From: an uncultured Lachnospiraceae bacterium
GTDB taxonomy: Bacteria; Bacillota; Clostridia; Lachnospirales; Lachnospiraceae
Direction: 5' to 3'
DNA: 34,036 nt
Assembly: GCA_944381575.1 (NCBI GenBank)
Contig: CALWLS010000014.1
Coordinates: forward strand, 1-34,036
Part shown: in pieces, positions 1 through 34,036 of the stretch
Numbering within the stretch: the first letter of the stretch is position 1
Layout: every line of letters starts with the position of its first letter
Notes under the pieces: model-generated
The model's input: only the letters and a program-made list of their open reading frames with translations
Databases searched by the model: none
Told to the model about the DNA's origin: nothing
Translations under genes and position numbers: made by a program

Positions 1-260
1 AAAGGCTCTCCCTTAAGCTCCTTTACACAGTCAACCACTGTCCTTGTGATGAGCTGGACATTTGATAAGCCCCTGCTTCCTGCGGTGATGCAGATCCTCA
101 TGCCGGGCTTTATGGTCCCTGCAAACTCCGGCTTTGCGAAATTCTCCTTTATGATCTTTACGATCTCTGCCTCGCTAAGCTCATTGTGCGGGAAGTTCTG
201 TCTTACCCTTACGAACTTCGGTATCTTCTGGCCTGCTATAAGTCTTGTTGATGTAGACAT
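1..260 (-). CDS. LarA-like (DUF2088) protein, N-terminal fragment
   Basis: The gene starts with ATG at 260 and runs off the left edge, so only about 86 residues are visible. The protein begins MSTSTRLIAGQKIPKFVRVR and has the segment IKPGMRICITAGSRGLSN (residues 50-67), which resembles the N-terminal strand and turn of the LarA / DUF2088 family, the nickel-pincer-cofactor lactate racemases and related 2-hydroxyacid isomerases. The ribosome site GAGGAAGC lies directly before the start. It is the next gene after the 353-aa unknown gene on the same strand, but a hairpin terminator at 296-324 separates them, leaving only about 35 bases for a private promoter. Substrate and cofactor ligands cannot be judged because the catalytic part is outside the window. 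The family call is recognition of the N-terminus only. Confidence 0.65.
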   Translation of the reverse strand, partial: MSTSTRLIAGQKIPKFVRVRQNFPHNELSEAEIVKIIKENFAKPEFAGTIKPGMRICITAGSRGLSNVQLITRTVVDCVKELKGEP

Positions 261-295
261 GCTTCCTCATTAAAAATTCGTGCTTTAAATACACC

Positions 296-324
296 AAAAC
301 GGCTGCTTAGTCAACAGCCGTTTT
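296..324 (-). terminator. Rho-independent terminator after the 353-aa gene
   Basis: A perfect 10-bp stem (AAAACGGCTG / CAGCCGTTTT) with a 9-nt loop. On the minus strand it is followed by TTTTGGTGT. It lies 88 bases past the stop of the 353-aa gene and 36 bases before the LarA-like start, so readthrough or partial termination may set expression of the latter. Confidence 0.75.
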
Positions 325-411
325 GATAATTCTCTATGTATGAGTTACTATTTTTATATCAATAAAGCTGAATTGATTATTCAGGATCAATGGTTATGTT
401 AAACCAAAGCT

Positions 412-1473
412 TCAGGCTATGGTCTCTCTCTTGACCTCAGCCTCCCTGATCTCAACGATCTCGGATACCTTATATCTCTTTGCATCCTTCATTCCAGGAA
501 TGATCTCCTCAGCATGTGCTATCATCTCTTCCCTTGTATAAGGCTTAACAGGCTTTGAAAGCAGCTCCTTGGTGATGCCGATACTCTCAAGCTCTATCCA
601 TGCCCTGTCTGAGATGTGCTCAAGATCGATAGGTGCTCCATAGTAGTATGCAGTCATAAGGAGGGCCGGTGATGAGCCAAGGTGTCTTCCAACGATAAGG
701 CCAGTATCAAGAGCGTCAAGCATAAGCGCCATGAACTTCTCCTTAGGTGCAGCCACTGCAGGATAGTCTGATTTAACTGTCTTAGCATATACTCCTGAGT
801 TATGAGCTGACATTCCAGCCTTGTATCCTCCGAGGTTTGTTCCTCCGAAGATACGTCCCCATCTCTCGGATACGACCATACCGATACCTACTGATACCTC
901 AGGTCCGGCTACCTTAACGATGACCTCGCCGTCACGCATAATCTCATTTGCGGCTGACATGAAGATAAGGATCTCGGTCATGTTGACAAGATCAAATGCC
1001 TCTGAACCGCAGTTATTGTTTGCGATACGGCCTGTAAGGGTCATGGTCTCGTTATGAGAAAGTCTCTCGCCGCCTCTGTCCTTTGCGTTAGGACCTTTGT
1101 GGAGCTCCTTACCCTTGAACTGAGGAAGATGCCACTGTCTCATATGAGGCTCGTCCTCATAGATGCCCTCATACTCAGGGATAGGGCTTAATGGCATATA
1201 TCCGTAAGTATTATTGATCATTCCATGGTCAACGGATGCGATGGCAGTAACTGCTATAGGGTTCATGATACCGTCTGAAGATACTGATACGCAGTCCGTA
1301 TCCAAGATATCAACTGCTGCTGCCGAATCCTTGAACTCCTCAGCTATAACCTTTACAGCCTCATACTCCGTAAGGGCTGCGTTTGCGATATCTTTCCTGT
1401 CTATGAATACCCAGTTTAAAGGCATTGCTCCGTCGATCCCTCCAATAGGAAGTAAGCGGTATTTTAATTTCAT
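412..1473 (-). CDS. Conserved-looking protein of unknown function, 353 aa
   Basis: I do not recognise this family. The product is a soluble 353-residue protein with no signal peptide or membrane segment. It has a polar, motif-rich centre: DTDC (C61), a His/Asn-rich stretch around SVDHGMINN (80-88), GGERLSHNETMTLTGRIANNNCGSE (134-158, containing C155) and a glycine-rich GRIFGGTNLGGYKAGMSAHNSG (206-227). This pattern suggests an enzyme. The start is supported by AGGAGGAAAATAAA-ATG. It begins 26 bases after the 129-aa gene, so the two are almost certainly co-transcribed and may be subunits or a complex. The next downstream gene is LarA-like, which hints at hydroxyacid or small-carboxylate metabolism; that is inference from position only. 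Confidence 0.6.
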   Translation of the reverse strand: MKLKYRLLPIGGIDGAMPLNWVFIDRKDIANAALTEYEAVKVIAEEFKDSAAAVDILDTDCVSVSSDGIMNPIAVTAIASVDHGMINNTYGYMPLSPIPEYEGIYEDEPHMRQWHLPQFKGKELHKGPNAKDRGGERLSHNETMTLTGRIANNNCGSEAFDLVNMTEILIFMSAANEIMRDGEVIVKVAGPEVSVGIGMVVSERWGRIFGGTNLGGYKAGMSAHNSGVYAKTVKSDYPAVAAPKEKFMALMLDALDTGLIVGRHLGSSPALLMTAYYYGAPIDLEHISDRAWIELESIGITKELLSKPVKPYTREEMIAHAEEIIPGMKDAKRYKVSEIVEIREAEVKRETIA

Positions 1474-1499
1474 TTTATTTTCCTCCTATATGGCCAAAA

Positions 1500-1889
1500 T
1501 TAAAACTGTGTCTGCTTATGTCCTGCGCTGCGGCGGTCGTCAACGACCTCTGCATCGATAAGGTGATGCTCGACTGTAGGGATGCTTCCTGCCATATCGT
1601 CAAGGATGGCGATCTTGCATCTTCCGTCAGCTGTGTATCCCTTAGCTACTGATGTATAGATGATCTCCGGATCAAAAGGCACTGCCTCAACAACCACCTC
1701 GGTGATCTCAGGATCCTCAGTGATCTCAATGATCTCCTCCTCAAGACGGCCAAGTCTTAATGATGCGAACTTAGCAGTCTTGATATTCTCAAGTCCGTTA
1801 ATCGTCACCTTTGTCTCAGGGCGAAGCTTCTTGCCTGCAGCCTGGATCTTAGCTAAAAGATCAGGCAGTTTTGTGTGCATGCATTTCAT
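1500..1889 (-). CDS. Small acidic protein of unknown function, 129 aa
   Basis: This is an unrecognised 129-residue protein, acidic in the middle (LGRLEEEIIEITEDPEITEV, residues 46-65), with alternating hydrophobic residues that suggest beta strands. No signal peptide or membrane segment is seen. The start at 1889 has AAGGAG nine bases upstream; a second ATG three codons in (MHTKLPD) is possible. It lies directly upstream of the 353-aa gene on the same strand with a short gap, so a paired function is likely. A 118-base gap separates it from the alpha/beta hydrolase upstream. No function is assigned. Confidence 0.6.
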   Translation of the reverse strand: MKCMHTKLPDLLAKIQAAGKKLRPETKVTINGLENIKTAKFASLRLGRLEEEIIEITEDPEITEVVVEAVPFDPEIIYTSVAKGYTADGRCKIAILDDMAGSIPTVEHHLIDAEVVDDRRSAGHKQTQF

Positions 1890-2007
1890 AGGTAATATCT
1901 CCTTCCGTGGTTTTCATGTTTATATTAATTATGTTTTTAACTGTTTAAAATGAAATCTGTTTCCTGGAATGCTCCGGGAAATCCACCTGAAGCCTCCGGC
2001 CTTTGAT

Positions 2008-2790
2008 CTAAGGCTCTGCCGGCATGGTTTCTGCCAGCCACTCCATGATTATCTCCGCCACCTCGGTCCTCTGATCTCCGTGGAATCCGAAGTGTTCAAA
2101 GAAATGTCCGGCGTTCTCCACTACAACGCACTTTGACGCCGTATTTCCGGACTCATTAAGGGCTTTCGTCATTTTTTCCGCCCAGACTGCCGGAGTTATG
2201 TTGTCTCTGTCCCCGCTGATGGCAAGTATAGGCATCTTTATCTGATCCGCATACTTAAGCGTAGACCTGAGCTCATACTCCTCCGGATTGTTGAATGGAT
2301 CCCCGCCGTACTTGGCGCAGGCTCTCTTATAATAATCCGGAATGAATTCCCTTGAAAACCTTACGTATGCAAGCCAGTCGCAGAGCTGGGACATAGCCAC
2401 TCCGCAGGCAAAGTCTCTTTTTACCGCAAGCAGCTGCATCATGTCGGCGCCATAGGAATGCCCTATCACGACCACTCTGTCCCTGTCCACTAAGGGCTGA
2501 CTCACAACAAAGTCAAAAGCCTCCAGCAGATCCTGCTGCTGCCTCTTTCCTGCATGGTCATTTACTCTCGGCGCCCCTGAGCCATAGCCTCTCTGGTACA
2601 TGGAGTACACCAGATATCCTCTCCTGCACAGGGTCCCGGATATCCAGTTATAGTCCTCCGGGGAGCACATGCCTCCCGGTACTATGATCGCCGTTGCAGT
2701 CCCTCTCTCCTTTGTATGGAATGGAATGAAGCACTGCAGATACATCGTTATTCCGTCTGAAGTCTCGAAATGCTCTGTAGTTTTTTTCAT
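2008..2790 (-). CDS. Alpha/beta hydrolase (dienelactone-hydrolase/peptidase-like)
   Basis: A cytosolic alpha/beta-hydrolase-fold protein of 260 residues. The nucleophile elbow is GHSYG (Ser112), the acid is in SGDRDN (Asp194 or Asp196), and the catalytic His is in NAGHFF (His229). An oxyanion-hole-like PGG lies at 38-40 and a strand-turn YQRGYGSG at 65-72. Length and motif spacing fit a single-domain hydrolase with a short cap, as in the prolyl-oligopeptidase or dienelactone hydrolase clans. The natural substrate cannot be deduced. The start has GGGAG four bases upstream. It has its own promoter candidate at 2856-2885, which lies after the terminator of the CoA-transferase gene, so it begins a new transcription unit. 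The two unknown genes downstream may be read with it. Confidence 0.85.
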   Translation of the reverse strand: MKKTTEHFETSDGITMYLQCFIPFHTKERGTATAIIVPGGMCSPEDYNWISGTLCRRGYLVYSMYQRGYGSGAPRVNDHAGKRQQQDLLEAFDFVVSQPLVDRDRVVVIGHSYGADMMQLLAVKRDFACGVAMSQLCDWLAYVRFSREFIPDYYKRACAKYGGDPFNNPEEYELRSTLKYADQIKMPILAISGDRDNITPAVWAEKMTKALNESGNTASKCVVVENAGHFFEHFGFHGDQRTEVAEIIMEWLAETMPAEP

Positions 2791-2855
2791 GATCTCCCAA
2801 ATGAAAAGTCCGTAAATACTTCCGGCTGTAAAACAGATCTTTTTATTTCGCTGTA

Positions 2856-2885
2856 ATTATAAATGATACGCGCATTATCTTTCAA
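2856..2885 (-). promoter_or_regulatory. Sigma-A-type promoter for the alpha/beta hydrolase
   Basis: On the minus strand TTGAAA is followed after 18 bases by a perfect TATAAT. It lies about 65 bases upstream of the hydrolase start and after the terminator at 2944-2985. Confidence 0.6.
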
Positions 2886-2943
2886 CCCGTACCCATATAC
2901 TTCATTTTGTACAAAGATTGCATGAGATTATGTGCAAAATTAA

Positions 2944-2985
2944 AGATACTGCCCTATCAGGTCTTAATCTGACAGCGCAGTATCT
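2944..2985 (-). terminator. Terminator of the CoA-transferase gene
   Basis: A long hairpin: AGATACTGC pairs with GCAGTATCT, and an inner CTGTCAG/CTGATAG pairs with one G.U wobble only when read on the minus strand. TTTAATTTT follows on that strand. It lies 48 bases past the CoA-transferase stop. Confidence 0.75.
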
Positions 2986-3033
2986 ATATAAGGGATATTA
3001 CTATGAACTAAATTGCATTTACATCAGATAGTA

Positions 3034-4632
3034 TCAGGCAGTTTTTTCGTCAGCGTCATTATTTGGAACAACGCTTAAGAGCCTGCTCAAGCCCATTGGC
3101 TCATCCTTAAATATAGCCTCATCCATAAGCTTTAAGTCCCTGGATATGATAGGCTTGAAGTCCATCTGGCTTAAGATATCCTTTTCAAGATCAACTCCAG
3201 GAGCTATCTCCGTAAGCACAAGTCCGTCTGCAGTAAGCTGGAACACAGCCCTCTCCGTGATGAACATTATCTTCTGGCCCTGCTCGTTGGCGTAATCGCC
3301 TGAGAATGTGACCTGCTGTACCTTATTAAGGAACTTTCTCTCTCTTCCCTCCTGAAGGATAACGAGCTTTCCGTCCCTTACCTCCTCCTTTAATCCGCCT
3401 GCGGTAAATGTTCCCACAAAGCATACCTCCTTGGTGTTCTGTGAGATATCTATAAATCCGCCCGGACCGGTAACTCTCGTACCGAACTTTGAGGAATTGA
3501 CATTTCCGTTCATATCAGCTTCGGCAAATCCCAGGAAGGTCTTGCTTAAAAATCCGCCGTCATAGAGCTGGAATACATCGCTTACGTCGAGTATAGCCTC
3601 AGGATTGGCAGCTGCTCCAAATCCCACTCCCTCTACAGGCACTCCGCCGAGGGCTCCGTACTCCACCGAAAGGGTAGCGCTGATGCCCTCCTCTCCGGCA
3701 ACGCTTCCTATACCTGAAGGTATGCCTATACCAAGGTTGATGACGCAGCCCTTTGTAAGCTCCATGGCGCCTCTCCTTGCGATGATCTTCCTGTTGGACA
3801 TGGCCATAGGTTTAAGCCCGTCAACCGGCACCTTGATCTCTCCTGAAAGCTCCGGCCTGAAATCAGCGGCGTAGCCCTGGCTGTACATTCCCTCATCGGC
3901 AACCACCACATAGTCCACAAGGCTTGCAGGTATCTTGACCCTGTGCGGATCAAGGGTTCCGTCCTTGACTACCGTCTTGACCTCGGCGATGACTATACCG
4001 CCTGAATTGTGGGTAGCTGCGGCTATGTCGAATCCGGTATCGCCTATGGCGCTGTGCTCAACGCTTAAATTTCCGGTCTCATCCGATGCGTAGGCCCTTA
4101 TGACGCAGGCATCTATCTTAAATGTCTTGTAGGCAAGGGTCTCCTTACCGCCTATATTTACAAGCTCTACCACCTCTCTATGCTGGTCTATGGTCTTCTG
4201 GTTGGCCTTGCATCCCTCAAGACGAGGATCCACAAAGGTCCTTAAGCCTACATTTGTAACAAGGGCAGGCTTATTGCTGGCTATGGCATCGAAAAGATGC
4301 ATCATTACGCCAAATGGAACAGGGTAAGCTGCCACCTCGTTATTTCCTATCATCTCCGCAATAAGCTGAGGGATCATGAAATGCGCAGCTATTATGGTAT
4401 CTATAAGTCCTTTTTTCGCGATCCTGTTAAATCCTACGTTATCCCTTGAGTTATTTCCCGGGCTTATGGTGCCCGCAATGGTAAGATCCTTAGGCATCTG
4501 CTCCGCGTCATATCTGTCCGCAATGGCCTGGAGCATGGTCTCCGGAGCTCCGTATGAACCGATGCCTCCGAAGGCAACGGTCATGCCGCTGTCTATGAGT
4601 CTTGCTGCCTCTTCCTTTGTTATCCTTTTCAT
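3034..4632 (-). CDS. Family I acyl-CoA:carboxylate CoA-transferase (propionate CoA-transferase-like)
   Basis: The enzyme moves CoA between an acyl-CoA and a free short-chain or hydroxy acid through a glutamyl-CoA thioester, in the cytosol. The 532-residue chain is a fused alpha-beta family I transferase. The N-terminal half has GMTVAFGGIGSYGAP, and the C-terminal half has INLGIGIPSGIG followed by SVEYGALGGVPVEGVGFG, where Glu324 is the expected catalytic glutamate, as in TVEAGPIGGVP of propionate CoA-transferases. I place the start at ATG 4632, preceded by AAAGGGGGATCAGAT. An in-frame ATG 11 codons earlier (4665) would put this ribosome site inside the coding region. The gene is monocistronic, with promoter 4763-4790 and terminator 2944-2985. 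The exact acid substrate (propionate, lactate, butyrate or another) is not determined. Confidence 0.85.
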   Translation of the reverse strand: MKRITKEEAARLIDSGMTVAFGGIGSYGAPETMLQAIADRYDAEQMPKDLTIAGTISPGNNSRDNVGFNRIAKKGLIDTIIAAHFMIPQLIAEMIGNNEVAAYPVPFGVMMHLFDAIASNKPALVTNVGLRTFVDPRLEGCKANQKTIDQHREVVELVNIGGKETLAYKTFKIDACVIRAYASDETGNLSVEHSAIGDTGFDIAAATHNSGGIVIAEVKTVVKDGTLDPHRVKIPASLVDYVVVADEGMYSQGYAADFRPELSGEIKVPVDGLKPMAMSNRKIIARRGAMELTKGCVINLGIGIPSGIGSVAGEEGISATLSVEYGALGGVPVEGVGFGAAANPEAILDVSDVFQLYDGGFLSKTFLGFAEADMNGNVNSSKFGTRVTGPGGFIDISQNTKEVCFVGTFTAGGLKEEVRDGKLVILQEGRERKFLNKVQQVTFSGDYANEQGQKIMFITERAVFQLTADGLVLTEIAPGVDLEKDILSQMDFKPIISRDLKLMDEAIFKDEPMGLSRLLSVVPNNDADEKTA

Positions 4633-4695
4633 ATCTGATCCCCCTTTCTTAAAATACGGGTTCATATTGCTTATATTTCATTCTTCTAAATTTAT

Positions 4696-4748
4696 AAGGA
4701 TCCCGATCGGCTCCTTTCTCCTGATGCAAGGATCCAGACCGATCTCTT
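4696..4748 (-). repeat. Imperfect 32-bp tandem duplication in the CoA-transferase leader
   Basis: AAGGATCC followed by a GATCG/CGATC segment occurs at 4696 and again at 4728. GATCGG and CCGATC from the two copies can also pair, so the 5' leader could fold. Confidence 0.4.
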
Positions 4749-4762
4749 ATCTTTATATCCCA

Positions 4763-4790
4763 AATATATCATATACAAATATTTTGTAAA
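4763..4790 (-). promoter_or_regulatory. Promoter candidate for the CoA-transferase gene
   Basis: On the minus strand TTTACA, 16 bases, TATATT in an AT-rich stretch between the proC terminator and the CoA-transferase start. It leaves a leader of about 125 nt. Confidence 0.4.
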
Positions 4791-4828
4791 GTTAAAATTT
4801 TGTATGCAAAATAAATTTAGCATAATAT

Positions 4829-4860
4829 AAAACAGACTGCAGCGTTTACAGTCTGTTTTT
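4829..4860 (-). terminator. Terminator of the proline operon (after proC)
   Basis: A perfect 11-bp stem (AAAACAGACTG / CAGTCTGTTTT) with a 9-nt loop, 24 bases past the proC stop. On the minus strand it is followed by TTTTATATT. An intergenic stretch follows before the next gene. Confidence 0.85.
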
Positions 4861-4883
4861 TGTGCATTATTGCGATTTAAATA

Positions 4884-5732
4884 TTATTTAAGCGCGGAAT
4901 TTTTTTCATAGGCTGCGATCACGGCATCCATGACTGCGCCGCGCATGCCGCATTCCTCCAGCGTACGAACTCCCTCTATGGTGGTCCCGCCAGGAGAGCA
5001 GACCGCGTCCTTCAGCTCTCCCGGATGCTTTCCGGTCTCAAGCACCATGTCCGCTGAACCTTTTACCATCTGGGCTGCAAGTTTTACGGCGTCGGCCCTT
5101 GAAAGACCGCAGAGCACTCCTCCGTCCGCTAAGGCCTCAATGAACATATATACGAATGCAGGCCCGCAGCCGGATACTGCGCTTCCCGCGTCTATGAGTT
5201 TTTCCGGCATGCTGCATAAAAGGCCCGCCTTTGAAAGCATTTTAAGGAAGGCTTCTTTCATTTCCGGCTTCAGGCTGCTGTCTGCAGCATAAAGTATCAC
5301 GCCTTCCCCTATGGATGCAGGAGTGTTTGGCATTATGCGTATTATCGGATAATCTCCTCCCGCAAGCTCCTTTATCCTGTTCATGCTGAGGCCTGCCGCC
5401 ATGGTCACAAGTACGGGACTGTCTGACGCCGCAGCCCTTTCCTTAAGAGCACCGGAGATGCCCTTAAGCATTTCCTCCATCATCTGAGGCTTTACGCCAA
5501 GGAATATCACGTCAGCCTCAGCGGCTATGCCGTTATTATCTGAAACTATAACCTCTGTATCCGGGTTTTTAAGGCTGTCATTTTCTATCCTGTCATTAAG
5601 TTCCTCGGCCTTTTTTATTCCGCGGTTTGCGAGCATTATCTTGTACGCCTCATCAGCCCTTGATGCAGCCAGCGCAAGGGCGCCGCCCATATTTCCCGTT
5701 CCTATAAAACCTGTCCTTACCATTTTCTCCAT
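4884..5732 (-). CDS. proC: Pyrroline-5-carboxylate reductase
   Basis: The enzyme catalyses the last step of proline synthesis, NAD(P)H-dependent reduction of 1-pyrroline-5-carboxylate to L-proline. The N-terminal Rossmann motif is GFIGTGNMGG (residues 8-17). The family also shows in FLGVKPQMM, VTMAAGLS, RIMPNTPASIGEG and the C-terminal CSPGGTTIEG segment that lines the active site. At 282 residues it is close to the usual 265-280. The first ATG (5732) has its purine run almost touching; the fourth codon, also ATG (5723), with GGAGAAA before it, is an equally good start. It is the third gene of proB-proA-proC and is followed by a clear terminator. Confidence 0.95.
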   Translation of the reverse strand: MEKMVRTGFIGTGNMGGALALAASRADEAYKIMLANRGIKKAEELNDRIENDSLKNPDTEVIVSDNNGIAAEADVIFLGVKPQMMEEMLKGISGALKERAAASDSPVLVTMAAGLSMNRIKELAGGDYPIIRIMPNTPASIGEGVILYAADSSLKPEMKEAFLKMLSKAGLLCSMPEKLIDAGSAVSGCGPAFVYMFIEALADGGVLCGLSRADAVKLAAQMVKGSADMVLETGKHPGELKDAVCSPGGTTIEGVRTLEECGMRGAVMDAVIAAYEKNSALK

Positions 5733-5818
5733 CCCGCCATATATTTTATGATCTTCCGATCAGCCATTTTATCCAGCTCCTGCTCATCCCTGTCCTGCTT
5801 TATTCCTGAACATGAAGG

Positions 5819-7096
5819 TTACCGTATCTGTCCGTCTCCGTATACGACGTATTTGCAGCTTGTAAGCTCCTCCAGCCCCATAGGCCCTCTTGCATGAAGC
5901 TTCTGGGTGGAGATGCCGATCTCAGCCCCGAGGCCAAACTCGCCTCCGTCCGTAAAACGTGTGGAAGCATTTACATATACCGCCGCCGCGTCTATTTCAT
6001 TAAGGAAACGCTGGGCCGTAAAATAATTATTTGTGATTATCGCCTCACTGTGTCCCGTGGAATGCTCCGTTATGAACTCCACCGCCGCTTCGTAGCTGTC
6101 CACCGTCTTGATGGCAAGCTTATAATCATCGTATTCCGTGTCCCAGTCCTCAGCTACCGCAGGAAGGATCTTTCCAAGGGCCGCATACTCAACGCCGCAG
6201 ATATTTTCAGCAGCGCCTATGGTCTTATTATCGCATCTTAATTCCACGTTTTTCATCTGCAGCAGCGGAAGGGCCTTTTCAAGGAAGCTCTCCGCAACAT
6301 CCTTATGCACCACCAGGCACTCCACGGCGTTGCAAACCGAAGGCCTTGAGCATTTGGAGTTATAAAGTATCTTTGCCCCCATGTCGAGATCGGCTTCCTT
6401 ATCTATATATATGTGGCACACGCCCTCTCCGGTACGGATAACAGGTATCGAAGCATTCTTTGCAACGCTCCTTATGAGTCCCGCCCCGCCTCTCGGGATC
6501 AGCACGTCCACATATTTATCCATATGCATGAGCTCATTTGCAGTTTCATGGCTCGTATCCTGAACCAGTGAAATGCACTCCTTAGGAAGTCCGGCCTTTG
6601 CGAGAGCATCCTGCATTATGGTAACGGCAGCCCTGTTTGAATTGATGGCTTCCTTTCCACCCCTTAAAATGCAGACATTTCCAGACTTAAGGCAGAGCGC
6701 CGCTGCGTCCACCGTTACATTCGGCCTTGCCTCAAAAATAATGGCGATAACTCCAAGGGGCACTCTTTTCCTCATTATAAGGAGTCCGTTAGGCCTTGTG
6801 ACAGTCTTATCAGCCACTGCCGTCGGATCCGGAAGCGCCATTACCTCCCTCACGCCGTCGGCTATGCCCTTTATGCTCTCCGGCGTAAGTTTGAGCCTGT
6901 CAAGCATCGCCGCCGATATGCCGTTTTTCTCAGCATTTTCCATATCTGTGGCGTTAGCCTCGAGCCACTCTGCGCTGCGTTCAATAAGCGCGTCCGCTAT
7001 TGCCTTTAACGCCTCGTTTTTGACTGACGTCCCCGCCGTCATAAGTATACGTGAAGCCTTTTTTGCATCTATGCCCTGCTGTTCAAGTGCCGTCAT
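5819..7096 (-). CDS. proA: Gamma-glutamyl phosphate reductase
   Basis: This is the second step of proline synthesis: NADPH reduction of gamma-glutamyl phosphate to glutamate-5-semialdehyde, which cyclises to the ProC substrate. The 425-residue chain has the aldehyde-dehydrogenase fold. Visible are VPLGVIAIIFEARPNVT (112-128), LRGGKEAINSN (144-154), PRGGAGLIR (201-209) and the catalytic cysteine in KCSRPSVCNAVE (Cys255). The start has GGAGGTGCGGC before the ATG. It lies 148 bases after proB and 86 bases before proC on the same strand. The proB-proA gap contains TTGACA without a well-placed -10, so an internal promoter is possible but unproven. Confidence 0.96.
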   Translation of the reverse strand: MTALEQQGIDAKKASRILMTAGTSVKNEALKAIADALIERSAEWLEANATDMENAEKNGISAAMLDRLKLTPESIKGIADGVREVMALPDPTAVADKTVTRPNGLLIMRKRVPLGVIAIIFEARPNVTVDAAALCLKSGNVCILRGGKEAINSNRAAVTIMQDALAKAGLPKECISLVQDTSHETANELMHMDKYVDVLIPRGGAGLIRSVAKNASIPVIRTGEGVCHIYIDKEADLDMGAKILYNSKCSRPSVCNAVECLVVHKDVAESFLEKALPLLQMKNVELRCDNKTIGAAENICGVEYAALGKILPAVAEDWDTEYDDYKLAIKTVDSYEAAVEFITEHSTGHSEAIITNNYFTAQRFLNEIDAAAVYVNASTRFTDGGEFGLGAEIGISTQKLHARGPMGLEELTSCKYVVYGDGQIR

Positions 7097-7244
7097 GCCG
7101 CACCTCCGTTAAGTTCTGAACGATACTATAATTTTGTCAAACTCCATAATGGAATCGTGGTGTATTTTTATACTGATATTACTTTAATTATGTGCAATAT
7201 TGAATTCCTTGCAGTAAACTGCCGTGTGACTTTAGCAGCCGTCC

Positions 7245-8048
7245 TCAACACTTCTCCCGGCGTCTGAACAGGGTCCCCACCTGCTTTCCGTCGACTATGT
7301 CATACAGATTATCGATGTTGTCATTATTGGTTATGACCATGTCAAAGCCGTTATCGATGGCTATCTTTGCCGCGGCAAGCTTTGTCATCATTCCGCCCGT
7401 TCCTCTGGAGGAGCCGGCTCCGCCCGCCATGTCTATGATCTCCGGAGTGATCTCATTTACCTCATGTATAAGGTTTGCTCCCGGGAATTTCCTCGGGTCG
7501 GCGTCATAAAGGCCCTCTATGTCGCTCATTATGATCAGCAGATCAGCTCCGCAAAGCTTTGCCACTATAGCGGAAAGTGTATCGTTATCGCCCAGCACCT
7601 TGTGATGTCCACTCTCTATCTCCACCGAGGATACCGAATCGTTTTCGTTGACTATGGGTATCACTCCCATGGATAACAGGGCCTGGAAGGTATTGGACAG
7701 ATACTTTGAATCCGCCTCGTCCTCCACGTTATCTCCCGTAAGCAGTATCTGCGCTACTGTCCTGCTGTATTCTGAAAACAGCGTGTCGTAGATATGCATA
7801 AGCCTTGCCTGTCCCACGGCGGCTATGGCCATTTTATACTTAAGATCCTTCGGTCTCTCCGGCAGGCCCATCTTTGCGGTGCCGACGGATATCGCGGCCG
7901 AAGTTACGACTATGACGTCATTGCCGGCTCCCTGTATGTCCGCAATGGTCCTCACTATCTTTTCCATTTTCTGATAGTTGAGCTTTCCCGATGAATGTGT
8001 CAGCGTGGACGTACCAAGCTTGACTACTATGCGTCTGCCCTTTACCAT
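7245..8048 (-). CDS. proB: Glutamate 5-kinase, PUA-less short form
   Basis: This is the first step of proline synthesis: ATP-dependent phosphorylation of glutamate to gamma-glutamyl phosphate, normally feedback-inhibited by proline. The 267-residue chain is an amino-acid-kinase domain only. It has VVKLGTSTLT (8-17), VTSAAISVG, the PIVNENDSVS glutamate-binding loop, GDNDTLSA, and GTGGMMTKL near the end. It lacks the C-terminal PUA domain of the roughly 370-residue enzymes, as in several Clostridia and Streptococcus. The ribosome site is AAGGGATAAACAG-ATG. A small upstream reading frame (starting near 8090) overlaps the proB start but has a poor ribosome site. The gene heads proB-proA-proC. Confidence 0.95.
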   Translation of the reverse strand: MVKGRRIVVKLGTSTLTHSSGKLNYQKMEKIVRTIADIQGAGNDVIVVTSAAISVGTAKMGLPERPKDLKYKMAIAAVGQARLMHIYDTLFSEYSRTVAQILLTGDNVEDEADSKYLSNTFQALLSMGVIPIVNENDSVSSVEIESGHHKVLGDNDTLSAIVAKLCGADLLIIMSDIEGLYDADPRKFPGANLIHEVNEITPEIIDMAGGAGSSRGTGGMMTKLAAAKIAIDNGFDMVITNNDNIDNLYDIVDGKQVGTLFRRREKC

Positions 8049-8108
8049 CTGTTTATCCCTTCGCTAAATATGTAAAATACCTTAATAAACATGCTTCGTA
8101 TAAAAATT

Positions 8109-8137
8109 AAAATATAACAGTGGATCATAACCGTAAA
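8109..8137 (-). promoter_or_regulatory. Promoter candidate for proBAC
   Basis: On the minus strand TTTACG, 17 bases, TATTTT, about 60 bases upstream of proB. The rest of the 395-base divergent gap (8049-8443) is AT-rich and shows no T-box, riboswitch or leader terminator. Confidence 0.35.
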
Positions 8138-8327
8138 ATCAGAGATAATTTCGTCGGTGATGATATCCTTATAATAATTTTAATGCTGTAATGGTATTTT
8201 AGTTTATACGGGTATATTTTACAATGTCATTTCTTTTATGTGCACCGGCGCTGTTTCCATTAAATGAATATCCGCAGAACAGTTCAAGCCATTCTTTACA
8301 CTTAAATCCGTACTTGGCGCTTACAGA

Positions 8328-8356
8328 TTGACTTTTTTCAGCTCTATCCTTAAACT
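8328..8356 (+). promoter_or_regulatory. Promoter candidate for the serine acetyltransferase gene
   Basis: TTGACT, 17 bases, TAAACT, giving a leader of about 80 nt. A second TTGACA at 8365 has no good -10 at standard spacing. Confidence 0.3.
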
Positions 8357-8385
8357 ATTTTATGTTGACAAAATTTGTATTTCTA

Positions 8386-8415
8386 ATCTCCTGATATTCT
8401 CGGATATCCTGAGAT
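8386..8415 (+). promoter_or_regulatory. Inverted repeat in the cysE leader
   Basis: ATCTC-CT-GATAT, a 6-base loop, then ATATC-CT-GAGAT: two 5-bp stems around a symmetrical CT/CT mismatch, followed by a T-rich run. It ends 28 bases before the start codon. It could be an operator or a leader hairpin controlling serine acetyltransferase; the sequence does not decide. Confidence 0.4.
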
Positions 8416-8443
8416 TTATTCTTTTTATTTAGAGGTAAAAGAC

Positions 8444-9328
8444 ATGGACTACAGCAACAGAGAAGCTGATGCAAGAAGACTTATAAAGACGATAGAGGAC
8501 GTTGCCTCCACGCTGCAGGCCACCGGTTCCACGGACCATGATTCAAGATATATAGGAATGGAGGAGGCCGTCAAGGAGGCCATAAAGCACCTGTTCGTTG
8601 CACTTTTCCCTTATCATTTCGGAAGGGCCAGGGAACGCTTCAATCCCGTTGAAAAACGCGCCTGGGAGCTTATGCGCTGCTATGACGCCGTTTCCCGCGC
8701 ACTAATGTTCGTCCTGGACGACCAGAAGACCGCCGAGGAGACCGCGGATAAGCTTATGCACAGGCTTCCTGAGGTGCTGGAATATCTCAATACTGACATC
8801 CAGGCAGCTTATGAGGGGGATCCTGCGGCCATCAGCACTGACGAGGTCATCCTTACATATCCGGCCTTTAAGGCTATCTGCATTTACCGCATAGCCCATG
8901 AGCTCTATGTGATGCGTATTCCTATCATGCCTCGAATGATGACGGAGTTTGCCCATGCCGAGACCGGGATAGATATCCATCCTGGGGCTACCATAGGCAA
9001 GTATTTCTTTATAGACCACGGCACCGGCGTGGTCATAGGCGAGACCACCACCATCGGAGAGCACGTTAAGCTCTACCAGCATGTTACCCTCGGCGCAAAG
9101 AGCTTTGAGGCCAACGACGACGGCACTCTCGTTAAGGGTATCAAGCGCCACCCGGATATCGGCAACCACGTCGTTGTATACGCCGGAGCAACCATCCTCG
9201 GAGGCAACACCCATATCGGAGATAACTGCGTCATCGGCGGAAGCGTATGGCTTACCCACTCCCTGCCTGCAGGTGAGACAGTCACCGTCCGCGTGACCGA
9301 GGGCGTACAGATAAGCTCGCATGACTGA
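8444..9328 (+). CDS. cysE: Serine O-acetyltransferase
   Basis: The enzyme transfers acetyl from acetyl-CoA to L-serine, giving O-acetylserine, the carbon acceptor for cysteine synthesis. The 294-residue chain has a helical N-terminal part (about 1-165) and a left-handed beta-helix of hexapeptide repeats (about 165-290). The segment HAETGIDIHPGATIGKYFFI leads to DHGTGVVIGE, whose Asp191-His192 match the Asp157-His158 catalytic pair of E. coli CysE. A lysine-rich loop (KGIKRHPDI) precedes further repeats. The start has AGAGGTAAAAGAC. The gene stands alone; no cysteine synthase is adjacent. The longer N-terminus resembles the EpsC-type Firmicute enzymes. Confidence 0.92.
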   Translation: MDYSNREADARRLIKTIEDVASTLQATGSTDHDSRYIGMEEAVKEAIKHLFVALFPYHFGRARERFNPVEKRAWELMRCYDAVSRALMFVLDDQKTAEETADKLMHRLPEVLEYLNTDIQAAYEGDPAAISTDEVILTYPAFKAICIYRIAHELYVMRIPIMPRMMTEFAHAETGIDIHPGATIGKYFFIDHGTGVVIGETTTIGEHVKLYQHVTLGAKSFEANDDGTLVKGIKRHPDIGNHVVVYAGATILGGNTHIGDNCVIGGSVWLTHSLPAGETVTVRVTEGVQISSHD

Positions 9329-9547
9329 ATCTTATATTTTGACATGAAATAAAAAAGAACTTTAAGCAACGAGCTCGACCGTCACTGTGTTGCCTTTCCG
9401 GATGATAAAGAATATCTGCTCAAAATTATGGATATTGAATATATAAAATTATCATAGGCTTAAAGCTAAGGCTGATACAGCCATAAGATATGGTATGACT
9501 TAATAAACTATCGGTCACCTTTTTTCATGAACTGTGGAGTTTTATAT

Positions 9548-9569
9548 GTTCAAAATACCAGTTTTGAAC
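9548..9569. repeat. Perfect 8-bp inverted repeat
   Basis: GTTCAAAA, 6-nt loop, TTTTGAAC. No T-run follows on either strand, so it is not an obvious terminator. Confidence 0.5.
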
Positions 9570-9596
9570 GGATAAAATTTAGGAGCATGCTAAAAA

Positions 9597-9690
9597 GGGT
9601 GACGTAAACGGTAAAGTTTACAGATAAGAATAAGAAACGATTGGGTATGGGTGACTTAAACCATTAAATAATACAGATAAAAATGAATAA
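9597..9690. repeat. Two-copy direct repeat, period 52 bp
   Basis: Copy 1 (9597-9637) and copy 2 (9649-9690) both start GGGTGAC, continue with TAAA, and end with TACAGATAA followed by AAT and A-rich sequence. The interior is more diverged. Neither copy encodes a protein. Confidence 0.5.
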
Positions 9691-9773
9691 ATCCCGATTT
9701 TAGATGAAATGTTTGCAGATCATGCAGCCAAGAGGCTCTCACATCTTCTATATGTTTTATAACGCTCTATTAT

Positions 9774-9798
9774 GGTCGACCCCTGGTCGACCTTTTTT
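9774..9798 (+). terminator. Plus-strand terminator after the gene-free stretch
   Basis: GGTCGACC, 3-nt loop, GGTCGACC, then TTTTTT. It is the first convincing plus-strand terminator after cysE, so it could end a long cysE transcript or a small RNA made from 9329-9773. Confidence 0.65.
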
Positions 9799-9808
9799 GT
9801 TCGGATAC

Positions 9809-9846
9809 AAAAACAGCGGAAGGCCTTATATACTTGGCTTTCCGCT
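9809..9846 (-). terminator. Terminator of tRNA-Gly
   Basis: On the minus strand a hairpin (AGCGGAAAGCC / GGCCTTCCGCT, one mismatch) is followed by GTTTTTGT. It starts 13 bases after the tRNA 3' end. Confidence 0.7.
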
Positions 9847-9858
9847 ATGTTCTGAGAG

Positions 9859-9929
9859 AGCGGGTGATGGGAATCGAACCCACGTATACAGCTTGGAAGG
9901 CTGTCATTCTACCATTGAACTACACCCGC
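9859..9929 (-). tRNA. tRNA-Gly, anticodon UCC
   Basis: Read on the minus strand, the 71-nt sequence folds as a standard cloverleaf. The acceptor is GCGGGTG/CACCCGC, the D stem is GTTC/GAAT, the anticodon stem ACAGC/GCTGT encloses loop CTTCCAA (anticodon TCC), and the T arm GTGGG-TTCGATT-CCCAT has one G.U. The discriminator is U. CCA is not encoded. Confidence 0.95.
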
Positions 9930-9942
9930 AACGGCGATAGTT

Positions 9943-9971
9943 ATATTATCATGCCGGGCTTTTTATGTCAA
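9943..9971 (-). promoter_or_regulatory. Strong promoter of tRNA-Gly
   Basis: On the minus strand a perfect TTGACA, 17 bases, TAATAT. It ends 14 bases upstream of the mature tRNA 5' end, as expected for a stable-RNA promoter. Confidence 0.8.
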
Positions 9972-10162
9972 GAAAAAATATGCGATTTACTGTTTTTAAA
10001 TATTTTTTTCGAGGTTTTGCGGCTTTCTTACGCTTTTTTACAGATCCCGTACTTCTGTTGCCCTTGGACCTGGTCGAGGGTTTACAGTGTGGAAAACAAA
10101 AACAAAAGAAATAAGTGTGGATAGCAAAATACAACCACAAACAATAACGGAGGTTTAAAAAT

Positions 10163-10627
10163 ATGAAGCTTAAAAAAGCAGCGCTTATGTTTGTTACCGC
10201 AGCGGCCCTTGCCGCCAATACCATCCCTGCATTTGCCATGGGCTTTGTCCATGCTGACGGGGGCACAAAATATGACTGGGGCGACGGAAACTACTGCACC
10301 GGAAATTGGGTGCGCCGCAACGACCACTGGTATTATTTCGGCGACGACCAGCTCATGCGTACCGGCTGGATACAGCGTGACAACACCTGGTATTACGCCG
10401 CAGATACCGGTGAGCTTCAGGCAGGCATAATGAACATCAATGGAAATGTATATTACTTTGACAAGCAGACCTGTAAGATGGTGACCGGTCTCCATGAATA
10501 TGATTTTGACGCCTACAACTTTACTGAGAACGGCGTTGTGGGCGACTCCCCTTATGTAAATGAACGCTGGGACAGCAATGGCAATCTTCTGTACGGACAG
10601 AAGAACCATGTCCGCGGTAATATCTGA
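10163..10627 (+). CDS. Secreted protein with cell-wall-binding (choline-binding-like) repeats
   Basis: The product is a 154-residue exported protein. Residues 1-25 are a signal peptide (KLKK, hydrophobic core, cleavage after AFA). The mature part is made of aromatic repeats of the cell-wall/choline-binding type: NWVRRNDHWYYFGDDQLMRTG, then GWIQRDNTWYYAADTGELQAG, then GNVYYFDKQTCKMVTG. These repeats usually bind teichoic-acid choline or other cell-wall glycans. No catalytic domain is attached, so it may be a wall-associated or adhesive protein, or a small carrier. The ribosome site GGAGG lies 8 bases before the ATG. The gene is alone between the tRNA and a strong bidirectional terminator. Confidence 0.8.
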   Translation: MKLKKAALMFVTAAALAANTIPAFAMGFVHADGGTKYDWGDGNYCTGNWVRRNDHWYYFGDDQLMRTGWIQRDNTWYYAADTGELQAGIMNINGNVYYFDKQTCKMVTGLHEYDFDAYNFTENGVVGDSPYVNERWDSNGNLLYGQKNHVRGNI

Positions 10628-10645
10628 TGCCCTTATCCTTTTTAA

Positions 10646-10690
10646 AGGGCCCGGGAGAAATGACAAAGCATTTCCCCGGGCCCCGTTTTT
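10646..10690. terminator. Bidirectional terminator between convergent genes
   Basis: A very stable hairpin: GGGCCCGGG plus AAATG pairs with CATTT plus CCCGGGCCC around a 6-nt loop. It is flanked by TTTTT on the plus strand and an AT-rich TTTAAAAA on the minus strand. It lies between the secreted-protein gene and the MerR gene, which converge. Confidence 0.85.
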
Positions 10691-10720
10691 ATAGAGATAT
10701 AACACAAAACGTGTTGCAGC

Positions 10721-11509
10721 TCAGTCCACCGGCGCATATATCTCCACCATGTGCAGATGCTCTCCGTTTTCGATAAGGTGGTACATGGAATGGGCGTACA
10801 CCGTGCCTTTAAGCCTGATGCCCTCACTGACAGCATAGTTTATGACGCTGTCTATATGCTCCTCCTCAGGATAAGGAACAGGCGAACAGACCGTAAGCTT
10901 TATGCAGTCCATGGCGCTTAAGGCGTTTTTATCCATGATGCGGTCTGAGAGCCCGAGCGCTTCGATCTCCTGACCGGAAAGCTCAAGGTAGCTTCTTACA
11001 GGCCTTTTCCCGGCTCTTATATCAAACTCGGTATTGAGATAACAGAAAAGCATGTCTCCGTTTTCCCTTCCGAAATCGAAGTAATCCTTTACCGTGTCAA
11101 AGAAATCCTCCCGTATCTCAGACATCCTGAAGGCCTCAGGCATCGCTCCACGGGTAAAGCCCCGGCTGCTGCGTTCTCCGAAATACTCCGCCATGAGCTT
11201 TAAGTGTTCCACGTTGCGCTCATGCCTTATTATCTCACGCTCCTCCTCCCGGAGCTTTTTCTTTATAATTGACAGCATGTCCTCTGCATCCCCGGCATTT
11301 ATAAGCTCCCTTATGCTCTCCGCCGGAATACTGCTGTCCCTGTAAAAACGCACTCCTATGAGATAATAAATATCCCGCTCACTGTATATCCTGTATCCGT
11401 TCTCATCCCTTTTCGGGCTTATAAGTCCTTCTTCCTCGTATATCCTCAAGGTATCGCGGCTGACCCCTAAGAGATCAGCCACCTCTCCTATAAGAAAATG
11501 TCTATCCAT
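10721..11509 (-). CDS. MerR-family transcriptional regulator with effector-binding-like C-terminus
   Basis: A 262-residue DNA-binding regulator. The N-terminal winged helix-turn-helix is typical of MerR: FLIGEVADLLGVSRDTLRIYEEEGLISPKRDENGYRIYS (residues 5-43). It is followed by a coiled-coil dimerisation helix rich in Lys/Glu/Arg (about 80-110). The C-terminal 140 residues contain alternating strands (MLFCYLNTEF, IKLTVCSPVPYPEE, RLKGTVYAHSMYHLIENGEHLHMVEIYAP), which fits a GyrI-like small-molecule-binding domain. The target promoter is not evident. The start has only a weak AGAGAATG. A palindrome lies at 11599-11610, upstream between this gene and dapF. Ligand unknown. Confidence 0.85.
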   Translation of the reverse strand: MDRHFLIGEVADLLGVSRDTLRIYEEEGLISPKRDENGYRIYSERDIYYLIGVRFYRDSSIPAESIRELINAGDAEDMLSIIKKKLREEEREIIRHERNVEHLKLMAEYFGERSSRGFTRGAMPEAFRMSEIREDFFDTVKDYFDFGRENGDMLFCYLNTEFDIRAGKRPVRSYLELSGQEIEALGLSDRIMDKNALSAMDCIKLTVCSPVPYPEEEHIDSVINYAVSEGIRLKGTVYAHSMYHLIENGEHLHMVEIYAPVD

Positions 11510-11598
11510 ATTTCATTCTCTGTCATTCCTTCATTGCCCAGTTAAAACCATACCTGATTTCAACGGCAATGCTCCGGAAACAAAACTTTCCCCTATAA

Positions 11599-11610
11599 AT
11601 ACTTTAGTAT
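11599..11610. promoter_or_regulatory. 12-bp palindrome upstream of the MerR gene
   Basis: ATACTTTAGTAT (ATACT-TT-AGTAT), about 90 bases upstream of the MerR start and 9 bases past the dapF stop. It could be an autoregulatory site; this is inference from position only. Confidence 0.25.
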
Positions 11611-11618
11611 ACGGGCCG

Positions 11619-12584
11619 TCAGCCGATAAGCCTTTTCACATTTACATCCGTTATCTCGCCCATGGCCGCGATATTCGTAGGTCCGGTAAGATAAAGCCCA
11701 TGTACCGATACATTTCCGTTATCCTCTTCGTCGATCTCCTCCACGTCAATGTAGAGATCGCCTCCCGTCATGGTCACCTTTACATTATTTCCGCTCACCT
11801 TATTAAGGAGAGTAAGCGCCGTGACTGCGCTTCCAGTGCCTGTGCCGCAGGCGTAGGTAAAGTCCTCGACTCCGCGCTCAAAGGTCCTTTCAAAGACCTT
11901 GTCATCACCCGTGACCTCGACAAAGCTTACGTTGGCTCCCTTTGGAAGCGCACTGTTAAATCTTAAGGCTCTTCCGAGCTCTCTTAACAGATCCTCGTCC
12001 GCATCCTTCAAATGCTCCCCGCCGCAGAGCTCCGAGACATTTTCCTTATATTCAACTATGAGGTGCGGGCTTCCCGGTTCTCCTAAAAGTATATATGAGC
12101 CCCTGCAGGAAAATCCGCTGTCCAGGCACATATCAAGACCCTTCTCCGCTGCCGCCCTCTTCCAGAAATCAAATTTGGCGTCAAGCTTTATCTCCTTTTC
12201 AAGCTCTATATGCGTAGGGTCGTTTAATCTTATCCTGTACAGCTCCTCATCTATGCGCTCACCGGTAACGATGCCGGCGGTGGTCTCTATCACCGGCCTT
12301 TCTCCCGCGAGCCCTGTTTCATAGCCGTATCTGCATATGCACCTTGCGCCGTTTCCGCACATCTCCCCGACACTTCCGTCGGAATTATAAAAAAGCATGC
12401 GGTAATCAGCCTCAGCTCCCTCGCTCGGCCTGTCCACCACCATGAATCCGTCCGCGCCTATGGATAAATGCCTCTCACATACGATTGCAGCCAACTTCGG
12501 AAATACCTCCGCAGGCAGTTTCTCTTCAATATTATTGATCAGGATAAAGTCATTTCCCGCTCCGTTCATTTTCCAGAATTTCAT
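11619..12584 (-). CDS. dapF: Diaminopimelate epimerase
   Basis: The enzyme interconverts LL- and meso-diaminopimelate, the penultimate step to lysine and the source of the peptidoglycan cross-link residue. The two catalytic cysteines are visible: MCGNGARCICRYG (Cys76) and TYACGTGTGSAVTA (Cys246). The N-terminus KMNGAGNDFILI is canonical. I start it at ATG 12584, with GGAGGGCTGT before it; a longer in-frame start at 12683 adds 33 residues unlike the family and lies upstream of that ribosome site. At 321 residues it is longer than the usual 275 or so, mostly through an insertion around residues 135-190. No other lysine gene is adjacent, and its divergent neighbour is carbonic anhydrase. Confidence 0.93.
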   Translation of the reverse strand: MKFWKMNGAGNDFILINNIEEKLPAEVFPKLAAIVCERHLSIGADGFMVVDRPSEGAEADYRMLFYNSDGSVGEMCGNGARCICRYGYETGLAGERPVIETTAGIVTGERIDEELYRIRLNDPTHIELEKEIKLDAKFDFWKRAAAEKGLDMCLDSGFSCRGSYILLGEPGSPHLIVEYKENVSELCGGEHLKDADEDLLRELGRALRFNSALPKGANVSFVEVTGDDKVFERTFERGVEDFTYACGTGTGSAVTALTLLNKVSGNNVKVTMTGGDLYIDVEEIDEEDNGNVSVHGLYLTGPTNIAAMGEITDVNVKRLIG

Positions 12585-12746
12585 ACAGCCCTCCTGTAAA
12601 TATCCAAAACACCGGAAGCCTCTGTCCGGCGCCTTTTTAATTATACAAAACTGTCCGGCGGCTGTGAACCTTACGCTCTGCATCTTTCAGTAATTCTTAA
12701 TAGATACGTATGATTTTAAAAGCTTGACACTTATGCCGGAATGGAA

Positions 12747-12775
12747 TTACTGTAATCTGGAAATACACTTATAAC
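12747..12775 (+). promoter_or_regulatory. Promoter candidate for carbonic anhydrase
   Basis: TTACTG, 17 bases, TATAAC, 37 bases before the start codon. A perfect TTGACA at 12724 has no -10 at 16-18 bases. Confidence 0.4.
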
Positions 12776-12812
12776 ATGATCTGAAAATATAATTCGGAAA
12801 GGATATGATCAG

Positions 12813-13355
12813 ATGATAAAGGAAATACTTGAATTTAACGAAAATTTTGTCCAGAACAAAGAATATGAGCCGTATATCACAAGCAAGTATCCAGACAAAA
12901 AGCTTGCCATACTTACATGCATGGATACAAGACTCACTGTGCTGCTGCCGGCTGCCCTCGGCTTAAAGAACGGGGACGCCAAGATCATCAAGAATGCCGG
13001 CGGCGTTGTCAACCATCCCTATGGCTCCGTGATGCGCAGCCTGCTCGTCGGCATACTTGAGCTCGGCGTTGAGGAGATCATGGTCATCGGCCACACCGAC
13101 TGCGGCGTACAGGGCATGGACGGGCAGAAAATGCTTAAAAAGCTTACCGAACGCGGCGTTGACCAGAAGCACATAGACATCGTCCGCCACGCCGGCATAG
13201 ATCTTGAAAAATGGCTCGGCGGTTTCGATTCCGTAGAGACCTCAGTAAAAGAGACCGTCGATATACTGAAAAACCATCCTCTTATGCCTGAGGACGTAAG
13301 GATATACGGATTCATCATAGATTCAGTTACCGGAAAGCTCACTGAGATCTGCTGA
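12813..13355 (+). CDS. Beta-class carbonic anhydrase
   Basis: A zinc enzyme that hydrates CO2 to bicarbonate, in the cytosol. The 180-residue chain has the beta-class metal site: Cys36 with Asp38 and Arg40 in TCMDTRL, and His94 with Cys97 in IGHTDCG. The NAGGVVNHPYGSVMRSL segment (61-77) forms the active-site wall. It resembles the short Rv1284-like beta enzymes. The start at 12813 has AAAGGA about ten bases upstream; an ATG seven bases earlier stops at once. The gene is monocistronic and ends at the hairpin at 13372. In an anaerobe it would feed bicarbonate to carboxylases; that role is inference. Confidence 0.9.
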   Translation: MIKEILEFNENFVQNKEYEPYITSKYPDKKLAILTCMDTRLTVLLPAALGLKNGDAKIIKNAGGVVNHPYGSVMRSLLVGILELGVEEIMVIGHTDCGVQGMDGQKMLKKLTERGVDQKHIDIVRHAGIDLEKWLGGFDSVETSVKETVDILKNHPLMPEDVRIYGFIIDSVTGKLTEIC

Positions 13356-13371
13356 ATATCCGCAGATGATC

Positions 13372-13394
13372 AGCTGAAGATCAGCTCTCTTTTT
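13372..13394 (+). terminator. Terminator of carbonic anhydrase
   Basis: AGCTGA, 3-nt loop, TCAGCT, then CTCTTTTT. It is 17 bases past the stop. The stop context GATCTGCTGAA is echoed by GATCAGCTGAA in the stem. Confidence 0.6.
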
Positions 13395-13434
13395 AATTAA
13401 GCCCGCTTAAGTTTTTTATGCTCTCAGCTTAATC

Positions 13435-13475
13435 AAGCCCGCTTAAGTCTATTATAGACCTCAGCGGGCTTTTGC
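13435..13475. terminator. Hairpin between convergent genes, with a duplicated arm
   Basis: AAGCCCGCT pairs with AGCGGGCTT (13463-13471), with an inner GTCTAT/ATAGAC stem and TTTTGCTTTT on the plus side. The left arm AAGCCCGCTTAAG occurs twice (13399-13411, followed by TTTTTT, and 13435-13447), so two alternative hairpins can form. It serves the carbonic anhydrase and HD-protein genes. Confidence 0.65.
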
Positions 13476-13485
13476 TTTTACCGGC

Positions 13486-14052
13486 TTATGCTCCGGTACC
13501 TTCAAGACCAAGCTCTTTAGCATAGGGCTTCATTCCCTCTATACATATGCCCGCCACTTCCTTTATATCCATGCCAAGCATCTCACAGCCCTTTAAGATC
13601 ACCTCACGGTCGCATTTCGCGGCAAAGCGCTTATCCTTAAATTTCTTCATAAAACTGGAGACCCCGAGATCGCTTAACCCGTTAGGCCTCATCCTTGCGC
13701 AGGCCCCGATTATGCCCGTCAGCTCATCCACCGTAAAAAGGCTCTTTTCCATATTTGTCACCGGCTCCACATCGGTGCATATGCCGTATCCATGGGACAT
13801 TATGGCCCTTACGTCCTCCGGATCCACCCCGGCACTGAGTAGCTCCTTTTCCGTATGCTTTAAATGCTCCTCCGGATATTTTTCATAATCATAATCATGC
13901 AGATAGCCCACCGCCCTCCAGTGCTCCGCATCCTCACCGAAATGGCCCGCCATGGCTCCCATGGCTGCGCTCACGCTCAAGCAATGATCCTTAAGACTTT
14001 CCGTCGTCACCATATCCTTACATAATTCTCTGGCTCTCTCTATAGTAAGCAT
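13486..14052 (-). CDS. HD-domain phosphohydrolase-like protein
   Basis: A 188-residue HD-superfamily metal-dependent phosphohydrolase. The metal ligands appear in order: His23 (KDHCLSVS), His52-Asp53 in GYLHDYDYE, His87 in IMSHGYG and Asp109 in TVDELTGII. This matches the small clostridial HD hydrolases annotated by their HDIG-like motif; the physiological substrate of such proteins is usually unknown. The start has GGAGGTGGGATAA before the ATG. The gene is monocistronic and convergent with carbonic anhydrase. No partner gene hints at function. Confidence 0.8.
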   Translation of the reverse strand: MLTIERARELCKDMVTTESLKDHCLSVSAAMGAMAGHFGEDAEHWRAVGYLHDYDYEKYPEEHLKHTEKELLSAGVDPEDVRAIMSHGYGICTDVEPVTNMEKSLFTVDELTGIIGACARMRPNGLSDLGVSSFMKKFKDKRFAAKCDREVILKGCEMLGMDIKEVAGICIEGMKPYAKELGLEGTGA

Positions 14053-14129
14053 TTATCCCACCTCCGCTCAGGATATTATATAAAATATTATATATCTCGC
14101 CTATCGGCTCGATGAGGCATTCGCCTTAT

Positions 14130-14157
14130 AGAGCTCCCTGTGCACACACGGAGCTCT
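14130..14157. repeat. Inverted repeat in the gap upstream of the decarboxylase
   Basis: AGAGCTCC, 12-nt loop, GGAGCTCT, with a smaller CCGGC/GCCGG hairpin at 14228-14242. Neither has a T-run. They lie in the 298-base divergent gap 14053-14350. I looked for a lysine riboswitch and did not find its conserved core. Confidence 0.4.
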
Positions 14158-14350
14158 GCAAGGTTCATTATTACATATATTTATCAAAGAAGTATAAGCC
14201 CGGAAAACCAAACTGTAAAGCAGACTCCCGGCTTCACGCCGGTAATAATGTAAATATCCCATAAGCTGTAAATATTGTTTATAAATTGCCTAAACCTCCG
14301 CTCATATGATAGATTAAGCATATAGGATTTTTTATTAAGGAGGCTTTCCT

Positions 14351-15571
14351 ATGGACTTAAAAGAGGTAATAAAAAAACAGGCTGAGCAGTATGACAGCTT
14401 TTACCTGTATGATGAAAATGTCATTAAGGAAAATGTCAGGAGCCTTAAAAAGGCCTTCCCTGAGGTCGAATTCCTTTATTCAATTAAATGCAACCCTGAG
14501 CGTCATGTGCTGGACAGCATATTTGCGGAAGGCTTCGGCGCAGATGCGGCAAGTCTCGGCGAGGTCATAAAAGCTAAGGACGCAGGCCTTCCTAAGGAAA
14601 AGATCTACTATTCCGCTCCCGGCAAGACCGTAAAGGATATAAGAGAGGCAATAGGCTACTCCGTTATTATCGCTGACAGCCTTTATGAGATGGAAAATAT
14701 CGACCGCATCTCGGCTGAGAGAAATACAGTCACTGATATCGGTGTCCGTATCAATCCGGCGTTTTCATATTTCGGTGAGGACGGTACTGCCGGCCCTTCC
14801 AAGTTCGGCATTGACGAGGACCAGTTCTACGGATTCCTTGAAAATAATAAATTAAAAAACATCCGCATTACCGGGCTTCACGTACACTTAAGGAGCCAGG
14901 AACTCGATCCTGCGGCCATACTCAGATATTACGAAAAAATGACCATGCTGGCGTCCCGCATCAAGGCCGCCCTCGGAGCAGAGCTTGAATATGTCAACAT
15001 GGGTTCAGGCATAGGCATTACTTTCTCACCTGAGGATAAGGCCATAGACATCGCTGCACTGGGCTCTCAGGCAAAGGCCTGCCTCGATGAATTCAGGAAG
15101 GCAAATCCTCATACAAGGGTGATCATAGAGACCGGCAGATATGCTTCGGGAAAGAGCGGAATATATGTGACCAAGGTCCTTGACCGCAAGGTATCCCACG
15201 GCAAGACCTTCCTCATTCTTAAAAACACCCTTAACGGCTTCGTAAGGCCTGCCCTTACCAACATGGCAAGGCTCCATGCCGGAGACCGGGATGCAGCGAT
15301 GTGGGAGCCGATGTTCACATCCGTTGACGCTTTCCAGTATTCTGCCCTTAAGGACGGCCCTGCTGATGAAAAGGTGACCCTTGTGGGAAATCTGTGTACC
15401 TCGACCGATATGGTAGTGGATAGCATAATGATGCCGCACCTTGAGCCCGGCGACCTTATTATCATGAACAACGCCGGCGCCTATGCTGCAGTAATGACTC
15501 CGATGCAGTTCGCTTCTCTGGAGCCGCCTAAGCAGCTCTTCCTTACCGTGGACGGAAGAGTGCTGGCCTGA
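14351..15571 (+). CDS. Fold-type III PLP-dependent amino-acid decarboxylase (LysA/BtrK-like)
   Basis: A 406-residue enzyme of the alanine-racemase-like fold, related to diaminopimelate, ornithine and acyl-carrier-linked glutamate decarboxylases. The PLP lysine is Lys46 in YSIKCNPE; the phosphate-binding loop is GSGIG (218-222); GLHVHLRSQ, the ETGRY segment (260-264) and NNAGAY (C-terminal dimer tyrosine) are all present. The loop normally reading GPxCESxD in LysA is here GNLCTSTD (346-353): Cys349 and Asp353 are kept but Glu is replaced by Thr350. Substrate specificity therefore probably differs from diaminopimelate, as in BtrK/PvsE-type members. The ribosome site AAGGAGG is strong. The cyclophilin gene follows after 109 bases. 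The substrate is not assigned. Confidence 0.8.
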   Translation: MDLKEVIKKQAEQYDSFYLYDENVIKENVRSLKKAFPEVEFLYSIKCNPERHVLDSIFAEGFGADAASLGEVIKAKDAGLPKEKIYYSAPGKTVKDIREAIGYSVIIADSLYEMENIDRISAERNTVTDIGVRINPAFSYFGEDGTAGPSKFGIDEDQFYGFLENNKLKNIRITGLHVHLRSQELDPAAILRYYEKMTMLASRIKAALGAELEYVNMGSGIGITFSPEDKAIDIAALGSQAKACLDEFRKANPHTRVIIETGRYASGKSGIYVTKVLDRKVSHGKTFLILKNTLNGFVRPALTNMARLHAGDRDAAMWEPMFTSVDAFQYSALKDGPADEKVTLVGNLCTSTDMVVDSIMMPHLEPGDLIIMNNAGAYAAVMTPMQFASLEPPKQLFLTVDGRVLA

Positions 15572-15635
15572 TGCCTGAGGTCTGGCCAGCCAGCCAGTTT
15601 GATCAGACAGCGATCCTATGCCTGCATTTTAGAAT

Positions 15636-15662
15636 CTTAGAATGTTTATTTAGAATGTTTAT
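15636..15662 (+). repeat. Tandem repeat in the decarboxylase-cyclophilin gap
   Basis: TTAGAATGTTTAT is repeated twice in tandem, with a third partial TTAGAATC just before, directly upstream of the cyclophilin ribosome site. Confidence 0.45.
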
Positions 15663-15680
15663 ATAGAAAGGACAACTACC

Positions 15681-16199
15681 ATGCAGAATCCAGTTGTAAC
15701 CATAACCATGAAGGACGGCGGCGTTATCAAGGTGGAGCTCTATCCTGACAAGGCTCCTAACACCGTCAACAACTTCATCAGCCTTGTAAACCATAACTTT
15801 TATGACGGGCTCATTTTCCACAGAGTCATTTCCGGCTTTATGATCCAGGGCGGAGATCCTGAGGGTACCGGCATGGGTGGCCCAGGCTACAGCATAAAGG
15901 GAGAGTTCAGTCAGAACCGTTTCAATAATGATCTGAAGCACGAAAGAGGAGTCATCTCCATGGCAAGATCCATGATGCCTGACTCAGCCGGAAGCCAGTT
16001 CTTCATCATGCATCAGGACGCTCCTCACCTTGACGGAGCCTATGCCGCATTCGGAAAGGTCATCGAGGGCATGGACGTAGTCGACAGGATCGCCGGCACC
16101 GCTACGGATTACAGCGACAGACCGAGAGAGGATCAGGTCATGGAAACCGTTACCGTCGAGACCTTCGGACAGGAGTACGACGAGCCTGAAACCGTTTAA
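15681..16199 (+). CDS. Peptidyl-prolyl cis-trans isomerase, cyclophilin type
   Basis: It catalyses cis-trans isomerisation of X-Pro bonds during protein folding. The 172-residue chain is a single cyclophilin domain: NTVNNFISLV, FHRVISGFMIQGGDP with catalytic Arg48, GGPGYSIKGEF, the RGVISMARSMMPDSAGSQFFI core (89-109) and AAFGKVIEGMDVVD. There is no signal peptide, so it is cytosolic. The ribosome site is AGAAAGGACAACTACC-ATG. It may be read with the upstream decarboxylase or from its own promoter in the AT-rich repeat just before it. Confidence 0.95.
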   Translation: MQNPVVTITMKDGGVIKVELYPDKAPNTVNNFISLVNHNFYDGLIFHRVISGFMIQGGDPEGTGMGGPGYSIKGEFSQNRFNNDLKHERGVISMARSMMPDSAGSQFFIMHQDAPHLDGAYAAFGKVIEGMDVVDRIAGTATDYSDRPREDQVMETVTVETFGQEYDEPETV

Positions 16200-16206
16200 A
16201 ATTCAA

Positions 16207-16255
16207 AAATGCCCTGCCTTTTAGCCTTAAGAAACGGCCGAAGGGCAGGGCTTTA
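16207..16255. terminator. Bidirectional terminator between convergent genes
   Basis: GCCCTGCC pairs with GGCAGGGC (16211-16218 and 16244-16251). CTTTAT follows on the plus strand and ATTTTTG on the minus strand. It separates the cyclophilin and symporter genes. Confidence 0.75.
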
Positions 16256-16260
16256 TATTA

Positions 16261-17445
16261 TTACAGATCTACATTCTTAACTTCCTTGATGCCGTGCTTT
16301 TCAGCAAAGCCCGTAAGGAACAGGGTAAGCGCTCCGTCTCCGGTGATGTTGCAGGCTGTTCCAAAGCTGTCCTGCAGGGCGAATATCGCAAGTATCATTG
16401 CGGTGCCGGCGTCATCAAAGAGCAGGACTCCCGTAACTATACCAAGGGAAGCCATTACCGTTCCTCCAGGGACTCCCGGAGCACCTATGGCAAATATGCC
16501 GAGTAACAGGCAAAACAGTATCATTGTCCCGAGGCTCGGTAACTGTCCATAAAGTATCTGGGAAATGGTCATGCAGAAGAATACCTCTGTAAGTACCGAA
16601 CCGCAGAGATGGATATTTGCGAAAAGCGGTATGCCGAAATCCACCATATCCTTACGGAGCACCTTGGACTTCCTTGCGCAGTCCAAAGCAACGGAAAGCG
16701 TTGCCGCGCTGGACATGGTGCCCACTGCGGTAAGATAAGCAGGTCCGTAATGTCTTACGACCTCCCAAGGGTTCCTGCCCGCATAGGCTCCGCTCACAAG
16801 ATAAAGTATAGCCATCCAGATATAATGTCCTATCATGACTATGATTATGATCTGTATAAATGCAGGGAACTGATGCGTTATCATTCCCTCATAGCTCAGA
16901 TTACAGAAGGTGGAGCAGATATAGAACGGAAGTATCGGAATGACTACCTTTTTTACTATATCAAGGACTATCCTCTGGAACTCCTCCAGCAGCTTGATGG
17001 TAGTCTCGCTCTTGGTCCATACTGCCGCAAGTCCAATAAGGATACTTAAGGCAAGTGCGCTCATGACGCTCATAACGGCAGGTATGTCAAGCTGGAATAT
17101 TACGGCAGGCAGCTCCTTTAAGCCCTCGATATCCGTCTCTATTGAAAGATGCGGGATAAGGATATACCCGGCGGTCATACTCATGAAAGCCGCAAGGATC
17201 GAAGAAATGTAGGCAAGAAGCACCGCTACTCCAAGCATTATTGAAGCATTGCGGCCCATCCTTGTAATAGACGGAGCTATAAAGCCGATAACTATAAGCG
17301 GTACGCAGAACATTATCACCTGTCCAAGGATATACTGGATGGTGACTACCACCTGCATCGGCGCTTCCCCTAAAAGCTGTCCGAGGATGATGCCCAGTAC
17401 CAGCGCCAGCAGGAGCCTGAAAGGCAAACTCTTAAATATCTTCAT
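16261..17445 (-). CDS. DAACS-family sodium:amino acid/dicarboxylate symporter
   Basis: A membrane transporter of the GltPh/SLC1 family (394 residues, about eight membrane segments plus two re-entrant hairpins). The HP1 tip is GTMSSAATL (242-250), the HP2 tip is GAPGVPGGT (321-329), and TM8 reads DSFGTACNITGD (359-370). In GltPh TM8 reads DMGRTMVNVTGD, where Arg397 binds the substrate side-chain carboxylate; here that position is Gly362, while the sodium-site Asn366 and Asp370 are kept. A neutral or differently bound substrate is therefore more likely than glutamate or aspartate. The gene has an extended -10 promoter (17487-17495), a GGGGGTG ribosome site and its own terminator. Confidence 0.88.
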   Translation of the reverse strand: MKIFKSLPFRLLLALVLGIILGQLLGEAPMQVVVTIQYILGQVIMFCVPLIVIGFIAPSITRMGRNASIMLGVAVLLAYISSILAAFMSMTAGYILIPHLSIETDIEGLKELPAVIFQLDIPAVMSVMSALALSILIGLAAVWTKSETTIKLLEEFQRIVLDIVKKVVIPILPFYICSTFCNLSYEGMITHQFPAFIQIIIIVMIGHYIWMAILYLVSGAYAGRNPWEVVRHYGPAYLTAVGTMSSAATLSVALDCARKSKVLRKDMVDFGIPLFANIHLCGSVLTEVFFCMTISQILYGQLPSLGTMILFCLLLGIFAIGAPGVPGGTVMASLGIVTGVLLFDDAGTAMILAIFALQDSFGTACNITGDGALTLFLTGFAEKHGIKEVKNVDL

Positions 17446-17486
17446 AAAATCACACCCCCATGATCTTTATTTTCGATATATTTCAC

Positions 17487-17495
17487 ACTATACCA
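17487..17495 (-). promoter_or_regulatory. Extended -10 promoter of the symporter gene
   Basis: TGGTATAGT on the minus strand, 42 bases upstream of the start codon. No consensus -35 lies at standard spacing. Confidence 0.45.
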
Positions 17496-17525
17496 CATAG
17501 CCGGATATTTTTGTACAAAATAAAT

Positions 17526-17554
17526 AAAACAGAGTGCATTATACGCTCTGTTTT
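17526..17554 (-). terminator. Terminator of the aromatic operon
   Basis: AAAACAGAG, 11-nt loop, CTCTGTTTT, 56 bases past the stop of the 81-aa gene. It is the first clear terminator after the operon promoter near 27010. Confidence 0.7.
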
Positions 17555-17561
17555 AATCATA

Positions 17562-17613
17562 TTCATGTAAATCAGGATCATGCATTTTCCTGTTTCATGT
17601 AAATGAAGATCAT
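17562..17613 (-). repeat. 20-bp duplication covering the stop of the 81-aa gene
   Basis: TTCATGTAAATcAGGATCAT (17562-17581) and TTCATGTAAATGAaGATCAT (17594-17613), period 32. The second copy contains the stop codon of the 81-aa gene. Confidence 0.6.
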
Positions 17614-17855
17614 TTATTCTTCTGTGCTGCTATCTCCCTGAGGGTCTGCATGAGCTCAAGGTCTGATGCCGTGACCCTCATATTGGTCTCAAGATGCGTG
17701 CCGTCGGGATAGGTAATCCTGACGTCTATTATCGAGCCCTCTCCTATGCCTCTTTTTCCGGCCTGGCTTATAAAGCCTGCCACTCCCGGATGATTTGAGG
17801 AAAATGTACTCCAGGCGCTCCTTAGTTTAAGCATCATTCCTATATTTTCAAACAT
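17610..17855 (-). CDS. Small protein of unknown function, 81 aa, end of the aro operon
   Basis: I do not recognise this protein. The 81-residue chain has an N-terminal helix (MFENIGMMLKLRSAWSTF), a Gly-rich turn (KRGIGEGS, 34-41), then strands with a charged edge (IIDVRITYPDGTHLETNMRV), and a C-terminal helix. There is no signal peptide or membrane segment. GGAGGGC directly before the ATG is a good ribosome site, and base composition matches its neighbours, so it is a real gene. It begins 22 bases after the flavin reductase stop, so it is read with the aromatic operon as its last gene. Confidence 0.7.
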   Translation of the reverse strand: MFENIGMMLKLRSAWSTFSSNHPGVAGFISQAGKRGIGEGSIIDVRITYPDGTHLETNMRVTASDLELMQTLREIAAQKNK

Positions 17856-17877
17856 TCATGCCCTCCATTCTTTATGC

Positions 17878-18477
17878 TTACTTTCTGCGCTGGCCCGGCT
17901 TCTTGCCCGTCTTCTGCTTCCTTACGGAATAGCCGAAGGAACCGAGCTTTTCTCCCGTCCTTACGTAATCCCCGTGGACATAGGCTATAAGTCCTGCCTC
18001 CTCAAGACAGAATCTGCCCTTTTCATCTATATATCTGCTGTCGGCGTGGACCTTTATGACCTCCGCGATATACATCCTATGGCTGCCCAGATCCAGATGC
18101 TGCTTTACCCTGCATTCAATATTTACAGGACTTTCCGCTATCAGCGGAGCAAACTCAAGCTCCGAAGCCTTTTCAGGCGTAAGGCCGCATTCCTTCCACT
18201 TATCAATGTCCCGTCCCGATCTTACCCCGCAGAGATCCGCAGCCCTTACAAGTTCCTCAGTGGTAAGATTGATGACGAACTCTCCCGTTTCCTCTATAAA
18301 TCCATATGAGTATCTCTCAGGTCTTACTGATATATATACCATCGGCGGATCTGTACATACGTTCCCCGTCCACGCCACGGTAAATATATTTGTCCTGCCG
18401 TCCTTTGCCCCCGTGCTCACAAGGGCAGGAGGCACCGGATAGACCATATTTCCCGGTTTCCACAATTCCTTAGACAT
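17878..18477 (-). CDS. Flavin reductase / flavoredoxin-family protein
   Basis: A 199-residue FMN-binding split-barrel protein of the flavin reductase-like family. It has the family N-terminus PVPPALVSTGAKDGRTNIFTVAW, then SVRPERYSYGFIEETGEFVINL (51-72) and GSHRMYIAEVIKVHAD (the conserved strand pair). The C-terminus is a basic tail. Members reduce free flavin with NAD(P)H or carry electrons on bound FMN. The start has AAAGAGGATAAGAT before ATG. It lies 80 bases after aroQ on the same strand with no terminator between. Chorismate synthase (aroC, same operon) needs reduced FMN, so supplying FMNH2 is an attractive but unproven role. Confidence 0.85.
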   Translation of the reverse strand: MSKELWKPGNMVYPVPPALVSTGAKDGRTNIFTVAWTGNVCTDPPMVYISVRPERYSYGFIEETGEFVINLTTEELVRAADLCGVRSGRDIDKWKECGLTPEKASELEFAPLIAESPVNIECRVKQHLDLGSHRMYIAEVIKVHADSRYIDEKGRFCLEEAGLIAYVHGDYVRTGEKLGSFGYSVRKQKTGKKPGQRRK

Positions 18478-18501
18478 ATCTTATCCTCTTTAAAGCTATA
18501 T

Positions 18502-18549
18502 GCAGATCAAATAAAGGCCTGTTTAGTTTGCAGATCAAGTGAAGACCTG
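18502..18549 (-). repeat. 20-bp tandem duplication between aroQ and the flavin reductase
   Basis: GCAGATCAAaTaAAGgCCTG (18502-18521) and GCAGATCAAgTgAAGaCCTG (18530-18549), period 28. Confidence 0.6.
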
Positions 18550-18557
18550 CGCCATTT

Positions 18558-19007
18558 TTATGATTTTTTACCCAGATATTCCATAAGGAACTCCACCGCC
18601 ATCTTATATCCCTCAAATCCGAATCCGGCGTAGGTCTTTACGCAGGCCATCCCCGCGTAGGAGACCTGCCTGAAATCCTCCCTCTCGCTTACCTTTGAGA
18701 GATGGACCTCCACTGAAGGTATGGATACCGCCTTAAGGGCGTCGAGGATGGCTACGCTCGTATGGGTGTAGGCCGCAGGATTTATGACTATGCCGTCTAC
18801 CCCCTCAAAATACGCCTGCTGTATCCTGTCCACTATGGCTCCCTCATGGTTGCTCTGGAATATGTCGCATTCCACCTTATTATCCCGGCATATATCCTCG
18901 ATATACGCGATAAGCGCCGTGTAGTTTTCCTTTCCATATATATCCGGCTCCCTTATCCCCAGCATGTTGAGGTTGGGGCCGTTTATGATAAGCAGCTTCA
19001 TTGTCAT
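18558..19007 (-). CDS. aroQ: 3-Dehydroquinate dehydratase, type II
   Basis: This is the third shikimate step: trans-dehydration of 3-dehydroquinate to 3-dehydroshikimate by a dodecameric type II enzyme. The 149-residue chain has INGPNLNMLGIREPDIYG with the catalytic Tyr24 on the mobile lid, EGAIVDRIQ, NPAAYTHTSVAI (Asn76, His82) and VEVHLS with His102. Length and motifs are typical. ATG 19007 has AGAGG four bases upstream; ATG 19001 is equally possible. The gap to aroEK is 12 bases, so the genes are translationally close. Confidence 0.96.
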   Translation of the reverse strand: MTMKLLIINGPNLNMLGIREPDIYGKENYTALIAYIEDICRDNKVECDIFQSNHEGAIVDRIQQAYFEGVDGIVINPAAYTHTSVAILDALKAVSIPSVEVHLSKVSEREDFRQVSYAGMACVKTYAGFGFEGYKMAVEFLMEYLGKKS

Positions 19008-19019
19008 TTTCCTCTTTGA

Positions 19020-20267
19020 TTATGATATCTTTCCGCCGTGAATACTTTTAAGCTCATCAAGTATTCTTTCCGCCGCCGCATTTACCGTGGAATCATTATC
19101 TATGACCACATCGGCAAAGGCCTCATATTTATCCTTCCTGTCGGCGTAGATCTGTTCTGCCGGAGTCTTTAAGGATATTGGCCTGCCCTTTTTGGCAAGC
19201 AGCTTAAGATCCCGCTTTATCCAGAATATGCGCCCGTTCTGGTGAAGCAGCGGATAATTTTCCTGTCTTGTCACGCAGCCTCCGCCGGTGGAGATGATGC
19301 AGCCTGAGAGCCTGCAGAGATCCCTCATGACCTCCGTTTCTATCTTCCTGAAGCCTTCCTCTCCGCTTTCCGCAAATATGGACGGTATATCCTTACCCGC
19401 AGTTTTTTCTATCTCAGCGTCTATCTCTATGAGCCTTCGTCCCGTTATGCGGCCTAAGGTCCGGCCTATGGCGCTTTTTCCAGAACCCGGCATTCCGATC
19501 AGGATTATATTCTGCATATCGTTTTCAAGCTTTTTTGTGATGCTTCCTATCAGAGCGTCGTCAATAGCTGTTCCGGTAAACAGCTCAGCGCTCCTTTTCG
19601 CCTGGGCTGTAAGCATATAGAGGCCGCCGGCACACGGTATCTGAAGCTCCTCCGCCTCCATCATCACTTTGGTCCTTGCCGGGTTGTATATCACATCTAA
19701 AACCCCCTCGCATAGAGGAAAATCGCTTACCTTAAAGGCTGCCTCCCCGTTTTTCGGATACATGCCCACGGGAGTCGTATTTACCAGTATGCGGGCATCA
19801 TTGTGCTTATGGAGATTGCCGTAATTATCCTCTCCGGTCCTGCTTATGACCCTTATCTCAGAGGCTCCCTTATCCTCAAGCACACGGCACACGGTATTTG
19901 AGGCCCCTCCGCTTCCAAACACCAGGGCCTTTTTTCCTCTAACCTCTATGCCGCTTACATTTACAAGCTCAGAAAATCCGTAATAATCCGTATTATAGCC
20001 GTGCCAGCCGTCCTTTTCCTTAACGAGGGTATTTACCGCCCCCATGCGTTTTGCGATGTCGGAAAGACTCACGCAGTAGTCCATCACCGTTTTTTTGTAA
20101 GGGATGGTAACGTTCATGCCGGAAAGGTCCGTTTCATTTAAGAAACGTCCGACATCCTCATTTGGTACCTCATAGAGCTTATATTCGTATCCCTTTAGCA
20201 GGGCGTGTATCTCCGGGGAGTAGCTGTGTCCGAGCTTTTCCCCTAACAGTCCGTATTTCCCCATCAT
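19020..20267 (-). CDS. aroE-aroK: Bifunctional shikimate dehydrogenase / shikimate kinase fusion
   Basis: One 415-residue chain carries shikimate steps four and five. Residues 1 to about 248 are AroE: LGHSYSPEIH, NVTIPYKK (catalytic Lys), GAVNTLV, NTDYYGF and the NADPH loop GSGGASNT (118-125). Residues from about 251 are shikimate kinase: Walker A GMPGSGKS (258-265), IDAEIE, EEGFRKIE with the shikimate-binding Arg, STGGGCV (326-332), and the lid KKGRP. The join lies around KKLENDMQN. The frame is open throughout, so this is a true fusion rather than two close genes. The ribosome site GAGG sits in the third copy of a 12-bp repeat that also contains the pheA stop. Confidence 0.95.
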   Translation of the reverse strand: MMGKYGLLGEKLGHSYSPEIHALLKGYEYKLYEVPNEDVGRFLNETDLSGMNVTIPYKKTVMDYCVSLSDIAKRMGAVNTLVKEKDGWHGYNTDYYGFSELVNVSGIEVRGKKALVFGSGGASNTVCRVLEDKGASEIRVISRTGEDNYGNLHKHNDARILVNTTPVGMYPKNGEAAFKVSDFPLCEGVLDVIYNPARTKVMMEAEELQIPCAGGLYMLTAQAKRSAELFTGTAIDDALIGSITKKLENDMQNIILIGMPGSGKSAIGRTLGRITGRRLIEIDAEIEKTAGKDIPSIFAESGEEGFRKIETEVMRDLCRLSGCIISTGGGCVTRQENYPLLHQNGRIFWIKRDLKLLAKKGRPISLKTPAEQIYADRKDKYEAFADVVIDNDSTVNAAAERILDELKSIHGGKIS

Positions 20268-20299
20268 ATGACCTCTTATATGATCTCTTATATGACCTC
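20264..20299 (-). repeat. Three 12-bp tandem repeats at the pheA-aroE junction
   Basis: On the minus strand GAGGTCATATAA, GAGATCATATAA, GAGGTCATATGA. Copy 1 is the last four codons of pheA including its stop; copy 3 supplies the GAGG ribosome site and the ATG of aroE. Confidence 0.85.
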
Positions 20300-21439
20300 G
20301 TTGTAGCTGCCTAAATACTGGAACTCCTCGCAGCAGTCATTTATATCGCAGATAAGCCTTACGAATTCCTCTGAATATACCGAGGTATCCAGGTCAAAGT
20401 AAAACATAAATTCAAAATCCCTCTCCGGGATAGGCCTGGATTCCAGCTTCTGAAGGTTGATGCCAAGGGCGTAAAACCTTGCCAGTATCCTGTACAGAGA
20501 GCCCGGACGGTGGGAGGCAACTACCATGAGAGAGGTCTTGTCGGCTCCCGGATATATCTCAGGCTTCTTGGAAATGCAGATGAACCGGGTATGATTGTTG
20601 CCGTTATCCGCCATGTTGCTGATGAGGGTCTTAAGGCCGTAAAGCTCGGCGCACCTGTAGGATGATATGGCTGCAAGATCGCGTCTTTCGGAATTTGCGA
20701 CCATCTGGGCTGCCATGGCTGTATTTTCCACTGCCGTAAGCTTGACCTTAGGCATGGTCCTCCCAAGAAACTCGGCGCACTGGCTTAATGCCTGCTCGTG
20801 GGAAACAATTTCCCTGATATCCTCGACCTTTACTCCAGGCTTTGCCACAAGACAGTGGTTTACCTTGATCCTGGTGCTGCGCACTATATAAAAATGATGC
20901 TTGAGCATCAGGTCATAGACCTTTTTTACTGACCCGGCGGTGGAGTTTTCTATAGGCAGGATGCCGTATTCGCAGAATCCCTTTTCTACCGCGTTAAATA
21001 CAGCGTCAAAGGTCTCGAAATACTGGATGTTCGGAGCCGCAAACAGCTTTTCACAGGCAATGTTTGAGTAGGCCCCCTCCACGCCCTGACAGGCCACGTT
21101 CGCAGCCTTCGGGAACATCTTCGGCGTTTCCTCTATGGCCTTCTGTATCTCGGCAAAACGCTCCTTGTTATTATCATTTACCACGTTCTGGTAGGCACGG
21201 CTGAGCTCAAACAACAGAGTATACAGGACATGATAATAAGGCTTGATATCATCCCTTGCCCAGCTAAGTATCTCCGTTAATTTCTCCCTCTCACGCCTTG
21301 AATCAAGGGTAGGGAGGCCATGCTCCTTTTTGTAGGCCGCTATGTCTGCCGAAACGTCCATTCTGTCCTGAACGTCCTTTACTATGCGGCGGTCTATCTC
21401 GTCTATCTCTTTTCTGAGCTCTTCAATGCTTTTTGCCAT
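20288..21439 (-). CDS. pheA: Bifunctional chorismate mutase / prephenate dehydratase (P-protein)
   Basis: It converts chorismate to prephenate and then to phenylpyruvate, the phenylalanine branch. The 383-residue chain has an AroQ-type chorismate mutase helix bundle (1 to about 90, IEELRKEIDEIDRRIVKDVQDR), a prephenate dehydratase domain (about 112-290: GVEGAYSN, GILPIENSTAGSV, and NNHTRFICIS with the catalytic TRF motif) and a C-terminal ACT domain with HRPGSLYRIL and LESRPI, the Phe-binding motifs for feedback inhibition. It begins 16 bases after aroC, with GAGG nine bases before the ATG (GAGGTGTCGA-ATG). Confidence 0.96.
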   Translation of the reverse strand: MAKSIEELRKEIDEIDRRIVKDVQDRMDVSADIAAYKKEHGLPTLDSRREREKLTEILSWARDDIKPYYHVLYTLLFELSRAYQNVVNDNNKERFAEIQKAIEETPKMFPKAANVACQGVEGAYSNIACEKLFAAPNIQYFETFDAVFNAVEKGFCEYGILPIENSTAGSVKKVYDLMLKHHFYIVRSTRIKVNHCLVAKPGVKVEDIREIVSHEQALSQCAEFLGRTMPKVKLTAVENTAMAAQMVANSERRDLAAISSYRCAELYGLKTLISNMADNGNNHTRFICISKKPEIYPGADKTSLMVVASHRPGSLYRILARFYALGINLQKLESRPIPERDFEFMFYFDLDTSVYSEEFVRLICDINDCCEEFQYLGSYNEVI

Positions 21440-21455
21440 TCGACACCTCTATAGA

Positions 21456-22481
21456 TCATTTATTATCTGCCATGACTCCGTTTACATCCATAAGGATCTC
21501 ATCGTATACTGCTATGGCGGCCGCAGCCTCCACACACGGCACTGCCCTTAAGACTATGCACGGGTCGTGGCGGCCCTTTACACTCAGCTTTACATTTTCA
21601 TGGGTATGTATATTTACGCTGTCCTGCTCCTTAGCTATGGAAGGCGTAGGCTTAAAGGCTGCCCTGAATACGACGGGCATGGAGGATGTTATGCCTCCGA
21701 GTATGCCGCCGTGGTTGTTGGTCCTGGTCACCACCCTGCCGTCCTTATATTCAAAGGGATCGTTATTCTCGCTTCCGGTGAGAGCGGCGCAGCCGAATCC
21801 ATTCCCGAACTCTATGCCCTTTACTGCCGGGATGCCGAATACCGCCTGGGCTATGCGATTTTCCATACCGTCGAACATGGGCTCGCCTATGCCTGCAGGA
21901 AGGCCCTCTATGACACACTCAACTATGCCTCCGACGGAGTCCCCTTTTTCCCTTGCTTCATCTATCCGTTTAAGGAAAAGACTCTCATCCGTGATCCCGC
22001 CTATCATTACGGGCTTTGCGCTTATCCTTATTCCCTTATCCTCAAGTATCTGCAGCGCTATGCCCCCGGCTATGCATAAGGGTGCCGTAAGCCTTCCGGA
22101 AAACTGTCCTCCTCCCGCATGATCTCTGGCGTCGCCGTATTTTACCATTGCGGCGTAATCAGAATGTCCGGGACGAGGCACTGATTTCAGCTCATCATAA
22201 TCCGATGATCTTGTATTGCTGTTCCTTATCATGGCCGTAAGGGCAGAGCCGCAGGTAAGTCCCTCAGCATTAAGCCCTGCGACAAATTCCGGGCGGTCCT
22301 CCTCCTTTCTCGGAGTCGAATACCTGTCCTGACCGGGACGCCGCCTGTCCAAAAAGGCCTGCAGCTTATCCATATCTATGCATATGCCTGCAGGCAGCCC
22401 GTCAATGGTCACCCCTATGGCCGGCGCGTGAGACTGGCCCCAGATGGTGACCTTAAATATATTTCCTATAGAATTTGCCAT
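21456..22481 (-). CDS. aroC: Chorismate synthase
   Basis: It catalyses the last shikimate step: 1,4-elimination of phosphate from EPSP to chorismate, which needs reduced FMN though no net redox change occurs. The 341-residue chain shows all signatures: WGQSHAPAIG, DRRRPGQDRYSTPRKEEDRPEF (44-65), PRPGHSDY, GGGQFSGRLTA, and the C-terminal GRHDPCIVLRAVPCVEAAAAI. The N-terminal His of GQSHAPAIG and the RPGHSDY His are the conserved acid pair. It is slightly shorter than the usual 355-390. The start has only AGGG before TTTAATTT-ATG, a weak site. No flavin reductase domain is fused, so reduced FMN must come from elsewhere. Confidence 0.96.
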   Translation of the reverse strand: MANSIGNIFKVTIWGQSHAPAIGVTIDGLPAGICIDMDKLQAFLDRRRPGQDRYSTPRKEEDRPEFVAGLNAEGLTCGSALTAMIRNSNTRSSDYDELKSVPRPGHSDYAAMVKYGDARDHAGGGQFSGRLTAPLCIAGGIALQILEDKGIRISAKPVMIGGITDESLFLKRIDEAREKGDSVGGIVECVIEGLPAGIGEPMFDGMENRIAQAVFGIPAVKGIEFGNGFGCAALTGSENNDPFEYKDGRVVTRTNNHGGILGGITSSMPVVFRAAFKPTPSIAKEQDSVNIHTHENVKLSVKGRHDPCIVLRAVPCVEAAAAIAVYDEILMDVNGVMADNK

Positions 22482-22506
22482 AAATTAAACCCTGTCCGTA
22501 AACTGC

Positions 22507-22533
22507 TATGCTGAACTGCCATGCTGCGCTGCC
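22507..22533 (-). repeat. 13-bp tandem repeat between aroA and aroC
   Basis: CAGTTCAGCAT/CAGCGCAGCAT/AGCAGTTTA units on the minus strand (AACTGCYATGCTG twice on the plus strand), filling the gap before aroC. Confidence 0.45.
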
Positions 22534-22570
22534 AAATCCAATGCCAAAACCCTGATTCAGAAACACATGG

Positions 22571-23791
22571 TCAGCATATGGATATATCTCCGCCAAGCAT
22601 TTCAAAATCCCTCCAGAATCCCGGGTAGGATTTTTCCACTGCCTCGGCTCCGCTTATTATAACATCATTTTCACAGGCTATGGAAGCCACTGCGGCGCTC
22701 ATTGCCATCCTGTGGTCTCCAAAGCTTGAAACGCTTCCGCCCTCAAGCCTGTTTTTTCCTTTTATTATAATGCCGTCCTCAGTTTCAGAAGCCTCAGCCC
22801 CAAGCGACACGAGCATATCCACAGTTGCCTTTATGCGGTCGCTTTCCTTGATCCTGAGCCTGCCTGCATTTATAAACCTTGTAGTCCCCGGAGAAACGGA
22901 GGCAAGTACCGACAGCACCGGCACAAGGTCCGGAACATTTTTGGCGTCTATCACCGCATCTCCCTCTGAGATCCTGTCTATCAGCCCTATGACAGCCTTA
23001 TCTCCCTGTCTTGAGGCTGTGTCAAGGCCTGTTACCTTTATATTGCCCCCTGTCATCCGCGAAGCACAGAGCCAGAAGGCTCCGTTGGACCAGTCGCCCT
23101 CCACCACGGCACTGCCCGGAGACCTTAAGGCTGAGCCGGCGTCCATGGACAAAACGTCGCCCTCTTTATGTATATCCACTCCAAAGATCTTAAGGGCGTC
23201 CATGGTCATTAGTATGTAATCCTCAGACTCGACCCTGCCGGTAAGCCTTACGGATGAGGCGCTTTTCATAAGCGGCATGGCGAACAGCAGCCCGCTTATG
23301 AACTGGGAGGATATGCCGGCGTCGATCTCATAGCTTCCTGAAGTTATCCTTCCCGAGGTCATGACCGAACCGTCCTCTCCGCGTTTTAAACTGGCCCCGT
23401 GGCTTATGAGCTCCTCCCAGAGAGGCGAAAGAGGCCTCTCCGGCAGCCTCCCGTGCATATTTATCTTACATTTCACGCCGAGAGCGCATACCACCGGCAG
23501 CATAAACCTTAATGTAGAGCCGCTCTCTCCGCAGTCCATGACCGCCGTATCCTTGATCCTATCGGCAGGCCTGACCTTGAACAGTCCCTTTTCCTGATCC
23601 CGTTCGATACTGCAGCCAAGGGCCCTTAAGCACTCTGCGGTGGCATCTATATCCTTAGAGGTCTCCGAGCATATTATCTCAGTAGGCCTGTCCGCAAAGG
23701 CTGCGCATATAAGGAGCCTGTGAGCCTGGGATTTGGAGGCTATGGCCTTTACACTGCCCTTAAGCCCGGCATTTTTTATAATAACATTCAT
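22571..23791 (-). CDS. aroA: 5-Enolpyruvylshikimate-3-phosphate synthase
   Basis: It transfers enolpyruvyl from PEP to shikimate-3-phosphate, the sixth shikimate step. The 406-residue two-domain chain has GSVKAIASKSQAHR (substrate Lys/Ser), DCGESGSTLRFMLPV (86-100), GRLPERPLSPL (114-124), SSQFISGLLFAMPL and KESDRI near 325, then GDHRMAMSAAV. It is a little shorter than the usual 425-430. GESGSTLRF differs from the GNAGTxxR motif of class I (E. coli-type) enzymes, so it belongs to the more divergent Firmicute group. The start is weak (GGATAAATGAT-ATG), just after a run of 14-bp repeats, so translation may depend on coupling to aroB. Confidence 0.95.
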   Translation of the reverse strand: MNVIIKNAGLKGSVKAIASKSQAHRLLICAAFADRPTEIICSETSKDIDATAECLRALGCSIERDQEKGLFKVRPADRIKDTAVMDCGESGSTLRFMLPVVCALGVKCKINMHGRLPERPLSPLWEELISHGASLKRGEDGSVMTSGRITSGSYEIDAGISSQFISGLLFAMPLMKSASSVRLTGRVESEDYILMTMDALKIFGVDIHKEGDVLSMDAGSALRSPGSAVVEGDWSNGAFWLCASRMTGGNIKVTGLDTASRQGDKAVIGLIDRISEGDAVIDAKNVPDLVPVLSVLASVSPGTTRFINAGRLRIKESDRIKATVDMLVSLGAEASETEDGIIIKGKNRLEGGSVSSFGDHRMAMSAAVASIACENDVIISGAEAVEKSYPGFWRDFEMLGGDISIC

Positions 23792-23795
23792 ATCA

Positions 23796-23874
23796 TTTAT
23801 CCATTCCGGTTCTTATAAATCGGTTCTTATAAGCCGATTTTTATAAATCAGCTCTTACAAATCAGCTCTTACAG
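23796..23874 (-). repeat. 14-bp tandem repeats at the aroB-aroA junction
   Basis: On the minus strand about five to six diverged units of CYGATTTRTAAGAR. The first, partial unit contains the aroB stop (CTGTAAGAG); the run ends next to the aroA start. Unit starts are near 23865, 23851, 23837, 23823 and 23809. Confidence 0.75.
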
Positions 23875-24933
23875 GCCGGCCCTTATAAAATCTTCAAGCT
23901 CAGCTATATCCATCTTTTTGATGATGCATCTGCCTATTTTTTCAGGAAGCACGATGGAAATGCTGCTGCCGTTCCTCTTTTTATCCCTGAGCATCACCTC
24001 ATAGAGCTCCTCCGCGCTGTAATCCGTATCGCAGGGAAGCCCGAACCTCTTTACGGCCTCCCTTATCCTTTCCGCCGTGAGCCTGTCGCATATGCCGTAA
24101 GAGGCTGCTGCCGCTGAAAATACCGACATGCCGATGGCAACGGCCTTTCCATGAGAGAGTTTATAGGAGCTCAGCTGCTCCGCCGCATGGGCAAGGGTAT
24201 GGCCGAGATTTAAGAGCCTGCGCTTTCCCGTATCAAATTCGTCTTCATTTACCACGTCTCTTTTTATCTCTATGCATCTTGAGACCACATATTCCCTGTT
24301 GAACTCAAGGCCCTTATCCATGAGATGCTCAAAAAGCCTCGGATCCGCCAGTACTCCGTACTTTATGACCTCCGCCGAGCCGTCTTTAAATGTTTCCTCA
24401 GGCAGACTGTCAAGGACGTCAAGATCGCAGATCACGAGCCGCGGCTGATGGAAGGCTCCGGCAAGATTTTTTCCGGCCCTTAAGTCCACAGCCGTCTTTC
24501 CTCCGACGGAGGAATCCACGCATGCAAGAAGCGTCGTCGGTATCTGTATGAAATCCACGCCCCGTAACATCACTGCCGCCGCAAATCCCGCAAGATCCCC
24601 GACCACGCCGCCGCCAAGGGCAGCTATCAGATCGCTTCTGGTAAATTCATTTTCAGCTAAAAATTCTAATACGGATATGAGATTATCGGTGTTTTTGCTT
24701 TCCTCTCCGTTTGGAAGCACCAGTTTAAGCGTTTCAAAGCCGGCTGATCTCAAGCTTTCCGTTACTTTTTCCCCGTACAGCTCCCAGACCTTATCGTCAG
24801 AGATCACCGCCGCCTTTACAGCGTCCTTCCTGGCCGCGTTTTTTTCTCTTATGAGTTTCCCGCAGTCTTCTATAAGCCCGTTTCCAATAAGGACGTCATA
24901 GGGACGCCCCGTGTCCACATGTATGGTCTTCAA
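23869..24933 (-). CDS. aroB: 3-Dehydroquinate synthase
   Basis: It cyclises DAHP to 3-dehydroquinate, the second shikimate step, using NAD+ and a divalent metal. The 354-residue chain has GGGVVGDLAGFAAAV (107-121), QIPTTLLACVDSSVGGKTAVD (135-155), the metal-site Glu in GSAEVIKYG, RRLLNLGHTLAHA with the metal His, and a second metal His in YKLSHGKAVAIGM. The start codon is TTG, not ATG: GGAGGATAAATAA precedes TTG at 24933, and the next residues KTIHVDTG match the family N-terminus. A TTG start and the 16-base gap after tyrA suggest tuned translation. Confidence 0.95.
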   Translation of the reverse strand: MKTIHVDTGRPYDVLIGNGLIEDCGKLIREKNAARKDAVKAAVISDDKVWELYGEKVTESLRSAGFETLKLVLPNGEESKNTDNLISVLEFLAENEFTRSDLIAALGGGVVGDLAGFAAAVMLRGVDFIQIPTTLLACVDSSVGGKTAVDLRAGKNLAGAFHQPRLVICDLDVLDSLPEETFKDGSAEVIKYGVLADPRLFEHLMDKGLEFNREYVVSRCIEIKRDVVNEDEFDTGKRRLLNLGHTLAHAAEQLSSYKLSHGKAVAIGMSVFSAAAASYGICDRLTAERIREAVKRFGLPCDTDYSAEELYEVMLRDKKRNGSSISIVLPEKIGRCIIKKMDIAELEDFIRAGL

Positions 24934-24949
24934 TTATTTATCCTCCGCT

Positions 24950-25780
24950 TCAGCCGTCCAAAGCTATCTTCTTTTTGCTTCCCTCATCCAGGATGCGCAC
25001 GAGCCTTTCTTCGTCGTCATTTATTATAGCATCCTTATATTCGTTAAGGAAACCGACCATCCAGTCTATCTCCTTTATGACGTTTTCCCGATTGTCCATA
25101 AAGAGCTCTGCCCACATCCTCGGATTGAGCCTCGCTACCCTCGTAAGGTCCTTATAGCTGCCTGCCGAAAATCCCTTATGGCTCCCTGCAGTAGGGCTCT
25201 TGATATAGGCGTTTGAAACTATGTGCGCCATCTGGGAGGTAAATGCTATCATCCTGTCATGCTCCTCAGCGGTGGTTACGGAGAGCCTGCCGAAGCCCGC
25301 CGGCTCCAGAAGCTTTTTGATGTTGTCAAGAAACTCTATGTCATCGTATACCGGCGGCACCAGCACCATCGGAGCTCCCTTAAACATTGTCGCCTTTGAA
25401 TGCTTAAAGCCCGCATACTGCGTTCCGGCCATTGGGTGCCCTCCCACATAGGTAAATCCGTACTTTTCCGCAAGCTCAAAGCCTATTTTACAGATATTTT
25501 CCTTTACGCCGAGGCAGTCTATCACCACCGTGTGCTTATCGATGACCGGAGCCTTCGCCTTAAACCACTCCTCCGCCGCATGTATATAGGTTGTTATAAG
25601 CAGAAGGTCGCAGTCCTTAATATTCTCATCATTAAGCTCCGCGTCCACGGCTCCCTCAAGGATGGTAAATCCGAGGATGGTCTTATCCGTATCCGCCCCC
25701 AGTATCCTGTGGCCGGCCTCCTTGTACGCCTTTGCGAAGGAACCGCCTATAAGTCCCAGTCCGACTATTCCAACATTCAT
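24950..25780 (-). CDS. tyrA: Prephenate dehydrogenase
   Basis: It oxidatively decarboxylates prephenate to 4-hydroxyphenylpyruvate, the tyrosine branch. The 276-residue chain starts with the NAD-binding motif GIVGLGLIGGSFA (4-16), followed by DCLGVKE, GGHPMAGTQYAG with the catalytic His, and the helical domain with FTSQMAHIVSNAY and FKDLTR-like SYKDLTRVARLNP. There is no fused chorismate mutase or ACT domain, so feedback control must lie elsewhere. Its ATG overlaps the stop of the DAHP synthase gene (ATGA, 25777-25780), a sign of translational coupling. Confidence 0.95.
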   Translation of the reverse strand: MNVGIVGLGLIGGSFAKAYKEAGHRILGADTDKTILGFTILEGAVDAELNDENIKDCDLLLITTYIHAAEEWFKAKAPVIDKHTVVIDCLGVKENICKIGFELAEKYGFTYVGGHPMAGTQYAGFKHSKATMFKGAPMVLVPPVYDDIEFLDNIKKLLEPAGFGRLSVTTAEEHDRMIAFTSQMAHIVSNAYIKSPTAGSHKGFSAGSYKDLTRVARLNPRMWAELFMDNRENVIKEIDWMVGFLNEYKDAIINDDEERLVRILDEGSKKKIALDG

Positions 25781-26778
25781 CCTATCACCTCACGGATCTT
25801 CCTTACCTTATCAGACATTTTCTCAAACTGCTCCGGAGTTATGGAGGATGCTCCGTCGCTTAAGGCATTTATAGGATCGTTATGCACCTCCGTCATTATG
25901 CCGTCTGCTCCGCAGGCCGCAGCCGCCATGGCCATAGGCTCCACATATCTTGAGTATCCCGTGCTCCTGCTGACGTCCACTATGACCGGCAGATGGGAAA
26001 GCTCGTGCAGCACCGGCACAGCCGAAAGATCAAGGGTGTTTTTCGTATATGTCTCAAAGGTCCTTATGCCCCTCTCGCAGAGTATGACCTTTTCATTGCC
26101 TCCCGCCATCACATGCTCGGCGCTCATAAGAAGCTCCTTTAAGGTATTGGCAAGGCCCCTCTTTATCAGCACCGGCTTGCGGGTCTTTCCAAGCTCCAAA
26201 AGCAGTTCCGTATTCTGCATGTTTCTTGCCCCGACCTGTATGATGTCCACATCCTCAAACAGAGCTATATCGTTTATGCTCATTATCTCGGATATGATAG
26301 GAAGCCCGGTCTGTCTTTTTGCCTCCGCCAGCATTTCTATGCCCTCTCCCTTAAGGCCCTGGAAGTCATAAGGCGAGCTGCTGAGCCTGAAGGCGCTGCC
26401 CCTGAGTATGGAAGCCCCGGCGGCCTTTACCTTCTTGGCAATATCCACTATCTGATCCTGAGACTCTATCGAGCTTGGCCCGGCTATGAGCGTCAGGCTT
26501 CCGTCGCCGATGCTTACTCCGCCAACATTTATAACAGTATTTTCAGGATGGAACTTCCTGTTGGCCTTTTTAAACGGCTCTGAAATTATCTTGACGCCGC
26601 TCACTATGCTTAGGCTCTGCAAAAGCTCCACGTCTATCCTGCTGGTATTCCCGACAAGGCCTAAAACCGTATAATCCTTTCCCTCGGAGATATGTACGTC
26701 CACATTCTGGCCCTTGAGCCAGTCTATAAGATGGTTTCTCTGTTCAATGGTGGTGTTGGGTTTTAAAACTGCGATCAT
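25777..26778 (-). CDS. aroF: 3-Deoxy-7-phosphoheptulonate (DAHP) synthase, type I-beta
   Basis: It condenses PEP and erythrose-4-phosphate into DAHP, committing carbon to the aromatic pathway. The 333-residue chain has an N-terminal ferredoxin-like regulatory domain (1 to about 70) that in this subtype binds Phe or Tyr for feedback inhibition, then the TIM barrel: KANRKFHPENTVI, LRGSAFRLSSSPYDFQGL, VGARNMQN, LIKRG, VDVSRSTG and GIMTEVHNDPINALSDG with His and Asp metal ligands. The motif usually GPCSVES is GPSSIES here, so the metal-binding Cys is Ser102. That is a striking change; the rest of the site is intact. The start has AGGAGAGGAAAG. It is the first gene of the operon. Confidence 0.94.
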   Translation of the reverse strand: MIAVLKPNTTIEQRNHLIDWLKGQNVDVHISEGKDYTVLGLVGNTSRIDVELLQSLSIVSGVKIISEPFKKANRKFHPENTVINVGGVSIGDGSLTLIAGPSSIESQDQIVDIAKKVKAAGASILRGSAFRLSSSPYDFQGLKGEGIEMLAEAKRQTGLPIISEIMSINDIALFEDVDIIQVGARNMQNTELLLELGKTRKPVLIKRGLANTLKELLMSAEHVMAGGNEKVILCERGIRTFETYTKNTLDLSAVPVLHELSHLPVIVDVSRSTGYSRYVEPMAMAAAACGADGIMTEVHNDPINALSDGASSITPEQFEKMSDKVRKIREVIG

Positions 26779-26814
26779 CTTTCCTCTCCTTACGGTATTT
26801 TCCTCTAAGCTTAA

Positions 26815-26847
26815 AATAATAAAAGCTGCACATGACTTTGTGCAGCT
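26815..26847 (-). terminator. Attenuator terminator in the aro operon leader
   Basis: On the minus strand AGCTGCACA, 6-nt loop, TGTGCAGCT, then TTTATTATTTT. It stands upstream of the DAHP synthase gene and downstream of the operon promoter, so it can only control entry into the operon. Confidence 0.9.
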
Positions 26848-26896
26848 GATACATCTACTTATAATATAAACGCCTGATATTTACGGTCCGCACAAA
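26837..26896 (-). promoter_or_regulatory. Antiterminator pairing in the aro leader
   Basis: TTTGTGCGG (26896-26888) can pair over nine positions, one G.U, with CTGCACAAA (26845-26837), which is the left arm of the terminator. The two structures are mutually exclusive. Upstream, CTATTAC (26929-26923, in the Tyr codons) pairs with GTAATAG (26906-26900), and TACGGT (26949-26944) with ACCGTA (26887-26882), which would sequester the antiterminator strand. Confidence 0.75.
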
Positions 26897-26907
26897 AATC
26901 TATTACC

Positions 26908-26976
26908 TCAGCCCTCGCAAAAGTAATAGTAGTAAAACGCAAAACCGTATGCAGATCTTATTTCAGATAAGTTCAT
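26908..26976 (-). CDS. Tyr/Phe-rich leader peptide of the aro operon, 22 aa
   Basis: A 22-codon frame lies in the leader between the promoter (27015-27043) and the attenuator terminator. It starts with ATG at 26976, with GGAG six bases upstream, and stops with TGA at 26908. Residues 9-19 read AYGFAFYYYYF: five Tyr and three Phe codons within ten codons, including four Tyr in a row. A ribosome short of charged tRNA-Tyr or tRNA-Phe would stall there, covering CTATTAC and freeing the antiterminator strand. This is the logic of classical pheA/trp attenuation, here placed in front of the common aromatic pathway. The peptide has no other expected role. Evidence is from codons and pairing seen by eye. 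Confidence 0.88.
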   Translation of the reverse strand: MNLSEIRSAYGFAFYYYYFCEG

Positions 26977-27014
26977 ACACGACTCCATCTTTAGTGGTTT
27001 AAAGCGTTGCCTTG

Positions 27015-27043
27015 ATGATAAACATTTTGACATATTTTGTCAA
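27015..27043 (-). promoter_or_regulatory. Promoter of the aro operon, with overlapping palindrome
   Basis: On the minus strand a perfect TTGACA, 17 bases, TATCAT; transcription would start near 27008 and give a leader of about 230 nt. The -35 is the left half of TTGACAAAATATGTCAA (27043-27027), a perfect 6-bp inverted repeat that could be an operator. Confidence 0.8.
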
Positions 27044-27167
27044 GTCATAATATACTGCTCCGCTTTGCCAGAGGCAATTATTTCCTAAAAATGAGGACAT
27101 GATAAGGCTGTATTTTGTGCAGTTATTACTTTTTGTTAAGATGTTCGTAAAAGATTCGTTATAATTG

Positions 27168-27196
27168 TTGATTTTTCATCAATGTTGATTTATAAC
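27168..27196 (+). promoter_or_regulatory. Promoter candidate for cstA
   Basis: TTGATT, 17 bases, TATAAC, with about 53 nt of leader to the cstA start. It is divergent from the aro promoter. Confidence 0.5.
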
Positions 27197-27255
27197 TCGA
27201 TATTAAGAAAAATTAATTTTCTATTCAATAGGCAGAATAATCATGGAGGTACAGT

Positions 27256-28731
27256 ATGATTAGCTTTTTTATCTGTCTTGCGATACTTATCGTAGGTTAT
27301 TTCACCTACGGCAAGATCGTTGATGACACCTTCGGGCCTGACGACCGTGAGACCCCTGCAGTTGCCATCAATGACGGAGTCGATTTCGTTGTAATGCCTC
27401 AGTGGAAGCTGTTCTTAGTCCAGCTCCTTAACATCGCCGGACTCGGACCTATCTTCGGTGCCCTTCAGGGCGCTCTCTGGGGACCGATAGTATTCCTCTG
27501 GATCACCTTCGGTACAGTATTTGCCGGAGCAGTGCATGACTATTTCTCAGGAATGCTTTCAGAGAGGAATAACGGTGCATCCATCTCAGAGGTTACCGGT
27601 AAGTATCTCGGACCTGTCATGAAGAACGTAATGAGAGTATTCTCAGTTATCCTTCTTGTCATGGTAGGTACTGTTTTCGCTGTAGGACCTGCAGGACTTA
27701 TAGTTACCCTTATTACCAATAAGGGCGTGACCGGTCCTTTCGCGACCACCACGGTATGGCTTGCAATAGTACTTATCTACTATTTCATAGCTACTTTCCT
27801 TTCCATTGATAAGATCATCGGTAAGATATATCCTGTATTCGGTGTCTGCCTTATACTCATGGCTATCGGCGTAGCATTCGGAACCATGGTAAATCCGGAT
27901 TACTACACACCTGAGATCTGGACCAACTTCTACAACATGCACCCGGCTGGAACTCCTGTATGGAGCTTCATGTTCATCACCGTTGCCTGCGGAGCCATCT
28001 CCGGCTTCCACTCAACACAGTCTCCTCTTATGGCGCGCTGCCTTAAGTCAGAGAGACAGGGACATTTCGTATTCTACGGAGCCATGGTGGCAGAGGGTAT
28101 CATCGCTCTTATCTGGGCTGCAGCAGGATGCTCCATCTACGCTGTAACTGACGGACTCAACACCGGCCTTAACGAGGCCCTTGCAATGGGACAGTCAGCA
28201 GCCATCTACGATGTTTCCCTTAAGACCATGGGATCAGTCGGCGTTATCCTTGCCATGATCGGCGTTGTTGTATGCCCTATCACATCAGGAGATACAGCAT
28301 TCCGTTCAGCAAGACTTACCCTTGCAGACTGGCTCAAGATCGATCAGGAGTCCTATGCCGGAAGGCTCAAGCTCTGCATCCCTGTTCTTGGTATCGGCGC
28401 TATCCTTGGATTCGGAAACACTCTCGGATTTATCGATTATCAGGTAATCTGGAGATACTTCTCCTGGTCCAACCAGACCCTTGCAATGCTCGTGCTCTGG
28501 ACAGGCGCTATGTATCTTGCAATGGAGAAGAAGAACTTCTGGATCTGCGCAGTTCCTGCAACATTCATGAGTGCGGTTTCAATAACCTACTTCTGCATGG
28601 CAGGCGAGTGCTTAGGTATGATATCGTTCTTCAAGAACAATACAGCAGTGGCTTATCCAGCCGGCATAATCGTAGCCCTCGCATTCCTTGCGCTTTTCCT
28701 TTCAAAGTCCAAGAAATACCGCACGGCTTAA
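27256..28731 (+). CDS. cstA: CstA-family carbon starvation protein (peptide/pyruvate transporter)
   Basis: A polytopic membrane transporter. The 491-residue chain has the short CstA form with about 13-14 hydrophobic segments. Conserved CstA stretches include YFTYGKIVDDTFG (15-27), GVDFVVMPQWKLFLVQLLNIAGLGPIFGALQGALWG (41-76), GTVFAGAVHDYFSGMLSERNNGASI, GFHSTQSPLMARCLKSERQG and PITSGDTAFRSARLTLAD. Known members import peptides or pyruvate during carbon limitation. The ribosome site GGAGG is strong, and codon use looks more biased (GGA, CCT, CTT) than in neighbours, suggesting high expression. Substrate here is not determined. No two-component regulator is adjacent. Confidence 0.93.
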   Translation: MISFFICLAILIVGYFTYGKIVDDTFGPDDRETPAVAINDGVDFVVMPQWKLFLVQLLNIAGLGPIFGALQGALWGPIVFLWITFGTVFAGAVHDYFSGMLSERNNGASISEVTGKYLGPVMKNVMRVFSVILLVMVGTVFAVGPAGLIVTLITNKGVTGPFATTTVWLAIVLIYYFIATFLSIDKIIGKIYPVFGVCLILMAIGVAFGTMVNPDYYTPEIWTNFYNMHPAGTPVWSFMFITVACGAISGFHSTQSPLMARCLKSERQGHFVFYGAMVAEGIIALIWAAAGCSIYAVTDGLNTGLNEALAMGQSAAIYDVSLKTMGSVGVILAMIGVVVCPITSGDTAFRSARLTLADWLKIDQESYAGRLKLCIPVLGIGAILGFGNTLGFIDYQVIWRYFSWSNQTLAMLVLWTGAMYLAMEKKNFWICAVPATFMSAVSITYFCMAGECLGMISFFKNNTAVAYPAGIIVALAFLALFLSKSKKYRTA

Positions 28732-28757
28732 TTAAAACTCAATCTAAATAAACTGCC

Positions 28758-28871
28758 GCGGGCGCCACGTGTACGTATTACCTGTTCTGCCTATAAAGAT
28801 ACGTACCTAAGGCCGGCTGTATCCCGGGCCCAGCTTAAGGGCCCGGCGGTATTTCCGGCCGTGGCGCCCGC
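28758..28871 (+). ncRNA. Large three-way-junction inverted repeat after cstA
   Basis: An outer stem GCGGGCGCCAC / GTGGCGCCCGC (28758-28768, 28861-28871) encloses two hairpins: GTACGTAT / ATACGTAC (28771-28778, 28799-28806, 20-nt loop), and a long helix GGCCGG / CCGGCC (28811-28816, 28855-28860) with GTATC/GGTAT and CCGGGCCC / GGGCCCGG inside. Only ATTTTAAC follows, so it is either an unusual terminator of cstA or a structured RNA element in the leader of the next gene. Confidence 0.5.
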
Positions 28872-28894
28872 ATTTTAACTCTCAGAGGTATGAC

Positions 28895-29923
28895 ATGATA
28901 TTTTCTCCAAAACAGCTTGGAAACACTAAGATAGCTCCGGAAGCGGCAAAGGCCGACAGGAAGTCCTGCTTAAGGTTCGGTCCCTGCGGCATAGGCCAAA
29001 AAGCCCTTTATCTCAACAGCTTTTTTATAGACCGTGCGTTTTATGCGGCCATACCTGACGTGCGAAGGGTATTCAAACGAGTCGCCATGAGCAAGAACGG
29101 CTTTACCGGAAAGGGGATGTTCGGTTCCATGCCTTACCTTGTGGTGCTTCTATCCGACGGCACCGAAAAACAGTGTAATTTCAAATTCGAGGCCGACGTG
29201 GACGCCTTTATAGATAAATTCCACGAGCTGCATCCTTCCATACCGATACACAGCGCCGCCGCCGAAAAAAGGCTCGCTGAGGAAAGGGCAAAGGAGGAGG
29301 CCCGCTATATCAAGGATCTGAGCCCGGAGGCTTCAGCTGCCGTAAATGAATTAAGGAAAGCGTCTGACTACCTTAATAAAAAACCGGATATATACCGGGA
29401 GCTTTCCCGCGCAGCAAAGCAAAAGCGCGTTATTGACAACATCAAACCCGGCTATAAGGTATTTGCCGGAGTTATAGTATTTTTCGCCACACTGGCCCTT
29501 ATATACGGAATATACGCCGTACTTAACGGCAAGGGGGCCGCAATGTATTTCCTGCTGTTCGGAGGCGCCTTCATTTTCTACGCCATGAGCATGCAGGTAC
29601 TTCCTACAAAAAGGAATAACTCCAAGGCTGCGGCAAGGGAGCTGAATGCTGCCATAATGGCATCAAAGGAATATATAAGCAGATATGAAGACACCTTCCC
29701 CGTACCTTACCAGTACGCCCACCCTTCCGCCTTAAAAAGGATGGAGCGCGTGATCCGCGAAGGCAGGGCCGTAAACATCGTGGAAGCTTATGATATAATG
29801 AAAAAGGACCTTAAGGCTATCAATAACACCGTGACCGTATCCCAGACGGAATACGATGAGATCACGGCGATAAAGCCTATATTTTTAGTACTTAACTACG
29901 CGGACGACTACGGCAGGGCCTGA
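28895..29923 (+). CDS. Membrane protein of unknown function upstream of MoxR/VWA genes
   Basis: A 342-residue protein I cannot assign to a named family. The N-terminal part (about 20-115) reads like a PH-like strand-rich domain: LRFGPCGIGQKALYLNSFFIDRAFYAAI, then GMFGSMPYLVVLLSDGTEKQCNFKFEADVDAFIDKF. A charged coiled-coil-like region follows (125-185, Lys/Glu/Ala rich). Two membrane segments are visible near 191-213 (FAGVIVFFATLALIYGIYAV) and 219-236, with a second soluble helical part to the end. The ribosome site is AGAGGTATGAC-ATG. It lies 120 bases before the MoxR-type gene on the same strand and may anchor that ATPase/VWA pair at the membrane; that is inference from context. Confidence 0.65.
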   Translation: MIFSPKQLGNTKIAPEAAKADRKSCLRFGPCGIGQKALYLNSFFIDRAFYAAIPDVRRVFKRVAMSKNGFTGKGMFGSMPYLVVLLSDGTEKQCNFKFEADVDAFIDKFHELHPSIPIHSAAAEKRLAEERAKEEARYIKDLSPEASAAVNELRKASDYLNKKPDIYRELSRAAKQKRVIDNIKPGYKVFAGVIVFFATLALIYGIYAVLNGKGAAMYFLLFGGAFIFYAMSMQVLPTKRNNSKAAARELNAAIMASKEYISRYEDTFPVPYQYAHPSALKRMERVIREGRAVNIVEAYDIMKKDLKAINNTVTVSQTEYDEITAIKPIFLVLNYADDYGRA

Positions 29924-29929
29924 GTTCCT

Positions 29930-30029
29930 CTGCCGGTTCTGGTTAAGGCTCCTCTGCATAACTGCATAACCCGCACAACACTGTACACTGCCGTACAATC
30001 CGCGCAACACACCACAACTGTACAAGCTT
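29930..30029 (+). repeat. Degenerate short repeats before the MoxR gene
   Basis: The gap is made of variations on CTGCATAA, CTGTACA and CGCACAACAC (CTGCATAACTGCATAA, then ACTGTACACTGCCGTACAA). No coding potential. Confidence 0.4.
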
Positions 30030-30043
30030 AAAGGATGTTCGAT

Positions 30044-30964
30044 ATGACAGACATACTTGAATATTTAAAAAATGAAGGGATAGACGCCTCCCTAATCAAA
30101 GGCGTAGAGAATTTCCGTTCAAAGCACGCTGTAACAGACAGCCTTGCAGGACGCATACCTCAGCCTGAATACCTTTACTACGGCAAGGATACCTGGGAAA
30201 AGGCCATAGCAGCCATCCTCGCAGGTAAGAACCTGCTGCTTGCAGGTCCAAAGGCCACCGGTAAAAATGTTCTCTCCGATAACCTCGGAGCCCTCTTCAT
30301 GCGGCCGGTATGGAATGTTTCCTTCCATATCAACATGGATGCTTCCTTCCTTATAGGAACGGACACCTATGACGGCAATAAGGTCACCTTCAGGCCGGGT
30401 CCGATAACCCTCGCCGCAGAGAACGGAGGCTTCGGCGTCTTAGATGAGATAAATATGGCCAAAAACGAAGCCCTTGCAGTGCTTCATTCGGCCCTTGATT
30501 ACCGGCACATGATAGATGTTCCGGGCTACGATAAGATAGATATCGATCCGGCCTGCCGCTTCATCGCCACGATGAATTACGGCTATGCCGGCACGAGGGA
30601 CTTGAACGAGGCTTTAAGCTCAAGATTTGTCATCATCAGCATGGACCCGATCGCTGAGGATGATCTGATAAGACTTATCACCCACAGGTTCCCGGATATC
30701 AATAAGACCTTCGCAGAGCAGTTTGCAAAGCTCTTTACCGAGATCGATAAGAAGGCCATGAACGCCGAGATATCTGAACGTGCCCTTGACCTGAGGGGCC
30801 TTTTAGACGCCATAGGACTCATACATATGGGCATAAAGGCCGGCACCGCCCTTGAGATGTGCATAGTAAACAAGACCTTTGACGAATACGAAAGAAGACT
30901 CATACGGGATGTTATAAACGCCCGCATACCTGCAGAGCTCGACAGCGCCTCAGTCTTTGGATAA
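30044..30964 (+). CDS. MoxR-type AAA+ ATPase
   Basis: A 306-residue AAA+ ATPase of the MoxR/RavA branch, which act as chaperones with VWA-domain partners. Walker A reads GPKATGKN (starting about residue 67), ending in Asn instead of the usual Ser/Thr; Walker B is FGVLDEIN, sensor 1 ATMNYG, and ALSSRF carries the arginine finger. The start is placed at 30044, with AAAGG nine bases upstream; the earlier in-frame ATG at 30035 overlaps this ribosome site. The VWA gene follows after 21 bases, in a gap that repeats the stop context (TTTGGATAA twice). Target complex unknown. Confidence 0.88.
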   Translation: MTDILEYLKNEGIDASLIKGVENFRSKHAVTDSLAGRIPQPEYLYYGKDTWEKAIAAILAGKNLLLAGPKATGKNVLSDNLGALFMRPVWNVSFHINMDASFLIGTDTYDGNKVTFRPGPITLAAENGGFGVLDEINMAKNEALAVLHSALDYRHMIDVPGYDKIDIDPACRFIATMNYGYAGTRDLNEALSSRFVIISMDPIAEDDLIRLITHRFPDINKTFAEQFAKLFTEIDKKAMNAEISERALDLRGLLDAIGLIHMGIKAGTALEMCIVNKTFDEYERRLIRDVINARIPAELDSASVFG

Positions 30965-30985
30965 AATGCAATTTGGATAAATATA
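30955..30985 (+). repeat. 16-bp duplication of the MoxR stop region
   Basis: TTTGGATAAAATGCAA followed directly by TTTGGATAAATATAAT. The first copy contains the MoxR stop codon; the second lies just before the VWA start. Confidence 0.65.
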
Positions 30986-32905
30986 ATGATAAAAAGACAT
31001 TATCCTCCGGATTCCAAAAGATCCCTTAACATCATATGGAACGCCGCGGGAAACTATGATTTCGATCCGCCGTTTTTGGCGTTTCACTCAAACGGACAGC
31101 CCGATCTGTATTTTGACATGGTCATAGGCCTTGCGGAAAAATGGCTCGATATGGATATGCTCACGGCCTTTTTTGACAGCTTTTCCTATTCCCGGGACTA
31201 TGCCGAATATGACGAGTTCATCTGGCTTGCCATCGAATCAGCGGTCTATGCCAAAGAGCTTCCTGAAAGGCCTGCCCTTAAGTTCCTAAGGCTCTCCCAT
31301 GCCGAGGAATTTTTCAAGGTGCAGCAGACTCTTTCAAAGCAGCAGATGGAGCTCATGAGCATGCCTGTCTATACCCAGCTTGAAGCCCGCTGGGCCGCTG
31401 TAAGCGGCAGGAGGCTTCCGGTCATGACCGCAAAACAGAAGGCAATGTATGAAGCCCTTGCCCTCGACGGCACCGTAGGTACTGAGGAGCTTATACTTAA
31501 AATGCAGTCATTTTTAGGCACATTTTTCGGCTTCACCTTTGATGAAAATGATTACCGTAAGAAGTCTCCCCGCGGACTTTGGCTGAAAAAGCTCTGGGGC
31601 CGCAAGCAGGGCCAGCTTAAGAATCAGGACAAGCTCATCGTCCGCACCGGAACCGGTACCGGAGACGCCAAAAACGCAGTGCATCTGAATCAAGAATCAG
31701 GCTTCAGACAGGATAATAAGGACGCCGAGGCCGTAAAGGCCTATATAGAGGGCTGCTTTGGCCCGTCGATATTCAGTGACGGCGAGCTTAAGGATATTGA
31801 AAATGACCTTTGCCGCGGAAACGACCTCGGGCTTAAGCTGTGGTTTTCCAGAGCAGCTTCAGATAAGGATAAAAACATTTCTGCAGCAAAAGCTCCTGTT
31901 GATGGCAGCTCCGGTACGGGGAATGCGGGCTCAGGCCATACTGGAACTAACACTAACACTGATACTAACACTGACGCCTTTATTGGCAGCAGCTCCGGCA
32001 TTGGCACTGATACCTCGAAAAGATCCGTGGATCCCGGTATTTCAAAAGAGGTCCGCATAGTTAGAACCAGCGCGGCTGCCCAGCGCGACAGGAACCTTGA
32101 GTATCTTAAGACTCATTCCCTGCAGGTAAGGGAGAATATCAAGAAGCTCTCCGCTGAGATCGAGGTGCTTATATCCACATTTTTAAAGCATCTGCCGGAA
32201 AAGGCCGTCAGCGGAAGGCTGTACACCCCTGCTGCATACAGGCTGCCCCTTTTTAATGACAGCAGGATATTTCTGCGTGAGGGAGACGAGGCGGAAAACT
32301 GCCTCATGGCAGACATACTGCTGGACGCCTCCCAGTCGCGTATGAACTCCCAGGAGCTTATATCCTCGGAGGCATACATAATAGCTGAAAGCATGGAAAA
32401 AGCCGGCATCCCGGTCCGTGTACTTTCCTTCAGGAGCCTCAGAGGATACACCGTCCTTGAGGAACTTAAATCCTATAAGGATAAACGGTCCACCGGCGTA
32501 ACAGGCTACTATGCCGCCGGCTGGAACCGCGATGCCCTTGCCATCAAGGCGGCAGGTCATCTTATAAAGGAAGATCTGAAAAAGGACGCTGTAAAGCAGC
32601 ATATGCTGCTCATCCTTACGGATGCAAGCCCTAATGATTCCACTCCTCTCGCTCCGGAGGCCGGAAAAACCAGAGGCAGAAATTATGAGGGTCTCGCTCC
32701 CGTGGAGGACGCCCGCAGGGCAGTGAACGCCTTAAGGGCTGACGGCATTTACACCGCCGCGATATTCCACGGAGCCTCAAGCCACCTTGAAAACCTGTAC
32801 CAGATCTACGGTAAGGAGTATGTAAGAATAAGGAGCCTTGCCCAACTGGCCCCTGGAGTCATAAGCCTGCTGCAGATGCTGCTTACTGAAACTGAGGCTA
32901 AGTAA
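30986..32905 (+). CDS. VWA-domain protein, partner of the MoxR ATPase
   Basis: A 639-residue protein with a helical N-terminal part (1 to about 250), a low-complexity Ser/Thr/Gly/Asn linker (about 300-345, including TNTNTDTNTD) and a C-terminal von Willebrand A domain (about 430-639). The metal-ion-dependent adhesion site is complete: DASQS in ILLDASQSRMNS, then GWNRDALAIKAAG, and TDASPND. It resembles CobT/NorD/ViaA-type partners of MoxR ATPases, which link an AAA+ ring to a client such as a metalloenzyme. It is cytosolic (no signal or membrane segment). The ribosome site is weak (GGATAAATATA-ATG), so translation is probably coupled to the MoxR gene 21 bases upstream. The client is unknown. 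Confidence 0.85.
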   Translation: MIKRHYPPDSKRSLNIIWNAAGNYDFDPPFLAFHSNGQPDLYFDMVIGLAEKWLDMDMLTAFFDSFSYSRDYAEYDEFIWLAIESAVYAKELPERPALKFLRLSHAEEFFKVQQTLSKQQMELMSMPVYTQLEARWAAVSGRRLPVMTAKQKAMYEALALDGTVGTEELILKMQSFLGTFFGFTFDENDYRKKSPRGLWLKKLWGRKQGQLKNQDKLIVRTGTGTGDAKNAVHLNQESGFRQDNKDAEAVKAYIEGCFGPSIFSDGELKDIENDLCRGNDLGLKLWFSRAASDKDKNISAAKAPVDGSSGTGNAGSGHTGTNTNTDTNTDAFIGSSSGIGTDTSKRSVDPGISKEVRIVRTSAAAQRDRNLEYLKTHSLQVRENIKKLSAEIEVLISTFLKHLPEKAVSGRLYTPAAYRLPLFNDSRIFLREGDEAENCLMADILLDASQSRMNSQELISSEAYIIAESMEKAGIPVRVLSFRSLRGYTVLEELKSYKDKRSTGVTGYYAAGWNRDALAIKAAGHLIKEDLKKDAVKQHMLLILTDASPNDSTPLAPEAGKTRGRNYEGLAPVEDARRAVNALRADGIYTAAIFHGASSHLENLYQIYGKEYVRIRSLAQLAPGVISLLQMLLTETEAK

Positions 32906-33287
32906 CTCACGCTTTTTCGCTGCACATGATCACGCTTACGGCGGTCTCCGTACGCCTTAGGTTTAATGCCCATGTTCACGACAGATCCTGAATACTTAGA
33001 ATTCACCCTCTCCTGGCATACTTAAGGTTTCCTTCTTTTAAAGCCTGCGGGGCCTTGATTTTCGGGCTTCCTCAGTTTGAAAAGTATAATATAATACCAT
33101 GCAGGCTCGGAAGTATGCTGGCATTGCCTCATTATCACAGCGGCTCTTAATGACAATGTACTGACGGTATGCGGACATTTATAAAATTACTTTTAACAAC
33201 ATTTTCTACATTAATAAACTTCTAAGCATTTTTAGTTGCTTATTATTCAAATATTTATTTGCAGATTATCTTGGAGGAAAGTATATC
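32906..33287. other. Intergenic stretch without recognised features
   Basis: 382 bases between the VWA gene and the Cys-rich protein. Only short inverted repeats are seen, such as AAGCC/GGCTT around 33040-33072; the right half is AT-rich and probably holds the promoter of the next gene (TTAACA, 16 bases, TAAACT near 33198 is a weak candidate). No rRNA, tRNA, tmRNA or RNase P signature was found. Confidence 0.4.
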
Positions 33288-33695
33288 ATGAGTAAGTATT
33301 CAGATAAGGCCATAGCCTTAAGGAACGATCCAAACGTACATTATAACTGCGCTCAGTCCGTCGTAATAACCTTTGCCGAGGACGCCGGGCTCACTGATGA
33401 GCAGGCATTTAACGTAGCGGCCAATTTCGGCTCCGGCATGAAAATGGCAAGCGTATGCGGAGCCATGACCGGCGGCCTCATGGTCCTTGGACTCTTCGGA
33501 CTCAACAGCCCGGACATCATGAACGCCTACTACGGAGCCCTCAAGAAAAACCACAGCTCATTTATGTGCGCCGACCTCTTAAGGATCAACAAGGAAGCCG
33601 GCGGAGAGAAAAAGCCGCACTGCGACCGCATGGTATACGAGTGCGTGGAGCTTGTCGAGAGCATCTTAAGGGAAAAGATGATCATAACTGACTGA
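33288..33695 (+). CDS. C_GCAxxG_C_C family Cys-rich protein
   Basis: A 135-residue protein matching the C-GCAxxG-C-C family, named for its spaced cysteines. Cys21 is in YNCAQSV, Cys57 in SGMKMASVCGAMTGGLMVLG (the GxMxxGxxCGAxxGG core), Cys94 in FMCADLL, and Cys112 and Cys119 in HCDRMVYECV. Such proteins probably bind a metal or Fe-S centre or take part in redox work and are common in anaerobes, but function is not established. The hydrophobic core (53-72) may be a buried helix rather than a membrane span. A strong GGAGGAAAG ribosome site supports the start. It is monocistronic, with a terminator at 33709. Confidence 0.88.
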   Translation: MSKYSDKAIALRNDPNVHYNCAQSVVITFAEDAGLTDEQAFNVAANFGSGMKMASVCGAMTGGLMVLGLFGLNSPDIMNAYYGALKKNHSSFMCADLLRINKEAGGEKKPHCDRMVYECVELVESILREKMIITD

Positions 33696-33708
33696 TGATC
33701 TAAAAAAA

Positions 33709-33754
33709 GGCCCGCTTCAGCTATTATTCATCACAACAGCTGAGGCGGGTCTTT
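33709..33754 (+). terminator. Terminator after the C_GCAxxG_C_C gene
   Basis: GGCCCGC-TTCAGCT pairs with AGCTGA-GGCGGGTC around a 17-nt loop, followed by a short TTT. Located 14 bases past the stop. Confidence 0.7.
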
Positions 33755-33782
33755 GAATGACCGCTTTTTTAGATATTTTTCT

Positions 33783-33951
33783 AAATAGAACCGTGCAAAA
33801 TTAGTGACCTTACCGCTTTTCAGACGATTCTCCATATATAACCGTACGAATTAAGCATCATGTACGGACTGAATTTACAGATCCTTTAATACAGGTGTAT
33901 TTCATTTAATAAAATACACCTCTGAAAACAGTTTTCAATATATAACCGTAC
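33783..33951. repeat. Three copies of an AACCGT-containing direct repeat
   Basis: AAATAGAACCGTGC (33783), ATATATAACCGTAC (33834) and ATATATAACCGTAC (33938); the last two are identical over 14 bases. A weaker ATATTTTAACCGCA occurs at 33996. Confidence 0.55.
33893..33921. repeat. Perfect 10-bp inverted repeat
   Basis: AGGTGTATTT, 9-nt loop, AAATACACCT, between the second and third AACCGT repeats. No T-run on either strand. Confidence 0.55.
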
Positions 33952-34036
33952 TGTTCAAAATAAACTGAACCCTAAGTAGTGGACACGAAGAAAAAATATT
34001 TTAACCGCATTATCAGAACAAACCCATACAGTGGAC
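33952..34036. other. Possible insertion-sequence end at the window edge
   Basis: TGAACCCTAAGTAGTGGACA (33966-33985) resembles the terminal repeats of IS3/IS150-type elements, which often read TGAAC...GTTGGACA. A second AGTGGAC closes the window. No transposase codons are visible, so this is a weak call made on the end sequence alone. Confidence 0.2.

Follow-up and report, generated by a model that had tools for sequence, protein, structure and literature searches.

A predicted Tyr/Phe-codon leader attenuator upstream of the aroF-to-aroQ cluster in a Lachnospiraceae genome, and its recurrence before aroF in related bacteria

The stretch of DNA analyzed here, called the window, spans 34,036 nucleotides of an uncultured Lachnospiraceae bacterium (assembly GCA_944381575.1, contig CALWLS010000014.1, positions 1 to 34,036). 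On its minus strand it carries eight co-directional genes, which together cover all seven steps of the shikimate pathway as well as the Tyr and Phe branches:

25777..26778, minus strand: aroF, DAHP synthase (TIGR01361 match)
24950..25780, minus strand: tyrA, prephenate dehydrogenase (best NCBIfam match, under the curated cut-off)
23869..24933, minus strand: aroB, 3-dehydroquinate synthase
22571..23791, minus strand: aroA, EPSP synthase
21456..22481, minus strand: aroC, chorismate synthase
20288..21439, minus strand: pheA, chorismate mutase-prephenate dehydratase (best matches below or just below the curated cut-offs)
19020..20267, minus strand: aroE-aroK fusion, shikimate dehydrogenase plus shikimate kinase (matches under the curated cut-offs where looked at)
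18558..19007, minus strand: aroQ, type II 3-dehydroquinate dehydratase

The aroE-aroK fusion is a single frame of 415 residues, of which approximately 5-246 match aroE models and approximately 251-405 match shikimate kinase models. AroF is the sole TIGR01361 match in the genome (97.4% complete), in a search that covers DAHP synthases of the AroF type only; by this protein, the closest named record among the matches listed is the Lachnospiraceae MAG SUG126 (86% identity). Between aroF and a putative promoter, the minus strand contains the elements of a candidate attenuator, given here in the direction of transcription:

27015..27043, minus strand: sigma-70-type promoter TTGACA-17-TATCAT, 11 of 12 consensus letters, predicted from the consensus match only
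26983..26986, minus strand: Shine-Dalgarno sequence GGAG, six bases 5' of the leader ATG at 26976
26908..26976, minus strand: predicted leader peptide frame MNLSEIRSAYGFAFYYYYFCEG plus stop, 22 codons, stop at 26910-26908
26920..26949, minus strand: control codons Tyr10 to Phe19, with 5 Tyr and 3 Phe in 10 codons by translation
26938..26948, minus strand: strand 1, ACGGUUU.GCG within the codons Tyr10-Gly11-Phe12-Ala13, partner of strand 2 in the minimum-energy fold
26900..26929, minus strand: hairpin over the Tyr codon run (CTATTAC...GTAATAG), by fold, a possible pause hairpin
26883..26896, minus strand: strand 2, the putative antiterminator strand; 26892-26883 pairs to strand 1, 26896-26888 (UUUGUGCGG) to the terminator left arm
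26837..26845, minus strand: strand 3, CUGCACAAA, the left arm of the terminator with some of its loop, pairs with strand 2
26815..26847, minus strand: predicted intrinsic terminator with a T-rich tail, hairpin of -13.9 kcal/mol

The arms of the terminator, AGCTGCACA and TGTGCAGCT (26847-26824), form 9 pairs and are followed by the tail TTTATTATT, and aroF is preceded by a ribosome site of its own, 3' of the terminator (stretch 27043-26778). A rival pairing, likewise of nine pairs, joins UUUGUGCGG (26896-26888) to CUGCACAAA (26845-26837). The pairing of strand 1 with strand 2 (26948-26938 with 26892-26883) is present in the minimum-energy fold of the leader and displaced by one base in the centroid; the minimum-energy fold itself reaches -50.3 kcal/mol (z -2.46), which is equalled by 5 of 200 shuffles. 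The region of the Tyr-run hairpin can be aligned to three relatives (L003, L005 and L007). A preliminary description, made from the letters of the window, had placed the promoter, the ribosome site, the 22-codon frame and the terminator at the positions listed above, and had proposed that the terminator left arm can pair over nine bases with an upstream strand, which itself pairs with the Tyr-codon region. All of these elements were recovered, the last of them in the minimum-energy fold (26892-26883 with 26948-26938), and the downstream gene set (aroF, tyrA, aroB, aroA, aroC, pheA, aroE-aroK and aroQ) also agrees with that account.

The hallmarks of an attenuator are thus present in the window, in predicted form: an aromatic-rich short frame with a ribosome site, an intrinsic terminator that separates leader and first gene, an antiterminator that excludes the terminator and shows covariation (duplex z of -2.69 in the window, together with the relatives), and, by fold, a control-codon strand that sequesters the antiterminator strand, with a switch that is weak in an equilibrium model. 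When the 330-base upstream region was dinucleotide-shuffled, a run of ten residues with 8 aromatic ones never arose (0/3000), and one with 7 arose twice (2/3000). The duplex of strand 2 with the left half of the terminator was matched by 4 of 200 shuffles. The 9 pairs of the terminator are the maximum among the 12 terminator-like sites listed between 16200 and 27300, a value with which one other site ties; as a class, terminator-like sites are not enriched in this interval (12 vs. a shuffle mean of 9.4).

Taken together, the leader is very probably a ribosome-mediated transcription attenuator of the aroF-to-aroQ cluster. In the proposed mechanism, RNA polymerase would start near 27008, as judged from the promoter, and a ribosome would enter the 22-codon leader. 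A shortage of charged Tyr- or Phe-tRNA would make the ribosome stall on codons 10-19 and cover strand 1, which would leave strand 2 free to pair with strand 3 and permit read-through into the eight aro, tyr and phe genes. When both tRNAs are charged, the ribosome would complete the leader and depart, so that strand 1 could pair with strand 2, the terminator could form, and transcription would stop at approximately 26815. What supports this reading at the level of sequence is the anatomy of the leader, together with the recurrence of aromatic codons, terminator and covarying antiterminator across species; translation, stalling, termination, a single transcript and a response to both amino acids are what we infer from it.

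The recurrence of the frame was assessed upstream of the nearest homologue matches of aroF, including the best 80 of 545, with a rule that asks for 10-50 codons, with Tyr or Phe at six or more of ten residues. Frames that pass this rule occur upstream of aroF in 77 distinct regions out of 106 (78/108 before removal of copies), and the other 29 of the 106 have none; since these loci are nearest matches, this share applies to the near kin of the window's aroF and not to all aroF genes. The counts exclude L001/L002, which are the window, and L079, which has 71 bases upstream; the last 60 bases are common to both members of the pairs L004/L097, L077/L079 and L094/L116. The same rule was passed by 1.3% of 3240 shuffles, by 4/108 reverse strands and by 4/99 regions farther upstream, and ten other residue pairs put through it reached at most 22/108 regions. 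Beyond these regions, one family of the order (f17, L117-L135) has the same leader type at the threshold in 18 of its 19 rows; no leader was found in L136 and L138-L141, and of the 40 rows L142-L181 many lack a leader or have one of another type. Some rows that count as leaderless by the rule hold weaker frames (L006 and L134) or long SWG-type frames (L025 and L026).

The leaders are 17-58 residues long, the upper value being that of L129, where the script chose another frame; in the terminator, pairing and masking analyses, L129 is therefore represented by a frame other than its true leader. Beyond Tyr and Phe, the peptides are only slightly conserved: between clades, richness in these residues is common and, as judged by eye, residue order is not. 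Such leaders could in principle encode a functional small protein, with the terminator ending an unrelated upstream transcript in the ordinary way, and the ribosome site and promoter of the frame would suit such a protein. We regard this as hardly credible, given the short length and slight conservation of the peptides, the lack of a protein family match and the covariation of the terminator left arm and loop with the leader RNA. In a search of known small-protein families, the window peptide and four others remained unmatched in NCBIfam and Pfam even at E 5. A nascent-chain arrest peptide, which would sense free Tyr or Phe instead of tRNA charging by codon, is compatible with the anatomy, and one subclade does have near-identical peptides (e.g., TAYFYFYRVFxDSK or TTYFYFYRVFxDSK). 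However, the variable residue order between clades, as well as the four-strand logic, which fits the genus mates of the window, make an arrest peptide quite improbable, and favor attenuation by codon.

The predicted terminator and antiterminator recur along with the frame. A terminator-like hairpin is found in 108/116 leader rows, vs. 151/580 shuffles and 24/59 leaderless rows, and a hairpin of -15 kcal/mol or lower with a T-rich tail in 92/116 leader rows, vs. 9/580 shuffles and 13/59 leaderless rows; the 116 leader rows take in the window, the copy L032 and a false leader, L099. For pairing between strand 2 and the left half of the terminator, 107 rows were available after leaving out 8 rows without a terminator and L032, a copy of L003 that was likewise excluded from the partner-swap and masking analyses. 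The mean duplex z of these rows is -1.94, with 51/107 under -2, whereas a control stretch before the ATG gives a mean of -0.09 and 3/107, respectively. Restricted to short Tyr/Phe leaders (90 rows), the duplex z averages -2.26. When partners were swapped among 75 rows with distinct terminator left halves, strand 2 favored its own terminator by a mean of 3.7 kcal/mol; with row and column effects removed, this preference was matched by 0/10,000 permutations, a figure that is not to be taken as a probability because the permutation ignores shared descent.

Within the genus of the window, all 12 rows retain 11 or 12 of the 12 antiterminator pairs. These pairs were counted on strands located by script and in the best register chosen by the script, since a MAFFT alignment of the genus leaders shifted strand 2 by 1-2 columns. 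Strand 2 reads, for example, GTGTTTTGCTGC or TAGTTTTGCTGC, and the terminator arm plus loop GCAGGAAAACAC or GCAGTAAAACTG. Two-sided changes occur at four outer positions of the antiterminator, and amount in part to the insertion of one pair on both strands; in some rows the 12-base strand 3 extends into the right arm of the terminator. The terminator loop, which is free to vary as far as termination is concerned, tracks strand 2 in the genus rows. Strand 2 of the genus also appears complementary (GCAGCAGCA with TGCTGC) to the Ala codons that lie directly 5' of the first Tyr codon and would be masked by a stalled ribosome. In L003, the nearest relative, the antiterminator is bulged (z -0.28), and the rule used finds no ribosome site. 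An alignment of orthologous leaders, searched for conserved Tyr/Phe codons and compensatory stem changes, had been proposed in the preliminary description: the codons are found in 77/106 regions, and the candidate compensatory changes are the two-sided ones at the four genus positions. The same account had named the loss of the Tyr/Phe frame or of the alternative stems in orthologous leaders as grounds against its reading; instead, these leaders retain the frame (77/106), the terminator-like hairpin (108/116) and a covarying antiterminator.

The effect of ribosome position was explored in an equilibrium model, in which nucleotides under the ribosome are kept unpaired and the transcript ends at the terminator loop (90 rows). 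In this model, strand 3 is paired to strand 2 at a mean fraction of 0.30 when the ribosome is absent, 0.21 when it sits at the stop codon and 0.52 when it stalls on Tyr/Phe codons. Relative to no ribosome, 48/90 rows gain and 9/90 rows lose more than 0.1. The window itself shows 0.64 with no ribosome, 0.65 at the stop, and a mean of 0.78 and a maximum of 0.82 on Tyr/Phe codons, so that its switch operates only weakly in the equilibrium model. A mask on the first four codons gives a mean of 0.53, about equal to that of the Tyr/Phe stalls, and within the core the masking gains are 0.249 for other codons, 0.265 for Tyr (335 codons) and 0.191 for Phe (293 codons); what this model distinguishes is the position of the ribosome and not the identity of the codon. 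In the fold with masked codons, which the preliminary description had put forward as a check, pairing rises in the mean of the 90 rows, and the shift in the window is small. Thus, the model supports the geometry of the attenuator and codon content supports its specificity, and neither of them provides proof.

With respect to specificity, separate sensing of Tyr and Phe would follow from the codons. A leader that in practice senses one amino acid only, with the other codons retained for RNA pairing or by drift, is possible, though we consider it doubtful. In its favor, passages in the literature on the AroR leader of Corynebacterium glutamicum report a response to Phe and none to Tyr (PMC11802643), and some of the Tyr/Phe codons lie within pairing strands (TTTTACT runs). 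Yet both residues are present in 90/90 short-leader rows, with a minimum of 2 Tyr and 1 Phe and means of 4.0 and 4.2, respectively, and the masking gains for the two kinds of codon are similar (0.265 and 0.191), which argues for a leader that reads both.

Alternatively, the short frame could be incidental to a T-box or to a leader RNA of another kind that binds a ligand or a tRNA. T-boxes do occur in this lineage: the genome of the window has three matches to the T-box model (RF00230), located before leuA (112 bits), before a gene for a trpX-like transporter (87 bits, E 1.2e-19) and before trpE (68.7 bits, E 6.4e-15), at an Rfam cut-off of 93 (L112, L113 and L114). The trpX-like protein matches TrpX with 195 bits vs. 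a cut-off of 390. Moreover, aroF is preceded by a T-box match in two of the leaderless relatives (L022:1160-1389, 124.7 bits; L116:297-555, 74 bits, with L094 sharing the last 60 bases of L116), so that the two sensors seem to be interchangeable at aroF. At the aroF leader of the window, however, the T-box model gave no match, and with Rfam release 15, leader families included, the leader was unmatched up to E 5. The 15 genus loci with a leader have no Rfam match at E 0.01, and among 80 loci at the Rfam gathering score there is one T-box, that of L022, at a threshold that would miss weak ones such as that of L116. Together with the recurrence of the Tyr/Phe frame in 77/106 regions, this makes a ligand- or tRNA-binding RNA a very unlikely explanation and leaves translation of the leader as the preferred one. 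That the attenuator is unlisted by the Rfam models used here is explained by what recurs, namely codon content and pairings, and not the sequence.

The same frame type occurs before aroF in Oscillospiraceae and other Clostridia, as well as in three Treponema and three Pyramidobacter records; a further record with the frame, L106, is labelled Bacteroidaceae and may be mis-binned. Two cultured relatives, Aminicella lysinilytica DSM 28287 (L054) and Eubacterium pyruvativorans i6 (L104), also carry a leader of this kind. In a tree of aroF (136 rows, midpoint root), the leader label is clustered, with 19 changes vs. 34.8 when shuffled. The Treponema (L047, L048 and L052) and Pyramidobacter rows (L038, L064 and L071) are nested among Clostridia rows, which suggests joint transfer of operon and leader. 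The order aroF-tyrA is found in 95/100 leader rows vs. 29/36 leaderless rows, the former counting L032 (a copy) and L099 (a false leader) among them. In L062, L069, L074 and L099, pheA comes before aroF, and an aromatic leader with a terminator stands before pheA, 1.1-1.4 kb upstream of aroF; these leaders are of the FQGF or FWGY type, that of L074 also with Trp.

In other families of the order, longer Phe/Tyr/Trp frames, such as FYFFSWGFYFFSAGYF, precede aroF. Leaders of this type were seen upstream of aroF in L165:1-1001, L168:1-1051, L170:1-1061, L143, L146, L023, L025, L026 and others. No Rfam match was obtained for them in the loci scanned, and two of the peptides, tested against NCBIfam and Pfam, were unmatched. 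The two leader classes, A and B, were drawn after the peptides had been seen. The ten-nucleotide string AGCTGGGGCT is shared without change by 12 of the 14 SWG-type rows printed, and L147 and L166 are one base off. Without the codon run, the duplex test of SWG-type leaders gives a mean z of -0.21 (17 rows). When whole SWG leaders are used, the Ser-Trp-Gly string is the site of the best duplex in 12/15 rows; as shuffled arms lead one to expect 9.74/15, its pairing with the left arm of the terminator is at chance level and was dropped as a candidate. Perhaps another leader type is present in L163 and L164, where, 236 bases upstream of aroF, similar frames with two Trp codons (MIKFN..TTKLY.NFVWRFWQESVRFYCPKSTYILTS) are found in two genomes. 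Tentatively, leader-peptide control of DAHP synthase operons could be old and general in Clostridia, occurring in a Tyr/Phe form and in a Phe/Tyr/Trp form, the latter reading all three aromatic tRNAs through one frame, a generalization that we put forward as possible and would not yet bet on.

If the proposed mechanism holds, a translated leader would gate the one DAHP synthase of AroF type that was detected in this genome, along with the aromatic pathway, while trpE is preceded by a T-box match. A conflict would then be predicted, in which ample Tyr and Phe limit the supply of precursor to Trp. This conflict could be resolved by Phe/Tyr/Trp leaders such as those of the other families.

Attenuation by aromatic leader codons has well-known precedents. 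The pheL-pheA attenuator of E. coli uses the same four-strand logic with aromatic codons in its leader, but it differs from the window in reading Phe only and in having pheA as its target. For DAHP synthase, the aroR leader of C. glutamicum aroF was reportedly described by Neshat and colleagues in 2014. According to passages in two sources, AroR is a leader with Phe-Tyr-Phe before aroF that responds to Phe and shows no response to Tyr (PMC11802643, PMC4046766). As described there, aroR resembles the window in placing an aromatic leader peptide before a DAHP synthase operon, with stalling at aromatic codons letting transcription proceed; the combination of a leader with Phe and Tyr codons, a DAHP synthase gene and a terminator is likewise found in the window, a likeness of function only. 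Unlike the window, the aroR system belongs to Actinobacteria, has three aromatic residues vs. 8 in 10 codons, and is described as responding to Phe but not Tyr. In E. coli, the passage in PMC11802643 contrasts pheA, which has a leader attenuator, with aroF, which is instead under TyrR. For Acholeplasma, attenuation by a Phe leader has also been proposed, at the uORFC-13-1 motif upstream of aroF (PMC8632094). As far as the quoted text goes, the motif shares with the window a short frame and a terminator before aroF; however, it has at least one Phe codon and reads Phe only, and is given for Acholeplasma and environmental sequences only (PMC8632094).

In Firmicutes, excerpts describe leader-peptide attenuators such as the His-rich leaders of hisS/hisZ in bacilli, reported as new outside Proteobacteria and Actinobacteria (PMC2965389), and the Leu-rich peptide of the S. 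aureus ilv attenuator (PMC5794164), but these concern other amino acids and genes. Predicted attenuators before tyrA operons, one of them in Thermoanaerobacter, appear in Table 7 of PMC1173090, whose main text does not contain the word "leader"; Panina et al. (2003), on low-GC Gram-positives, is cited for tyrosine T-boxes in a passage of PMC1262725; and the passages of PMC2494555 mention neither aroF nor leader peptides. The literature searched (titles, starts of abstracts and passages, with most subscription papers outside) yielded no Tyr/Phe leader in Clostridia. The suggestion of the preliminary description that such a leader may be undescribed thus stands for Clostridia within that literature, and gives way where the principle is concerned, since leader control of a DAHP synthase gene is known in Corynebacterium and proposed in Acholeplasma. 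Other bacteria already offer examples of this mechanism, and even of this gene target; what is new here is the breadth of the leader across species and its load of aromatic codons.
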